Part shown: positions 1 through 64,000 of the stretch, one piece after another
How positions within the stretch are numbered: the stretch's first letter is position 1
Layout of the letters: the number at the start of each line of letters is the position of its first letter
Assembly: GCA_003279855.1 (NCBI GenBank)
Contig: QCGO01000001.1
Coordinates: 310,001-374,000, forward strand
Length of the DNA stretch: 64,000 nt
From: Prochlorococcus sp. AG-388-E21
GTDB taxonomy: Bacteria; Cyanobacteriota; Cyanobacteriia; PCC-6307; Cyanobiaceae
Direction of reading: 5' to 3'
Notes under the pieces: generated by a model
The model's database searches: none
What the model saw: only the letters and a program-made list of their open reading frames with translations
What the model was told of the DNA's origin: nothing
Position numbers and translations under genes: made by a program

Positions 1-125
1 AGATTTCTCTTTTTAAAATTTATAATCTGCATTGTTAATAAATTTTAAATTTATCATGATCTTATGATTTGAGAATGACCAATTAATAAATTCCCACTAG
101 ATTAAATATCTATTAAAAAAATTTA

Positions 126-1514
126 GTGCAAGCAGCCAATCCTATTTGGGCAGAAGTTCAACAATTACTTCAAAAGAATTTAAGCAAGCCTTCTTTCGAA
201 ACTTGGATAAGGCCAGCGAAATTTAATTGTTTTGAAAATGGATTGTTAACTTTGATTACTCCAAATAACTTTACAAGTGATTGGCTAAGAAAAAATTATA
301 GTGAAACTATTGAAAAAGCTGCAGAAGAAATTTGTGGATATAATGTAAAAGTAGTTTTTAAGTCTGAAACTAATATCAACAATTCAAATTCTTCTGATTC
401 TGTTAGCCTACAAAATATTAATTCTCAATCAAAATCATTTTCGACAAATCAAGGTAATAATTATGTTAATAGATCAAAAAAATCTCATTCTTTAAATACA
501 CGTTATGTTTTTAAAAGATTTGTTGTAGGACCTAATAGTCGAATGGCCCATGCTGCAGCTTTAGCAGTGGCAGAATCTCCAGGAAGAGAATTTAATCCCT
601 TATTTATTTGTGGAGGTGTTGGCCTTGGCAAGACTCACTTGATGCAAGCTGTTGGTCATTATCGAGTAGAAATTGATCCAGATGCGAAAGTTTTATATGT
701 CTCCACCGAAACTTTCAGTAGTGATTTAATTCAATCTATTAGAAAAGATGGAATGCATGCCTTTAAAAATAAATATAGATCAGTTGATCTATTATTAATT
801 GACGATATTCAATTCTTAGAGGGTAAGGAATATACACAGGAAGAATTTTTTAATACTTTCAATGCTTTATATGAAGCGGGTAAACAAATCGTTATTGCAA
901 GTGATAGGCCTCCTAGTCAAATACCTAAATTACAAGAAAGGCTAATTTCAAGATTCTCAATGGGATTAATAGCAGATATTCAACCTCCTGATATAGAGAC
1001 AAGAATGGCGATTCTGCAGAAAAAAGCTGAACAAGAAAGAATGAATCTCCCAAGAGATTTGATTCAATTTATCGCAGGAAGATTTTCCTCAAATATTCGA
1101 GAATTAGAGGGAGCCTTTACTAGGGCAGTAGCTTTTGCCTCAATAACTGGATTACCTATGACAGTTCAATCAATTGCTCCAATGCTTGATCCAAATAGCG
1201 TTGGAGTAGTAGTGACTCCTAAGCAGGTAATTAAAAAAGTCTCAGATTTCTTTGAAGTTTCAGCTGAAGAATTAGTTAGTTCAAGCAGAAGAAAGCAAGT
1301 CAGCCAGGCAAGGCAAATAGGCATGTATCTAATGAGGCAGGGAACTGATCTAAGCCTTCCGAAAATTGGAGATGAATTTGGAGGTAAAGACCATACAACA
1401 GTTATGTATGCTATTGAGCAAGTGGAAAAAAAATTGTCAAGTGATCCAAATGTTGCCAGTCAAGTTCAAAAAATAAAAGATTTACTTCAAATCGATTCAA
1501 GAAAAAATTTATAA
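126..1514 (+). CDS. dnaA: Chromosomal replication initiator protein DnaA
   Basis: Binds DnaA boxes at the origin and, in its ATP form, melts DNA and helps load the replicative helicase. The 462-residue product has the normal four-domain plan: an N-terminal helicase-contact domain (about 1-80), a Ser/Asn-rich linker (about 85-120), an AAA+ domain with Walker [10 protein letters not shown] at 163-171 and Walker B LLLIDD at 222-227, and a C-terminal DNA-binding domain with the DnaA signature around [16 protein letters not shown] at 419-434. The start is GTG, giving the usual amphipathic N-terminus. It stops 3 bases before the convergent GST-like gene. I see no cluster of DnaA boxes in the 125 bases upstream, so this need not be the origin. 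Confidence 0.97.
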
Positions 1515-1517
1515 TCT

Positions 1518-2747
1518 TTATTTAAATATAAATCTGGCAGGATCTTGATCATATCTATGTTTTTCTGGAATCTTATCAATTTTGGTATTAAGATTAGTTG
1601 ATTCAATTTTATTTAAAGATTGTCTTAATATCCTTGCAGAAATTATAGGCATATCTCTTGGCACAGAAATTCTATTTTTTAAGTAGTTGATAGATGTAGC
1701 TGCCTTTTTGGGAACCTCATTGATTTCGGAGGTAATCATATGGGTAAGAGCAGCCCTTAATGATTCCTCAAATAAGTCTTTTTCATAAGGATTAGCGTTA
1801 ATAATATTGTCTTTATGTTTTAGGACTCTTTTAAGTGCAAATTTAGCGTAATAATCCAAGTCAATATCTTGATTAAATTCCAAGTTCCCTAGTCCTTCTC
1901 CTATATCTATTAGATTAGAAAAGGAAATTTGTTGATCATTAACATCCTTAAAGCAGCCACCCATTTGAGGAGGTAGATCATGGGAATGAGTATGAAAATC
2001 ACCTTGAGTACCTCTATAAGCACTGAAATTTTCAAAAAGAGTTAACCATCTATCAATAAAAGGATAATTATTTCTTAAATCGAACCCCTTGTAATAACTT
2101 AATGAAGCATTCATTCTTTCCATATATGGAATAAAAATTATGTCTCCCGTACCTGGCTCTAATTTTTCTGAATCATGTATTGGTGAATCAATAAAGCCTG
2201 TTTTGGATAAACTTAATATTTTTTCTAATTTGCAAATAGATTCTCTAAATTTTTTTTTTCGAAAGGATAAATCTAAATAACTAAAGCTTTTTCTGCAAAG
2301 CCAATTACACCATGATCTAAAAATTTCTCTTTCTAAATTTCTAACTTCTCCAATATCCTTTGATAATAGAGAGGAACCAAGTGTTCCAAATTCATTTTCT
2401 AAAAAAGTGATAATGTTATCACTTTCAGTTATTATGTTGCCATTCAATTCTATCGCAGGCAATTTACCAGAACTTACTTTGTTGAGATACCACTTTTCTT
2501 TTTGGCCATAACAATACATATTTATTTTCTTCACTTTGTAAGGAATCCTTTTGAATTCAAGCCATAACCATATTTTTTGACAGTAAGGGCACCAAGAATG
2601 TCGATCTCTATAGAAAATCAGTTCGACTTCTTTTTCACAATGGCCAAATAATCTTAAGTTTGAATAAGAATTATTTATCCCATTAACTCTATCAATATCA
2701 TCAATTTTGAATTTACTTAAATCAGCCCAACTCAAGATGTTATTCAT
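1518..2747 (-). CDS. Glutathione S-transferase-like protein with CPYC motif
   Basis: A 409-residue protein whose N-terminal half looks like a thioredoxin-fold GST domain: a strand, then WCPYCQKIW at 52-60, later a cis-Pro region (KLPAIEL) and a typical TESDNIITFLE segment that closes the fold. CPYC is the glutaredoxin active-site dithiol, which many GSTs lack. The C-terminal half is helical, as in GSTs, but extends about 150 residues beyond a normal GST of roughly 220. It is divergently transcribed from glutathione reductase with 36 bases between the starts, so shared regulation and a role in glutathione-dependent thiol chemistry are reasonable inferences. Its substrate is unknown. Confidence 0.8.
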   Translation of the reverse strand: MNNILSWADLSKFKIDDIDRVNGINNSYSNLRLFGHCEKEVELIFYRDRHSWCPYCQKIWLWLEFKRIPYKVKKINMYCYGQKEKWYLNKVSSGKLPAIELNGNIITESDNIITFLENEFGTLGSSLLSKDIGEVRNLEREIFRSWCNWLCRKSFSYLDLSFRKKKFRESICKLEKILSLSKTGFIDSPIHDSEKLEPGTGDIIFIPYMERMNASLSYYKGFDLRNNYPFIDRWLTLFENFSAYRGTQGDFHTHSHDLPPQMGGCFKDVNDQQISFSNLIDIGEGLGNLEFNQDIDLDYYAKFALKRVLKHKDNIINANPYEKDLFEESLRAALTHMITSEINEVPKKAATSINYLKNRISVPRDMPIISARILRQSLNKIESTNLNTKIDKIPEKHRYDQDPARFIFK

Positions 2748-2783
2748 TTATTGAATTTAAGCTTTATATTTACGATATAATAA

Positions 2784-4163
2784 ATGATTTTAAAGGTTTT
2801 GGAATTCGAATTTGACTTAATTGTTGTGGGTGCTGGTTCGGGAGGATTGGCTGCTGCAAAACGAGCTGCGAGTTATGGCGCAAAAGTTGCAATAATTGAG
2901 GTAAACAAAATTGGGGGGACCTGCGTTATTCGAGGTTGCGTGCCAAAAAAATTGATGGTTTATGCTGCTAATAATAGAAGAAATATGTTGTCTTCAGAAG
3001 GGTATGGGTTAATAAGCAAAGAAATAACTTTTGAATCAGACATTTTATTAAAAAATGTGAGAGAAGAAGTTTCTAGATTAAGTGTTTTACATTCAAATTC
3101 TTTAAAAAAATTAAACGTTAAAGTTTTTGAGGGTCTTGGAAGATTTTTAAATCAAAATACAGTAGAAGTAGTTTGTCCAAAAACAAAAAATATTTTAAGA
3201 AAAGTAAGTGCCAAAAGTATTCTTATTTCAGTTGGTGGCAAACCAAAAAAATTAAATATTCCTGGAACAGATTTTGCGTGGACCAGTGATGATATTTTTG
3301 AATTAAAAGATTTTCCTAAGAAATTATTAATAGTTGGGGGAGGTTATATTGCCTGTGAATTTGCATCTATTTTTAAAAACTTAGGCACTGAAGTTACGCA
3401 ATTAATAAGAGGTGAGAACTTGTTAAATGGTTTTGATAAAGACTTGTCTGAATGTTTAGAAAAATCAATGACTTCCTTAGGTATAAATTTAAAATTCAAA
3501 AATCAGTTAAAGTCCATTAAAAAAATAAATGATGGTCTAGAGTCGACGTTGGAATCAGGAAGTAAATTATTAACCGATAATATACTTGTTGCAACTGGAC
3601 GAGAGCCATCTCTTAAAAGATTAAATTTAGATACTTTAAATCTTAAAATGGATGGAATATATTTAGAAGTTAATGAGCTTAATCAGACAAGTATTTCTAA
3701 TATATTTGCTATTGGAGATATAGTAAAAAAACCAAATTTAACACCTGTAGCAATTGAACAAGGGAGAGTTTTTGCAGATAATTATTTCGCTGCTCTTAAA
3801 AGAAAAGTTAATTATGAAAATGTTCCTAAGGCAGTCTTTACTATCCCAGAAATCTCAACAGTTGGACTTAGTGAGGAAAAGGCAAATGAAATTTATTCGG
3901 AAGTAAATGTGCAAGTTTTTAAATGTAATTTTACGCCTATGTCTAATACCTTTAAAAAAAATAAATCTAAATGCATGTTAAAACTTGTGGTCAATAAAAA
4001 AAATGATAAGGTCCTAGGCTGCCATATGTTTGGAGAAGCAGCCTCTGAGATTATACAAATGGTTGCAGTATCTTTAAATGCAGGGATTACTAAAAAGGAT
4101 TTTGATACTACTATGGCATTGCATCCTACTATTTCAGAGGAATTTGTAACTATGTACGGGTAA
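2784..4163 (+). CDS. gor: Glutathione reductase (NADPH)
   Basis: FAD-dependent pyridine nucleotide-disulphide oxidoreductase that regenerates reduced glutathione in the cytosol. The FAD-binding GAGSGG sits near residue 16, the redox-active disulphide is C47/C52 in GGTCVIRGCVPKK, a second GGGYIACEF nucleotide-binding fold lies near 185, and the catalytic His is in LHPTISEE near 447. The length of 459 is normal. The ATG at 2784 adds a few residues; a TTG six codons later would also fit the family N-terminus. It is divergent from the GST-like gene, and the stop is 5 bases from the convergent antiporter gene. Confidence 0.93.
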   Translation: MILKVLEFEFDLIVVGAGSGGLAAAKRAASYGAKVAIIEVNKIGGTCVIRGCVPKKLMVYAANNRRNMLSSEGYGLISKEITFESDILLKNVREEVSRLSVLHSNSLKKLNVKVFEGLGRFLNQNTVEVVCPKTKNILRKVSAKSILISVGGKPKKLNIPGTDFAWTSDDIFELKDFPKKLLIVGGGYIACEFASIFKNLGTEVTQLIRGENLLNGFDKDLSECLEKSMTSLGINLKFKNQLKSIKKINDGLESTLESGSKLLTDNILVATGREPSLKRLNLDTLNLKMDGIYLEVNELNQTSISNIFAIGDIVKKPNLTPVAIEQGRVFADNYFAALKRKVNYENVPKAVFTIPEISTVGLSEEKANEIYSEVNVQVFKCNFTPMSNTFKKNKSKCMLKLVVNKKNDKVLGCHMFGEAASEIIQMVAVSLNAGITKKDFDTTMALHPTISEEFVTMYG

Positions 4164-4168
4164 TTAAA

Positions 4169-5248
4169 TTATCGTCTCGTTATTTTGAGACTTTCTTGGG
4201 CAAAAAGGAATACTGTTAAAAATGCAAAATAAACAAAAATACAAACTCTCAATTCATAGAGATTGTTAAATCCGTTTAAGAACAATATCTTATCAACGAT
4301 GTAGAAAATATATAGATTTAAAAGTATAAAGCCTTCAGTTCTTGTGATTTTACCCTTGGTCCAAAAGATTGGGAGGCAAGCAAAAGTCGTTAAAACCATA
4401 AATGGTAAGTCAACTTTTATAAGACTTTCATCAATTGTAAAACCTTTTAATCCAGAAAAAATACTGCAACTTCCAAGAATAAGTAGCTGATTAAGCAAAT
4501 TGCTTCCAATAACATTACCAATTGCAAGATCTGTTTTACCTTTTAATGCTGCAATTATTGAAGTAACTAGTTCTGGCAGAGAGGTACCAGTCGCCACTAT
4601 AGTTAGACCAATAATAATTTCATTTACCCCCAATAGAGCCGCTAAGGATTGAGAACCATTTACTAAAATATTTGAACCAAAGCTTAGAAGAAAAATTCCA
4701 GATATTAATTTCAATATAATATTAAATTTAACTCTCTCAATGCCTGGAGACTCTTCTATCTCTGGCTCGGCTTTTTTAGTATCCTCCTCATTTTCCTTAA
4801 TAGTATTTATTTCCCAAATTGTATTTAAAGTTAAACAAAATATTAGAAAAATTCCTGCTTGCCAAGTTAAAAGACCAGTTGAAGACATTGCCCAGACTGC
4901 ACATGAAATAGCTATTAAAAGAGGTATATCTCTTCGGACAATTCTACTTTTTACTTTTAGAGGGGTTATTAATGAACTTATACCTAAGACAACAAGAACA
5001 TTAAAAATATTACTTCCTATTACATTACTTGCTGCGAGTGAGTCACTCCCCTTAAAGATTGAATTTAAACTTACTAATAATTCAGGAGAACTTGTACCTA
5101 AGGAAACTACTGTCAATCCTATTACTATTTGAGGTATCCCTAAAATTAAAGATAAAGAAATCGCCCCTTGAATGAATAATTCTCCACCTGCAAAAAGTAA
5201 TATTATTCCAATTATGATCTCTATTATTGGCAATATAAATTCACTCAT
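4169..5248 (-). CDS. CaCA-family Na+/Ca2+ exchanger-type antiporter
   Basis: An inner-membrane cation antiporter of the YrbG/CaCA type, about 359 residues with roughly ten hydrophobic segments. It has the two inverted alpha repeats that form the ion site: GTSSPELLVS with ASNVIGSNIFN in the first half, and GTSLPELVTS with IGNVIGSNLLN in the second. The halves are joined by an acidic cytoplasmic loop rich in Glu and Lys. Exchange of Ca2+ against Na+ or H+ is the family role; the actual ion cannot be read from the sequence. The gene stands alone, convergent with gor. Confidence 0.88.
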   Translation of the reverse strand: MSEFILPIIEIIIGIILLFAGGELFIQGAISLSLILGIPQIVIGLTVVSLGTSSPELLVSLNSIFKGSDSLAASNVIGSNIFNVLVVLGISSLITPLKVKSRIVRRDIPLLIAISCAVWAMSSTGLLTWQAGIFLIFCLTLNTIWEINTIKENEEDTKKAEPEIEESPGIERVKFNIILKLISGIFLLSFGSNILVNGSQSLAALLGVNEIIIGLTIVATGTSLPELVTSIIAALKGKTDLAIGNVIGSNLLNQLLILGSCSIFSGLKGFTIDESLIKVDLPFMVLTTFACLPIFWTKGKITRTEGFILLNLYIFYIVDKILFLNGFNNLYELRVCIFVYFAFLTVFLFAQESLKITRR

Positions 5249-5355
5249 ATTTAAAAGACTTCTTTAGATGATTATATCTTTAATTTATTCAATAACTTTC
5301 TGAAAACTGTTGTCAATATTTATTTGCTGTTAAAATTAATTAAATAATTAAAATT

Positions 5356-6405
5356 TTGAAAGAATTAACTATATCAAAACCGGATGATTGGCATTTACAT
5401 TTAAGGGAAGGCATTGTTTTAAAAAATATTATTAGGTTTACATCACAATATTTTGGTAGGGCTATTGTGATGCCAAACACCAAGAACCCAATAACATCTA
5501 TAGAAAAATGTATTTCTTATAAAAATTCTATATTTGAAGCATTGTCTAATAATTCTACATTTGAGCCATTAATGACGATATATCTAACGGACGAGACAAT
5601 AAAACATGAAATAGTAGAAGGTTTTAATAATAAAGTTTTCTTTGCTGCCAAATTGTATCCTGCTAATGCAACAACAAATTCCAGACATGGAGTTAAAAAA
5701 ATAGAAAATCTTTATGAAATTTTTGAAGTTATGCAAGAACTTGGAATGCCACTTTTAATTCATGGAGAAGTAACTGACCCTGAAGTAGATATTTTTGATA
5801 GGGAAGAAGTTTTTATTGATAAAGAACTTTCACCCTTAATACAACAATTTCCAAAATTAAAGATTGTTTTAGAGCATATAACTACTTCTTATGCAGTTGA
5901 TTTTGTTCAGATGAATAACTTAGGAGCTACTATTACTCCACATCATTTACACATAAATAGGAATGCAATGTTCTTTGGAGGTTTAAATAGTGACTTTTAC
6001 TGCTTACCAGTCGCAAAGAGAGAAAATAATAGAATTGCTTTAAGGAAAGCTGCTACTAGTGGAAAAGAATGTTTTTTCTTAGGCACAGATTCTGCTCCTC
6101 ACTTAAGGCAGTGGAAAGCTTTTTGTGGTTGTGCAGGCATTTTTAATTCTCCAGTAGCAATAGAAAGCTATTTAAAAGTTTTTGAGGAGGAAAATGCACT
6201 TAATCAATTCGAAAAATTTGCAAGCTTGAATGGGCCTAATTTTTATAATCTACCTATTAATAACGAAAAAATAAGATTGGTATCAAGGTCAAATAAAATT
6301 CCAGAATTTATTGAAGTAATTGAAAAAAATAAGGTTGTTGGACAAATAAAACCATTTCATGGAGGTGAAACTTTAACTTGGCGAGTAGAGGGAGTTGTTA
6401 AATAA
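5356..6405 (+). CDS. pyrC: Dihydroorotase
   Basis: Catalyses ring closure of carbamoyl aspartate to dihydroorotate in pyrimidine synthesis. It is a 349-residue class II enzyme. The binuclear zinc site is complete: H13 and H15 in DWHLHLREG, the Lys carboxylated in the family at K99 in FAAKLYPANA, H136 in LLIHGEV, H174 in LEHITT, and catalytic D245 in GTDSAPH. The start is TTG; it places the HxH motif at the usual distance from the N-terminus. The gene is followed by 181 bases without a gene and then tRNA-Leu. Confidence 0.95.
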   Translation: MKELTISKPDDWHLHLREGIVLKNIIRFTSQYFGRAIVMPNTKNPITSIEKCISYKNSIFEALSNNSTFEPLMTIYLTDETIKHEIVEGFNNKVFFAAKLYPANATTNSRHGVKKIENLYEIFEVMQELGMPLLIHGEVTDPEVDIFDREEVFIDKELSPLIQQFPKLKIVLEHITTSYAVDFVQMNNLGATITPHHLHINRNAMFFGGLNSDFYCLPVAKRENNRIALRKAATSGKECFFLGTDSAPHLRQWKAFCGCAGIFNSPVAIESYLKVFEEENALNQFEKFASLNGPNFYNLPINNEKIRLVSRSNKIPEFIEVIEKNKVVGQIKPFHGGETLTWRVEGVVK

Positions 6406-6535
6406 AAAATTAAATATCTCATACTAACAACAGAAAAATATGATTATTTCATTTTTTCATAAATGATTAATTTAATGATTGAAAGATATAATCCCATCTC
6501 AATATTCTGAGAAAATGTAAATATTCACATTTTTC

Positions 6536-6565
6536 TTGGTTTATTAAGATACTTTCGGCTACGAT
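6536..6565 (+). promoter_or_regulatory. Putative sigma-70 promoter of tRNA-Leu
   Basis: TTGGTT at 6536-6541 and TACGAT at 6560-6565 are separated by 18 bases, and the tRNA begins 21 bases after the second hexamer. The spacing suits a housekeeping promoter; both hexamers are imperfect. The rest of 6406-6535 is AT-rich and shows no structure I can support. Confidence 0.35.
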
Positions 6566-6586
6566 TAAAAAGCGCAAATTCCTTTT

Positions 6587-6672
6587 GGGAGTGTGGCGGA
6601 ATTGGTAGACGCGCCGGACTTAAAATCCGTCGAGCGCTTTAGCTCGTGGGGGTTCAAGTCCCCCCACTCCCA
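6587..6672 (+). tRNA. trnL-UAA: tRNA-Leu (anticodon UAA)
   Basis: An 86-base class II tRNA. The acceptor arms GGGAGTG and CACTCCC pair fully and are followed by A73; CCA is not encoded. The D-arm contains GGCGGAATTGGTAGAC. The anticodon stem CGGA/TCCG encloses the loop CTTAAAA, giving anticodon UAA, which reads the abundant UUA codon of this AT-rich genome. The extra arm GAGCGCTTTAGCTC and the T-arm GGGGGTTCAAGTCCCCC are canonical. There is no intron here, unlike the tRNA-Leu(UAA) of many other cyanobacteria. No duplicated 3' end or integrase is nearby, so it is not hosting an island. Confidence 0.97.
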
Positions 6673-6751
6673 TTCTTAATCTATTTATTTTTAGTTCTTA
6701 CGATAACTTTTAATAGTTGTTATGTTTTAACTAAATAAACCAGAAATTTAA

Positions 6752-6985
6752 ATGGAAAGTATTTTTAATAATTCATTTGCTACTTTAGTTGCCTACGTAG
6801 GGATTGTTTCTATTTATTTATTGGTTATTCCGTTAATACTTTTTTACTGGATGAATAATAGATGGAATGTCATGGGCAAATTTGAGAGATTAATAGTTTA
6901 TGGATTAGTATTTCTTTTCTTTCCAGGTTTAATTTTATTTTCTCCATTTTTAAATCTCAGATTAAGAGGAGATAGCAAAGGTTAA
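6752..6985 (+). CDS. ndhL: NAD(P)H-quinone oxidoreductase subunit L
   Basis: A 77-residue membrane subunit specific to the photosynthetic NDH-1 complex of cyanobacteria and chloroplasts, which drives cyclic electron flow and respiration in the thylakoid. Two hydrophobic helices (about 10-32 and 46-66) flank the characteristic basic/aromatic loop [16 protein letters not shown], and the tail LNLRLRGD is typical of the family. It begins a short run with the DUF3007 gene (3-base gap) and trpA, all in the same direction. The ndhL-DUF3007-trpA order is common in marine picocyanobacteria as far as I know. Confidence 0.9.
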
Positions 6986-6988
6986 ATT

Positions 6989-7309
6989 TTGACTAAAGGT
7001 AAGGTTGTACAAATAGGTTTATTAATCTCATTATTAGGATTATTAAGTTATAAATTAGCGCCACAATTGGGTATCGATAACTTTACATCTAGCACAATCT
7101 CTAACTTTGTTTTGATTGTGATTGTCATAAGTTGGGTTTCATCTTATGTTCTTAGAGTTTTAAACGGAAAAATGACTTTTATGGAACAAAGGAAGCGTTA
7201 TAGAAAAGAGTATGAAAAAATTGTGAATGATAAACTAGAAACCAAATTTAACTTATTACCAAAAGAAGAGCAGGAAAAACTAATGGAAGATTTAGAAAAA
7301 AATCCATAA
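6989..7309 (+). CDS. DUF3007 family membrane protein
   Basis: A 106-residue cyanobacterial conserved protein. Two N-terminal hydrophobic segments (about 8-25 and 36-57) precede a charged, helical C-terminal tail with MTFMEQRKRYRKEYEK and a final Glu/Lys-rich stretch. The start is TTG three bases after the ndhL stop, so translation coupling is likely. The pattern fits DUF3007, whose function is unknown to me; its constant position next to ndhL suggests a thylakoid-membrane role, but that is inference. Confidence 0.8.
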   Translation: MTKGKVVQIGLLISLLGLLSYKLAPQLGIDNFTSSTISNFVLIVIVISWVSSYVLRVLNGKMTFMEQRKRYRKEYEKIVNDKLETKFNLLPKEEQEKLMEDLEKNP

Positions 7310-7347
7310 ACTATTTAAAAATTATCAAATAAAAATCTCAAAAATTC

Positions 7348-8187
7348 ATGAAAGAAAACAAGAAAACGCAATTTCCTATGAATAAAACTTTATCAAAAAT
7401 AAATAAGAAGTTTTTGGAACTAAAGAAAAGCGATAAATTAGCATTGATGCCCTTCATAATGGCAGGTGATCCTAATATTGAGACTACATCCGAGATTTTA
7501 TTAAAGTTGCAAGAAAAGGGTGCAGATCTTATTGAATTAGGAATCCCTTATAGCGACCCTCTTGCTGATGGCCCAATCATTCAATTATCAGCTTCTAGAG
7601 CATTAAAGTCAGGAACTACATTGAAAAATGTTATTCAATTATTAGAGTCTTTGAAAGATAAGTTGCATATTCCAATAATACTTTTCACTTATTTTAATCC
7701 TGTATTAAATTTTGGACTTGAGAATTTTTGTGAATTGGCATCTAAAGTAGGAGTCTCAGGATTAATAATTCCCGATCTTCCTTTGGAAGAAGCATATAAA
7801 TTTTCAGAAATAATTAGTTCTTATTCTATAGACTTGATATTATTAGTTGCTCCTACTACTCCCTCTGAAAGAATGAAAATTATATCTAATAATACAAAAG
7901 GTTTTACTTATTTAGTAAGCGTAACAGGAGTGACTGGAGAGAGAAATAAAATGGAAAATAGAGTAGAGAATCTTATTACTAAATTACAAGAAATAAGCAT
8001 TAATCCTGTAGCGGTTGGTTTTGGAATATCTTCTCCTGAACATGTTTATAAAGTTCGTAAATGGGGGGCAGATGGAGTAATTATTGGTAGTGCTTTTGTT
8101 AAAAGAATCTCTAATAGTAAAGAAAAGGAAGTTGTTAATCAAATTGGTAAATTTTGTGAAGAAATGCGTAAAGCTGCTGATCAATAA
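7348..8187 (+). CDS. trpA: Tryptophan synthase alpha chain
   Basis: Splits indole-3-glycerol phosphate into indole and glyceraldehyde 3-phosphate; indole passes to the beta chain. It is a TIM-barrel protein of 279 residues. The catalytic Glu and Asp are both present in ELGIPYSDPLADGP, and the phosphate-binding loops TGVTGER and VGFGIS are intact. The ATG used gives a 10-residue Lys-rich leader; the ATG at 7378 would give a length closer to other TrpA proteins. The gene is followed by a strong hairpin shared with the convergent abrB. Confidence 0.95.
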   Translation: MKENKKTQFPMNKTLSKINKKFLELKKSDKLALMPFIMAGDPNIETTSEILLKLQEKGADLIELGIPYSDPLADGPIIQLSASRALKSGTTLKNVIQLLESLKDKLHIPIILFTYFNPVLNFGLENFCELASKVGVSGLIIPDLPLEEAYKFSEIISSYSIDLILLVAPTTPSERMKIISNNTKGFTYLVSVTGVTGERNKMENRVENLITKLQEISINPVAVGFGISSPEHVYKVRKWGADGVIIGSAFVKRISNSKEKEVVNQIGKFCEEMRKAADQ

Positions 8188-8225
8188 ATGTAATTAAAAA
8201 AGTAATTTTGTATGTTTATTTTATT

Positions 8226-8252
8226 AAAAAACCCCTTATGAAAAGGGGCTTT
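8226..8252. terminator. Bidirectional intrinsic terminator between trpA and abrB
   Basis: CCCCTT (8232-8237) and AAGGGG (8243-8248) form a six-pair stem with a five-base loop. Six A residues precede it on the plus strand, so on the minus strand the hairpin is followed by a run of U: a good terminator for abrB. On the plus strand the trailing CTTTAATTCTT is a weaker U-tract for trpA. This is the clearest factor-independent terminator in the window. Confidence 0.85.
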
Positions 8253-8285
8253 AATTCTTATAATTAGAATAATATTTTATGGGAA

Positions 8286-8636
8286 TTATTCCGAGGGTAA
8301 TAATCTTATTTGTTTTCTCCCAAGCTTTATTTCAAACTCATCACCTGCTTTTAAGTCTAAAAGTGCTGTATATGCTTTCCCAATCAAAAGATTCCCATTA
8401 CCTTGAACTGTCGCTATATAACTTAACTTTCTACCACCCTTACCAATACCTGCAACTCCGGTATCTCCGAGGTTAACGCCTTTTGCTTCAAGAAGTGCTT
8501 CATAAAAAGCAGTGAAATTTAAACGTTCGCTTCCATTTTTTTTCGTGGAAACGTATCCACATGCACGAACAAGATCTGACTTGCTAATATCACCAAGTTC
8601 TTTAACTTTAGCAAGGAGATCACTACCACTTAGCAT
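8286..8636 (-). CDS. Cyanobacterial AbrB-like transcriptional regulator (cyAbrB)
   Basis: A 116-residue protein of the cyanobacterial AbrB clade. The N-terminal part (MLSGSDLLAKVKELGDISKS onward, to about 55) is the conserved cyAbrB helical region with LVRACGYVS. The AbrB-like DNA-binding fold is at the C-terminus (about 73-114), the reverse of Bacillus AbrB. Family members act as global regulators linking carbon and nitrogen status in other cyanobacteria; the targets here are unknown. It is convergent with trpA and stands as its own transcription unit. Confidence 0.88.
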   Translation of the reverse strand: MLSGSDLLAKVKELGDISKSDLVRACGYVSTKKNGSERLNFTAFYEALLEAKGVNLGDTGVAGIGKGGRKLSYIATVQGNGNLLIGKAYTALLDLKAGDEFEIKLGRKQIRLLPSE

Positions 8637-8732
8637 AATAAATTAATAAAAAGTTATTCTTAATTAACATAGCAATTAGTGAGTAATTTGTGCAATTATT
8701 AAGCATGTATTTATTCAATTAGTTATCTTTTA

Positions 8733-9005
8733 ATGATGGAAAAATTTATAGTATTTGGGAAGTATTGTGACGATGCAATTAACAAAAGGGAACCATTTCG
8801 TAAAAATCATCTTGATAGACTTGGGGATTTAAAAGATAGAAACATTTTAATTACTTTAGGACCTACTAAATGTACAAAATATTTATTTGGTATTTTTAAC
8901 GCTTATAGTGAAAATGAATTAAGACAATTAATAGAGAAAGATATTTATTGGAAGGAAGGTATATGGATTGATTTTGATATTTATCCATGGATCCAAGCAT
9001 TTTAA
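8733..9005 (+). CDS. YciI-like protein
   Basis: A 90-residue small protein with the ferredoxin-like alpha/beta pattern of the YciI family: an initial FIVFGKYCD strand, a conserved RxxHLDRL helix (RKNHLDRLGDL), a LITLGPTK strand, GIFNAYSENELRQLIEKD, and a closing strand WIDFDIYPWIQAF. YciI proteins include lactone- and dehalogenase-type enzymes and many uncharacterised members; the conserved His is at about residue 25. No specific substrate can be given. It stands alone, divergent from abrB by 96 bases and followed by a 214-base AT-rich gap. Confidence 0.72.
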   Translation: MMEKFIVFGKYCDDAINKREPFRKNHLDRLGDLKDRNILITLGPTKCTKYLFGIFNAYSENELRQLIEKDIYWKEGIWIDFDIYPWIQAF

Positions 9006-9219
9006 AAAAGTATATATTAAAAAACGATAATCTTTTAGCTAATTTTATTTATAATTGGAACGTAAATTATTTTTTAAAATTGTAAAAATAAGGTTTTTAT
9101 TTATAAAAAAAATTAAAAATAAATAATAGAATTTTCAATAAAAAATGCTTCTTAAACACTATATATATATGATTATTTAAGTTAGTTTTTAAATAAAAAA
9201 ATAGCTAAGTTTAAATATT
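9006..9219. other. AT-rich gap between convergent genes, no feature seen
   Basis: The 214 bases between the YciI-like gene and the convergent unknown gene are almost pure A and T, with long A and T runs and a TATATATAT stretch near 9161-9169. I found no reading frame of useful length, no tRNA-like structure and no GC-clamped hairpin. Termination here, if it occurs, does not use a classical hairpin. Confidence 0.5.
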
Positions 9220-9540
9220 TTATTTACTACTGTCTTTTTTTATTTGGTTCACTAAGGAGTCGATATCTAATTGATTATATGGGTGGGTTTCATTTATTCC
9301 TTGAGAATTGGTCGGAATATTGTTTAGCCAATTTTGTTCTATCTTTATGAGATTTTTAACAATATTGAAAATACCTCCTTTTTTATAAAATTCTTTAACT
9401 TTTGAAGTGATTTCGGAGGTTCGGCTTGATTTGAGATTTAATTCATTAGCTAGATCTTTTTGTGTATATCCATGGGATTTCAACCAATCTTTAATAAAAG
9501 ATATAAGTTCTTTTTCTTCTCCCTGTGATAGTTTACTCAT
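9220..9540 (-). CDS. Hypothetical protein with possible HTH
   Basis: A 106-residue protein that I do not recognise. Residues 10-50 read like a helix-turn-helix: a first helix ELISFIKDWLKSHG, then YTQKDLANELNLKSSRTSEI, where QKDLANELN resembles the HTH of phage-repressor-type regulators. The rest is helical, then a flexible Asn/Ser-rich tail. Its ATG overlaps the stop of the DUF1232 gene by 4 bases, so the two are probably co-translated, downstream of the sigma-factor gene. A DNA-binding role is inference. Confidence 0.6.
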   Translation of the reverse strand: MSKLSQGEEKELISFIKDWLKSHGYTQKDLANELNLKSSRTSEITSKVKEFYKKGGIFNIVKNLIKIEQNWLNNIPTNSQGINETHPYNQLDIDSLVNQIKKDSSK

Positions 9541-9911
9541 TTAACAAAAGGGAACAATTTATTAAGTTTCCTTTCTGCTCTTGCTCTTATTGCAGGAGTC
9601 ATATATCTACTCCATATACTTAAAACTGCAGTGAGAGCAACAAAGTCATCACTGTAACCTACTAAAGGCATAAAGTCAGGGAATAGATCAAATGGCATTA
9701 TTAAATAAGCGAGTGCGGCCATTAAGGAAACTCTTACTTGTGTTGGAGTAAAAGGATCGAGAGCCATTTCTAGAACTTCTAAAGCTGGTTTTGCAATAGT
9801 TCTACCAGCTCTTATTAAGATTTTTATAATGATATTTTCATCTAATGATGAACTTTCTAAAACCTCCGCATCATAAATTTTTTCTTTGTCTTTGTAATAG
9901 CTATCATTCAT
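9537..9911 (-). CDS. YkvA/DUF1232 family membrane protein
   Basis: A 124-residue protein with the DUF1232 core at about 45-100: SLMAALAYLIMPFDLFPDFMPLVGYSDD, where the aliphatic helix followed by P-DLFPDF-P-GYSDD is the family signature. One or two short membrane helices are expected. The N-terminus is acidic and soluble. The function of the family is unknown. It overlaps the next gene by 4 bases and starts 28 bases after the sigma-factor stop, so the three may form one transcript. Confidence 0.8.
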   Translation of the reverse strand: MNDSYYKDKEKIYDAEVLESSSLDENIIIKILIRAGRTIAKPALEVLEMALDPFTPTQVRVSLMAALAYLIMPFDLFPDFMPLVGYSDDFVALTAVLSIWSRYMTPAIRARAERKLNKLFPFVK

Positions 9912-9939
9912 GATTTTTAATTTAATTAATTAATGATTT

Positions 9940-10863
9940 TTAGCTAACACTATCAACTAGTCCATTTTGGATTCCTGCTTTCCTAAGCTTTCTCAAGGCT
10001 CTTTGTACAACTTGTCTGCAATATTCTCTACTACAACTCATATGTCTTGCAACTTCAGCCAAAGTTCTCCATTCATTTGAACCATCTAAACCGAATCTAA
10101 GGCTTACTATCTTTCTTTCTTTTTCAGTAAGATTTGCCTTGTCTAATAATGTCCAGGCAGAGGCTGTCCTCTCAGCTAGTTCTGCTAATTCCATTGGAGG
10201 CGTTTGATCGCTTGGCAGAATATCAACAAGTTCAGATGGATCCGACTTAGATTTTACCGTACCTTGAAGACTTACTGTTATACTCCTTAATTCGCAAGAA
10301 AGTAGTTCATCTATCTCCTCTTTAGTAATTTTCAGTTCATTTGCCAACTCAATGCTAGTGGGAGGAAAACCTTTAAGTTGCATTAATTTTGATTTTGCTG
10401 CTCTTAATTTAGTAAGCTTTTCATTAATGTTTACAGGTATTCTTATTGTTCTACTTTGCGTTGAGAGTGCTCTGTTTAGTCCCTGCCTTATCCACCAGTA
10501 AGCGTAAGTAGAGAATCTATGCCCCCTTGAAGGGTCGTATTTCTCTACAGCTCGGGTAAGACCAAGAGTGCCTTCTTGAATTAAATCTAATAAATCTAAA
10601 CCTTTTCCCTGATATCTTTTTGAAAGATTAACTACTAATCTTAGATTTGCGGTAATCATTTCATTCTTAGCTTTTTCACCAATTTTTATTTTCTTTTTTT
10701 CCTCTTCGGAATATTCACAATCGGGACCTTTCCCACCGGCTGTTTGACATCTATTGATAAGTACTACCATTTCTTGGACTTTTCTTCCCATAGTGAGTTC
10801 CTTCTCTGGTGTCAAAAGTTGATGACGACCTATTTCTCCAAGAAAATCGCTTAATGAACTCAC
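9940..10863 (-). CDS. Group 2 sigma-70 family RNA polymerase sigma factor
   Basis: A 307-residue alternative sigma factor of the RpoD family. It starts with a region 1.2-like DFLGEIGRHQLLTPEKE, continues with region 2 (LRLVVNLSKRYQGKGLDLLD, then STYAYWWIRQGLNRAL, the -10-recognising helix), region 3, and region 4 with an HTH at about 265-295 (TLAEVARHMSCSREYCRQVV). There is no long non-conserved region 1.1, as expected for a group 2 sigma. Prochlorococcus has several such paralogues and the sequence alone does not tell me which stress it serves. The start is GTG. Three 11-bp tandem repeats lie upstream. Confidence 0.92.
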   Translation of the reverse strand: MSSLSDFLGEIGRHQLLTPEKELTMGRKVQEMVVLINRCQTAGGKGPDCEYSEEEKKKIKIGEKAKNEMITANLRLVVNLSKRYQGKGLDLLDLIQEGTLGLTRAVEKYDPSRGHRFSTYAYWWIRQGLNRALSTQSRTIRIPVNINEKLTKLRAAKSKLMQLKGFPPTSIELANELKITKEEIDELLSCELRSITVSLQGTVKSKSDPSELVDILPSDQTPPMELAELAERTASAWTLLDKANLTEKERKIVSLRFGLDGSNEWRTLAEVARHMSCSREYCRQVVQRALRKLRKAGIQNGLVDSVS

Positions 10864-10925
10864 GATTTACACCTTTTACGTAATGTATTTAACTTATAGT
10901 TAATTTCTTAATAAGCTATACATGT

Positions 10926-10958
10926 AATAATTAATTAATAATTAATTAATAATTAATT
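10926..10958. repeat. Three tandem copies of an 11-bp AT repeat
   Basis: The unit AATAATTAATT occurs three times without mismatch at 10926-10936, 10937-10947 and 10948-10958, followed by a decayed partial unit. The period is close to one DNA helical turn. It lies between the 3' end of hisIE and the 5' end of the sigma-factor gene, 63 to 95 bases upstream of the sigma start codon. Confidence 0.9.
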
Positions 10959-11011
10959 AATTATTATTATTTATTAATTTGATTAAATTTATAGATTCAA
11001 ATTATATATAT

Positions 11012-11677
11012 TTAATTATTTTTTTCCCTTCTTGATTCAAGAACATTTAGCACATCTCTCCACTTAACTCCCTTATGTAGCAATGCAACTTGAAGATGAT
11101 AAATTATATCAGAAGCTTCATTTGCAATTTCATCTTTGTCATTATCTTTGCAAGCCATAATAAATTCAGCAGTTTCTTCTCCCATTTTTTTTAGGATAGT
11201 ATTACTACCTTTTGTTAACAAATGATTTGTATAACTTTTTTCTAGAGGATTAATTGATCTTTCATTAAGTGTATCAAATAATTCTGAGCAAATATTAGAA
11301 AAAGGACTTGTTTTCTTTGCTGTTTTATTCATTGAATTACTATCTATTTCATTGAAAAAACAACTTTTTTCACCTGTATGGCATGCCCCTGAGCCATTCT
11401 GTTCTATAGAAAGAACAAGTGCATCATTATCGCAATCAAATCTAATTTCTTTAAGAAATTGGGTACTTCCGCTCGTTGCTCCTTTTCTCCATATCTCGGA
11501 TCTAGATCGACTCCAATAATGTACATTTCTTGTTTCGAGTGTCTTATTTAAGGATTCTTTATTCATCCAAGCCAGCATAAGAATGGATCCGTCTAGCCAA
11601 TCTTGTGCTATTGCAGGGATTAATCCATTATTATCAAAACGAAGTTCTTCTATGGAAAAATTGTTTGAATAAGCCAT
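11012..11677 (-). CDS. hisI: Bifunctional phosphoribosyl-AMP cyclohydrolase / phosphoribosyl-ATP pyrophosphatase
   Basis: A HisIE fusion carrying out steps 2 and 3 of histidine synthesis. The N-terminal HisI cyclohydrolase part (1-110) contains MLAWMNKESL, YWSRSRSEIWRKGATSG and metal-binding cysteines in CDNDALV and GACHTGEKSCFF. The C-terminal HisE part (about 135-221) has the MazG-like KKMGEETAEFIMAC and DEIANEASDIIYHLQVAL. At 221 residues the fusion is complete. It lies upstream of the sigma gene on the same strand but is separated from it by 148 bases of AT repeats, and is divergent from the PTPS-like gene. Confidence 0.95.
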   Translation of the reverse strand: MAYSNNFSIEELRFDNNGLIPAIAQDWLDGSILMLAWMNKESLNKTLETRNVHYWSRSRSEIWRKGATSGSTQFLKEIRFDCDNDALVLSIEQNGSGACHTGEKSCFFNEIDSNSMNKTAKKTSPFSNICSELFDTLNERSINPLEKSYTNHLLTKGSNTILKKMGEETAEFIMACKDNDKDEIANEASDIIYHLQVALLHKGVKWRDVLNVLESRREKNN

Positions 11678-11740
11678 TATATTTAATGTGTTAGACCTCT
11701 TACTCTTTGTTTTACTAAAGTTTATCTTATCAGTTTATTA

Positions 11741-12205
11741 ATGGATATTCATTCATCAAAATTTTCTTGCAGCAAAAGTTATGAGGATTTTCCCTGCTCT
11801 CATAGGCAATGGCGCCATGATGGACACTGTAGATTTGTTCATGGTTATTCAAGAACATTTACCTTTTGGTTCACTGCGAAAGAATTGGATAAAAATGGTT
11901 TTGTCGTTGATTTTTCTGGATTGAAACCTCTTGAGAAAAGGCTTAAAGAACAGTTTGACCATACATTTCTTGTAAATAGTGATGATCCTCTATTAAATTA
12001 CTGGAGGAAATTACATGATTTAGATGCTTTAAATTTGAAGATTATGGATAATGTTGGAATGGAATATTCTTCTGAAATGATTTGGCAATGGGCTAATGAA
12101 TACTTGAAGGATAACGATAAAGGAAGAACATGCTGCTGGAAAACTGAATCAAAAGAAAATAAATCAAATTCTGCTAGTTATGAAAGATTTCCAGAGTGGT
12201 TTTAA
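11741..12205 (+). CDS. 6-pyruvoyl-tetrahydropterin synthase / QueD-like protein
   Basis: A 154-residue member of the T-fold PTPS/6-carboxytetrahydropterin synthase family. The catalytic Cys C30 is four residues before H34, as in QueD, and VDFSGLKPLEKRL followed by FDHTFLV is the conserved second half. The canonical HGH zinc motif reads H34-G-Y36, so one zinc His is replaced, while H21 (PCSHRQ), H26 and H29 (RHDGH) crowd the site. In queuosine synthesis QueD makes 6-carboxytetrahydropterin; whether this variant does so is not certain. It stands alone between hisIE and clpB. Confidence 0.75.
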   Translation: MDIHSSKFSCSKSYEDFPCSHRQWRHDGHCRFVHGYSRTFTFWFTAKELDKNGFVVDFSGLKPLEKRLKEQFDHTFLVNSDDPLLNYWRKLHDLDALNLKIMDNVGMEYSSEMIWQWANEYLKDNDKGRTCCWKTESKENKSNSASYERFPEWF

Positions 12206-12258
12206 GATTTATTTAAAAGTTTATAAACAAATTTAAAAATAATACTTTAATCAAAATA

Positions 12259-14841
12259 TCAATTTACAAATATGCATCCATCTTTAATAGAAATATAAAC
12301 CTCTTTTTTATTTAAGTAATTGTTATTGAGAATATTATTTGCAATTTTTGTCTCGATTTCTCTTTGAATAATTCTTTTTAATGGTCTTGCTCCATAACTA
12401 TTATCAAAACTATTTTTGACTAGATGGTCAATAGCCTCATCTGTAATTTGAAAGTTTAAGTCTTTTTTGATAAGCCTGTTTTCTAGGTTTTTTAGTTGTA
12501 TTTTAGCTATATCTTTTAATTCATTTAATTCCAAATTTTGAAATATTATTATTTCATCTAGGCGGTTTAAGAATTCTGGTTTAAAAAATTTCTTCAATTC
12601 AACATTTACAATATTTTTAATTTCATTTTTATCTTCATTCCTAATAGATAAATCATTTATAGATTGACCTCCTAAATTACTTGTAAGAACAATTATTGAA
12701 TTTTTAAAACTAATTGTTCTGCCTTGCCCGTCGGTAATAATCCCATCATCAAGAACTTGTAATAAGATATCTAATACATCTTTGTGGGCTTTTTCTATTT
12801 CATCTAGGAGTATAAGAGAGTAAGGGTTTTTTCTGACTGCTTCGGTTAATTGGCCTCCTGATTCAAAACCTAGATACCCTGGAGGGGCACCAATAATTTT
12901 GCTTACAGAATGCTTTTCCATATATTCAGACATGTCTAGTCTCGTGATTGATGAATTCGAGTCAAATATTGTTTTGGCTATTACTTTGCTTAGTTCAGTC
13001 TTTCCTACTCCTGTTGGCCCTAAAAATAAAAAACTAGCTATTGGTCTATTGGGATCATTTAGTCCTGTCCTTGATCTCTTAATTGAATCTGAAACGGCGC
13101 ATATAGCATTATCCTGACCAATAATTTTTTCTTTAAGAGTTAATTCTAGTTTTAAAAGTTTTTCTTTTTCAGATTGATTTAAATTATTTACTGGAATAGA
13201 AGTCCACTTCGAAACAACTTCTGCTATGTCATCAAAATTAACTTCTTGCCTTAAAAGATTCTTTTCACCATTTTTAAAAGAATCTACTAAATTCTCACTT
13301 TTGATTTTTAATTTTTGTTGTAAAGAAATTAAGGTTCCAAATTCTAATTCTGCAGCTTTATTGAGATCAAAACTTCTTTTGGCTTGTTCAATTTTTAATT
13401 GAGTAGATTCAATTTCTTCTTTTAAATTAGTAATCTCGTCAATTTCTTCTTTCTCTTTTCGCCATTGATCGTTTAATTCAGATTGCCTAATCTTAAGATC
13501 ATGAAGCTCATTTTTAATTCTTTTAAGCCTTTCTAAAGAAAAATTATCTGATTCCCTTTGTAAGGATAAATTCTCCATTTCTAGTTGTAAAACTTTTCTA
13601 TCAATCTCATCAATTTCTTCTGGTTTCGATGTTATTACCATATTTAATCTTGAAGCCGCTTCATCAATTAGATCGATTGCTTTGTCTGGTAGGAATCTAT
13701 CATTAATATATCTTTCACTTAAGCTAGCAGCAGCAACAAGAGCATTATCAGAAATTCTTACACTATGATGAACCTCATATTTTTCTCTTAGCCCTCTAAG
13801 TATTGAAATAGTATCATCAACTGACGGAGCGTTAATTTTTATTTTCTGAAATCTCCTTTCAAGCGCAGGATCTTTTTCAATATTTTGTTTATGCTCATTA
13901 ATTGTCGTAGCACCTATACATCTTAATTCCCCCCTTGCGAGCATTGGTTTCAAGAGATTACTGGCATCTAAAGAGCCTCCAGTTGCTCCAGCGCCAACAA
14001 CTGTATGAATTTCATCTATAAAAAGAATAATCTTACCTTCAGAACTTTTAACTTTTTTTAAAACATTTTTAATTCTCTCTTCAAATTCGCCTCGGTATTT
14101 TGCTCCAGCTATTAATGAACCCATATCGATTGATATCAATTGCCTATTATTTAATGAAGATGGGACATCTCCATTAACGATTCGCTGAGCTAAACCTTCT
14201 ACTATTGCAGTTTTACCTACTCCAGGTTCTCCTATTAGAACAGGATTATTTTTGGTTCTCCTGCTTAATATTTGGATCGTTCTTCTGATTTCTTCATCCC
14301 TCCCAATAACAGGGTCAAGGATGCCATCCCTAGCTGATTTTGTAAGATCAATGCCGAATTTATCTAAAGTTTCATTTGAACTTTCAAAATTATCATTAAT
14401 CGTGGATTCAGATTTCATCTTATTTAAAAGTTCTAAAAATTCCGGAATTTTTTTTGTATTTAAAACTAATTCACTGCAAATCTCATCATAAGACAAACCG
14501 TAAAGTATGTGTTCTGTTGATATCACTACATCATTAAACGAAACTCTTAAATCATTTGCTTTTAAAAAAACTTTTTCTGTGGTTTCGCCTATAAATAGAG
14601 TTTTTTGTTTATTCTTCATTTTTGCTTTCGCATCTAATAAAGAAATTAACTTTGTTTCTATCTTTCTAATATTTACACAATTTTTTTTTAATATTTTAGA
14701 GGTGAAAATATCTTGTTTTATTAGTGCAAGCAATATATTTTCAGAATCTATATTTTGCTGAAAATTATTTTGTGCAATTTCCTTTGATAATATAAAAATA
14801 TCCCAAGCAGAATTAGAGAATTCACTTGGGATAAATTTCAT
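12259..14841 (-). CDS. clpB: ClpB-type AAA+ disaggregase
   Basis: An 860-residue Hsp100 chaperone that threads aggregated proteins through a hexameric pore with the help of DnaK. Order of parts: N-domain (1-145), AAA-1 with Walker A GEPGVGKT at 204-211 and Walker B LFIDEIH near 273, a long coiled-coil M-domain (about 408-525) that separates ClpB from ClpC/ClpA, and AAA-2 with GPTGVGKT at 608-615. The AAA-1 pore loop [12 protein letters not shown] is canonical; the AAA-2 loop is GYLGFESGG with Phe in place of the usual Tyr. The N-domain is poorly conserved. There is no IGF/IGL-type ClpP-binding loop that I can see. Confidence 0.9.
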
Positions 14842-14905
14842 TTAAGCCGATGTAATTAATTTAATTAATCGCAAAATTTAATATTTTTTTAATTAATTTG
14901 GTATT

Positions 14906-15256
14906 TTATTCAACAATTACTTTACCTACCATCCCTGCACCTCTGTGAGGCTCACAGTAGTAATCAAAAGTTCCTGCTGTATCAAATGTTTCTTCCCATG
15001 ATTCGCCAGGAGCGAAGGCTAGATCAGCATGACTTAATTCTTCATGGCCATCAAAAACAGCATTATGAGGAGCTAATTTATTATTGATGAATTTAACAGT
15101 ATCACCTGTACTGATAGTTACAGAACTTGGTTCAAAAGCTAACATTCCAGCGTCAGTACCAAGCTTAACTTCAACAGTTTTAGCAGAAACAGAAGAAATT
15201 CCTAGTCCCAGAGTTAAAACTATTGCAAAAAAACCTGCAAAGATTGAACGTAACAT
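14906..15256 (-). CDS. petE: Plastocyanin precursor
   Basis: Type I copper protein carrying electrons from cytochrome b6f to photosystem I in the thylakoid lumen. Residues 1-25 are a signal peptide ending at VSA; the mature chain starts near KTVEVKLG. The four copper ligands are present: H64 (LAPHNAVFD), C101, H104 and M109 ([13 protein letters not shown]). The precursor of 116 residues is of normal size. The start codon is ATG; upstream on the minus strand an AT-rich stretch with TATATATAAA could hold a -10 element, but I cannot fix a promoter. It is monocistronic by spacing (58 bases to the upstream epimerase gene, 64 to clpB). Confidence 0.97.
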
Positions 15257-15314
15257 AATTTAAATTTACTATTTATATATATTACAAGGTTTTTGGAACT
15301 AAATCGCGAGAAGT

Positions 15315-16298
15315 TTAATTGATATTACAACCTGGTAACTTTGCTAACCTTAAAACATCTTGCAGGGATCTCGCATAACTTTTTAAATTCAATTTCTCAG
15401 GATTAGTTATGGGCACATGGTTAAAGTCATATTTTTTTATGCTGAAGCTATCCCAAGGAGTCATTTGAATAGGAAGCACTCTTAATAATATTTTCATTAT
15501 TGTTTTTGTTAAAGGAATGGAAAAGTATCTATTCATTCTGTTTCTCTTTAAAAGGATATTTATCGCATCATCAATTGAAATAAAGTTTTGACCTAATACG
15601 AATTTTTTGAACCCTTTGTAATTCTCTTCTTTATGATTTTTAATTAGAAACCCACAAATTTGTGCAATATCATTGGCATGTATAAAGTGAAACTTTGAGT
15701 CAAGTTTTAGGAATCTTGCTATCCAAAGCCATTTATTTATTTCTTTCAATCCGCTTGTTAAATAGCTCGCGGGATACTTACTTCTTTTATTAAGAGTCCC
15801 TCCAAAAACTAATGTAGGAAAAACTGCGAATGTTTTTTCTGCAAATGAGCTCTCTTTAAGTCTTTCAAAACATTTATATTTTGTTTGAATATATTCTGTT
15901 CCATAAGTTAAAGATTCTCTCATTAATTCACATTGTTCGTTGAGTATGCTGGCTGTTGAAAAATAAATTATTTTCTCTAATTTATCTTTTTCAAGCATTC
16001 CTAGTAACTTTTCGAACGCTTTTATGTTTACATCATAGGCTCTTTTTGGATCACCCCAGGCAGTCGCAGCGTGGATAAGAAAATTTACCTGACTAATTTC
16101 TTTACTAAATCTATTGCATTCTCTGATATCACATATAAGCAATTTAATTCGCTTGTTCTTCTGTATAGCATGGGGGAGCTTATTTTTATCTCTTACCATG
16201 AGATAAAGCCTAAATCGAGTGTTTCTTAAAAACCAATCAATCAGATATTGGCCAACACATCCGTTAGAACCTGTTATTAATAAGTTTTTAATTGCCAA
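15315..16298 (-). CDS. NAD-dependent epimerase/dehydratase (extended SDR)
   Basis: A 327-residue extended short-chain dehydrogenase. The nucleotide-binding motif TGSNGCVGQYL is at 10-20, the AATAWGD segment follows the fourth strand, the catalytic Ser is in YFSTASI, and the YxxxK pair is in YIQTKYK near 135-140. The substrate is not evident; such enzymes act on nucleotide sugars or isoprenoid/flavonoid-type substrates. The start is TTG, 8 bases after the hemE stop, so it is the last gene of a minus-strand run with hemE. Confidence 0.78.
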   Translation of the reverse strand: MAIKNLLITGSNGCVGQYLIDWFLRNTRFRLYLMVRDKNKLPHAIQKNKRIKLLICDIRECNRFSKEISQVNFLIHAATAWGDPKRAYDVNIKAFEKLLGMLEKDKLEKIIYFSTASILNEQCELMRESLTYGTEYIQTKYKCFERLKESSFAEKTFAVFPTLVFGGTLNKRSKYPASYLTSGLKEINKWLWIARFLKLDSKFHFIHANDIAQICGFLIKNHKEENYKGFKKFVLGQNFISIDDAINILLKRNRMNRYFSIPLTKTIMKILLRVLPIQMTPWDSFSIKKYDFNHVPITNPEKLNLKSYARSLQDVLRLAKLPGCNIN

Positions 16299-16306
16299 AA
16301 TATAAA

Positions 16307-17347
16307 TTAATAAGTTAGTTTTTTACCATGTTCAAAAAATGTTTGAGCATTTTCTTCTGGTGTGCCTGGTAAAATTCCATGACCTAAATTAAGAATATAT
16401 TTTCTCTCTTTTACTTTATTGAAAGTATTATCGATTCTCTCTTTTATTGAATCTTTATTTCCAAATAATATACCTGGATCAACATTTCCTTGTATTCCAA
16501 TGCCTGTAGGGATTCGCTTGCAAGCCTCCTCAATATCTACAGTCCAGTCTAGTGAAATTATATCTACACCAGTTTTAGCCATTCTTTCTAATACCCCTGC
16601 ACTGCCCGATATATACAATATTATCGGAGTATCTGGGAATTCTTCTTTAACGATGTCAACAACTTTCTTTTGATAAGGGCCAGCAAAAATATCGTAGTCT
16701 TGAGGACTTAATTGCCCTGCCCAAGAGTCAAAAATTTGTACAACTTGAGCGCCAGATTTTATTTGATACTTTAAATACTCACCAATGGATTTTGCAAAGT
16801 GATCTAGAAGTTTGTGAAGTAAATCAGGTTCTTTAAAAGCCATTGACTTTATTAAAGAATAATTTTTACTGCTTTTACCTTCAACGACATATGCAGCCAA
16901 AGTCCAAGGTGCTCCAACAAAGCCAAGAACCGTTGCTTCCTTTTTTATATCTTTTTTTAATGATGAAAGGACTTCTCCCACAAAACTTAAACTTTCGTTC
17001 GGAATTAATTCTTTTAAATTTTCTACTTGGTGAATATTTCTTATGGGATCTTCTATTATTGGACCCTTACTTTCTATTATTTCAAAGTTAATTCCCATTC
17101 CAGGAAGAGGGGTAAGTATATCTGAAAAAAGAATTACACCGTCTGGCTTGAAAGCCTTAAAAGGTTGCATTGAAATTTCATATGAGAGTTCTGGGTTCTC
17201 AGATCTTTCCCTAAAGCTTGGGTAGCGTTCTCTTAAATCTCTGTAAATCTTCATATACCTGCCTGCTTGTCTCATCATCCATACTGGAGGCCTATTAACT
17301 TTCTTTCCTAAGGCAGCAGATAGTAAAAGTGGTAAATTCTCACCCAT
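16307..17347 (-). CDS. hemE: Uroporphyrinogen decarboxylase
   Basis: Converts uroporphyrinogen III to coproporphyrinogen III, a shared step of haem and chlorophyll synthesis, in the cytosol. The family hallmarks are complete in 346 residues: [12 protein letters not shown] near 21-32 with the active-site Arg residues, [12 protein letters not shown] with the catalytic Asp, [12 protein letters not shown], and [10 protein letters not shown]. The final [15 protein letters not shown] is also conserved. It lies between glgB (127-base gap upstream) and the SDR gene (8-base gap). Confidence 0.97.
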
Positions 17348-17474
17348 TTTTTGAGTTCAATATGATTTTTTAAAAAAAAATTAAAAATCTTTAACTTAAA
17401 AATTTTACAACGTGGAGCAGATTAAAATCACTATGTGAAGAATTAAATGAAATTGACCAATAAATAAACCTTTA

Positions 17475-19739
17475 TTATTGCTTTAATTGATGCTTAAAGA
17501 TACTTACACTTAGCGGTGGCAAAACAATTTCAAGAGCATTTTCATAATTATGAATATTATATTTTAAAGTTTCCTTACCTCCCATATTCCCTTTGTTACT
17601 GCCGCCATATTTAGAACCGTCTGAATTGAAAATCTCTTTATAGAAGCCCTCTAAAGGAACACCTATTTTATAGGATCCATGAAAGTTAGGGGTAAAGTTT
17701 GCAACAACTACAATCCATTCATTACTTTCATTTTCCCTTCTCATAAAACTGATAACTGAATTGGAGGTGTCATCGCAATCTATCCATTGGAATCCATAAG
17801 GATCAAAGTCATTTTTCCATAAAGAAGGCTCATTTTTATAAAGTTTATTTAAGTCGTCAACCAAGTTTCTAATACCTTTATGGGGTTCAAATTCTAAAAG
17901 TTCCCATTGAAGATCATCCCAAACATTCCATTCTTGCCTCTGTCCAAATTCCATTCCCATAAAAATTGTCTTTTTACCAGGATGTGTCCACATATAAGTT
18001 AATAGAGCCCTTGTATTCGCGAATTTTTTCCAATCATCTCCTGGCATTTTATGTAAAAGATGACTTTTCCCATGAACAACTTCATCGTGACTTAGGGCAA
18101 GCATGAAATTTTCGGTGTAATTATAAGTTATTGAAAAGGTCACACTATTTTGATGAAATTGCCTAAACCAAGGATCTATTTCAAAATAATCGAGCATATC
18201 GTGCATCCAACCCATATTCCATTTTAAATTGAAACCTAGTCCACCTACATTTGTAGGCTCGGTAACCATTGGCCAAGTTGTGGATTCTTCAGCAATAGAT
18301 AGTGCGCCTGGAAAATGCTGAAAAAGTACATGGTTTGCTTGCTGAAGAAATTTAACAGCTTCTAAATTTTCATTCCCACCATTTTCATTTGGAATCCATT
18401 CACCCTCTGGACGTAAATAGTCTCTATATAACATTGAAGCTACAGCATCTACTCTTATCCCATCGATATGGAATTCCTCAAACCAATAAATAAGGTTTGC
18501 TACCAAAAAATTCCTTACTTCATTTCTACTGTAGTTAAATATTAAAGTACCCCATTCTTTATGCTCTCCAATACGAGGATCACCATGTTCATAAAGATGA
18601 CAACCATCAAAGAAAGCTAAACCATGCTTATCTTTTGGGAAATGGCCAGGAACCCAGTCGAGAATTACACCTATACCCTCTGCATGACATCTATTTATAA
18701 ACTCTTTAAATTCATTAGGAGTGCCATATCTACTTGTTGGGGCGTACCAACCTGTAACTTGATAGCCCCAGGAACCATCGAAAGGATGTTCTGAAATAGG
18801 CATTAATTCGATATGAGTAAATCCTCTTTCTTTTACATATGGGATAAGCTTTTCTGTTAACTCTGGATAAGTTAAAAACCTTGTCCCAGGTTTTAAATCT
18901 GCTGCAGGAACTGGAGATCTTGTCTGTCCATTTTTTTCAATATATTTATTCTCAATTGAATCGTGCATCCAACTTCCCAAATGCATCTCATAAACTGAAA
19001 TAGGTTTATTAATTTGACTAGATGAATCTCTATTAGTTATCCAAGAACTATCTTCCCAATTGAAATTATTTAATTTAGATACTATTGAGCCATTTTGGGG
19101 TCTGATTTCATGAAGGAAACCATATGGATCAGCTTTTTCATAAATATGTCCTTCTTGAGTTCTTATTTCATATTTATAAGCATCTCCTTCTTTCATTATT
19201 GGCATAAATAATTCCCAAATACCACCCAGCCTTTTTTGCATAGGATGATGTCTACCGTCCCAAGAATTTATATCTCCGATTATTGAGATTGATTTTGCAT
19301 TTGGTGCCCAAAGACAGAACATTACTCCTTTTTGATTTGTTTCTTCATGGATGTGAGCCCCCATTTTTTTCCAAATATGATGATGGTTACCTTCAGCAAA
19401 AAGGTGTCTGTCTAATTCCCCCATCCATTCTTCCCTATAAGCCCAAGGATCTTGCTGTGAATGAGAAACTCCTCCTCTTGACACATTTATTTGATAATTA
19501 TTTTTGGGATCTTCAGGAAGTATTACTTCAAACAGCCATTTATGATTTAACGTTGTTGTTTTATAGGTTTTATCTTTAAAAATAATATTTACTTCATCTG
19601 CTTCAGGCATCCATACTCTTGTTATCCACTGTCCATTAACGAAATGGGGACCTAAAATATTTAATGGATTATCATTGCAACAATTTTCGAGGTTGAAAGC
19701 TTCTGATTTAATCCAGTCTGCTTGAATAGTTTCTTTCAT
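17475..19739 (-). CDS. glgB: 1,4-alpha-glucan branching enzyme
   Basis: Introduces alpha-1,6 branches into glycogen. The 754-residue protein has two N-terminal CBM48/E-set-type beta domains (to about 230), the GH13 barrel with the nucleophile Asp in [15 protein letters not shown], the acid/base Glu in [10 protein letters not shown] and the third carboxylate in [12 protein letters not shown], and a C-terminal beta domain. Together with glgA further along the window (47.0 kb) it forms the glycogen store, though the two genes are not linked. The CocE-type hydrolase gene is 54 bases upstream in the same direction. Confidence 0.96.
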
Positions 19740-19793
19740 GACTGGTAGCTGTTAAGGAATAAGTTTATCAAATTATCAACCAAATAAAAAAAA

Positions 19794-21371
19794 TTAATTG
19801 AAAAATGGAGTCATTTTCATAAATGTTTTATTTAGTTCAAAACTTAAAGTTATTATTTTGTGATTAATAGTTGGGGCACCAAGCATATCGTCACCAAATC
19901 CTGAATTAACACCAATAGCTGGGTATGCAGCAGCTGATATAGATAACCTTAGTTTTGTACCTTTTAGAATCGTAATATTAGTAGGATGCATTGCGATTTC
20001 GCAATCACATTTTTCGTCTATTTGTAAGTTTTTAACTCTTGAAAATCCAGTTGAAAATTGGTTTACAGTTTTATCTTGTTCATTAACAAGAGACAAAGCA
20101 AGACATATATCAAAGCTTTTCTTGTCACTCTTTACAGATGTTTCAAGTATAGGTATTCCTAAAAGTTGAAGATCTTCCTCGAAGGTATTGGTTTGAAAAA
20201 CACCCACATCTAATCTTTTGTCAAGAGTATATCTATCAAATAACCCAGGATTTGGACCTAAGTGTCCTCCTTCTCCTTGACATGGCCTCCAGGGATCATG
20301 AACAATTGAAAACCAGCCCGATCCTATTGAATTAGAGAGAAGACTCCCATCAATAATTTCGACATTTGCTGTTCCATTACTTTCAAGACCAAACTTGTAA
20401 GAATAAATCTTTTCCTCTTCAATTAAATCCCATTTTTTTAATGAAAGATTCCAAATTTTTTTATGTTTAAAAGAACTAGTTTTATTAACTTTTTTATCTT
20501 TTTTGAGGTGGGTATCAAAAAAATCTAACAAAGTTTTTTGTGATCCCTCCCACCAATTCAGATGCGTAGAATCCCCAATAATTATGTCAGGATTTCCACC
20601 TGCTGCCTTTGATTTTTGATAAAGGTCAAATGCTCCAAGTAGATGAGGATCCCAAAGACCACCAATAATTAACATTGGTTTTTTTAGCCATGATGAAATT
20701 AGTTTTATCTCTAGAAAATCTTTATTTTGATTTAGATTGTTAAGCCATTCAAGTACGAAGTTATTGGGATCATATCTTTTTAGAAGATCTAGTCCTTTTC
20801 TTAAATAACTTTTATTTTCTAGGGCTGATATTATTTCTCCCCATCCTAAAGAATTATTTTCCCTTCTCATCTTTAAGGCCGCTATTTGTAATCCCCAAGC
20901 AATATTATTATTCCACCAAAAAGCCCCCCCATCTGAACTCCAATGATTTTTAAAATCTATCCCCGTCATTGCGGGCGATAAGCAATCAGGAGGCTTTGAA
21001 TCTTTTGTTCCTGTAAGTTGAGTTAATCCTTGATATGAAAACCCATATAAGCCAAGTTTTCCATTGCATTCTTCTAGAGATCTAACCCATATGTGCGTTT
21101 CTGATGTATCACTAGATTCTTGAGAAAACCCTTTAAATACCCCACCCGATGATCCCTGACCTCTAACATCTTGCACTACTACAGTGTATCCCTTTGAAGC
21201 CCACCATTCAGGATGAGAATAAGTAATTGTTGAAGCTATTTCTCTTCCATATGGTTGTCTCATTAATAACGCGGGCCAAGAACCTTCATCTTTAGGTGTC
21301 CAAATTCTTGATACTAGTTCAACTCCATCATTTAATCTTAAAGACTTATCAACCCATTTTACTTCCCGCAT
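19794..21371 (-). CDS. CocE/NonD-type alpha/beta hydrolase
   Basis: A 525-residue serine hydrolase of the X-Pro dipeptidyl-peptidase S15/cocaine esterase group. The alpha/beta fold starts near residue 20 (RIWTPKDEGSWPALLMRQPYG), the nucleophile is in YGFSYQGLTQ, the likely acid lies in GLWDPH and the His in DSTHLNWW, followed by a C-terminal jelly-roll domain. The family cleaves acyl esters or amides; the natural substrate here is unknown. It lies between glgB and a small secreted protein, 8 bases from the latter, so expression as one operon is likely. Confidence 0.82.
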   Translation of the reverse strand: MREVKWVDKSLRLNDGVELVSRIWTPKDEGSWPALLMRQPYGREIASTITYSHPEWWASKGYTVVVQDVRGQGSSGGVFKGFSQESSDTSETHIWVRSLEECNGKLGLYGFSYQGLTQLTGTKDSKPPDCLSPAMTGIDFKNHWSSDGGAFWWNNNIAWGLQIAALKMRRENNSLGWGEIISALENKSYLRKGLDLLKRYDPNNFVLEWLNNLNQNKDFLEIKLISSWLKKPMLIIGGLWDPHLLGAFDLYQKSKAAGGNPDIIIGDSTHLNWWEGSQKTLLDFFDTHLKKDKKVNKTSSFKHKKIWNLSLKKWDLIEEEKIYSYKFGLESNGTANVEIIDGSLLSNSIGSGWFSIVHDPWRPCQGEGGHLGPNPGLFDRYTLDKRLDVGVFQTNTFEEDLQLLGIPILETSVKSDKKSFDICLALSLVNEQDKTVNQFSTGFSRVKNLQIDEKCDCEIAMHPTNITILKGTKLRLSISAAAYPAIGVNSGFGDDMLGAPTINHKIITLSFELNKTFMKMTPFFN

Positions 21372-21379
21372 TTAAGTGT

Positions 21380-21646
21380 TTATATAACCTGAGGACAATG
21401 AAGACCAATTACATAAATAGATAGAATTTCAGCATTAATTGGATTCAAGTTATTTTTTTTTGAAACAAACTCTATAGCTTTATCTGAACTTGCTGAGATG
21501 CCTTTTGAGTTTAATTCTTTAAATTTATTACACATCTTAATTGCATCAGCAGGATTCTTTTTGACGCTTTCCAAAAGATTTGATTGACTTAAAACAGGAT
21601 TTATATAGGTTAACGAGAAAAATAATAATAAAAAAAAGTTATTCAT
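21380..21646 (-). CDS. Small exported protein with two cysteines
   Basis: An 88-residue protein I do not recognise. Residues 1-20 are a hydrophobic signal sequence ending at PVLSQ, which may be cleaved to leave a soluble helical chain of about 68 residues. The mature part has only two cysteines, C39 and C84, which could form a disulphide in the periplasm or lumen. Eight bases separate it from the downstream hydrolase gene. It could be a cyanobacterial lineage-specific secreted helper; function is unknown. Confidence 0.65.
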   Translation of the reverse strand: MNNFFLLLFFSLTYINPVLSQSNLLESVKKNPADAIKMCNKFKELNSKGISASSDKAIEFVSKKNNLNPINAEILSIYVIGLHCPQVI

Positions 21647-21699
21647 TCTTTTATGTTCTTTGCTAAATTCTACATTAAAAAAATCTTTTATCCAAGATT

Positions 21700-22107
21700 T
21701 TAAAAAGATTTACAGATTTCATTAGCCCTTTTTATCCAATCTTTTAAAGTGGATAAAGTTATATTTGTTTGAGTTTTAGCTCTAAGACTTCTCTCCAATC
21801 TTCCAATTCTCTCTTTGAGATCATATGGATTTAAAACTGAAAGAGATTTGATAGACCCTATCCCACAATGTAATAGTAAATAAGATTCATATGGAGTTAT
21901 TGAAAGCTTATTTTTAAAATTAGCAATAGCTCTGATTTTTCTTAAATTATTTAATGTACATAATGAATTAGATTTTTGAATGATATTTAATTCAGAATCA
22001 CTAATTTGACTTAATCTTTTAAAGTCGTCTAATTTCTTTTTAATTAAAAAAGATTTTTCATGTCTGAAATTCTCAGGTAAAATTTCTAAAAACTTTTCTT
22101 CAATCAT
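21700..22107 (-). CDS. DUF4332 family protein
   Basis: A 135-residue basic protein that matches the DUF4332 pattern: helical hairpins with helix-hairpin-helix-like turns such as LLLHCGIGSIKSLSVLNPYDLKERIGRLER, similar to the Hx(H) DNA-binding modules of comEA-like proteins. Whether it binds nucleic acid is not shown. It is 8 bases downstream of the Ycf51 gene and 53 bases upstream of the small exported protein, in one minus-strand run. Confidence 0.7.
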   Translation of the reverse strand: MIEEKFLEILPENFRHEKSFLIKKKLDDFKRLSQISDSELNIIQKSNSLCTLNNLRKIRAIANFKNKLSITPYESYLLLHCGIGSIKSLSVLNPYDLKERIGRLERSLRAKTQTNITLSTLKDWIKRANEICKSF

Positions 22108-22115
22108 TTATTCAT

Positions 22116-22559
22116 CTAATTCATATTAAAGCTTTTTTCTATTTCCCCAATAATTACCGGCTTACTAACGTCATTGGATATCTTCTCAAGTTTCCTGATT
22201 TTAATTTTTACTTTTGATCCTGATCTACTACCTTTTTTAAGATTTTCAGATAATTGTTTTAAAGTCGGCTCAATTGCTTCCTCTGGAAATTCACTATCAG
22301 CTTTTGTAACAATTAAATCAAATCCATTATCATAAACAATTGGAAGATATTTTGCTCCATCTATTTTTACACTATCTGTATAGCTTTGTATAAAAGCCCA
22401 ACTGCTTAAAGAGAGTAAGAATGAAAATATTGTCGCACCTGTGATTCTAAATTTAAAACCAAAGTTAAAAATAAATGCAATCAAAGTAACTAGAAAAAGA
22501 AATATTCCTAAAAATCCAAATATCTTTGGTGTATTCGCTAATAGTTCAAAAAAAGACAT
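22116..22559 (-). CDS. Ycf51/DUF2518 family membrane protein
   Basis: A 147-residue protein with two N-terminal membrane helices (about 10-32 and 38-58) and a soluble C-terminal domain with alternating strands. This layout, with the AFIFNFGFKFRITGAT loop between the helices, fits Ycf51 (DUF2518), a protein of cyanobacteria and red-lineage plastids of unknown role. It is first in the minus-strand run DUF2518-DUF4332-small exported protein-CocE-glgB and is divergent from the TamB-like gene by 64 bases. Confidence 0.75.
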   Translation of the reverse strand: MSFFELLANTPKIFGFLGIFLFLVTLIAFIFNFGFKFRITGATIFSFLLSLSSWAFIQSYTDSVKIDGAKYLPIVYDNGFDLIVTKADSEFPEEAIEPTLKQLSENLKKGSRSGSKVKIKIRKLEKISNDVSKPVIIGEIEKSFNMN

Positions 22560-22623
22560 TTAGTGGCTTTAACCTGATTAATTTCTTATATTTTGTAAGC
22601 CTACTCTATTTTGGGATTCTAAC

Positions 22624-25600
22624 TTGAAAAAAATTAGATCTCTAAAATTTAATAAAAAGCTTTTTTTCTTAGGTACTGCTTTGTCGATTAGCTTTGTAGG
22701 AACTTTTTTATTAAATAAATTTCTTGAAGATTTCTATACCAATAGAAAACCCATACTTGAAGATAGGATAGAAAGATTTTTAAATAAAAAAGTAGATTTG
22801 GGGGATTATTCTGGGATCAGATTCCTTGGTATATCTTTAAATAATCTAAAAATTATTGATAAAAATAATTTAAATTCTGAAATCTTAGCGAAGAATATCT
22901 ACGTAGGTATAATGCCAATTAGATCATTTTTAAATCAAAGATGGATTTTTAATGTAATACCAAAAAAAACTATAATTGAAATAAATAATGATTTTTTTAA
23001 AAGAGGAGAATTTGATAATAATGAAAAAAGATTTATAAAAAGTAAAGTAAACTATGATCTAAATTTTAATTTAAAGGAATCTGCAAGTTTCAAATTAAAG
23101 GATATTGGAATAGAGACTAAAGTAAAAGGAAAATTAAGATACAAATCAAAATCTAAGCATTTATTTGGTAATTTTCAGACATATACTAAGGGTAAAGGTA
23201 ATTTAAATTTAAAACTAAATACTAAATTAAATGAAGACTTTTTGAATCTCGAGATATTATCTCGTGGGATAAACTTGAAAGGATCTAATTATAGTTTTGG
23301 TGGTAGGGAATTTGCTATAAGAGGAGGGAAAATTAAATCTAATTTTAAATTTTATAAATCGTCCAAAAAAACGTATTGCAAAGGCAATCTTTCTTTCAAT
23401 AACTTAAGGTTAAAAACTAATAATTTAGTAGAGGATATAAAAACTGATTCTATAAAGTTTTTATGCCAAGGTAATAATCTTATCGCAGATACAAAAAATC
23501 TTAATTATGGTACTTTAAGATCTGATTTTAATCTTAATGTTCCTTTAAATAAAAATATTAATAATATAAATTTAAAAGGTAATGTTGGTTATTTAGATAG
23601 TTTAAATCCTGAAATACAACTATCAGGAAATTTACCTTATTGGTTTGATAAAAGGGGCATAAATTTTGGAAAAATTAATTCAAGTTTTATTCTTAATAGA
23701 ACCCAATTATCTAATTTAAATATTTTCCGTAAAGATAAGATAAGAGGATTTATTACAGCAAAAGGAGAATTAAAGGGTGAGATAAATAAACCTGATATTA
23801 AAATCAATTTCAATGTTGATTATCCTCATTATAAAGGAATAAGGATAAGAGAAATATGGGAGGGTGAGATTAAAAATCAAAATAATAAATATGTAGTAAA
23901 TATGAAGAATAGATATTCACCCGTTCCCTCTTTTCTTACCTTTAATCTTGATTCAAAGATTAAGTTAGAGAATATAACCTTTAGCAGAATATTTAATTCC
24001 AATAAAGGTAGTATAAATTTATTTAAAGATGATGATAAGTATCGTTGGAATGCAAATAATTTTCCTTTAGATGAGCTTGAATTGGCTATCGGTAATAATG
24101 AATTCGATAGAGTTAGTGGAATAGTTAATGGTTCTGGTTTTATATCTAAAGATCAAACTTATTTTGATGGTCGTTTAGCTTGGAGTTTGGGCAAATATAG
24201 GAATATAAAGTTTGCTAATTCATTATTTGATTTTACTCTTGATAATAAATCATTTTTGGTTAATTCATCACTTTATCCAATTGATGGAGGTATGATTGAA
24301 CTTGAATATGATTCCATTAAAGATAATAATTTTAATATAAATTTTAATAATATTAGTACTGGTTGGACAATACAAACAGCTGTCGATATTTTAAATTTTG
24401 ATAATAAAAATTTTCTTCCTAATAGTAATTCTAGAGCCTTGGATGATATTGAAATTGATAGTATTGAAAGCTCATTTTCCGAAAAAATACTTTTTATAAA
24501 TAATTTTTTAATTAATGACAATATTTTAGAAGATAAATTTAATTTAAAAAGATATTTAGATAAATTTCAAAGTAGATATGATGCAAATATATCTATAGAG
24601 GGAAATAATAAATCTAATTTTAGATTAAAAACTAAACTAAATGGATATCTTGATATTAAAAGCGAAGGTAAGAAAAGTTCTAAAGAACAGTTTTCTCTAG
24701 ATTTAGAAGGAGGAATTTTTACAGGCAAAGGTTTTTTGAATATTAATAAATTACCTTTAAAAACTATAAATATATTTTTAGATAAACCTAGAGATTTTGA
24801 AGGAAATTTGGATATTAATTTAATTTATAATCTAGATAAAAAATTCTTTGCGACTAATATTTCTTCTAATAATACATCGATTAATAATAGCCCGATCAAA
24901 TTAGATATTGGAGAAGTCCAATATGGTGATTCGATTTTTGATTTAGATTTATCTTTTTTATTGAATAATTCAAACGTCCCAATAAATATTTCAGGTACTA
25001 TTCCTTTTAACAAACAGGATAAATTAGACTTGAGATTAAATGGTAATGGAAAGTTTATTGAATTAGTAGATATTTTTGCCGATGATTATTTCACTTTTAA
25101 GAAAGGTGATGTAACTCTCAGAATGATAATAAAAGGAACTGTTAATAAACCTATTGCTAATGGTTTTGTTTTTATCAAGGATTCTGAAATTGATATTTAT
25201 AGTAATGTCATTAAAAATATTAATAGCACAATAATTTTTGATTTTGATCAAATAGAAATCAAAAGCTTTAAAGCTTCTGACGATGCTTCTGGAAATATTT
25301 TTATTAAGGGGGTTTTACCTTTTTATAGTAAAAAGAGTTTGAAACAAAAAGATATTAGCTTAATAACTAATAATTTTAATATTAAATCTAATAATATAAA
25401 ATTTCGAACTGACTCTAAAATTAATATTAGTGGTTCATTCAAAGATCCTATTTTTAGTGGAAAGTTAGCACTAAATAATGGATTTATTAATTTAAATAAT
25501 GCTAATAAAAAAAATAATTCTAAAGAAAAAAATGATGAAACAAATTGGCCAGAACTATTTTGGGAAAAAGATAAAAATATTGAAATAATTTCTAATGAAA

Positions 25601-26559
25601 CTATATTAAATTCTTTTCTTTTAGGAGAAAATTCTCCAAATTATCTTGAAAATTTAAGTTTTAAAAATCTAAAATTAAAACTTGGCCCAGATTTTAGAAT
25701 TCAATATGCAGGTATAGTTAAGGCTTATTTAGATACCAAGTTAGATTTAAATTTTAATGGACAGGTTGGAGAAGATTTAAATGCTAGAGGCCTTATTAAT
25801 TTAAGTAAAGGTACAGCAAATTTATATACAACACCATTCAAATTAGATAAAAATAAAGAAAATTATATTTTATTTGCCTCTAGAAGTGGCATTGTTCCTT
25901 TTATTAACTTTTCACTAATTAGTAAAGTTCCAGATTCAATAATACCAATTAGTGAAAATAATCAAGATCTTAATATTTCAAGTGGTCTAGATGCGAATGT
26001 TAATTCAAGTGGTTTTGGAGCGGTTGGAATCGGTAATACAAGGCTTATAAAAATCGAAGCATCATATGAAGGATTTTTAGATCAATTATCATTTGAGGAT
26101 GAAAATAGAAAAATACAATTAAGAAGTTCTCCAAGTTATAACAGATCTCAAATTATTGGTTTAATAGGAGGAAACTCTGCAAATTTAATTAATAGAGCAT
26201 TTATTTCTCAACTAAATACGGCAAATGCATTTAGTGAGAAATTCCAATTGTCTTTATATCCGGCCCTAATAGAAAATAATGAACCAATTAATAATGTTTT
26301 TTCTAAGGAAAACCTTGATGTAGATGATACTGATGAATCATCTTCAAATGTAGGGTTGTCTACTCAAGCTTGGATTGCTGAAATAGGCCTTGATATTACT
26401 GATAGAGTTAACTTTGCTGTTCAAGCCACTCCAGATAGAGATGATTTACCACCTTTAGGAATACTTACTTTACAAGCTAATCCAAACTTGGAATTATTAG
26501 GTTCTATAGATTCCGAGGGAGAGTGGAAAAGTCAAGTTCAATTATTTTTCAGATATTAA
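22624..26559 (+). CDS. TamB-like/AsmA-fold giant envelope protein
   Basis: A 1311-residue protein with one N-terminal signal-anchor (about 15-32), a very long region of repeated beta-strands rich in Asn, Lys and Ile (AsmA-like groove), and a C-terminal TamB/DUF490 module: YAGIVKAYLDTKLDLNFNGQ, an RGLINLSKGTANLY strand, and a final strand ending QLFFRY, typical of TamB-type proteins. The family spans the periplasm and is linked to outer-membrane assembly or lipid transfer. The start is TTG, 64 bases from the divergent Ycf51 gene. Asn and Lys richness reflects the low GC. Confidence 0.83.
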   Translation: MKKIRSLKFNKKLFFLGTALSISFVGTFLLNKFLEDFYTNRKPILEDRIERFLNKKVDLGDYSGIRFLGISLNNLKIIDKNNLNSEILAKNIYVGIMPIRSFLNQRWIFNVIPKKTIIEINNDFFKRGEFDNNEKRFIKSKVNYDLNFNLKESASFKLKDIGIETKVKGKLRYKSKSKHLFGNFQTYTKGKGNLNLKLNTKLNEDFLNLEILSRGINLKGSNYSFGGREFAIRGGKIKSNFKFYKSSKKTYCKGNLSFNNLRLKTNNLVEDIKTDSIKFLCQGNNLIADTKNLNYGTLRSDFNLNVPLNKNINNINLKGNVGYLDSLNPEIQLSGNLPYWFDKRGINFGKINSSFILNRTQLSNLNIFRKDKIRGFITAKGELKGEINKPDIKINFNVDYPHYKGIRIREIWEGEIKNQNNKYVVNMKNRYSPVPSFLTFNLDSKIKLENITFSRIFNSNKGSINLFKDDDKYRWNANNFPLDELELAIGNNEFDRVSGIVNGSGFISKDQTYFDGRLAWSLGKYRNIKFANSLFDFTLDNKSFLVNSSLYPIDGGMIELEYDSIKDNNFNINFNNISTGWTIQTAVDILNFDNKNFLPNSNSRALDDIEIDSIESSFSEKILFINNFLINDNILEDKFNLKRYLDKFQSRYDANISIEGNNKSNFRLKTKLNGYLDIKSEGKKSSKEQFSLDLEGGIFTGKGFLNINKLPLKTINIFLDKPRDFEGNLDINLIYNLDKKFFATNISSNNTSINNSPIKLDIGEVQYGDSIFDLDLSFLLNNSNVPINISGTIPFNKQDKLDLRLNGNGKFIELVDIFADDYFTFKKGDVTLRMIIKGTVNKPIANGFVFIKDSEIDIYSNVIKNINSTIIFDFDQIEIKSFKASDDASGNIFIKGVLPFYSKKSLKQKDISLITNNFNIKSNNIKFRTDSKINISGSFKDPIFSGKLALNNGFINLNNANKKNNSKEKNDETNWPELFWEKDKNIEIISNETILNSFLLGENSPNYLENLSFKNLKLKLGPDFRIQYAGIVKAYLDTKLDLNFNGQVGEDLNARGLINLSKGTANLYTTPFKLDKNKENYILFASRSGIVPFINFSLISKVPDSIIPISENNQDLNISSGLDANVNSSGFGAVGIGNTRLIKIEASYEGFLDQLSFEDENRKIQLRSSPSYNRSQIIGLIGGNSANLINRAFISQLNTANAFSEKFQLSLYPALIENNEPINNVFSKENLDVDDTDESSSNVGLSTQAWIAEIGLDITDRVNFAVQATPDRDDLPPLGILTLQANPNLELLGSIDSEGEWKSQVQLFFRY

Positions 26560-26623
26560 TTCCTAAAATAAAAGTTTTAAGAATGCTTATTTTGAATTAT
26601 TATTAGGTGAATTAAATTAAATT

Positions 26624-27934
26624 ATGACTGATATATTTGAAGTGCCAACTCCTGATAATGAACTTTTAGAAAAAGCAAAGCAACTTCGTCTGGCTTCAAT
26701 TAAAACAAGTCAAACAAATAATGATGACAGAATTAGAGCCTTGAACTTAATGGCTGATTATTTAGAAAAAAACTCTAAAGAAATAATTGGGGCTAATGTT
26801 GAAGATTATAAAAAAGCAGAAATTAAAGGAATTTCAAAGTCCTTACTTTCTAGATTAAAGCTATCAGAAGAAAAACTTAATTTAGGAATTCAAGGGGTAA
26901 GACAAGTTGGGAATTTGATTGATCCAGTTGGTCAAATTCAAATAAAAAGGGAACTTTCTAAAGGTTTAATCCTTGAAAGAAAAACAGTACCCATAGGAGT
27001 TTTAGGAGTGATTTTTGAATCAAGACCCGATGCTGTAATGCAAATAAGTTCTCTGGCCATAAGATCTGGTAATGGAGTAATGCTAAAAGGGGGAAGTGAA
27101 GCAAATTTAACTAATCTTGCAATAGTTTCTGCACTTAAGGAGGGTTTGCAAGATTCAAATCTTGATGAAAATGCAATCTGTCTTCTTACAAGTAGAAAAG
27201 ATAGTATGGCAATGTTAAATTTAGAAAAATATATAAATTTAATAATTCCAAGAGGAAGCAATGAACTCGTTAAATTTATACAAGAGAATACAGAAATTCC
27301 TGTTTTAGGTCATGCTGATGGAATTTGTCATTTATATATAGATGATGACGTAAATCTCGATATTGCTTTAAGAGTGGCTTTAGATAGTAAGATCCAATAT
27401 CCAGCTGCATGTAATGCTGTTGAGACTCTTTTAATACATAAAGATACTGCCTCTGAATTTTTGAATAAGGCGATTCCAATGTTTAACTCTAACGATGTTA
27501 AATTGATTGGAGATGAAAAATCTTTTCAATTGGGTGTTGCTTTTGAAGCAAATTATGAGGACTGGCAAACTGAATATTTAGATCTTATTCTTTCTATAAA
27601 AATTGTTAATGATTTAGAAGAAGCAATTGCTCATATACAAAAATTTAGTTCAAAACATACAGATGGAATAATTACGGAAAATATCAGTAATGCTAATAAA
27701 TTTATGAGCGAGATAGATAGTTCAGGCGTTTTTCATAATTGCTCAACAAGATTCGCAGATGGTTTTAGATATGGCTTTGGAGCAGAAGTTGGGATATCTA
27801 CACAGACTTTGCCCCCAAGAGGCCCAGTAGGGCTGGAGGGGCTAGTAACTTACAAGTATTTTTTAAGAGGCGAAGGCCATGTTGTTGATGATTTTTCATC
27901 TGGTAAATTAATCTATACACATAAAGATTTTTAA
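26624..27934 (+). CDS. proA: Gamma-glutamyl phosphate reductase
   Basis: Reduces gamma-glutamyl phosphate to glutamate semialdehyde with NADPH, the second step of proline synthesis. The 436-residue aldehyde-dehydrogenase-fold protein has the catalytic Cys in YPAACNAVETLL, the conserved GVIFESRPD and RSGNGVMLKGGSEA in the cofactor domain, and C-terminal TQTLPPRGPVGLEGLVTYKY. It follows the TamB-like gene by 64 bases and is 9 bases from folB. Confidence 0.97.
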   Translation: MTDIFEVPTPDNELLEKAKQLRLASIKTSQTNNDDRIRALNLMADYLEKNSKEIIGANVEDYKKAEIKGISKSLLSRLKLSEEKLNLGIQGVRQVGNLIDPVGQIQIKRELSKGLILERKTVPIGVLGVIFESRPDAVMQISSLAIRSGNGVMLKGGSEANLTNLAIVSALKEGLQDSNLDENAICLLTSRKDSMAMLNLEKYINLIIPRGSNELVKFIQENTEIPVLGHADGICHLYIDDDVNLDIALRVALDSKIQYPAACNAVETLLIHKDTASEFLNKAIPMFNSNDVKLIGDEKSFQLGVAFEANYEDWQTEYLDLILSIKIVNDLEEAIAHIQKFSSKHTDGIITENISNANKFMSEIDSSGVFHNCSTRFADGFRYGFGAEVGISTQTLPPRGPVGLEGLVTYKYFLRGEGHVVDDFSSGKLIYTHKDF

Positions 27935-27943
27935 ATCTTAGAA

Positions 27944-28306
27944 ATGGAGACATATTTAAAAATTAAGGATATTAAACTTTGGGCAAGAGTTGGTGTTCTA
28001 GAAAAAGAAAGAGACCTAGGCCAACTTTTTAGTTTAGATGTTTTGTTATGGGCTGATTTTGAAAATTGTACTCAAAATGATGATATTAAAAGTACAATTG
28101 ATTATTCGAAATTAGTTGAAATATTAAAGTATCAATCTAAGAAAATATGTTGCTTAACTATTGAGAAATATTCAAATGAAATTTTAAAAATTATTGATGA
28201 AGAGTTTCAATTTAGCAGAATTAAAATTATATTAACGAAATGTAAACCTCCAATTACTGGTTTTGATGGAGAGGTTTCAATAGTAAGAGTTTTTGAAAAT
28301 AATTAA
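27944..28306 (+). CDS. folB: Dihydroneopterin aldolase
   Basis: Cleaves dihydroneopterin to 6-hydroxymethyl-dihydropterin in folate synthesis. It is a 120-residue T-fold protein with the substrate Glu region in WARVGVLEKERDLGQLFSLDV, the TIDYSKLVEIL helix, and the catalytic Lys region ILTKCKPPI near the C-terminus. It lies 9 bases downstream of proA and 5 upstream of the lipase-like gene. Confidence 0.9.
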   Translation: METYLKIKDIKLWARVGVLEKERDLGQLFSLDVLLWADFENCTQNDDIKSTIDYSKLVEILKYQSKKICCLTIEKYSNEILKIIDEEFQFSRIKIILTKCKPPITGFDGEVSIVRVFENN

Positions 28307-28311
28307 CGGTA

Positions 28312-28905
28312 TTGTCAAATAGATATCCCATAATATTAATTCATGGACTCTGGAATACAGCAGATATTTTCTCTTCGATAACTTCTAAACTTGATGAAAT
28401 TGGAATTGAATATTTTGCCCCAACATTAAAGCACGAATATGGAATGACATCTATTGTTGAATTAACTAATTTATTAAATTATTTGATTTTAGAAAAATAT
28501 GGTTATGAAAAAGATCTTGATATTTTGGGATTTTCGATGGGTGGAATAATTGGTAGATATTGGATTAAAAAATTCAATGGTTATAAAAGAACTCGAAGAT
28601 TTATAACTATTGGCTCGCCACATAATGGAACTCTTGCCTCCCAATTAATTCCTAAATATCCCTTTAAAGGAATATCTGAAATGAAAATAAATAGTCTTTT
28701 ATTAAGGGAGCTTTCTAGATCCGATTATCTTCTTAGTGGAATCAATTGTATTAGTTTTTTTACTTATTGGGATCTTATGGTTTTCCCTGGATGGAGAGCT
28801 TGTTTGAATTCGGGTGAGAAAATATCATTAAAGATCTATAAACATAAAAATTTGGTAAGAAATCCAGATGCTGTCGATAAAATTATCGGCAGACTTCTTA
28901 ATTAA
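28312..28905 (+). CDS. Lipase-like alpha/beta hydrolase
   Basis: A 197-residue alpha/beta hydrolase. It has the oxyanion IILIHGLWNT at 7-16, the nucleophile elbow GFSMGG near 73-78, and a GSPHNGT strand typical of triacylglycerol lipases and related acylhydrolases. It begins with TTG and keeps no signal peptide, so it should act in the cytosol or at membranes from inside. The substrate is unknown. Its tail overlaps that of the convergent peptidase gene by 8 bases. Confidence 0.78.
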   Translation: MSNRYPIILIHGLWNTADIFSSITSKLDEIGIEYFAPTLKHEYGMTSIVELTNLLNYLILEKYGYEKDLDILGFSMGGIIGRYWIKKFNGYKRTRRFITIGSPHNGTLASQLIPKYPFKGISEMKINSLLLRELSRSDYLLSGINCISFFTYWDLMVFPGWRACLNSGEKISLKIYKHKNLVRNPDAVDKIIGRLLN

Positions 28906-30985
28906 CAGATGATAGACCTAAGTGTCTTATCAAAGAATCGGTTTTTGGTTCTCTCCCTCTAAATAATTTAAATACCTCTAAAGGAGAGAAACTTCCACCA
29001 AGACTCAAAATTGTATCTTTGAATTTTTTCCCTATGACTTTTATATTTTGATTATTTTCTAAATCAGCCTCTTCAAACATAGAAAAAGCATCGGCGCTTA
29101 AAACCTCTGCCCATTTATAAGAATAATATCCAGCTGAATAACCTCCTGCAAATATGTGGCTAAAGCAACAAAGGAACTTATCTTCTCGAATAGGTTCTAT
29201 TACTGTTGTGTCTCTGGCAATTTCTTTTCTTATCTCATCAGAGTTTTTACCCTGATTACTATAAATATTGCTATGCAATCTTATATCTGTAATTGCAAAA
29301 TGTAGTTGTCTTAGAGTAGCCATTCCGCAATTAAAAGTTCTATTCTTTACTAATTTTTCAAAATTCTCATCAGATAAATTCTCCCCTGTTTTATAATGTT
29401 TCGCAATATTTAATAAAGTGTTTTTGTGAAAACACCAGTTTTCCATAAATTGACTTGGAAGTTCAACGGCATCCCATTCTACATTATTAATACCGGCTGC
29501 TTGTGGAAGATCTACGGTGGTAAGCATATGTTGAAGACCATGACCAAATTCATGGAACAAGGTTTGAACTTCATCAAAACTCATCAAACTTGGTTTGTCT
29601 TTTGATGGCGGGGTTTGATTACAAACTAAATAAGCAACAGGTAATGTATTTCTACCAATATTGTTTTTGTTAAGGCATTCGTCCATCCAGGCACCTCCCC
29701 TCTTTGACTCGGGACGAGAGTAGGGGTCCAGATAAAATGAAGCTATTTTTTTATCATCTTTATTTAGGATATTAAAAAACAAAACGTCATCATTCCATAT
29801 AGGGGCCTCATTTATAGCTTCTATTACTTTAATGTCGAAGAGCTTTTCACTAAGTTTAAAAAGACCTTTTAAAACATCATTCAGAGGGAACCAGGGTCTA
29901 AGTGCTTCTTGATCTAAATTAAGTTTTTCCTTTCTGAGAATCTCCGACCAATAGCTAATATCCCATGATTGAAGATTTTCAGAGTTAGGGAATCCATTAT
30001 CTTTTGAAAACTTATTAAGTCTAATTAATTCATTTTTGGCCGTTTTAAAGGCAGGTTTTCTAATCTCCTCTAAAAGTTTTTCAACATTATTAATTTCCTT
30101 AGCCATTTTTGTTGAAAGACTTAAATCTGCCCAGCTTTCATAACCAAGAAGTTTAGCCTGTTTAGTCCTAAGAGATAGAATTTCTTCAATTATTGGAGAG
30201 TTATTTTTTTCTCCATGAGAGGCTCTGCTTACAAAAGCTTTATATAATTTTTCCCTGAGATTACGGTCGTTGGCATATGTCATAAACGCTGTATAAGTCG
30301 GAATATCTAAACTTAATTTCCATGGCCCATTTTTTGCATCAGCTTCTCCTTCTTTTTTTAAGTATTTGTGAGCTGATATTGACATTAATTCTAAAACTCT
30401 TTCTGGAACTCCATCTATTTGAGATTTATCATTTAGGATTAATGACCAAGAATTAGTGGCATCTAAGACATTATTGCTGAAATTTGTAGATAGTTTTCCA
30501 AGCTTTTCAGAAATAACATTGAATTCTTTCTGGGTATCTGTATCTAATGAAATACCTCTATGTTCCATTTCGAGAATTTCTTTATCTAGGATTCTATTTT
30601 TGATTTCATCAAAATTATTTGTTTCTTTAAGCTTTACAAGGGCATTATAAATAATTTTACTTTGTCCAAACTTATTACTTAAATTAATAATTTCAGGTAG
30701 AAACTTTGAGTAAATTTCTCTTAAGCTTCCAGAATTTTTTACTCCATTAAGATGACTTATAACTCCCCAACTCCACCTTAGAATCTCATTGACTTCGTTT
30801 AAAGGATTAATTACTTTGTTCCACTCTAAATTTTCATTTTCTATGTAATTAGATAAAAATTGTTCAATTTTTTTGAAATCTAGATTTATTTTTTCTATTA
30901 CGCTAGGAAATTCTTGATTAATTCTATCGGATGAAAATTTATTAAATTCTGGTAATTCTCCGTAATTAAAAATTGAATTTTCCAT
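28898..30985 (-). CDS. prlC: M3 family oligopeptidase (PrlC/oligopeptidase A type)
   Basis: A cytosolic zinc metallopeptidase that degrades short peptides. The protein has an all-helical fold with the HExxH zinc motif in LFHEFGHGLQHML and a downstream Glu helix, as in thimet/oligopeptidase A proteins; about 695 residues from the ATG at 30985. An upstream in-frame TTG at 31025-31027 would add 14 residues but would overlap ndhD by 38 bases, so I chose the ATG, which leaves a 4-base gap. The symbol prlC is by family and not proven. Confidence 0.88.
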   Translation of the reverse strand: MENSIFNYGELPEFNKFSSDRINQEFPSVIEKINLDFKKIEQFLSNYIENENLEWNKVINPLNEVNEILRWSWGVISHLNGVKNSGSLREIYSKFLPEIINLSNKFGQSKIIYNALVKLKETNNFDEIKNRILDKEILEMEHRGISLDTDTQKEFNVISEKLGKLSTNFSNNVLDATNSWSLILNDKSQIDGVPERVLELMSISAHKYLKKEGEADAKNGPWKLSLDIPTYTAFMTYANDRNLREKLYKAFVSRASHGEKNNSPIIEEILSLRTKQAKLLGYESWADLSLSTKMAKEINNVEKLLEEIRKPAFKTAKNELIRLNKFSKDNGFPNSENLQSWDISYWSEILRKEKLNLDQEALRPWFPLNDVLKGLFKLSEKLFDIKVIEAINEAPIWNDDVLFFNILNKDDKKIASFYLDPYSRPESKRGGAWMDECLNKNNIGRNTLPVAYLVCNQTPPSKDKPSLMSFDEVQTLFHEFGHGLQHMLTTVDLPQAAGINNVEWDAVELPSQFMENWCFHKNTLLNIAKHYKTGENLSDENFEKLVKNRTFNCGMATLRQLHFAITDIRLHSNIYSNQGKNSDEIRKEIARDTTVIEPIREDKFLCCFSHIFAGGYSAGYYSYKWAEVLSADAFSMFEEADLENNQNIKVIGKKFKDTILSLGGSFSPLEVFKLFRGREPKTDSLIRHLGLSSVN

Positions 30986-30989
30986 TTTA

Positions 30990-32540
30990 TCAAAAATTAA
31001 AATAACTAATGTTTGAGATGAACCCAATTAATTTAGCTAAAGTTAATTGTTGACTGAGAGCGTTTGTTGAAGATTCATATAAATTTATAGCAATTTTTGG
31101 CCAAAAACCTATTACTAAAGTAGGTAATAATAAACTGAACCCGATTGTCAATTCTCTCCCATTCATTTCTTTTACGGTAGCTAGCGCAGGAATTCTAGGT
31201 CCGAAAAATACTCTTCTACACATTGAAAGAAGATATATGGGCGTTAGGACAAGACCAATTGCTGCAATAAGAATTGTGATTGATCTGAAAAGAGAGCTAA
31301 AACCCTCTTGACTTGTGATTCCTAAGAATACGGTAATTTCGCTTATGAATCCACTCATTCCTGGTAAGGCCAGAGAAGCTAGTGAGCTCGCTAAGAAAAA
31401 AGCAAATGTTATTGGTAAAACTTTTGCTAAACCCCCCATGTTTGGAATTGATAGAGTATTTGTTCTCTCATAGAAGGAGCCTGTGACGAAGAACATTGCG
31501 GCCGCTATAAGTCCGTGACTTATCATTTGTAGCATTGCTCCGCTTATACCTAACGCATCAACTGCTCCAATACCCAGAAGAACAAAACCCATATGACTTA
31601 CTGAACTACATGCGATTCTTCTTTTCACGTTATCTTGAGCAAATGCATTTAAGGCTCCATAAATTATATTGATAATTCCAAGAATAATTAAAGCAGGCGC
31701 AAGTTGTAGATGTACTTCGGGTAATATTTGAACATTAAATCTTAAAAGAGCATATCCCCCCATCTTTAAAAGGATTCCCGCTAGTAACATTGATACTGGA
31801 GCATTAGCTTCCCCGTGAGCATCAGGTAACCAAGTATGCAATGGGAAGATAGGAAGTTTAACCCCAAAACCTATTAGAAATCCTAGATAAGATAATAATG
31901 CGAGACTACCTGTTACATGTTTATTTGTTATTTCTGTAAGATTTAGGGTAAACGTATCGCCACTCAACGCAAGTGCAAGTCCACTTATAAGTATTAGTAA
32001 TGATGCTAAAGCAGTGTAAAGAATAAATTTTGTAGCTGCATATAATTTTTTCTTGCCTCCCCAAATAGCAATAAGAAGATAAACAGGAACCAATTCTAAT
32101 TCCCAAGCTAAAAAAAATAGTAAGAAATCTTGAGAAAGGAAAACTAGTGCTTGAGCCGAGGCCTGAATTAGTAAAAGAGCAAAATATAAATTAGATTTTT
32201 TCTTTATTTTCCAACTAGCTGCAGCTGATAAAAATGTAATTAATCCGCTCAAAGCTACTAGTGGTGCAGATAGTCCGTCTATGCCAAGAGACCATTCTAG
32301 TCCTATTGAGGGTAGCCAAGTTAATCTTTCAACAAGTTGAAGTGAGCTATTTGTTGTATCAAATTTTTGGAAAAGTACTCCAATTATGAGAAGAAAATCT
32401 ATAAATAAAAAACTTAATGAGATATTTCTTGGGAGTGTATTATCTTCTCCTTCCTTAGAACTTAAAAAAGGCATTATCAATGCCCCAATTAAGGGTAATA
32501 AAACAATAGAGGATAGTAAAGGAAAAGATTCTAAATTCAT
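30990..32540 (-). CDS. ndhD: NAD(P)H-quinone oxidoreductase subunit 4 (NdhD-type)
   Basis: A proton-pumping membrane subunit of NDH-1, homologous to complex I subunit ND4. It is 516 residues with about 14 hydrophobic helices; the core carries the typical charged residues in membrane segments, for example [16 protein letters not shown] and [17 protein letters not shown]-type segments. Cyanobacteria have several ndhD paralogues for respiratory and CO2-uptake complexes; which one this is cannot be decided by eye. It lies just upstream of the M3 gene and 78 bases downstream of thrB. Confidence 0.92.
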
Positions 32541-32618
32541 AGAATAATGAATAATTTTTTTATTCTAGTTGAAGTTGTTCTAGCTTGAGACTCTAACATT
32601 AAAAATGCCTAAGTAAAA

Positions 32619-33566
32619 CTACTTACCAGAGATGTCCCTGAATTGACTTCCTGTTGTTTGGACGTTCAAATATGGTGCTCTACTTGCCACACCTGAGTTT
32701 TCCCACGCTTTTACCATGGCTTGACTAACTTCTCTACCATTGTCCTTTTTACACAAAGCTAATATACTTGGCCCTGCTCCACTAATTGCACAGCCTAAAG
32801 CGCCAGCTTGTAGTGCGGCATCTTTAACTTCCAATCCACCTTTAATAAGCTTCCATCGGTACGGTTCATGTAATTTGTCAAACATTCCCTCTTTTATTAA
32901 TTCATCATTACCTGTTTTTAAGCCGTTTAGTAATAAAGTAAGTGCTCCCATATTTGTTACAGCATCAGAAATAGGTATATTCTTCGGCATTACTCTCCTG
33001 GCTTCGCTTGTACTAAGACGTATAGCAGGTATTGCAACTACAGTTTTAATGGAATCGTGCCAGTCACATCTAATAATTCTCCATCTCTGAGAAGATGACC
33101 TGGCAGTTAAACAAAGCCCCCCCAAAAGAGAAGGAACTACATTGTCAGGATGACCTTCAATATCAATTGCAAGTTCTAAAAGTTTTTCTTTAGGTAAAGG
33201 GGAGTTCATAATCGCATTTGCTCCGATTAGTCCTGCAACTATTGCTGTGGCACTACTGCCTAGTCCTCGAGCAGGGGGGACTGCTAATTTCACTCTAGCT
33301 TCAAGGGCAAAAGGTTTGATATTGGCACTTTCCCATACTTTCTGCGCAGCCCTAAAAACTAAATTTTCTGGGCCTCCTCTTAAATGATTACCATCAGTAC
33401 TCTCCATTATCAAATCAAATCGATCTCCGCCTCCATCTATTCTTGTAAAGATAAATTCGTTATATAAATCTAATGCTGCACCAAGACAGTCGAATCCAGG
33501 ACCTAAATTAGCAGTTGTAGAAGGAACTGTTACTATAATTTTTTTTCCTACTTCAGGAGAAGACAT
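32619..33566 (-). CDS. thrB: Homoserine kinase
   Basis: Phosphorylates homoserine before threonine synthase. It is a 315-residue GHMP kinase: N-terminal VPSTTANLGPGFDCLG, the ATP-binding PPARGLGSSATAIVAG near 90-105, and the final GAGPSILALC motif. The gene is last in the close-packed minus-strand run trpS-thrS-glk-thrB (gaps of 3, 9 and 6 bases), which supports operon expression. Confidence 0.97.
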   Translation of the reverse strand: MSSPEVGKKIIVTVPSTTANLGPGFDCLGAALDLYNEFIFTRIDGGGDRFDLIMESTDGNHLRGGPENLVFRAAQKVWESANIKPFALEARVKLAVPPARGLGSSATAIVAGLIGANAIMNSPLPKEKLLELAIDIEGHPDNVVPSLLGGLCLTARSSSQRWRIIRCDWHDSIKTVVAIPAIRLSTSEARRVMPKNIPISDAVTNMGALTLLLNGLKTGNDELIKEGMFDKLHEPYRWKLIKGGLEVKDAALQAGALGCAISGAGPSILALCKKDNGREVSQAMVKAWENSGVASRAPYLNVQTTGSQFRDISGK

Positions 33567-33572
33567 ATGAAA

Positions 33573-34610
33573 TTATTCTATTTGTGAAAGCATTTTTGCT
33601 CTGCAGGCTGCGCTAAATAATCCAAACTCTTCATCTAAGATTACATTCACAGGTATATTTTTAAGAATATCTTTTAATCTTCCTTTATCTGAAAATTGTT
33701 TCATAAATAAACCTGATTTAAAGTTTATGAAATGTTTTGGAGCCGTTCCTCCAGAAATCCATAATCCTCCATAACATAATTCTTGAAGAGCAACGTCACC
33801 CAATAATGAGGCGTAAGCATCTAACCATATTCTCTCCACTTGAATCATTATCTTATCCCCTTGATTAGAAAGATTACAAATTTCTTGAGGAAGTTCTTTT
33901 CTCAAATTATCAGAAATTTTTAATTCTTTTAAGTATTTTTGTAGAGGATGGTCTTTGGCATCAGGTTTGCTAAGTCTCCACTCAGCTATTCTTGATAACC
34001 CAGTTCCACTAATGATTCTTTCACAAGATATTCTTTCAACTTTTAAAGAATATTTGAGCCAATTCTTTAATTCCCATTCTAAATCTGACTTTGGCGAGTA
34101 TTCAACATGACCACCTTCGCTAGCTAAGACTTTTACTTTATTTCCAGATATTATGCCTTTTGCAATGCCTAGACCAGTTCCTGCTCCGACGATTGCATGT
34201 AAATCTTTGTTGACCCCTACTGACCGGTCTCCATTTTGAATAGCAGAATATTGATTTGTTTTTAAAAAAGGTATTCCATAAATTTGCACTGCAAAATCAT
34301 TTACTAGCTCGCAACTTTTAAATTTAAATCTCTTTTTTAATCCATCGCCAGAAATATTCCACGATAAATTAATAATTTCTGCATTGTTATTAGATATGGG
34401 ACCTGCTACCGCAAAACACGCAGAAAGAGGATGATTAATGTTTTTGCATTCATTTTTTAAGAAATCTTCTAGAATTGTGTCAATTGAATCCCATTCAGAA
34501 GATACATATTTTTTTTTTAAAATTAAATTAGGAGTACAAGTATTAATATCGTTTTTAAAAATTCCTAAAAGAACTTTTGTACCTCCTAGATCACAAGCAA
34601 GAAAATTCAT
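33573..34610 (-). CDS. glk: Glucokinase
   Basis: ATP-dependent glucose phosphorylation. The 345-residue ASKHA-fold protein has the phosphate-binding LACDLGGTKVLLGIF at 4-18, GAGTGLGIAKG and the substrate-binding EGGHVEYSP near 165. This is the bacterial Glk type rather than a ROK kinase, because it lacks the ROK zinc-binding cysteines. It would feed imported glucose or glycogen breakdown products into glucose 6-phosphate. It sits between thrS and thrB with gaps of 9 and 6 bases. Confidence 0.93.
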   Translation of the reverse strand: MNFLACDLGGTKVLLGIFKNDINTCTPNLILKKKYVSSEWDSIDTILEDFLKNECKNINHPLSACFAVAGPISNNNAEIINLSWNISGDGLKKRFKFKSCELVNDFAVQIYGIPFLKTNQYSAIQNGDRSVGVNKDLHAIVGAGTGLGIAKGIISGNKVKVLASEGGHVEYSPKSDLEWELKNWLKYSLKVERISCERIISGTGLSRIAEWRLSKPDAKDHPLQKYLKELKISDNLRKELPQEICNLSNQGDKIMIQVERIWLDAYASLLGDVALQELCYGGLWISGGTAPKHFINFKSGLFMKQFSDKGRLKDILKNIPVNVILDEEFGLFSAACRAKMLSQIE

Positions 34611-34619
34611 TTGTCAAAA

Positions 34620-36536
34620 TTATTCTGTTCTTCCTTTTTTTTCTATTAAATTATTCATTAATTCATAAAGATCATCTAACTTAAAAATTCCTAAATTTTT
34701 TCCATCCAAGGCTCTTAAAGCAACTGAATCAACTTCTTCTTCTTTATCGCCAATAACTGCAATTAAAGGAATTCTTCCAATTGTTGCTTCTCTTATCTTA
34801 TAGCCTATTTTTTCATTTCTAATATCAACTTTCGAACGATATCCCTTAGTATTTATTAATTGATTAAATTTCAAGCATTTCTCAATATTCCTATCAGTAA
34901 TGCTCAACAAAATTATTTGATAAGGTGCAAGCCAGATTGGGAATTTGGCTTCATATTGTTCTATCAAGATTCCTATAAATCTTTCAAAAGATCCCAAAAT
35001 TGCCCTGTGAAGCATTACGGGATTTCTTTTTTCGTTATTTAAATCTACATAAGTTGCATCTAATCTTATAGGCATTGAGAAATCAACTTGAATTGTTCCA
35101 CATTGCCAAATTCTATCTAAACAATCTTTTAAAGAAAATTCTATTTTTGGACCATAAAAAGCCCCTTCTCCAGACTGTAATTCCCATTTAATACTTTTAT
35201 TATCAAGAGCCTTCATAAGTGCCTCTTCTGATTTATCCCAAATATCTTCACTACCCACCCTTTTCTCAGGACGGGTTGATAATTTGATAATAATTTCATC
35301 AAAACCAAAAGTTTTATAAACCTCGAAAACAAGATCAATGAAAGTAGACACTTCAGCTTGTATTTGTTCTTCTGTGCAGAAAATGTGTGCGTCGTCTTGA
35401 GTAAAATTTCTAACTCTCATTAAACCGTGCAATGCACCGGAGGGTTCATTTCTATGACAAGAACCAAATTCAGCAAGGCGAATAGGTAAATCTTTATAAC
35501 TTTTTAAGCCTTGATTAAATACTTGAATATGGCAAGGACAATTCATTGGTTTTATTGCATAAGTTCTATTTTCTGATGCTGTAGTGAACATATCTTCTCT
35601 GAATTTATCCCAATGACCTGATTTTTCCCAAAGAGATTTATCAACAGCTTGAGGGGTTTTAATTTCTAGATAACCATTTTTATTAAGTATTTCTCTTACA
35701 TATTTTTCAAGAACTTGGTAGATTGTCCATCCATTTGGATGCCAAAAAATCATACCTGGAGATTCTTCTTGTATGTGAAAGAGTGAATGTTTTTTCCCAA
35801 GCTTTCTATGATCTCTTTTTTCCGCCTCTTCGAGTCTTGTTAAGTAATCATTGAGTTCTTTCTCTTTAGCCCAAGCAGTTCCATAGATTCTCTGCAATGA
35901 TTCATTTTCACTATTACCTCTCCAATATGAACCAGATAACTTTAATAATTTAAAATGTCTAAGGTGGCTTGTATTTGGAACATGAGGACCTCTGCACATA
36001 TCAATATATTCTTCGTGTTTATATAAATTGATGAGACCTTCATCAGGTATTTCTTCAATTATTCTTAACTTAAAAGTTTCATCTCTTTCTTGAAAAGTTT
36101 TAATTGCTTCTTTTTTGGTAACTTGCAAAATCTCAACATCATAATTTTTTTTAATTAAGTTATTAATTCTGTTTTCTATTTTTATTAAATCCTCAGGCGT
36201 AAATCTATATTCAGAAAAAATATCATAATAAAAGCCATTATCAATTACTGGACCGATTGCCATTTTTATATTTGGATAAAGTTGTTTAACGGCATGACCA
36301 ATCAAATGAGCAAAGGAATGTCTAATTATCTCAATACCTTCTTTATCACGGGATGTAATTATTACCACTTTAGAATCATTATCTATGGGAAGTGTTGCAT
36401 CAAAAAGAACATCATTTACTTTCCCCGCAATTGTTGCTTTGGCTAAGCCGGTTCCAATACTCTGAGCAATTTCTTTAATGGTTACAGGCTTTTCAAATAC
36501 TTTTTTAGATCCATCTGGCAATGTTATTTCTGGCAT
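34620..36536 (-). CDS. thrS: Threonyl-tRNA synthetase
   Basis: A class II synthetase of 638 residues: an N-terminal TGS domain (1-60, starting [14 protein letters not shown]), a zinc-dependent editing domain (about 60-220 with [10 protein letters not shown]), the catalytic core with motif 2 [15 protein letters not shown] and zinc ligands in MNCPCH, and a C-terminal anticodon-binding domain from about 540. All parts are full length. It follows trpS by 3 bases. Confidence 0.97.
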
Positions 36537-36539
36537 GAT

Positions 36540-37556
36540 TTATTTCTCTATTTCAAAGAATCCTAATTTAGATTTAACTCTACTAAGGGTTTTATTTGCC
36601 ACTGCTTCAGCTTGCTCTTTACCTTGTATAAGTATCTTATTTAACTCATGTGGATCGTTAATCAAAACCTGATATCTTTCTTGAATAGGTTTAAGCGATT
36701 CTATTATTTGTTCTGTAAATATTTTTTTAAATGTCCCCCATCCTGTTTGAGATAAATCTCTCTCTAATTCAGAAACTTCTTTACCACTTAATAAAGAATA
36801 AATCATTAAAAGATTTCTGGATTCAGGCCTCTCGGGGTTATTAAATTCCATTCCCATATAACTATCACTTTTAGCTCTTTTTATTTTTTTTGCAATTATT
36901 TCAGGAGTATCTAATAAATTAATTCTACTACCCTCGTTAATGTCACTTTTGCTCATTTTTTTTGATCCATCATTTAAGCTCATTATCTTTGAACCTTTTT
37001 TCATAATTATTGGTTGAGGAATTTTTAATATGTTTTCTTCCTTACTAAATTTGGCATTAATTCTCTGTTGTGCAATATCTCTGGCAAGTTCTAAGTGTTG
37101 TTTTTGATCTTCCCCTACTGGAACATAATCAGCATCGTATAACAAAATATCCGCAGCCATTAAGATTGGATAATCAAATAATCCAATAGAAACATTATTT
37201 CCTTGCTGAACAGATTTTTCCTTGAATTGGATCATTCTTTCCATCCAATTTATAGGAGTCATGCAATTTAATATCCAACAAAGTTCTGAATGTGCAGATA
37301 TCTGGCTTTGAACAAAAATAGAACAAATTTTAGGATTTATACCACAAGCAATATATAAAGCTGCAGTGGAAAGTGTATTTTTAGAAAGTTTTTTGGGGTC
37401 ATATTCTGTAGTAATTGCATGTAAATCAACTACACAAAGGAATGTTTCATGCTTCTCTTGGAGTTCAACCCAATTGTTTATTGCTCCAAGCCAGTTACCA
37501 ATATGTAAATCTCCTGTAGGTTGAACTCCAGAAAGAATCCTTTTTTTATTTGTCAT
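36540..37556 (-). CDS. trpS: Tryptophanyl-tRNA synthetase
   Basis: A class I synthetase of 338 residues, starting at the ATG at 37554-37556 (MTNKKRILSGVQPTG). The frame continues upstream for 41 more codons, but they are a low-complexity Lys/Ser run read from a different frame of the neighbouring gene's repeat, so I reject them. The signatures are TGDLHIGNWLGAI and KMSKS. The start codon overlaps the end of the upstream gene by 11 bases, so translational coupling is likely. Confidence 0.95.
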   Translation of the reverse strand: MTNKKRILSGVQPTGDLHIGNWLGAINNWVELQEKHETFLCVVDLHAITTEYDPKKLSKNTLSTAALYIACGINPKICSIFVQSQISAHSELCWILNCMTPINWMERMIQFKEKSVQQGNNVSIGLFDYPILMAADILLYDADYVPVGEDQKQHLELARDIAQQRINAKFSKEENILKIPQPIIMKKGSKIMSLNDGSKKMSKSDINEGSRINLLDTPEIIAKKIKRAKSDSYMGMEFNNPERPESRNLLMIYSLLSGKEVSELERDLSQTGWGTFKKIFTEQIIESLKPIQERYQVLINDPHELNKILIQGKEQAEAVANKTLSRVKSKLGFFEIEK

Positions 37557-38031
37557 CCACTTCTTCTTGTTCTTCTTGTTCTTTTTTGATTTCTTTGATT
37601 TCTTCTTTGATTTCTTCTTTGATTTCTTCTTTGTTAGGTTGAGTCTGTTCACTAGGTGTATTTTTAACTGGCCTTGCAAAAGGATCAGGAACTACTTTTT
37701 TACTTCTGTTTTCAGAAGCTGTCGCCTTACTCGGTGACGATGTGTTTTTGTTATTTCTTGCAAATTTTGTTATCGATTCCATTAAATCTTTATCTTCAAT
37801 CATTTCGCTAAGTGTTCTAACTGAAAATCCTAAAACTGCGACTGTCGACTTGAGTTGAAAAGCCTCCTGTATTGATCTAACAGCTTTCATTTCATTATCA
37901 CTTAATCTTATTCGAAATCCTCCTCCATCTCTATTTCCTCCAGATCTGTTCCTAAAGCTAGATCTATCATTATTACCACGGCTTCTGTAGTTCTCTTGAC
38001 CATAATTATTGTCGTAATTGGAATTTGACAT
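37546..38031 (-). CDS. RGG-like, acidic-repeat protein of unknown function
   Basis: A 161-residue protein I cannot name. The N-terminus is rich in Asn, Arg and Gly (RSRGNNDRSSFRNRSGGN), reminiscent of RNA-binding RGG tails. A short central helical domain (about 40-85, IRLSDNEMKAVRSIQEAF) is the part likely to be conserved. The C-terminus from about 130 is an acidic KEEI repeat. Three perfect 12-bp copies (37594-37629) encode it. The gene ends inside the trpS start region. A role as an RNA-binding or regulatory partner of the downstream synthetases is only a guess. Confidence 0.7.
   Translation of the reverse strand: MSNSNYDNNYGQENYRSRGNNDRSSFRNRSGGNRDGGGFRIRLSDNEMKAVRSIQEAFQLKSTVAVLGFSVRTLSEMIEDKDLMESITKFARNNKNTSSPSKATASENRSKKVVPDPFARPVKNTPSEQTQPNKEEIKEEIKEEIKEIKKEQEEQEEVDDK
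37594..37629. repeat. In-frame 12-bp microsatellite
   Basis: TTTGATTTCTTC is repeated three times exactly (37594-37605, 37606-37617, 37618-37629) with a 9-base partial copy before it at 37585-37593. A second short repeat, TTCTTCTTG, occurs twice at 37561-37578. Both units are multiples of three, so a change in copy number keeps the frame of the protein. Confidence 0.9.
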
Positions 38032-38203
38032 CTTAGAGATTCTTTTTTTTTATTTAAACAGTCTATTAACTTACCACCTAGTTATGCAAGAAGTCTTAAA
38101 TTGAACTTTAAAAATTTTTATCCATAATTGAAGAGTTATGTAATCTTTCTTTTTTTCATTCACAACTTGCACTAAAGTAGAAGAAGAAGGATATTAAATT
38201 ATT

Positions 38204-39529
38204 GTGTTTGATATTAGTAAAGAAAACTTTTTTAAGGATTTAATAAAGTTCCCCAAAAAAAATATATTTATAATTCTACTTTTTTTAGGTTTTGGAGAAT
38301 GGTTTTTAAGTGATTTAATAAATTTTGCAGGCGGTTCAATAGGCTTTTTTATTTTATGTTTTGGGGGATATTTTTACTTAAAGAGTGAAAAGCCAATATT
38401 TAATGAGCCAAAGGACTTAGATGGTTGGATAAAACTTTGTAATGAAGATTTAGATTTCTTCGAGGAAATTGAATTACATAATAATTTAGAAAAACAAAAT
38501 ATTAATAGAAAAAAAGCTCTTGAATTAATACTAAATAGAGAGAAAAAAGAGGAGATTTATTGTATTGGACAGAAGAATCTTGCCTCGAATGCAACATTAT
38601 TTAAAAATTACTTTAAAGAAGATAAGTTTAAATTGAATTTTATGGAAAAACTTCCAAAATATAATTCTTCTGAAATTGTTCCTGAAGTAATTTTAAATAG
38701 CGATGCTATTTTGTATTTTTTAAAATTACCTTTATCAGCTAATGATTTTTTGTGGTTAGAAAAACTTCCTAATAATATGCCCATTTGGTTAGTCGCATCA
38801 TTTACAAAAGGATTAGATTTTAATAATGAAATAGAGGAAGTTAAGGCTCAGATTTCAGGAGATTATGCAAACAGAATAATTAGATTTGATAAAACTAAAA
38901 ATAGCTTTGCAAATATACCTTTTTCTTTGCGTAAGTTTTTTATAAGTTCAAATAATAATATTGAAAATACTAAAAAAAGGCTTTTGAAGAGATTGCATAC
39001 GAATTGGCAATCTGAGATTGAGGGAATAAGAAGAATGCAGTTGAAGGATTTACAGAGGAGAAATCAAATTATCGTTGCTACTTCCGTTTTCTTGTCTCCG
39101 ATTCCATCAATAGATGTCTTATCAATGACTGTTTTGAATTCCTTAATGATTAAAGAAATTAAGTCTATATGGGGATGTAATTGGTCTCCAGAAATATTGG
39201 ATAAAGTATCAAAACAAATAATCAAGACTGCAATTGCACAGGGAGTAATTGAATGGAGTGGTCAGACTTTAATAGGCTTAACAAAATTACATGGCCCAAA
39301 TTGGTTGGTAACTGGGGCATTCCAAGCAATAAGCGCAGCATATTTAACAAGAGTAGTATCAAGTTCATTGGCCGATTTCATGGCTTTAACAAAAGGAGTC
39401 TCAGAACCTGATTTGGAATTTATAAAAGAAAACTCCGATAAGATCGTTGAAAGAGCCTTTGAAAATGAAAAAATAAATTGGAAATCTTTGATACCAGAGT
39501 TAAATATTCCATTAATTCGACTAACCTAA
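38204..39529 (+). CDS. DUF697-type membrane protein with degenerate GTPase domain
   Basis: A 441-residue protein: two N-terminal membrane helices (about 20-58), a middle domain with the alternating alpha/beta look of a small GTPase, and a C-terminal DUF697-like region (about 285-405, VFLSPIPSIDVLSMTVLN). In the middle domain the place of a P-loop reads GQKNLASNAT at 122-131, while related DUF697 GTPases have GxxNxGKS there; the Lys-Ser pair is lost. Nucleotide hydrolysis is therefore unlikely. It begins with GTG and a purine-rich leader, 35 bases upstream of mntC on the same strand. Confidence 0.7.
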   Translation: MFDISKENFFKDLIKFPKKNIFIILLFLGFGEWFLSDLINFAGGSIGFFILCFGGYFYLKSEKPIFNEPKDLDGWIKLCNEDLDFFEEIELHNNLEKQNINRKKALELILNREKKEEIYCIGQKNLASNATLFKNYFKEDKFKLNFMEKLPKYNSSEIVPEVILNSDAILYFLKLPLSANDFLWLEKLPNNMPIWLVASFTKGLDFNNEIEEVKAQISGDYANRIIRFDKTKNSFANIPFSLRKFFISSNNNIENTKKRLLKRLHTNWQSEIEGIRRMQLKDLQRRNQIIVATSVFLSPIPSIDVLSMTVLNSLMIKEIKSIWGCNWSPEILDKVSKQIIKTAIAQGVIEWSGQTLIGLTKLHGPNWLVTGAFQAISAAYLTRVVSSSLADFMALTKGVSEPDLEFIKENSDKIVERAFENEKINWKSLIPELNIPLIRLT

Positions 39530-39564
39530 TAATTCCAAAAATTAGACTTATTGTAAAGAAAATT

Positions 39565-40467
39565 ATGAAAAAAAAGTTATTGCTCTTTGTATTTTCTTTT
39601 CTAATATTTCTCCCTGCAAATTCTTGTAAAAGGACTGCGTTTGAAAAAGAAACTAACAAAGAAGTAATTTTGGCAAGTTTTACAGTCCTGGCAGATATTA
39701 TTGAAAATGTTGCTAAAGATGAGTTTGTCGTTAAATCAATTACTAAACCAGGAGTTGAAGTTCATGGTTATCAGCCAACTCCAAGTGATCTTATAAAAGC
39801 TTCCAAAGCCTTTGTTTTTATTGATAATGGATTTGGATTTGAATTGTGGGCTGAGAAATTTGTTTCAAACTTACAAATTAAGAGAGTAACTATTTCAAAT
39901 AGATTAGAACCGATTTTTATAAGTGAAGATTTCTATAAAGGTAAACCTAATCCTCATGCGTGGATTTCTCCTAAAAGGGGAATGATTTATGTAGATGTTA
40001 TCGTTGATTCTTTATCAGAATTAAAACCATCGGAAGCAGAATCATTTAAAAATAACGGACAATCTTACAAGAATAAAATCGCTAAAATAGATAAAGATTT
40101 TTCACTTTTTATTAATAATCTTGAGAAAAATAATAGGTATCTAGTAACTTGTGAAGGAGCATTCTCTTATCTCACAAATGATTACGGATTAAAAGAAGCC
40201 TATTTATGGCCAGTTAATGCTGAAAGTCAAATTACACCGAAAAGAATGGCAAGAACAATTTCTTTGGTAAAAAATAAAAATATCCCATCGGTCTTTTGTG
40301 AAAGCACTGTAAGTAACGAATCACAATTGGTTGTTGCCAGTGAAACAGGAGCAAAGTTTGGGGGAGATCTTTTTGTTGATTCCCTTTCTCAAGATAATAA
40401 GAGTGCTAATACTTATTTAAAAATGCTTCAACATAATTTGACTCTTATTAAAAAAGGCCTTAATTAA
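39565..40467 (+). CDS. mntC: Metal ABC transporter substrate-binding protein, Mn-type
   Basis: A 300-residue cluster A-I (ZnuA/MntC/PsaA) binding protein. From the ATG at 39565 it opens with a basic, hydrophobic signal that ends in ANSC near residue 21, a plausible lipobox. The four metal ligands read H67 (VEVHGYQ), H131 (NPHAWISP), E197 (TCEGAFSY) and D272 (FVDSLS); a Glu at the third site is the manganese-type set, where zinc ZnuA has His. It also lacks the His-rich loop of ZnuA. An upstream in-frame ATG at 39478 lies inside the previous gene and would bury the signal peptide, so I reject it. Confidence 0.87.
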   Translation: MKKKLLLFVFSFLIFLPANSCKRTAFEKETNKEVILASFTVLADIIENVAKDEFVVKSITKPGVEVHGYQPTPSDLIKASKAFVFIDNGFGFELWAEKFVSNLQIKRVTISNRLEPIFISEDFYKGKPNPHAWISPKRGMIYVDVIVDSLSELKPSEAESFKNNGQSYKNKIAKIDKDFSLFINNLEKNNRYLVTCEGAFSYLTNDYGLKEAYLWPVNAESQITPKRMARTISLVKNKNIPSVFCESTVSNESQLVVASETGAKFGGDLFVDSLSQDNKSANTYLKMLQHNLTLIKKGLN

Positions 40468-40471
40468 AAAT

Positions 40472-41236
40472 ATGGATGAACTTAATTATAAAAGTTATAG
40501 AATTGAGGCAGAAAATATCTGTGTTGATTATCACGGAAAAGTTGCTTTATATGATGCGAATTTAAGATTAAAGGCTGGACAAATTTGTGGATTAGTAGGA
40601 ATGAATGGTGCGGGGAAAACAACTTTTTTTAATGCCTTAACTGGTTTTGTAAATATCTCAAAAGGTAAAATAAGAATAAATGGTGAGTCTTTAAGAATTG
40701 CTCAACAAGATCAGTCAATTGCATATGTTCCTCAAAGTGAAGGAATTGATAGTCAATTTCCAGTAAGTGTATGGGATGTTGTAATGATGGGTCGATATGG
40801 GTCAATGAATATTCTCAGATCGCCAAGAGAATCAGATATTCAAGCTGTTAAGGATGCGATAGAAAGAGTTGATCTTATGGAACTTTCATCTACTCCAATT
40901 GGCAATTTATCTGGCGGACAAAGGAAAAGAACTTTTTTAGCAAGAGCTATTGCTCAACGGGCATCAATACTATTACTTGATGAACCCTTTGCGGGAGTTG
41001 ATATTAGAACCGAGAAACTTATCTCAGAATTATTTATTCAATTTAAAAATGAGGGAAAAACAATTTTGCTATCTACTCATGATATGATTCATGTTCGTGA
41101 ATTTTGTGATTTAGTCCTTTTAATAAATAAGACAGTTGTTGCATATGGAGAGACTTCGGAAGTATTTACCCCAGAAAATATTACAAGTACTTTTGGAGGG
41201 ATGTCGCCAGATGTCTTGTTTGGACCTGAATCTTAA
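40472..41236 (+). CDS. mntA: Manganese ABC transporter ATP-binding protein
   Basis: The nucleotide-binding subunit: Walker A GMNGAGKTT near 42-50, the signature LSGGQRKR near 146-153, Walker B LLLDEPF, and the switch His in LLSTHD. It is 254 residues, normal for cluster A-I importers. It starts 4 bases after the binding-protein gene and is followed 11 bases later by the permease. The metal is inferred from the binding protein. Confidence 0.92.
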   Translation: MDELNYKSYRIEAENICVDYHGKVALYDANLRLKAGQICGLVGMNGAGKTTFFNALTGFVNISKGKIRINGESLRIAQQDQSIAYVPQSEGIDSQFPVSVWDVVMMGRYGSMNILRSPRESDIQAVKDAIERVDLMELSSTPIGNLSGGQRKRTFLARAIAQRASILLLDEPFAGVDIRTEKLISELFIQFKNEGKTILLSTHDMIHVREFCDLVLLINKTVVAYGETSEVFTPENITSTFGGMSPDVLFGPES

Positions 41237-41247
41237 AATCTAGTTTT

Positions 41248-42120
41248 ATGGATCTATGCTTTTTATCTACAAACATAACTTCTTTTGTAGCAGATCCTTT
41301 ATCTCATGAATTTATGAGAAAAGCTCTATTAATGAGCTCATTAGTAGCAGCTGTTTGTGGATTTTTATCTAGTTATTTAACACTTAAAGGTTGGGCTTTA
41401 ATGGGAGATGCGGTATCTCACTCAGTAATGCCTGGTGTTGTTGTGGCTTATGCTTTGGGACTTCCTTTCTCTCTTGGGGCTTTCATCTTTGGAGTGGGTT
41501 CTGTAGCTTTAATTGGCTTTGTTAAACAAAAATCCAGAGTTAAAGAAGATACGGTAATTGGCTTGGTTTTCACAGGTTTTTTTGCTCTTGGAATAGTTTT
41601 AGTTTCAAAGATTAAAAGTAATATTGATCTTCACTCAATTCTTTTTGGTAGCCCTCTAGGGATTTCTCTCTCAGATGTAAAACAGACGGTATTTATTTCT
41701 CTATTAGTGGTAATACTTTTGTCAGTTTTTAGGAAAGACTTAATACTTTATTGTTTTGATCCAAGACACGCAAAAACAGTAGGAATTAATGTCTTATTTC
41801 TTCATTATTTATTACTTACATGCTTGTCTTTAGCGGCTGTAGTTGGATTACAATCTGTTGGAATAGTTCTGGTTGTTGCAATGCTGATTACTCCTGGTGC
41901 AACGGCATATTTATTAACAGATAAGTTTGATAATATGACCATCATTTCAGTAATTAGTGCAATCATTTCAAGTGTATTTGGGATTTATTTTAGCTTTTGG
42001 TTTGATCTTGAAACTGGCGGATCAATTGTATTAGTTCAAACGTTTATATTTTTATTTGCTTTTTTATTTGCTCCAAGATACGGAATATTTAAATTTAAAA
42101 AATTATTTTCTAGTTATTAG
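41248..42120 (+). CDS. mntB: Manganese ABC transporter permease
   Basis: A 290-residue ABC-3 family membrane protein with about eight hydrophobic helices. It has the family segments LMGDAVSHSVMPGVVVAY and the C-terminal helix GIVLVVAMLITPGATAYLLT that is typical of MntB/ZnuB permeases. It completes the ABC system with the binding protein and ATPase and would place Mn2+ in the cytosol for photosystem II assembly, on the family model. The DUF4336 gene starts 6 bases later. Confidence 0.92.
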   Translation: MDLCFLSTNITSFVADPLSHEFMRKALLMSSLVAAVCGFLSSYLTLKGWALMGDAVSHSVMPGVVVAYALGLPFSLGAFIFGVGSVALIGFVKQKSRVKEDTVIGLVFTGFFALGIVLVSKIKSNIDLHSILFGSPLGISLSDVKQTVFISLLVVILLSVFRKDLILYCFDPRHAKTVGINVLFLHYLLLTCLSLAAVVGLQSVGIVLVVAMLITPGATAYLLTDKFDNMTIISVISAIISSVFGIYFSFWFDLETGGSIVLVQTFIFLFAFLFAPRYGIFKFKKLFSSY

Positions 42121-42126
42121 TGAAAA

Positions 42127-43293
42127 ATGGAAAATTACCTAAATAATAAAAGTTGGAATTGGTGGCCTTTATTTCCCCTATATCCATATGGAAAAAAGAA
42201 AACTATTCTTAGAGAAATAATTCCTAACGAAATATGGTCCTTGGAACAGATTCAGGGTTTATATTATGTTGCAGTGCCAATCAGAATGACAATAATTAAG
42301 GTTAATAATGGACTAATGCTAATTAACCCTTTACCCCCTACGAAGGAACTTGTGAATGCATTAGAAGAATTAATTTCCATTTATGGAAAAGTAAAAACAA
42401 TTGTGCTCCCTAGTGCTTCTGGATTAGAACATAAAATTGGATTACCAGCATTAGTTAGAGTTTTCAAGGATGCTGAGATTTGGTTATGTCCTGGCCAATG
42501 GAGTTTTCCTATTAATCTTCCTTTAGATTTTCTTGGAATCCCGTCGAAACGGACAAAGATACTTTTTAAAGATGGAACTCCTTATGAAGAATGTTTTAAA
42601 TGGTCTTCATTAGGGCCTTTGAATTTAGGACTTGGAACATACCAGGAGGTGAGTTGTTTTCATCTTTCAACTAGGACACTACATGTTACAGACGCTATAG
42701 TTGGCATCGAATCAACGCCTCCAGAAATATTTGACTTCGACCCAACCCCTTTATTATTTCATTCGAGAGATCGAGGCGATGAACCTATTCTTGATAACGT
42801 TGAATCTAGAAAAAAAGGTTGGGCAAGAATTGTATTGTTTTCATCTTTTTTAAAACCAGGAAAATTAAATATTCCCTCTCTGAAACAAATTATTAAATAC
42901 TCTTTTAAAGAAGGTCTTCGAAATAAGAAATCACATTTTGGGATTTATCCTTTTTTATGGGATGAAGATTGGGAATCATCTTTAGTTGAAATTATGGGAG
43001 AAAATATTCCTAAGATTCAGATTGCCCCTGTTTTGCAAAAATTAATATTTCCCAGATCAAAACAAGTACTCCTTGGATGGCTAGAAAAAATCAAAACTTA
43101 TGAAAATATGGAATATTTGATATCAGCTCATTATTCTGCCCCTATTAATTTCAAAGAAGAAAATTGTCAAAATTTGATAGATGAAATTAATTCAGATAAG
43201 TGGAACAAATTACCAGATGATAATAAATTCCTGATTAATTTGTATAAAAAATTATTTGAATTGGGGATAATTCCAAAAAAAGTAAATATTTAG
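42127..43293 (+). CDS. DUF4336 family protein
   Basis: A 388-residue protein matching DUF4336, a group related to the metallo-beta-lactamase fold: LMLINPLPPTKELVNALEEL, LPSASGLEHKIGLPALVRVF, and a later TRTLHVTDAIVG. The metal-binding HxHxDH of true metallo-beta-lactamases is not clear here, so hydrolytic activity is doubtful. It sits 6 bases after the permease gene, so co-transcription with the Mn transporter is likely, but a functional link is not shown. Confidence 0.75.
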   Translation: MENYLNNKSWNWWPLFPLYPYGKKKTILREIIPNEIWSLEQIQGLYYVAVPIRMTIIKVNNGLMLINPLPPTKELVNALEELISIYGKVKTIVLPSASGLEHKIGLPALVRVFKDAEIWLCPGQWSFPINLPLDFLGIPSKRTKILFKDGTPYEECFKWSSLGPLNLGLGTYQEVSCFHLSTRTLHVTDAIVGIESTPPEIFDFDPTPLLFHSRDRGDEPILDNVESRKKGWARIVLFSSFLKPGKLNIPSLKQIIKYSFKEGLRNKKSHFGIYPFLWDEDWESSLVEIMGENIPKIQIAPVLQKLIFPRSKQVLLGWLEKIKTYENMEYLISAHYSAPINFKEENCQNLIDEINSDKWNKLPDDNKFLINLYKKLFELGIIPKKVNI

Positions 43294-43297
43294 AGAT

Positions 43298-43636
43298 TTA
43301 TTCTTTCTCAATGGACATATCTTCATCACTTTTTAGTGTTTGTTCAAGCTCTTTCCTTTGCTCCATTTGTCTTAAGAAATATCCTGTCATCATTGCAGAA
43401 GAAAGCAAATTAGCAATATTCTCTTTTGAAGAGGTTATTTTTACATCAAACTGATCAGATGGCAACATCCCTAGAAGGCCTTGAACATTGTGCCTTATGA
43501 TTTCTTGTATATCTTCACTAGCGGACTTGGCTACTCTCTGCAAAACTTCTGGAGACTGTTTTTGTAGATATTGAATTAAATCATTCTCCTCATTTGGATC
43601 ATTATTTTCAGTAGCTAGAAATTCAGGATTGAACAT
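43298..43636 (-). CDS. DUF760 family protein
   Basis: A 112-residue cyanobacterial/plant conserved protein: acidic and flexible at the N-terminus, then a helical core with DIQEIIRHNVQGLLGMLP, MMTGYFLRQMEQRKELEQ. The pattern fits DUF760, whose role is unclear in bacteria. It ends 4 bases from the convergent DUF4336 gene and starts 45 bases downstream of lepB on the same strand. Confidence 0.78.
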   Translation of the reverse strand: MFNPEFLATENNDPNEENDLIQYLQKQSPEVLQRVAKSASEDIQEIIRHNVQGLLGMLPSDQFDVKITSSKENIANLLSSAMMTGYFLRQMEQRKELEQTLKSDEDMSIEKE

Positions 43637-43681
43637 TTATGCATCTTCAACTTATAAAAACCCTACAACACCATGAACCCT

Positions 43682-44266
43682 TTAACCTACATTATTAAGA
43701 CCAGGGAACCGAATAGGACCAATTTTATTTAATGGCCAATATCTAAAAATAGCCTTTCCTATTACTTTTTCATAAGGAAGAAATCCCCATATATGTGAAT
43801 CCATACTGTTATTTCTGTTATCTCCCATTACCCATAGTGATTTCTCAGGAACAAAATATGGACCTGTTGAATAGTTGATGTTCTTATCAAAAATATAATT
43901 ATTTTGAGCAATATCATTTAAATATAAATTACCTTTTTTTACTTCTACTTTATCTCCAGGGACCCCAATTACCCTTTTGATTAAAGCAATATCTGATTCA
44001 TACCCAGCTTCAATTAATTGTTCTGGAACATTAAAAACAATGATTTTATTTTTTAATTTAGATAAGTTTGATTTAGAAGTGATTTTCGGAGTTAACTTTT
44101 CAACTAATATTTTGTCTTTGATTTGAAGGGTCGGGAGCATAGATCCTGAGGGAATCCACCTTGGTTCGATTACTTGCCATCGTATAATTAAAGCAATTAT
44201 TATCCAAATAAAAAGATTTTTAAAATCATTTAATATTGAACTTTTTTTTCCTGCTGGATTTTGCAT
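43682..44266 (-). CDS. lepB: Signal peptidase I
   Basis: Membrane serine protease that removes signal peptides from exported proteins. The 194-residue protein has one N-terminal membrane anchor (about 16-33), the catalytic Ser S42 in IPSGSMLPTL, the catalytic Lys K98 in LIKRVIGVPGD and the box GDNRNNSMDSH. The short form is typical of cyanobacteria. It is divergent from menD with 51 bases between the starts. Confidence 0.95.
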   Translation of the reverse strand: MQNPAGKKSSILNDFKNLFIWIIIALIIRWQVIEPRWIPSGSMLPTLQIKDKILVEKLTPKITSKSNLSKLKNKIIVFNVPEQLIEAGYESDIALIKRVIGVPGDKVEVKKGNLYLNDIAQNNYIFDKNINYSTGPYFVPEKSLWVMGDNRNNSMDSHIWGFLPYEKVIGKAIFRYWPLNKIGPIRFPGLNNVG

Positions 44267-44317
44267 TGTTTAATTATTTATTTGTAAAAAGGAATTTCTA
44301 AAGTATTTATATAAATT

Positions 44318-46084
44318 ATGACATCATCTATAGAATGCCAAAATTTCTTTAGAAGTTTACAACTTTTAGATCTTTTTACAAAAATAGGGGTTAAAAATTT
44401 AATTTTATGTCCAGGCAGTAGATCAGCTCCTTTAGCAATAGCCGCGGGAGAGTTAAATAAACGTAGGATCTTAAATGTATTTAATTCCATAGACGAGAGA
44501 TCTGCTGGGTTTCATTCACTTGGAATTTCTACTGCATCTGGAGATGTTTCATTAGTTGTTACGACATCTGGAACTGCAGTTGGTAATTTATTGCCTGCAG
44601 CCATTGAAGCAGATAAATCATGTAAATCAATTGTATTTATAACAGCTGATAGACCTTCAAGGTTAAAAAATTGTGGTTCTAATCAAACAGTAAATCAAGA
44701 GGAATTTTTGAATTCAGTTTGTAGAAGTAATTTGAGTACTAATTTAAATGGAATTCATGAAAATAATGATGATGACATTTTGAAAATAGTAGAAACTATA
44801 AAAAAACAAATACTCCAATCGCCTGGACCTATTCATTTAAATATTCCATTTGAAAAACCTTTAGATATATCTTTGAATAATAAAAAAAAGAATTTCGAGG
44901 TTTTTGAAAGATTTTATTTAAATAAAACCTATCAATTCTTAAAAAATGATAATCAGAATAACAATATTCAATTTTCTGAAAAATTTTTTAAAAGGATAAA
45001 AATTTCTAATCCTGGAATTATTATTGTCGGCCCATATCAGGGTTCTACTAAAGATTTGGATTCTTTTAATAGTGCTTTAAAAAAATTACAAGAAATTACA
45101 GGATGGCCTGTTCTTGTTGATCCTGTTTCAGGCGTTTCAGCTGAATTGAGAGGTTTAGTTGAAAATTGGGAATTAATTCTTAAAACAAATAAAAATATTA
45201 TTAAATGTGATCAGATCTTGAGACTTGGTCCTCTTTCATCTTCTAATGATTTAGAGGATTTTTTATTAAATTTTGAAGGGTTACAAATTCTTGTAAAAGA
45301 AAATAATATAAGAAAACTAGATCCTATAAAAAAATCTTTAGAATATGATTTTGGAATAAGAAATTTTGTTAACCAATTTTTAGGAGCATTTCCAAATTAC
45401 AGAAAGAAAAGTAAACCTTTGATCAATTTGGGGCAAGTTTTGATCAAAGAAGGAGCAAAAATAAAGGAAATTTTAAAAGAAGAACTGTTTTCAAATACTG
45501 AAATAACAGAATATAAACTTGCAAATTTTGTACCAAAAATTTGGCCAGAAAATTATCCTATTATGCTCTCAGCTAGTAGTCCTATTAGAGATTGGCTCAC
45601 ATTCTCTGAAAATGCGACTTTAACAAGGGAATGTTTTAGCTTCAGAGGGGCTTCAGGTATAGATGGAACTTTATCACTTGCTTTAGGTATTGCAAGAATA
45701 ACTAAACCTGTACTTCTGGTAACTGGAGATTTGGCATTAATTCATGATATCAATGGGTTTCTCATTGAAAATGCAATTGAATTAAATTTAACTATCTTAT
45801 TAATCAACAATAATGGTGGAAATATATTTAATAATTTATATAAAAATAATTTAGAAGAAGAGGAATTAAAGAAACTTTTCATAATGCCTAAAACTATAAA
45901 TTGGGAAAACCTAGCAAAAGGTTATCAAGTACCAATTAAAAATGTTTTAGATTTGAATAAATTAAGAGAAGCTTTTGAATGGAGCCTTTCTATGCAAAAA
46001 TCAGTAATAATTAAAGTCGATATTAATGTTGAAAACGAAATGAAAGGAAGAAATTTAACCTTTAAAAAAATTCTCACAAGTTAA
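44318..46084 (+). CDS. menD: 2-succinyl-5-enolpyruvyl-6-hydroxy-3-cyclohexene-1-carboxylate synthase
   Basis: Thiamine-diphosphate enzyme that adds the succinyl semialdehyde unit to isochorismate, the first committed step of phylloquinone synthesis. The 588-residue protein begins with [19 protein letters not shown] and the PP-domain Glu in [14 protein letters not shown] near 55-68; the ThDP-binding GD...N motif is GDLALIHD...NNNGGNIF near 472-505. It precedes menB by 30 bases on the same strand; phylloquinone is the photosystem I secondary acceptor. Confidence 0.95.
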
Positions 46085-46114
46085 TGAATTTACTTTTTCA
46101 AACTATCTAAATCT

Positions 46115-46972
46115 ATGAATATTTTGCCTGGAAGAACTGATTCAAATTGGACAGAATGGAAATCCTATGAGGATATCTTGTTTCATAAGAGTGGAGATGG
46201 GATAGCAAGAATCGCAATTAATCGACCTGAGAAAAGAAACGCATTTCGTCCAAAAACGGTTTGTGAGATGTTAGATGCTTTCAATATTGTTAGGAACGAT
46301 GAGAAGATCGGAGTTGTACTTCTAACAGGTGCAGGTCCAGATAAAAAAGGGGTGTTTTCATTTTGTTCAGGAGGGGATCAAAGTATTAGAGGTCAAAATG
46401 GATACGAAGATGATGAGGGTAATCAAAGACTAAATGTATTGGAATTGCAAAGATTAATAAGAACTTTACCTAAAGTGGTTATAGCTTTAGTGCCCGGTTT
46501 CGCAATAGGGGGAGGGCAAGTTTTACAGCTTGTTTGCGATCTAAGTATTGCGTCTGAAAATGCAATATTTGGACAAACAGGTCCTAGAGTTGGGAGTTTT
46601 GATGCGGGATTTGGCTCAAACTATTTAGCAAGATTAGTGGGACAAAGAAAGGCAAGGGAAATTTGGTTTTTATGTAGAAAATATAATTCTAAAGAAGCCT
46701 TGGAAATGGGATTGGTAAATGCGATTACAAAGATTGAAGAATTAGAAGCTGAGGGTGTAATCTGGGCAAGAGAGATTCTACGAAATAGTCCAACTGCTAT
46801 TCGAATACTTAAGGCGTCATTTAATGCTGAGTGTGATGGGATAGCAGGTATTCAAGAATTATCTGGGTATACTACTCAGCTATTTTATTCGACGGATGAA
46901 GCAAAAGAGGGTAGAGATGCCTTCCTTGAGAAACGTCCACCTGATTTTTCTGATTACGGATGGACTCCTTAA
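46115..46972 (+). CDS. menB: 1,4-dihydroxy-2-naphthoyl-CoA synthase
   Basis: A crotonase-fold enzyme that closes the naphthoquinone ring in phylloquinone synthesis. It has 285 residues with [14 protein letters not shown], the oxyanion [12 protein letters not shown] near 85-95, and [16 protein letters not shown], which distinguishes MenB from general enoyl-CoA hydratases. menB follows menD and precedes glgA by 43 bases, in the same direction. Confidence 0.95.
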
Positions 46973-47015
46973 TAGCTTCTTACTCTTTACAAGCACTTTT
47001 TATAATAAATAATCA

Positions 47016-48467
47016 ATGAGAATTCTTCTTGCTGCTGCTGAATGCGCTCCAATGATCAAAGTTGGAGGGATGGGAGATGTAGTTGGTTCATTACCACCCT
47101 CATTGATAAAACTTGGTCACGATGTAAGAGTTATAATTCCAGGTTACGGCAAATTATGGAATCTACTAGAAGTATCAAGTGAACCAGTCTTTAGAGCTAA
47201 TACTATGGGCAGTGATTTCTCTGTATATGAAGCAAAACATCCAATACATAATTACGTAATCTACTTAGTGGGACATCCAACTTTTGATTCGGGACAAATA
47301 TATGGAGGAGAAGATGAGGACTGGCGATTTACGTTTTTTGCTAGTGCTACTGCGGAATTTTCTTGGAATTGTTGGAAGCCCCAAGTTCTACATTGCCATG
47401 ATTGGCACACCGGTATGATTCCTGTATGGATGCATCAAGATCCTGAAGTAAGTACTGTTTTTACAATACATAATTTGAAATATCAAGGACCATGGAGATG
47501 GAAGCTTGAAAAAATGACTTGGTGTCCATGGTATATGCATGGAGACCATACAATGGCTGCTGCAATGTTGTACGCAGATAGAGTTAATGCAGTTTCCCCA
47601 ACATATGCCGATGAGATAAAAACTCATGAGTATGGAGAAAGTCTTGAGGGGTTATTGAATTATATTTCTGGGAAATTAAGAGGTATCCTCAACGGGATTG
47701 ATCTAAATGAATGGGATCCTGATAAAGATAAAGTGTTACCTGCACAATTCAATATTAAAAATTTAGAAAGTAGATCAGAAAATAAGATTATTCTTCAGAA
47801 AGAAATGGGACTTGAGATCAATAGTAAAAAATATCTTCTAGGTATGGTAAGTAGGCTAGTGGACCAAAAAGGGGTTGATTTGGTTTTGCAAGTTTCCCGA
47901 AGATTACTCGCATATACAGATTCTCAGATAGCTATCTTAGGTACAGGAGACAGATCTTTAGAATCTGGATTATGGCAATTAGCATTAGATTATCCTGGAA
48001 GATTTTCAGTGTTTCTTACTTATGATGATTCTTTATCAAGGCTTATATATGGAGGATCTGATGCATTCTTAATGCCAAGCCGATTTGAACCCTGTGGTAT
48101 CAGTCAATTACTTGCTATGAGATATGGATCAATCCCAATAGTAAGAAGAGTTGGAGGCTTGGTTGATACTGTTTTGCCTCATGATCCAGAGAATAATAGT
48201 GGTACAGGTTTTTGCTTTGATCGATTTGAACCGATTGACTTTTATACTGCTCTAGTAAGATCGTGGGAGGCATTTAGGCATAAAGATAGTTGGAAATCAT
48301 TGCAGATCAGAGCTATGAGTCAAGAATTTAGTTGGCAGAGATCGGCATTAGAATATGAATCGATGTATAAGGATGTATGTGGCATCAAGGAGCCATCCCC
48401 GGATATTGCTGAAATTGAAAAGTTTTCTTATGGGCAATCTGCTGATCCTTCTCTTAAAAAAATGTGA
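47016..48467 (+). CDS. glgA: Glycogen synthase (ADP-glucose)
   Basis: Elongates glycogen from ADP-glucose. The 483-residue GT5 protein has [16 protein letters not shown] at 16-31 with the nucleotide-binding KxGG, the HDWHTGMIP motif, and the C-terminal donor site [20 protein letters not shown] near 355-375. A TATAAT at 47001-47006 lies 9 bases before the ATG; if used as a -10 element the mRNA leader would be only a few bases long. It works with glgB at 17.5-19.7 kb, not linked. Confidence 0.96.
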
Positions 48468-48478
48468 TCTAAGTTTTA

Positions 48479-49849
48479 ATGGATTTTTCTGTACCTGATG
48501 TTAATAAGATTTTAGGTAATATAAAAAATTGGGATAATCTTACAAATCAATTTCAAAGTTTTAAAAATATAAGTCTAGATAGTCGCACAATATTAAATCG
48601 CGAACTTTTTATTGCTATAAAAGGTACAAATTTTGATGGACATAATTTTCTTAATGAGGTTATAAAAAAAGGAGGAAAAGCTGTTGTTATTAAAGATGGT
48701 ATGCAGAATTTATTACCTAATAAGTTCCCTTTTTGGACGGTTCCAGATACTTTAGAAGCTTTTCAGAAATTAGCATTATTTAAAAGAAGAAAATTAAATA
48801 TACCTGTTGTAGGAATAACAGGATCAGTGGGCAAAACAACTACAAAAGAAATGATGGGAGAGGTTCTAAAGCAATTAGGGAAAATCAAATTAAGTAAGTT
48901 AAATTTCAATAATGAAATTGGAGTAGGCCTTACCATACTTGATTCTGACTGGAAAGATAAAACTTTAATACTTGAAATGGGAATGAGAGGCCTTGGGCAG
49001 ATTGAAAATTTGTCCAAATTTTCTGAACCTGATATCGCAGTTATTACAAATATCGGAAGCTCTCATATTGGAATACTAGGCTCGAAAGAAAATATCACTA
49101 TTGCAAAATGCGAAATAACTAAATATTTAAACCCAAAGGGTGTAGTAATTATTCCTGCAAATGATTTGCTTCTAGAGGAAACTTTAAAAAAAAATTGGAA
49201 TGGAAGAATTATTAAAGTAGAACTAATAGATAGAAATCAAAAAGCTGAGAGTATTAATAAAAGTAATTTACAAGGATTTTTTAATAGATCTAATAATTCT
49301 TTAATCATAGAAGATAAGATCTTTGAAATATCCTTTGAAGGTTTTCACAATGCATTTAATTTCTTATTTGTGTATGCGGTTGCAAAAGAGTTCGGAATAA
49401 AATTCAAAGATGCTAACAAATTTAATTTTGTCAGTTTAAATGGAAGGAATAAAATTCTGAAATCACTCAAGACAACCATATATGATGAAACCTATAACGC
49501 TTCTCCAGAATCAGTAAAAGCATGTATTGATAATTTATTAGATAAGCCAAATAATCATTTTTTAATTTTTGGTAGTATGCAGGAATTAGGTAATAAAAGT
49601 AAAAAATATCATAAGGATCTTTTTGATTTTATAAGTAGATCAGACATAAAAAAATGTATTTTTATCTGTAATAAAAATGAAGAAATCTATTATGCAGATT
49701 ATTTAAAAAAGAGTACTAAATTTTTATTCCTTAATGAGATAAACATAGTTGGTGAAACTATAAATAAATATACAAAAAAGGGCGATTTCATCCTTATTAA
49801 AGGTAGCCGTTGTTGGCAGCTTGAAAAAGTTATAAAATCAATTGATTAA
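48479..49849 (+). CDS. murF: UDP-N-acetylmuramoyl-tripeptide--D-alanyl-D-alanine ligase
   Basis: Adds D-Ala-D-Ala to the UDP-MurNAc tripeptide in the last cytosolic step of peptidoglycan precursor synthesis. The Mur ligase has three domains in 456 residues: N-terminal uridine domain with SLDSRTI near 31 and LFIAIKGTNFDGH, the ATP-binding GITGSVGKTTTKEMM near 115-129, and a C-terminal Rossmann domain (YDETYNASPESV to the end). It ends 2 bases before the convergent glmU. Confidence 0.94.
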   Translation: MDFSVPDVNKILGNIKNWDNLTNQFQSFKNISLDSRTILNRELFIAIKGTNFDGHNFLNEVIKKGGKAVVIKDGMQNLLPNKFPFWTVPDTLEAFQKLALFKRRKLNIPVVGITGSVGKTTTKEMMGEVLKQLGKIKLSKLNFNNEIGVGLTILDSDWKDKTLILEMGMRGLGQIENLSKFSEPDIAVITNIGSSHIGILGSKENITIAKCEITKYLNPKGVVIIPANDLLLEETLKKNWNGRIIKVELIDRNQKAESINKSNLQGFFNRSNNSLIIEDKIFEISFEGFHNAFNFLFVYAVAKEFGIKFKDANKFNFVSLNGRNKILKSLKTTIYDETYNASPESVKACIDNLLDKPNNHFLIFGSMQELGNKSKKYHKDLFDFISRSDIKKCIFICNKNEEIYYADYLKKSTKFLFLNEINIVGETINKYTKKGDFILIKGSRCWQLEKVIKSID

Positions 49850-49851
49850 TT

Positions 49852-51201
49852 TTAGGATTTGTTTTTTTTCCAATTTTCAATATTTACTTGTTTGCTTCTC
49901 GCAATAGCTAAGGAATTATTTGCAGAATCTTTAGTAATTACTGAGCCTGCTCCAGTAGTTACTGAATCGCCAAGATTAATAGGCGCTATTAAAACTGTAT
50001 TGGCTCCAATACTAGAGTTTTTACCAATATTAGTTTGATATTTTTTGGTGCCATCAAAATTTGCTGTAATAGTTCCGGCTCCTATATTGGTATATTTACC
50101 AACTTTAGAATCGCCAATATAACTAAGATGATTAACCTTAACTTCCTCATCTAGTTTGCTATTTTTTATCTCAACAAAATTACCAATTTTGCTTTGAGAA
50201 GAAATTTCACAATTAGGTCTTATATGACTATAAGGACCAATTTTTACATGGCCCATTATTTTGGAATTAAAAATCGTTGAATTTATAATTTCGCAATTGT
50301 CGTTAACTATTGTATCTTTTATAAAAGAATTTGGGCCAATTTTACAGTTATTAGAAATTTTAGAATTTCCTCTTATATGAGTATTTGCTTCGATTATTAC
50401 ATCTAGACCTATTATTGACTCTTCACTTATTGTGCAACTCGCTGGATTCATAATAGTTACTCCTCCAAGCATATGTTTCTTTTTAATTAAGGTTTGAAGA
50501 GTTTCTTCGCATTCTGATAATTGAACTCTATTATTAATTCCTTGAAGTTCTAAATTGTCTTCAACTTCAAAGCTATAGGAATTTTTTAGTAAGGTAATAG
50601 TGTCAGTTAAATAGATTTCTTTTTGTTTATTGTTACTTTTTAAAGTATTAATTATCTTGGATAAACTTTTCCAACTAAAGCAGTAAATTCCCGCATTCGT
50701 CAATACATTAGAACGTTCATGTTTATTGCAATCTTTTTCTTCGACAATCCTTTTAATTAAATCATTTTCAGTAAATACTCTTCCATAGCCATGGGGATTT
50801 TTTTTTCTAGAAGTTATTATGGAAACATCGGCTGTTTTTGAGTCATGATATCTTACAAGGTCTTTCAAAGTTTCGGCTTTGATAAGTGGAACATCTCCAT
50901 TTAGAACCATCAATTTACCGTTATGTTTTTTAACTTGCTGAGAGAGAACTTGAATAGCATGACCTGTTCCTTTTTGCGGATTTTGAACAATAAAGTGAAT
51001 ATTTTTATTTTTTAGTACTGAAGCTTCAACATCCTTTGATTTGTGACCTACGATGATATATATTTTATCTGGTTTTAATTCATTACAAGAATTGATAACT
51101 CTTTGAAGGAGAGTTTTACCAGATAATTTATGTAAGACTTTAGGAAGTGTGCTCGCCATCCTAGTACCCTTACCTGCAGCTAATATCGCAACAGTTAGCA
51201 T
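49852..51201 (-). CDS. glmU: Bifunctional UDP-GlcNAc pyrophosphorylase / glucosamine-1-phosphate acetyltransferase
   Basis: Makes UDP-GlcNAc for peptidoglycan and lipid A. The N-terminal uridyltransferase (to about 230) has [18 protein letters not shown]; the C-terminal part is a left-handed beta helix of hexapeptide repeats with the active-site [11 protein letters not shown] and [11 protein letters not shown]. The 449 residues are full length. It lies downstream of the MnmD-like gene (40-base gap) and is convergent with murF. Confidence 0.96.
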
Positions 51202-51241
51202 ATTTATTCAGATATTTTATCTAAATTTTACTGTTTAAGTT

Positions 51242-52132
51242 CTATTTCGTCATGCCCCATTTATCTCTCCATTTTTTTGAATTCTCTAGATTAGATAACA
51301 ATTGCTCTTGGACTCTTGCTTGGATAATATCTTTTTTATTTGAACTTAAAGTAGGATCACGATACGGGATACTTGCTTTAGTCAATAAATGTTCCTCTTC
51401 CATCGAAGATAAATTTTTAAAATATGAATTATTTTTTAAAAATTTTTTATCAATAATTTTTACAGCAATTGTCCCGTTACTCCATATATTTTTAGAAACT
51501 AAATTTGGCTTAATGTTGAAAATGTTCAAACCAAAATCTTTCAATGTTCTTCTTAACGCAGCTGAACAAGAGTAGGTTATTAAATATCCTTGAGGATTAA
51601 GTTTTTGAGTCACTTTTGCTAGAAATTCAACTGACCAAACTTCAGGACATTTTTGAGGTGAAAATCCATCTAAATAAATTAAATCGAACTTAACATTTGA
51701 AGGAATATTTTTTATTTTTTCTCTGGCATCGCCCCATAAAATATCACATACAAAAGATTGATCTTTATATTTAGAATTCTTTGATAATTCTTTAAATATT
51801 TTTAAAACTTTTGGATGCCATAACTTTTGAAATGATTTATTTCCTAAAGAATACTTCAGAGGCTTTTTGTCAATCTCTAAAGCGTACCAATTTATAAAAG
51901 AATTTTGTCTAATAAGGTTATTAAATAATGAAGCTGAATTGTATCCTAGACCGAAGCAGATATCTAAAACGTTCAAAGACTTATCGTTAAATCTTTTTAA
52001 ATCAGAGGGATTGATGAATTTAATTTCAGTTTCTTTTAGAGCTCCTTCTAGACTATGAAAATTCTCTTGAAAAATCAGACTCCTTAGTGTAAAACTACCA
52101 TCTTTTGTTAAGATCTCTTTTAATTCTGACAA
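51242..52132 (-). CDS. MnmC/MnmD-like SAM-dependent tRNA methyltransferase
   Basis: A 296-residue protein matching the DUF752-type methyltransferase half of E. coli MnmC, which methylates the aminomethyl side chain of the tRNA wobble uridine. The SAM site is LDICFGLGYNSAS near 55-67, and DLIYLDGFSPQKCPEVW carries the characteristic DGFxPxxxPxxW motif. The FAD-oxidase half of MnmC is absent, so this would be the MnmD form. The start is TTG. It lies 13 bases after aroA on the same strand. Confidence 0.82.
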   Translation of the reverse strand: MSELKEILTKDGSFTLRSLIFQENFHSLEGALKETEIKFINPSDLKRFNDKSLNVLDICFGLGYNSASLFNNLIRQNSFINWYALEIDKKPLKYSLGNKSFQKLWHPKVLKIFKELSKNSKYKDQSFVCDILWGDAREKIKNIPSNVKFDLIYLDGFSPQKCPEVWSVEFLAKVTQKLNPQGYLITYSCSAALRRTLKDFGLNIFNIKPNLVSKNIWSNGTIAVKIIDKKFLKNNSYFKNLSSMEEEHLLTKASIPYRDPTLSSNKKDIIQARVQEQLLSNLENSKKWRDKWGMTK

Positions 52133-52145
52133 GAATTCTCTCGGA

Positions 52146-53462
52146 TCAGTTAATTAGTTTTTCTAGATCGTTCCAAAAAGTTGGATAAGAAACTCTAGAG
52201 GCCTCTGCTCTTAAAATCTTTGAGGAGCCCTTAGCTAAAAGTGAAGCAATAGCAAGGCTCATTGATACACGATGATCAGTTTCACTATCAACTTCAGCTG
52301 AATGAAACTTAGAATCACCATTAATTATTAAACCATCATCTTTTTCTGAAATATTTGCACCAAATTTTTTTAGTTGGGTTGCCATAACTTTTAATCTGTC
52401 TGTTTCTTTAACTCTTAATTCTTTCGCATCTTTAATTTCTGAAATTCCATTACAAAAACAAGCTGCTACTGTAAGTATTGGAATTTCATCTATAAGTTTT
52501 GGAAGAATATCTCCTTCTACTTTAAAAGGTTTTAAATTACTTGCATATTTTACATTTATAGAACCTATGGGTTCTCCTGCGATTGTAGATTTGTCTGAAA
52601 TTTTATATTTGCATCCCATTTCATCCATTACATTCAATATCCCTGTTCTAGTTGGATTTAGGCCTACATTTTTAATAACAATTTCAGATCCTGGCACTAT
52701 TGATGCGGCAATCATCCAAAAAGCTGCTGAGCTAATATCTCCAGGAATTAATATATTTTGACCGGTCAAATTAGTTCCTGATTTTATTACTATATTTCTT
52801 CCTAATTCTCCTCTTATACTTATTTCGGCCCCAAAAGCTTTAAGCATTCTTTCAGTATGATCTCTCGAGGATGCAGGCTCAATAACTGAAGTAGTTCCAG
52901 ATGCATTTAAACCTGCTAATAATATCGCAGATTTAACTTGAGCACTTGCTACAGGAGTTCCAATTACACAACCCTTTAGTTTATTCCCAGTTATAGAAAT
53001 AGGAGCTTTTGTCCCATTTTTTCTACCTTGAATTTTACCTCCCATAAGTGATAATGGCTTGCTAACTCTTCCCATTGGTCTTTCATTGAGAGACTTGTCT
53101 CCAGTTAAGATAAAATTACTACCTTCTTGTCCCGCCAAAAGTCCCATTAATAACCTCATTGTGGTGCCTGAATTTCCGCAATCAAGAATTTCTTTAGGTT
53201 CTTTAAAACCATCAATACCTAAACCTTTTATAGTAAAAGGATGATTCTTTTTTATTTCAGGAATATTTACACCCAATTTCCTAAGACAATCAGCAGTTGA
53301 GAGGGGGTCTTCAGAATATAAAAAACCTTCAATATTTGTTTCACCTTCCGCAATACTTCCTATTATCAAAGATCTATGCGAGATTGACTTATCTCCAGGT
53401 ACTTTTAGGACCCCTTGTAAACTTCCTCCACCTTCAACGATGCGGATATGATTAGTGTTCAA
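52146..53462 (-). CDS. aroA: 3-phosphoshikimate 1-carboxyvinyltransferase (EPSP synthase)
   Basis: Joins PEP to shikimate 3-phosphate on the chorismate path that feeds Trp, Phe, Tyr and phylloquinone. The 438-residue two-domain beta-alpha protein has [12 protein letters not shown] at 22-33, [12 protein letters not shown] and [12 protein letters not shown], and [13 protein letters not shown] near the C-terminus. The start is TTG, placing the conserved PGDKS at the normal distance. It is divergent from comB; the gap is about 120 bases. Confidence 0.96.
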
Positions 53463-53562
53463 ATTAATAATTTGGTTTAATTTCTATAGATTTTTTCATA
53501 AGTACATAATATCAATAAGTTTGTTTTTAAAAAAAAATATTAAAAGTTAAGTAACTGTTTTC

Positions 53563-53568
53563 TATAAT
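53563..53568 (+). promoter_or_regulatory. Perfect -10 element in front of comB
   Basis: TATAAT is at 53563-53568. A poor -35 match, TTAAAA, lies at 53540-53545 with a 17-base spacer. If used, transcription would start near 53574-53577, only a few bases before the comB coding region, giving a leaderless or nearly leaderless message. Confidence 0.5.
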
Positions 53569-53584
53569 AATTGAAGAATGACAA

Positions 53585-54319
53585 ATTATTATTAATCTTT
53601 CTTATTACCATGTCGCAGATGATGTTCCAGAAACAGATTCTGATATTGCTATTGTTATTGATGTTTTAAGAGCAACGACAACAATCTCTTGGGCATTAAA
53701 AAACGGGGCAGATTCAATTCAAGTTTTTTCTGATTTAGATTTATTAAAGAAGACTGCTAAAAAGTGGGACGCTGATAAAAGACTAATGCTTGCAGAAAGA
53801 GGTGGGAAAACGATTGATGGTTTTGATTTAGGTAACTCCCCATTATCTGTAACCAATAAGACTGTTCAAGGCAAAAGGCTATTTATGAGTACAACAAATG
53901 GTACTAAATCACTGAAAAAAGTTCAAAATGTAGAATATTTGTTTGCAATGGCTCTTCCAAATAGAAAAGCAGTGGCTAAAAGGATAATTTCTTTAAATAA
54001 AAAAAACGTTCTTATATTAGGTAGCGGATGGGAAGGGTCCTATTCTCTAGAGGATTCTTTAGCAGCAGGTGCTCTCGCCTTATATATTAAAGAAAACTCT
54101 AAATCTGAAGTAAATATATCTAATGATGAATTGCAGGCTTCATTAGCACTTTGGAACGTTTGGAAAAATAATATCCTAAAATGTTTAAGGACAGCAACTC
54201 ATGGCAAAAGATTATCAAGCCTTGGTGATTATGAAGATGATTTAAAGTGCTGTTCTGAACTTGATTGTTTAGATATTGTTCCTACTCAAGTTGAAAGGGG
54301 TGTAATTCGTGCCTCTTAG
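53585..54319 (+). CDS. comB: ComB, 2-phosphosulfolactate phosphatase family
   Basis: A 244-residue member of the ComB phosphatase family, which in methanogens removes phosphate from 2-phosphosulfolactate in coenzyme M synthesis; the role in cyanobacteria is unclear. Conserved stretches are IDVLRATTT near the N-terminus, LAERGG, FDLGNSP, TTNGT, and GSGWEGSYSLEDSLAAGAL. The frame is closed upstream by TGA at 53579 and has no ATG, GTG or TTG until 53786, which would delete the conserved IDVLRATTT. I therefore mark the ATT at 53585 as a possible start; the ATG at 53578 is one base out of frame (see findings). The true start is unproven. Confidence 0.72.
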   Translation: MIINLSYYHVADDVPETDSDIAIVIDVLRATTTISWALKNGADSIQVFSDLDLLKKTAKKWDADKRLMLAERGGKTIDGFDLGNSPLSVTNKTVQGKRLFMSTTNGTKSLKKVQNVEYLFAMALPNRKAVAKRIISLNKKNVLILGSGWEGSYSLEDSLAAGALALYIKENSKSEVNISNDELQASLALWNVWKNNILKCLRTATHGKRLSSLGDYEDDLKCCSELDCLDIVPTQVERGVIRAS

Positions 54320-54337
54320 ATCGCGAATTTATTTTTT

Positions 54338-54342
54338 AGGAG
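54338..54342 (+). promoter_or_regulatory. Shine-Dalgarno site of the nitrilase-type gene
   Basis: AGGAG at 54338-54342 lies 7 bases before the TTG at 54350. It is one of the few strong ribosome-binding sites in the window and supports TTG as the true start. Confidence 0.75.
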
Positions 54343-54349
54343 TGAAATC

Positions 54350-55177
54350 TTGACTGATTTTTTAGTGGCTGCCTTACAAATTACGAGTACTTCTAATGTT
54401 GAAGCAAATTTTGCTGAGGCTGAGGAGCAGATTGAATTAGCCTCTAGAAGAGGTTCAGAACTAATAGGATTGCCAGAGAATTTTGCATTCTTGGGTGAAG
54501 ATAATGAAAAACTTAGAATGGCTTCTGAATTATCAATAAAGTGTACTAATTTCCTAAAAACGATGTCTCAGAGATATCAAGTTTTTCTCCTAGGAGGAGG
54601 TTATCCTGTCCCCGCTGGAGATGATCGTCATACTTTTAATAGATCAGCTCTTTTTGGGAAAGATGGCCAAATTCTAGCAAAATATGACAAAATTCATCTT
54701 TTTGATGTTGATTTGCCTGATGGTAATTTATACAAAGAATCATCAACTATTTTGTCTGGGGAGGAACATCCTCCAGTTATTGATGTTCCAGGCCTTTGCA
54801 AAATAGGATTATCTATTTGTTACGATGTTAGATTCCCTGAACTTTATAGGCACCTTTCTTCGAAAGGTGCTGAACTTATAATGATTCCTGCCGCATTTAC
54901 AGCTTTTACTGGAAAAGATCATTGGCAAATTTTACTTCAAGCAAGAGCGATAGAAAATACAGCTTATGTAGTAGCACCTGCTCAAACAGGTATTCACTAT
55001 GGGAGAAGACAAAGTCATGGACATGCCATGGTTATAGACCCTTGGGGAACTGTTTTGTCTGATGCAGGAAAAACACAAGGGGCAGCAATTGCTCCTGCAG
55101 ATAAAGAGAGAGTTAAAAAGATAAGAGAGCAGATGCCAAGCTTAAAACATAGAAAAACTAAAATTTTCGCAAAATGA
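54350..55177 (+). CDS. Nitrilase-superfamily amidohydrolase (Nit1/Nit2-like)
   Basis: A 275-residue C-N hydrolase with the catalytic triad E43 (LPENFAFLG), K114 (YDKIHLFDVDLPDG) and C157 (GLSICYDVRFPEL). This order and the HLFDVDLPDG loop match the Nit1/Nit2 branch, whose members act as omega-amidases or on deaminated glutathione in other organisms. The substrate here is not known. The TTG start has AGGAG 7 bases upstream. It overlaps the amidase gene by ATGA. Confidence 0.85.
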   Translation: MTDFLVAALQITSTSNVEANFAEAEEQIELASRRGSELIGLPENFAFLGEDNEKLRMASELSIKCTNFLKTMSQRYQVFLLGGGYPVPAGDDRHTFNRSALFGKDGQILAKYDKIHLFDVDLPDGNLYKESSTILSGEEHPPVIDVPGLCKIGLSICYDVRFPELYRHLSSKGAELIMIPAAFTAFTGKDHWQILLQARAIENTAYVVAPAQTGIHYGRRQSHGHAMVIDPWGTVLSDAGKTQGAAIAPADKERVKKIREQMPSLKHRKTKIFAK

Positions 55178-56262
55178 TGTCAAAGTTTTTTTTTAATAAA
55201 CTTTTTCGCTGCTTATCAATATTCTTACTTTTAAATTCAAGTATTTCCCCAGCGAAATCATCTAGTGCACTGGCTGCTTGGAGCTTGAATTCTAATGGTA
55301 TTTTAGAATTAAGAACTAAATCTAATTCAAAATTAAAGGCCTACTTTCAAAAAGGAGGGAATGTTTTCGGGGATAGATTTTGGATAGATTTCCCTGGAGA
55401 ACTAAAAACTCCAAGAAAGATAGAGGGAAATGGTCCTATAAAAGAAATTAGATTAGGTAAACCAAATAAAGGTAAAACCAGATTAGTTATCGAATTTTCG
55501 GAAAATAATAATTTAAAACCTCTTAATTGGAGGTTAGTTGCTATTGATAAAAATAGATGGAAAATTAAATTATTTTCTTTACCAAAAAAATCTTTTCAGA
55601 CAATAGGTGAAGGGCTTGTTAGTAAATCATCTAACAATCCTAAGGCTAAACAAAAGCCAATTAATTCAAGGAGAGGAAATTATAAGTTTTTGCAATTACC
55701 TAATATCAAGCGTAATAAGTTTTATGTTGTGATTGACCCTGGTCATGGGGGGCCAGATCCAGGAGCAATCGGTATAGGAGGGATAAGAGAAACAGATGTT
55801 GTACTTGATGTCTCTAAACGAGTAAAAAAATTATTATCTGATAAAGGGGTGATGGTTAGATTAACTAGATATAATGAAATCGACTTAGATTTACCTCCAA
55901 GAGTCTCAATAGCTAATAGAACTGGTGCTGATATTTTTGTAAGTATTCATGCGAATGCTTCAAGAGGTAAAAGAAGAGATATTAACGGGTTAGAAACTTT
56001 TTATTACACCGGATGGAGAGGACGACTATTGGCAAAAAAAATTCAAAAGCAAATACTTAAAGTTTCTCCTGGAAGTCCAGATAGAGGAGTGAGACAAGGC
56101 AGATTTTTCGTTATTAAAAACACCAGAATGCCAGCAGCACTTGTAGAAATAGGTTTTTTAACAGGAAGGTTAGATGCTAGAAGGTTAGAAAAATCTATTC
56201 ATCGTGAAAGAATAGCTTATGCCATCACAAAGGGTATTCTTGAATATCTTTCTAGGATATAG
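55174..56262 (+). CDS. N-acetylmuramoyl-L-alanine amidase (AmiC type)
   Basis: A periplasmic amidase that cuts the sugar-peptide bond of peptidoglycan, needed for cell separation. Residues 1-28 are a signal peptide; an AMIN-like beta domain (about 35-140) precedes the Amidase_3 fold with H191 in VIDPGHGGPD, E206 in GIRETDVVLDV, H259 in SIHANAS and the catalytic E325 in LVEIGFLTG. The start overlaps the previous stop by 4 bases; murI follows with 1-base overlap, so the three are translationally coupled. Confidence 0.93.
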   Translation: MMSKFFFNKLFRCLSIFLLLNSSISPAKSSSALAAWSLNSNGILELRTKSNSKLKAYFQKGGNVFGDRFWIDFPGELKTPRKIEGNGPIKEIRLGKPNKGKTRLVIEFSENNNLKPLNWRLVAIDKNRWKIKLFSLPKKSFQTIGEGLVSKSSNNPKAKQKPINSRRGNYKFLQLPNIKRNKFYVVIDPGHGGPDPGAIGIGGIRETDVVLDVSKRVKKLLSDKGVMVRLTRYNEIDLDLPPRVSIANRTGADIFVSIHANASRGKRRDINGLETFYYTGWRGRLLAKKIQKQILKVSPGSPDRGVRQGRFFVIKNTRMPAALVEIGFLTGRLDARRLEKSIHRERIAYAITKGILEYLSRI

Positions 56263-57056
56263 TGAAACTTAAAATAGGAATATTTGACAGTGGTATAGGG
56301 GGATTTACGATTCTTGGTACTTTAATGAAAACCCGTGAGGATATTGAGGTTTTTTATTTGGCAGATACAAAGAGAGTTCCTTATGGAAATAAAAATATTG
56401 AACAAATAAGATTTATCGCAAAAGATATTTGTAATTGGTTTAAAGATAAAAATTTGGATGCATTACTAATAGCTTGTAATACTACAAATGCTTGTGCCTT
56501 AGATATTTTAAAAAATAACTTGCAGATTCCTTGTTTTGATCTAATTAATTCAGTTTCAGAAATAGTAACTAAAAAATATATTGGTGTTTTGGCAACTCCT
56601 GCAACTATTAAAACTTCGTATTATAAAAGAATAATTGAATCAAAGAGAGAAAATGTAAAAGTATTCCAACAAGCATGTCCTGAATTTGTTCCAGAAATAG
56701 AAAAAACAAACCTAGACTTAAATAAATTAAATCATCTATCGGATTTATATATTAATCCCTTATTAAAAGAAAATATTGAAGAGATAATACTGGGATGTAG
56801 CCATTATCCTTTGATTTATGACGTTTTAAAAAGTAAAATGCATTCAAATATTAGGATTATTGATCCTTCAGTGGCTTTAGTAAATAACTTTAATAATTCA
56901 TTTTTAATTCCAAAAAATTATAGTTATGAGAGTACTTCCAAGGATAATATTAAATTTTTTGTCACCCAAAATAGTGAAGATTTTTCTAAAAAAGTAAAAT
57001 ATTGGTTGGAAATTAATAAAGAAATTAAGTTGGTTAACCTCCGAAGCAATGATTGA
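56262..57056 (+). CDS. murI: Glutamate racemase
   Basis: Makes D-glutamate for peptidoglycan. The 264-residue protein has both catalytic cysteines, C72 in ACNTTNACAL and C179 in LGCSHYPL, and the N-terminal FDSGIGGFTIL. The start is GTG and shares one base with the stop of the amidase gene, so translation is probably coupled. It is followed 27 bases later by the prenyl diphosphate synthase gene. Confidence 0.95.
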   Translation: MKLKIGIFDSGIGGFTILGTLMKTREDIEVFYLADTKRVPYGNKNIEQIRFIAKDICNWFKDKNLDALLIACNTTNACALDILKNNLQIPCFDLINSVSEIVTKKYIGVLATPATIKTSYYKRIIESKRENVKVFQQACPEFVPEIEKTNLDLNKLNHLSDLYINPLLKENIEEIILGCSHYPLIYDVLKSKMHSNIRIIDPSVALVNNFNNSFLIPKNYSYESTSKDNIKFFVTQNSEDFSKKVKYWLEINKEIKLVNLRSND

Positions 57057-57071
57057 TTCTTTAATATATGT

Positions 57072-57077
57072 AAGAGG
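57072..57077 (+). promoter_or_regulatory. Shine-Dalgarno site of the prenyl diphosphate synthase gene
   Basis: AAGAGG at 57072-57077 lies 6 bases before the ATG at 57084 and supports that start. Confidence 0.6.
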
Positions 57078-57083
57078 TTAATT

Positions 57084-58055
57084 ATGAATACAGTAACAGA
57101 ACTTCTACAACCAGTTGAAAATGATCTTGATGATCTTATTCTCGAACTGAAAAATTTAATAGGTGCGGGTCATCCAATTCTTCAAGCAGCAGCTGAACAC
57201 TTATTCAGTGCTGGAGGAAAAAGGTTAAGACCTGGGATAGTTTTATTGATTTCAAAAGCTATTTCTCCAAACTTTACTTTGACAACCAAACATAAAAGAC
57301 TGGCAGAGATTACTGAAATGATTCACACAGCATCATTAGTTCATGACGATGTTGTAGATGAAGCATCCACAAGAAGGGGGGTTGATACTGTTCATAGTAG
57401 GTTTAATACTAGAGTTGCTGTATTGGCTGGGGATTTTTTATTTGCTCAGGCTAGTTGGCATTTGGCAAACTTAGATAATGTAAAAGTAGTTAAACTTCTT
57501 AGTAGAGTAATAATGGATTTAGCAGAAGGTGAAATAAAGCAAAATCTAAATAGATTCGATTCGGCACAAACTTTCTCTAAATATATAAATAAAAGTTATT
57601 GTAAAACAGCTTCTCTGATTGCAAATAGTACAAAGGCAGCTGGAGTTCTATGTAATTTAGAACATGAGCAATTGAATCGCTTATACGAATTTGGAAAGAA
57701 TATCGGATTAGCTTTTCAAGTTGTCGATGATATCCTTGATTTCACCGGTAATGATAAACAATTGGGTAAACCAGCTGTAAGCGATCTTGCAAGTGGTTAT
57801 CTAACTGCACCAGTTTTATATGCTCTAGAAGAAAATGAAAATTTGTCTGTTCTTATAAATAGAGAACTTGTAGAAAAGGAAGATTTAAATAATGCTTTGA
57901 ATATTGTTATGAACTCTCAATCGATAAAACGTTCTAGAAAATTAGCTGAAGATTTTGCTCTCCATTCAAAAGAAGCATTGTTATGGCTCCCTGACTCAGA
58001 ATATAAGAGGGCTTTATTAGCTTTACCCGAATTTGTGCTAAGTCGTCTCTATTGA
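57084..58055 (+). CDS. sds: Long-chain polyprenyl diphosphate synthase (solanesyl type)
   Basis: Elongates isoprenoid chains for plastoquinone (and similar quinones). The 323-residue all-helical enzyme has the first aspartate-rich motif D88-D89-x-x-D92 in HDDVVDEASTRRG and the second D215-D216-x-x-D219 in VVDDILDFTG; the GGKRLRPG box is at 44-51. Small residues upstream of the first motif point to a long product, but chain length is inferred from the family. It starts 27 bases after murI with a good SD. Confidence 0.9.
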   Translation: MNTVTELLQPVENDLDDLILELKNLIGAGHPILQAAAEHLFSAGGKRLRPGIVLLISKAISPNFTLTTKHKRLAEITEMIHTASLVHDDVVDEASTRRGVDTVHSRFNTRVAVLAGDFLFAQASWHLANLDNVKVVKLLSRVIMDLAEGEIKQNLNRFDSAQTFSKYINKSYCKTASLIANSTKAAGVLCNLEHEQLNRLYEFGKNIGLAFQVVDDILDFTGNDKQLGKPAVSDLASGYLTAPVLYALEENENLSVLINRELVEKEDLNNALNIVMNSQSIKRSRKLAEDFALHSKEALLWLPDSEYKRALLALPEFVLSRLY

Positions 58056-58151
58056 ATTAAAAAAGTTATTTTTTAAGTTAATAAATTTCCATTAAAAGTT
58101 TTTGAAAAATTTAGTTATTTAGATTAAATTTAAAAATTATTGATATTTTTA

Positions 58152-60134
58152 ATGACATTAGATAAGAAAAATTCAATCAACAATATTCTTGAAGAAAAAA
58201 GAGTTTTCCCTCCCTCAAAAGAATTTGCTGAAAATTCTAATATAAAAAGTTTCGAGGAATTATCAAGTTTAAAAAAACAATCTTTAGATAATCCAATTAA
58301 ATTCTGGGAATCTTTTGCAAATTCGGAGATTGATTGGTTTGAGCCATTTAAGACTGTTTTAGACAGCAGGGATGAGCCCTTTTTTAAATGGTTTACAGAA
58401 GGTAAATTAAATATTACTTACAACTGCTTAGATAGACATATCAAAAACGGACTTGGGAATAAAAACGCGCTGATATGGGAGGGTGAACCAGGAGATGATA
58501 GAAAATATACTTATCAAGAACTTCTTAAAGAAGTATGCAAAGCTGCAAATGCTTTAAAAGAGTTAGGAATCAAAAAAGGTGATTTGGTATGTATTTATAT
58601 GCCTATGATTCCTGAAGCAATGATTGCTATGCTTGCTTGCGCAAGGATTGGAGCTCCGCATTCAGTTGTTTTTGGAGGCTTCTCCTCAGAGTCATTAAAA
58701 GATAGATTGATTGATGGAAATGCTAGATTTGTAATAACAGCAGATGGTGGCTTTAGAAAAGATAAAGTAATTGAGTTGAAAAGTGCGGTTGACGCAGCTA
58801 TTCAAAGTGGTGCTAATAAAATAGTTGAAAAAGTTATTGTTGTTCAAAGAACTAAAAAAGATATTTCGATGGTAAACAATAGGGATTTTTGGTGGCACGA
58901 ATTATTAAAAGATCAAAAAGATTGGTGTGAACCTGAAATTATGAATAGCGAAGATAGATTATTTGTCTTGTATACTTCAGGATCCACCGGTAAACCAAAG
59001 GGTGTTGTTCATACTACTGCTGGTTATAATCTCTGGTCTCACCTAACATTCAAGTGGATTTTTGATATAAAAGATGATGATATCTATTGGTGTACAGCAG
59101 ATGTTGGGTGGATTACTGGTCATAGTTATATCGTTTATGGACCTCTATCTAACGGTGCTACAACACTTATGTATGAAGGTGTCCCAAGGGCATCTAACTT
59201 AGGGGCTTTTTGGGAAATTATTCAAAAATACAAAGTTACTATTTTCTATACAGCGCCAACAGCGATAAGATCATTCATGAAATCTGGACGTGAAATTCCT
59301 GACCAATATGATTTAAGATCTTTGAGACTTTTGGGGACAGTTGGCGAACCGATTAATCCTGAAGCATGGATGTGGTATCGAGAGGTAATAGGCGATAATA
59401 AGTGTCCAATAGTAGATACATGGTGGCAAACTGAAACTGGTGGTGTGATGATAAGCCCCTTACCAGGAGCCGTTGCTACAAAGCCAGGTTCCGCAACATT
59501 CTCCTTGCCTGGAATCGAGGTTGAAGTTGTAGATAAAAATGGAGAAAAAGTTATGGAAAATGAGGGTGGATATTTGATTGTTAAAAAACCTTGGCCTGGA
59601 ATGATGCGTACAATTCATGGAAACTCTAAAAGATATTTAGACAGTTATTGGGAATATATTTCTTTTAAAGGTGAAAAAAATGTTTATTTCGCTGGTGATG
59701 GGGCTCGGATTGATAATGATGGATATATTTGGATTATGGGAAGAGTCGATGATGTTATAAGTGTTTCTGGTCATAGACTAGGAACCATGGAAATAGAGTC
59801 CGCATTAGTAAGTCATAAATCAGTTGCGGAAGCTGCTGTTGTCGGTAGAAAAGATGATTTAAAAGGTGAGGCTATTGTTGCATTTATATCTTTAGAAAAA
59901 GATATAAATAGTTCTCAAGAATTAGATAAGGAGTTAAAGAAACATGTAGTTAATGAAATTGGAATTATTGCTAAACCAGAAAAAATAATAATTTCAGATT
60001 CTCTTCCAAAAACGCGTAGTGGAAAAATAATGAGAAGAATTTTGAGATCTTTGGCAGAAGGCGAAAAAATAAGTGGAGATATTAGTACCCTTGAAGATAG
60101 TTCTGTCTTAGAAAAATTAAAGGAAATATCTTAA
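58152..60134 (+). CDS. acs: Acetyl-CoA synthetase
   Basis: Activates acetate to acetyl-CoA through acetyl-AMP in the cytosol. The 660-residue protein has the P-loop [14 protein letters not shown] near 278, WWQTETGG (adenine site), [16 protein letters not shown] and the C-terminal Lys region [12 protein letters not shown] use the ATG at 58152; an in-frame TTG four codons upstream also exists. The tail overlaps the convergent DUF1350 gene by 4 bases. It lies 96 bases after the prenyl synthase gene. Confidence 0.95.
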
Positions 60135-60853
60135 ATTGATTTTTCAATCAAATTAGATATTTGTTTGATTGTATTTCTTTTAAAATCATCGTCAGCCCAA
60201 TCACCTAAAAAATTTTCTCTTAGTCCTGCGCTAGCAATAATAGTATGAGTTCCCTTAAGCTTTATTCCTTTGGAGTTATCTTCTTTTCTTGCTCTAAGAC
60301 AAGAAAGTAATTTATCTGTTTGATCTAATTCATCTGAGTTAAATTTTATTAGAAAATTATTTTTTTGATTATAAGTTTTTTTGATTATTCCAAATGTTCT
60401 TTCTGGGCTTGGGCTGAATTCACTATTGAATTCTAGTTTTTGAGAAATCTTTTTTAAAAATGGTATAGATCTGTTAGCACTAAAGTTATTAAAACTTATT
60501 GATATGAATTTCTCGCAATTCCTACCTCCATCTGGAGAAATTAAGTGAAGTTTACAACCAAGGCTATGTCCAATTCTTATTGAAGGAATTGATGTTCCTA
60601 TTCTTTTTGATAAGGATCTTTGACAACTTTTAAAATCTTTCCATGCTCTAATCGCCAATTCTTGATGATCAAACTGAGGCGTGTATTTGTATGCATGTAC
60701 TGCATAGTTTTTATCTATTAAGCTTTTTATAAATCTTTTGTAAGTTAAATCTGGTTTAGATGCTAAATAACTACCTCCAATAAATTCTATAATCTTTTTT
60801 GGATTTGAAGGCCAATAACAGTAATTATTAAATTGATATTTTGTAAAAGTCAT
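60131..60853 (-). CDS. DUF1350 family alpha/beta hydrolase-like protein
   Basis: A 240-residue cyanobacterial/plastid protein of the DUF1350 group. It has an alpha/beta-hydrolase feel: a strand [14 protein letters not shown], then [15 protein letters not shown] with the GHSLG nucleophile elbow, and a C-terminal [16 protein letters not shown]. The function is unknown. It is convergent with acs (4-base overlap of the stop ends) and divergent from the exonuclease gene by 135 bases. Confidence 0.75.
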
Positions 60854-60988
60854 TTAATATTCTTTATTTAAAACCTCTTAGGTTAATTTCTAACACGATT
60901 TAATTTCTTACTTTAATTGTTTAATTAATATTAATTTAAAAGAAAAAAATATTAAATGCGCCAGAATATATTAGATGTTTTTTGATAA

Positions 60989-61801
60989 TTGGAAGTACCA
61001 AACAAAAAAAAATTAAATCAATTGGATTTTCTTAATAATGAAATTAAAAATAATGATAATGAGAAACCCAATTTTTTAAATAAATCAACCTCAAGCACCA
61101 AAATTAATAATCAAATTCAAACAATAGAAAACATTTTAATTCTTGATACTGAGACAACTGGCTTAGATGAAAATAAAGATGAAATTATTGAGGTAGGTTG
61201 CATTTTATTTAATGTAAATTCTAAATCTGTCCTTTCGCAGGTTTCGTTCTTATTCCCAGTTAGTTCAAATGAAGCTGAACATGTTAATGGGATATCTGCA
61301 GAAGTTACCAATATTAAACAACCTTGGGAGGACGGCTTGAATTTCTTTTTAAAACTTGTGGATTGTTCAGATTTAATAGTTGCTCATAATGTTGAATTTG
61401 ACAAAAAATGGTTTGGAAAGGGTAGATTGCCCAAGCTCGAAAAAAAATGGATTTGTAGTTTAGAGGATATTAATTGGTCCTTTCAAAAAAACTTAAAAAA
61501 TAGACCATCAGTTACTGATCTTGCGCTTTCTTTTTCAATACCAGTTTGGAGCTTACATCGAGCCTTATCAGATTGCTTCTATATTTCGGAGGTTTTCAAA
61601 AAATGTGAAAATTTAGAAGAACTTCTTATTAAAGCTACTGAACCAAGATTTTTATATAAAGCATTGGTGAGTTATGACGACAGATCATTAGCTAAGAAGG
61701 CTGGATTCCTCTGGAATAATCCTAAGCAAGGTGCTTGGGCTAAAAAATTAACAGTCGAAGAAGCAAATAGTCTTGATTTTAAAGTGCAGATATTGGATTA
61801 A
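60989..61801 (+). CDS. DnaQ/epsilon-type 3'-5' exonuclease
   Basis: A 270-residue DEDDh exonuclease: D53 and E55 in LDTETTGL, the second motif HNVEFDKKW and the third HRALSDC. The N-terminal 45 residues are Asn/Lys-rich linker. The C-terminal 55 residues (LYKALVSYDDRSLAKKAGFLWN) form a small extra domain like that seen after some DnaQ-type exonucleases such as ExoX. It could act in repair or as a proofreading-type nuclease; it is not a full polymerase III epsilon by length alone. The start is TTG. Confidence 0.83.
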   Translation: MEVPNKKKLNQLDFLNNEIKNNDNEKPNFLNKSTSSTKINNQIQTIENILILDTETTGLDENKDEIIEVGCILFNVNSKSVLSQVSFLFPVSSNEAEHVNGISAEVTNIKQPWEDGLNFFLKLVDCSDLIVAHNVEFDKKWFGKGRLPKLEKKWICSLEDINWSFQKNLKNRPSVTDLALSFSIPVWSLHRALSDCFYISEVFKKCENLEELLIKATEPRFLYKALVSYDDRSLAKKAGFLWNNPKQGAWAKKLTVEEANSLDFKVQILD

Positions 61802-61830
61802 TAGTTCAGATTTTTAAATTTGAAAAATTT

Positions 61831-62256
61831 TTAGTGCATTTTACAGGGCATCCATTGTTCACCCATTTTATGCGCGCCGATACATCCATATTCTGATGCG
61901 GCTTTTTCGGCATCCTCTTTTGTTTTAAAAAGGCCAGGCATCAGAGTCTCTTTTTTGATTATTGAAGTCTTTTCATTAGGAATGTGAATCTCATGACTAT
62001 GTGATTTAGGAGAATATTCCCATAGTCCCATAGTTGTAATTCCAGCAGAAATTATTCCCATGCCAACTATTGATAAATTTACTATTCCCATAGCAACAGC
62101 ACCAAAAGAAAAAACACCCATTGGCACTACTCCAATACTTATAACACCCATTGGGACTATTCCAATAGAAACGATACCTAAGGGAGCAATACCGAAGGCA
62201 AATTTTTTTGGTTTTGTTCCACAATGCTGACTCTCTTTATTATTAGTTATTCCCAA
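61831..62256 (-). CDS. Glycine pentapeptide-repeat protein with DUF3721-like C-terminus
   Basis: A 141-residue protein I do not recognise as a whole. Residues 22-81 are twelve consecutive five-residue units of the form G-[IVA]-x-x-[hydrophobic], alternating PM-ended and SI-ended types, which should form a repeated beta structure rather than a usual membrane helix. Then comes a His-rich linker (SHSHEIHIP, 85-93) and a C-terminal segment with CIGAHKMGEQWMPCKMH that fits the short DUF3721 motif with its WMPC. The start is TTG; the gene is flanked by the exonuclease and hisS genes on the opposite strand. Confidence 0.65.
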   Translation of the reverse strand: MGITNNKESQHCGTKPKKFAFGIAPLGIVSIGIVPMGVISIGVVPMGVFSFGAVAMGIVNLSIVGMGIISAGITTMGLWEYSPKSHSHEIHIPNEKTSIIKKETLMPGLFKTKEDAEKAASEYGCIGAHKMGEQWMPCKMH

Positions 62257-62353
62257 TATTTTGTATGAATGTTAGATTAAATTATGACATAAAGAATTTC
62301 AGCAAAATTTAATTTCTATTAAAATTAAAAATTTTGAATTATTAATTAGAACT

Positions 62354-63640
62354 TTGAATAACTTTAAAAATCTTAGAGGAACAGTAGATCTTTTACCTGA
62401 TCAATTAATAAAGTGGCAAAATGTTGAAAAAATAATAAAAGAGCAACTTTTTAGGGCTTCTGTAAAGGAAATCAGGACTCCAATAATGGAAATGACTGAA
62501 TTATTTATGAGAGGGATTGGAGAAGGCACCGATGTCGTTAGCAAAGAAATGTATACATTTTTGGATAGGGGTGAAAGGTCATGCACCTTAAGGCCTGAGG
62601 GTACTGCCTCAGTTGTAAGAGCTTTAATACAAAATGGAATCTCAAGTAAACCTTCTCAGAAACTTTGGTACATGGGACCAATGTTTAGATATGAGAGACC
62701 TCAAGCTGGTAGGCAAAGGCAGTTTCATCAGTTAGGTGTTGAATTTGTAGGTTACGAATCTGTAAGGAGTGATATCGAAATTATTGCTTTGGCTTGGGAT
62801 ATTTTGGAGAAATTAGGAATAAAAGAACTAAATCTTGAAATTAATACCTTAGGGGATCAAAATGACAGGTCAAATTTTAATAAGGCATTTTTAAAATGGT
62901 TAGAAGTTAATAAAAACTCCTTAGATTTGGATTCTCAAAAGAGAATAGATAAGAATCCTTTAAGAATTTTTGATACCAAGAATGTTCAAACAAAAAAGAT
63001 TCTTGAAGATTCTCCCAAATTATTTGACTTTTTGTCTGAAAAAAGTGTCGAGAGATATTTAACTATCAAAGATAAATTAAAACTTCTTAAAATACCTTTT
63101 ATAGAAAATTTTAATTTAGTAAGAGGTTTGGATTATTACACTCACACTGCATTTGAAATCACTAGTGGATTACTTGGTTCTCAAGCTACAGTATGTGGAG
63201 GTGGAAGATATGATAATTTGATTAGTCAAATGGGAGGGACAGAAACTCCTGCTATTGGATTTGCAATTGGATTGGAAAGACTCATTTTATTATCAGGTAA
63301 AGATCTTGAAGAAAGTAGAGAAACTGATATTTATATTGTGAATAAAGGGCTTAATGCTGAAAAAATGGCGATGGAATTATCTAGAAAGTTAAGAAATTAT
63401 GATTTAAAAACAGAATTGGATCTTAGTGGCGCATCATTTTCAAAGCAATTTAAAAAAGCTAATAAATTAAAATCAAAAAGTATTATTGTAATTGGAGATG
63501 ATGAAGCACTTGAAAATGAATTTATAATTAGGCTTTTCAACCAGGAGAATTTTGAAAATATGGAAGAGACCATATCAGTAGATGATGTTACCAAGTTAGA
63601 TAATTGGCTGGATAAAAATCTTCTTTTAAAAAGGTCTTAA
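62354..63640 (+). CDS. hisS: Histidyl-tRNA synthetase
   Basis: Class II synthetase of 428 residues. It carries motif 1, motif 2 as MFRYERPQAGRQRQFHQLGV, the substrate loop RPEGTASVVRAL, and the His-specific VRGLDYYTHTAFEI near 258; the final 90 residues are the anticodon-binding domain. The start is TTG at 62354, which gives the family's NNFKNLRGTVDLLP N-terminus. It is followed by a small membrane protein gene after 8 bases. Confidence 0.97.
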   Translation: MNNFKNLRGTVDLLPDQLIKWQNVEKIIKEQLFRASVKEIRTPIMEMTELFMRGIGEGTDVVSKEMYTFLDRGERSCTLRPEGTASVVRALIQNGISSKPSQKLWYMGPMFRYERPQAGRQRQFHQLGVEFVGYESVRSDIEIIALAWDILEKLGIKELNLEINTLGDQNDRSNFNKAFLKWLEVNKNSLDLDSQKRIDKNPLRIFDTKNVQTKKILEDSPKLFDFLSEKSVERYLTIKDKLKLLKIPFIENFNLVRGLDYYTHTAFEITSGLLGSQATVCGGGRYDNLISQMGGTETPAIGFAIGLERLILLSGKDLEESRETDIYIVNKGLNAEKMAMELSRKLRNYDLKTELDLSGASFSKQFKKANKLKSKSIIVIGDDEALENEFIIRLFNQENFENMEETISVDDVTKLDNWLDKNLLLKRS

Positions 63641-63648
63641 GTCAAATT

Positions 63649-63915
63649 ATGATAATTATTATTTTTTTAGCAATCCTAATTTCTTTGTATATTTTTTTAA
63701 AAGTTTATAGAGAAAAAAAAGGTTTAAAAAATAAAAAAAATATCTCATTTAATAAAAATAATTTGAATCAATGGATGAATTTGACCAAGAAAGAAAGATA
63801 TAATTTATCAAAAGAAGATTCTTCTTCCTATCTAAATAAAAGAAAAGTTTTATTAGATCAAATAAGGAAAGAATATAAGATTATTTCTGAAGGAGAAGAA
63901 AAATCAGATAGTTAA
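63649..63915 (+). CDS. Small single-pass membrane protein
   Basis: An 88-residue protein I do not recognise. Residues 1-18 form one hydrophobic helix that starts at the N-terminus, and the rest is a basic, helical cytosolic tail with WMNLTKKERYNLSKED and KVLLDQIRKEYK. Its ATG is 8 bases after hisS, so it is probably co-transcribed. The following gene starts 6 bases after its stop. Function is unknown. Confidence 0.6.
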   Translation: MIIIIFLAILISLYIFLKVYREKKGLKNKKNISFNKNNLNQWMNLTKKERYNLSKEDSSSYLNKRKVLLDQIRKEYKIISEGEEKSDS

Positions 63916-63921
63916 AAGATC

Positions 63922-64000
63922 ATGAAAAGTATGTGGACTTCAAGTAAACCTATACATGGATTAAGACATTTTGTTTTAGTAAATAAGATTAAAGAAAAAG
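63922..64000 (+). CDS. Trp-rich small protein (TIGR02450-like), 5' part only
   Basis: An open frame starts with ATG at 63922, or at the ATG three codons later, and runs off the end of the window. The visible residues MWTSSKPIHGLRHFVLVNK resemble the start of the short Trp-rich TIGR02450 family found in cyanobacteria and some proteobacteria, of unknown function. Only 26 codons can be seen, so the assignment is provisional. Confidence 0.5.
   Translation, partial: MKSMWTSSKPIHGLRHFVLVNKIKEK

Follow-up and report, generated by a model that had tools for sequence, protein, structure and literature searches.

A conserved Prochlorococcus protein joining a glycine pentapeptide array with a methionine ladder to a DUF3721 tail, and its possible role in handling copper or a similar metal at the membrane

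The stretch of DNA analysed here, referred to below as the window, is a 64,000-nucleotide segment of the genome of Prochlorococcus sp. AG-388-E21. It carries a small gene on the minus strand whose product divides into four recognisable segments following its first ten residues. The gene and its segments are as follows.

61831..62256, minus strand: the 141-aa gene, a GLTT array joined to a DUF3721 domain, with a TTG start at 62256 and its stop codon at 61831-61833
62203..62226, minus strand: residues 11-18 (HCGTKPKK), a Cys and basic cluster before the array, recognised from orthologue conservation
62014..62193, minus strand: residues 22-81, twelve five-residue units of which 11 are Gly-led (PF01744, E-value 1.1e-16, 60.5 bits against a gathering cut-off of 21)
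61930..62013, minus strand: residues 82-109, a variable and partly His-rich linker (dN/dS 0.277 over residues 81-108, the highest of any segment)
61834..61929, minus strand: residues 110-141, the DUF3721 tail (PF12518, E-value 4e-15, 55.7 bits against a cut-off of 27)

The 141-aa ORF is a genuine gene and is strongly conserved in Prochlorococcus. Its TTG start is common to 79 of 80 Prochlorococcus loci, the remaining match beginning at residue 6, and the dN/dS values calculated by segment from 12 same-length orthologues are 0.06 for the array, 0.18 for the tail, 0.22 for the N-terminus, and 0.28 for the linker. Such strong purifying selection indicates a real gene under selection, with the array as its most constrained part. 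Across 47 orthologues, residues H11, C12, G13, K15, P16, and K17 are invariant before the array, as are C125, H129, M131, W135, M136, C138, and H141 in the tail, where P137 is retained in at least 90%; we took tail conservation from these orthologues, the DUF3721 search pattern itself demanding several of the residues counted. The His-rich stretch (SHSHEIH) and WMPC tail that the earlier note described are both present, and the number of linker His residues differs among orthologues. The gene is flanked by a DnaQ-like exonuclease gene and hisS (neighbour names assigned by eye), and no metal gene was seen among the ORFs adjoining it, which counts against the copper reading developed below. At other loci (L177 9810-10100, L179 9387-10085, and L025), GLTT-DUF3721 genes are frame-split or carry internal stops.

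The array and the tail are members of two existing Pfam families, neither with a known function, which the earlier note had missed. The GLTT score rises to 64.5 bits when the array is searched alone, and the tail covers model positions 1-32 of the 33 in DUF3721. The view that the array is not of the classical A(D/N)Lxx type was borne out, as neither the whole protein nor the array matched PF00805 at an E-value of 1 or lower; the Pentapeptide_2 family (PF01469) likewise stayed below its cut-off of 26.4 bits, scoring 12.2 on the whole protein and 15.5 on the array. Beyond Pfam, the best E-values were 0.16 in PHROGs, 0.11 in NCBIfam (far below cut-off), and 0.25 against PDB sequences. A phage origin was also considered and rejected, the seven viral-contig stretches that matched our search pattern including no relative and the phage records giving no match. 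No paper on GLTT or DUF3721 was found in the open-licence literature searched, which omits most subscription journals.

The array had been described as twelve consecutive G-[IVA]-x-x-[LIMF] units. Twelve five-residue units do cover residues 22-81, but Gly leads only 11 of them, and the exact pattern fits 9 of the 12, with units 9 (which opens with Ser62), 10, and 12 deviating. None of 20,000 shuffles of residues 19-82 placed 11 Gly of 12 at a period of five, and the window protein, with its 11 Gly at that period, has at most 4 at periods of 3, 4, 6, 7, or 8. Unit positions 2-4 are mostly I/V, V/I/A, and P/S, and there are no charged residues from after K18 up to E80. The 11 Gly are invariant in the 47 orthologues, as are the five array Met at residues 36, 46, 56, 66, and 76. 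Homologues without the Gly periodicity were absent among these orthologues; the more distant homologues were selected for Gly and cannot test this point.

The ten-residue super-period proposed from the window sequence proved real and held generally across 72 distinct arrays, one of them the window's, these being the ones out of 82 that could be anchored on their first unit. Met is the fifth residue of units 3, 5, 7, 9, and 11 in 63, 69, 71, 71, and 71 of the 72 arrays, respectively, and 10 of the 15 exceptions are His, all confined to units 3 and 5. In the even units the fifth residue is chiefly Ile, Ala, Leu, Val, or Phe, with Trp frequent in unit 12, and the last residue of unit 1 is Leu in 52 of the 72 arrays, followed by Thr and His. 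The arrays were retrieved by searching for spaced Gly, with a profile or a pattern, which makes the regularity of their Gly circular; no Met ladder was built into that pattern. One array among the 82, that of L218 on the minus strand, turned out to be a conventional A(D/N)L pentapeptide protein that the search pattern had picked up. Besides Gly, the ten-spaced Met is the most regular residue of the array, a feature that the earlier note did not report. Exchange between Met and His is the behaviour expected of metal ligands, and its occurrence at fixed sites is easier to understand if the ladder residues bind metal than if they serve packing, although the ladder Met could be conserved for packing alone.

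We generated predicted structures for the protein with AlphaFold2. With an alignment of the 47 orthologues (74-94% identical), the array had a pLDDT of about 42 and no fold, and the tail, with a pLDDT mostly about 80, was predicted to form a helix (residues 113-122) and two strands (128-131 and 134-137). The array alone, modelled without an alignment, gave one 52-residue helix with a mean pLDDT of 66, blocks reaching 86, and a pTM of 0.35. At 52 residues this helix exceeds the length of a single transmembrane span, and helix is a frequent default of models built from one sequence. Neither model placed strands in the array, where both are of low confidence, and the confident transmembrane helices that the earlier note had named as evidence against its proposal of a small beta-solenoid or membrane-inserting protein were not obtained in the models. 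The single-helix model would count mildly against a solenoid. A fold comparison of DUF3721 over 31 chains was uninformative, returning one row (Z 2.1 over 29 residues).

The composition of the protein fits membrane association, judging from its hydropathy and the basic patch before the array: the GRAVY value of residues 20-79 is 1.77, and the 19-residue hydropathy first reaches 1.6 at centre 27 and does so for the last time at centre 67, with a maximum of 2.34. These sixty uncharged residues, with basic residues before them and a hydrophilic tail after, would suit a structural membrane protein, i.e., a Gly-packed transmembrane helix bundle with a small extracytoplasmic tail whose metal-related neighbours are incidental, and the predicted helix with its well-scored blocks points the same way. 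However, that helix comes from a single sequence, at its excessive length and low pTM, and the same array modelled with its orthologues gave no fold; periods of 5 and 10 mismatch helical repeats; and the Met/His ladder and the gene neighbours would be left unexplained. We regard such a purely structural protein as improbable.

Turning to distribution, 39 of 194 cyanobacterial genomes gave a GLTT match (26 of them outside the window's family) and 13 a DUF3721 match (all inside it); a larger draw found GLTT in 99 of 386. Within the Prochlorococcus/Synechococcus family, 105 of 121 genomes carry GLTT and 108 carry DUF3721, not always together. In a one-per-genus set of 32 genomes, all selected for having a GLTT match, we read the two domains as sharing one frame in 29, the exceptions being G226, where they lie in different frames, and G245 and G247, which have no DUF3721 match. 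The two parts thus do not always occur together, which settles a question raised in the earlier note: GLTT occurs without DUF3721 outside the family, and some family genomes have one alone. Outside the family, 20 of the 21 GLTT proteins in our set carry at least three His after the array. The tail is therefore exchangeable, with a possibly chelating tail as the rule.

DUF3721 is also encoded next door. The GLTT gene has a DUF3721 gene immediately upstream on the same strand in at least 30 of the 47 GLTT-centred family loci (29 genera); 31 were counted, one of which (L177) is a fragment of its own split gene, and the number is a lower bound in that over-long ORF starts hide a DUF3721 beside GLTT in L204, L209, L220, and L223. 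An apparent signal peptide opens many of these partners, a lipobox-like motif occurs in 14 of 31, and three or more His lie within the last 30 residues of 29 of 31. The DUF3721 domain of the upstream partners is, from these features, probably exported, and, by analogy, the window protein's tail may lie on the same side. At L176 (8345-9496), a porin-like protein with a His/Met-rich N-terminus is encoded divergently to a DUF3721-GLTT pair.

Outside the window's family, 28 GLTT loci from 14 genera (33 loci minus 5 without a GLTT ORF by the search pattern) were scanned with nine copper-related query proteins. A copper match lies within 3.5 kb of GLTT in 8 of the 28 loci and 5 of the 14 genera, and the other 20 loci have no copper neighbour within that distance. 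Counted per gene, 20 of 203 genes near GLTT matched versus 1 of 300 further out, genes and loci not being independent. The loci divide into 3 of 13 discovery loci and 5 of 15 fetched later; the queries were picked after the discovery loci had been seen (petJ after a replication locus), and independent replications are few, with L251 and L260 coming from genera already represented by discovery loci L181 and L184, and a single genome supplying both L254 and L255. Gene order is cytochrome c - GLTT - DUF1775 - CopCD in L181 and L251, and in L184 and L260 GLTT sits in a DUF411 - multicopper oxidase - heavy-metal ATPase context. The cytochrome gene beside GLTT in L255, a locus which also carries metal-ABC-type genes, is a petJ equivalog at 136.9 bits against a cut-off of 135; the cytochrome c of L181 falls below it at 118.3. 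As a single case, a GLTT protein on Nostoc edaphicum plasmid pNe_5 (L271 6977-7186) is encoded near cydAB, cytochrome c oxidase, and feoB.

The strongest copper context is the order GLTT - petR - petP, found in L190, L254, and L258, three genomes from as many genera. Directly downstream of GLTT in these lie genes for a PF03965 (PetR-type) repressor, which begins 30-73 bp beyond GLTT, and for a membrane protease (M48 above and M56 below cut-off). PF03965 was matched in 24 of 27 genomes searched, in 23 of these 24 as a single match, and in 21 it lies away from GLTT. Judged from family, copy number, and pairing, the genes beside GLTT appear to be PetRP, which PMC7896320 and PMC13421787 describe as a copper-responsive switch between plastocyanin and cytochrome c6. 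Synechocystis Slr0601 or Slr0602 may be a GLTT protein, in which case published PetRP regulon data would connect the family with copper. The adjacency of GLTT to petR-petP and to petJ outside the family would also suit a metal-independent partner of photosynthetic electron carriers, e.g., a plastocyanin/cytochrome c6 helper co-regulated through PetRP. Such a partner strikes us as very unlikely, given that picocyanobacteria retain the protein while PF03965 is absent from all 33 of their genomes searched, and that the tails would go unexplained. The same absence means that the best copper link is not directly transferable to the window's own group.

Inside the family, none of the 47 picocyanobacterial GLTT-centred loci has a copper-query match within 3 kb of GLTT; the copper-ATPase query did match in L213, L219, and L237, no closer than 3.8 kb to GLTT, and the proteins there may be other P-type ATPases. 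Copper-type genes instead accompany DUF3721 without GLTT. On contig C4 of the window genome (L248), a DUF411 gene (8516-9034) is followed after 24 bp by the genome's second DUF3721 gene (9059-9280, 73 aa) whose product has an exported-looking N-terminus. The DUF411 protein matches PDB entry 6wis (3.1e-28), listed as a DUF411 protein, which we take to be the soluble copper protein CopG; no paper on CopG with DUF411 was found in the literature searched. A DUF411 gene is present in 6 of 10 GLTT-free DUF3721 loci (L240-L243 and L245-L250), 3 of the 6 also having a multicopper oxidase gene; the ten loci were not picked for copper neighbours, and the six with DUF411 come from two genera only. In another family genome (G335), about 0.1 kb separates a PetJ-like cytochrome gene (L236 14617-15285) from a GLTT gene that lacks a tail, at a locus that was fetched for its ZnuA.

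Two further observations concern the window genome. The L248 genes form a possible operon (7755-9541) encoding an 80-aa protein, a 159-aa membrane-type protein, the DUF411 protein with a Met/His-rich end, the DUF3721 protein, and an 86-aa membrane-type protein. On contig C7 (L249 9078-9595), a third DUF3721 gene (82 aa) is followed by a gene for an 89-aa membrane-type protein that resembles the 86-aa protein by eye, suggesting a repeated two-gene unit.

In several genera, by contrast, the fused form has zinc-type genes around it. Among one-per-genus genomes, ZnuA is no more than 10 kb away from GLTT in 5 of 32 (random mean 0.65, with 9 of 20,000 trials reaching 5) and from DUF3721 in 7 of 30 (random mean 0.90, with none of 20,000 trials reaching 7), under a simplified placement null that used rounded genome sizes, treated contigs as one circle, and ignored the shared ancestry of gene order. 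These counts omit seven weak ZnuA rows that are N-terminal pieces of frames already counted, and the placement test is independent of the fact that L191 and L192 were fetched after their ZnuA neighbours had been seen and L231-L239 largely for theirs. Genes for ZnuB, ZnuC, a Zur-type regulator, and COG0523/CobW proteins occur in several of the GLTT/DUF3721-ZnuA clusters, a Fur-type gene adjoins GLTT/DUF3721 in other picocyanobacterial genera, and the GLTT-free DUF3721 loci L245 and L246 lie amid ZnuA, ZnuB, Fur, and CobW-type genes. The best PDB match of the Zur-type regulator is 7ne9 (2.1e-47), an entry named in the WH8102 Zur paper. The window has a ZnuA-family match of its own at 39667-40455 (G000:C1:349667-350455), 22 kb from the GLTT gene. 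A protein of about 317 aa with His-rich stretches and no Pfam or NCBIfam match is encoded at L180 6182-7132, and its relatives in L204, L206, L207, L215, L231-L234, and L245 are, like it, mostly beside znuA.

We scanned upstream regions with a 15-base Zur-box consensus. With this consensus, a match with at most two mismatches precedes 7 of 14 znuA genes (10 of 14 with at most three) and none of 30 GLTT/DUF3721 operons (3 of 30 with three mismatches), and the best match upstream of the window gene has 5 mismatches of 14, that of the window's own znuA-like gene likewise 5. Zur control as the whole story was consequently set aside, good boxes standing before half of the znuA genes scanned and before no GLTT/DUF3721 operon.

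The main rival to copper is accordingly a zinc-uptake accessory, in which the tail and its exported partner would collect Zn(II) for ZnuABC. The excess of ZnuA neighbours over random placement, the company of znuB, znuC, Zur-type, and COG0523/CobW genes, and the C2H2-like ligands in the tail all speak for zinc. Met, however, is a poor Zn(II) ligand, the Zur-like boxes with at most two mismatches seen before half of the znuA genes were not seen before the 30 GLTT/DUF3721 operons, the neighbours outside the family are copper genes, and the placement null is simplified as described. We consider this zinc role unlikely.

Metal homeostasis is the likeliest setting either way, with copper as our first choice: outside the family the array has copper genes for neighbours, and inside it tails without an array do. 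We judge the case about evenly balanced that the window protein deals with copper, perhaps as Cu(I), or with a chemically related transition metal at the membrane, the identity of the metal being inferred from the neighbours. The earlier note's suggestion of a metal role is thus backed by the gene neighbourhoods; its more specific proposal of a metal-sensing tail is not, as nothing found ties the tail to sensing and the tail resembles a ligand cluster. If the protein does handle copper, the uncharged Gly-pentapeptide array would be anchored in the membrane after its basic patch and would offer a Met ligand, or in some cases a His, once every ten residues. A tail rich in Cys, His, and Met (in picocyanobacteria DUF3721, elsewhere a plain His-rich tail) might then take up the ion or pass it on, in concert with the short and probably exported DUF3721 protein whose gene adjoins GLTT in many relatives. 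A more specific version, in which the array forms a narrow solenoid or membrane rod and the Met/His ladder serves as a linear Cu(I) relay to an interchangeable chelating tail, is a long shot in our estimation. Were it true, cyanobacterial membranes would possess a hitherto undescribed mechanism of copper movement or storage, and this in Earth's most abundant phototroph. Under the broader copper reading, two function-less Pfam families present in most sampled Prochlorococcus and Synechococcus genomes would gain a concrete, testable role, and a Met ladder with a ten-residue period would constitute an unusual metal-binding architecture.

Among known systems, the nearest by profile is the GLTT family itself, which matches over the whole array, although the GLTT word is absent from the window protein. 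Pfam describes the family by X-G-L-T-T units and includes animal members; the window units read instead as G-[IV]-x-[PS/A]-[M/I] with a ten-residue Met ladder. Any array with Gly at every fifth place would match this profile, and therefore shared descent with the animal members is not demonstrated by the match. With classical pentapeptide-repeat proteins (PF00805, the Rfr fold) the array shares its five-residue period, but it lacks their A(D/N)LXX signature and almost all of its positions are small or hydrophobic. The DUF3721 family (PF12518) is matched by the tail, and is found here mostly fused behind GLTT and also in small, exported-looking stand-alone proteins. The copper protein CopG (DUF411) shares with the window protein a presumed context only; it is a soluble, non-repeat protein. 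Lastly, the midge antifreeze protein is a soluble, disulfide-bonded solenoid of 10-residue coils with a Tyr ladder, and has in common with the array a Gly every five residues and a ten-residue period.
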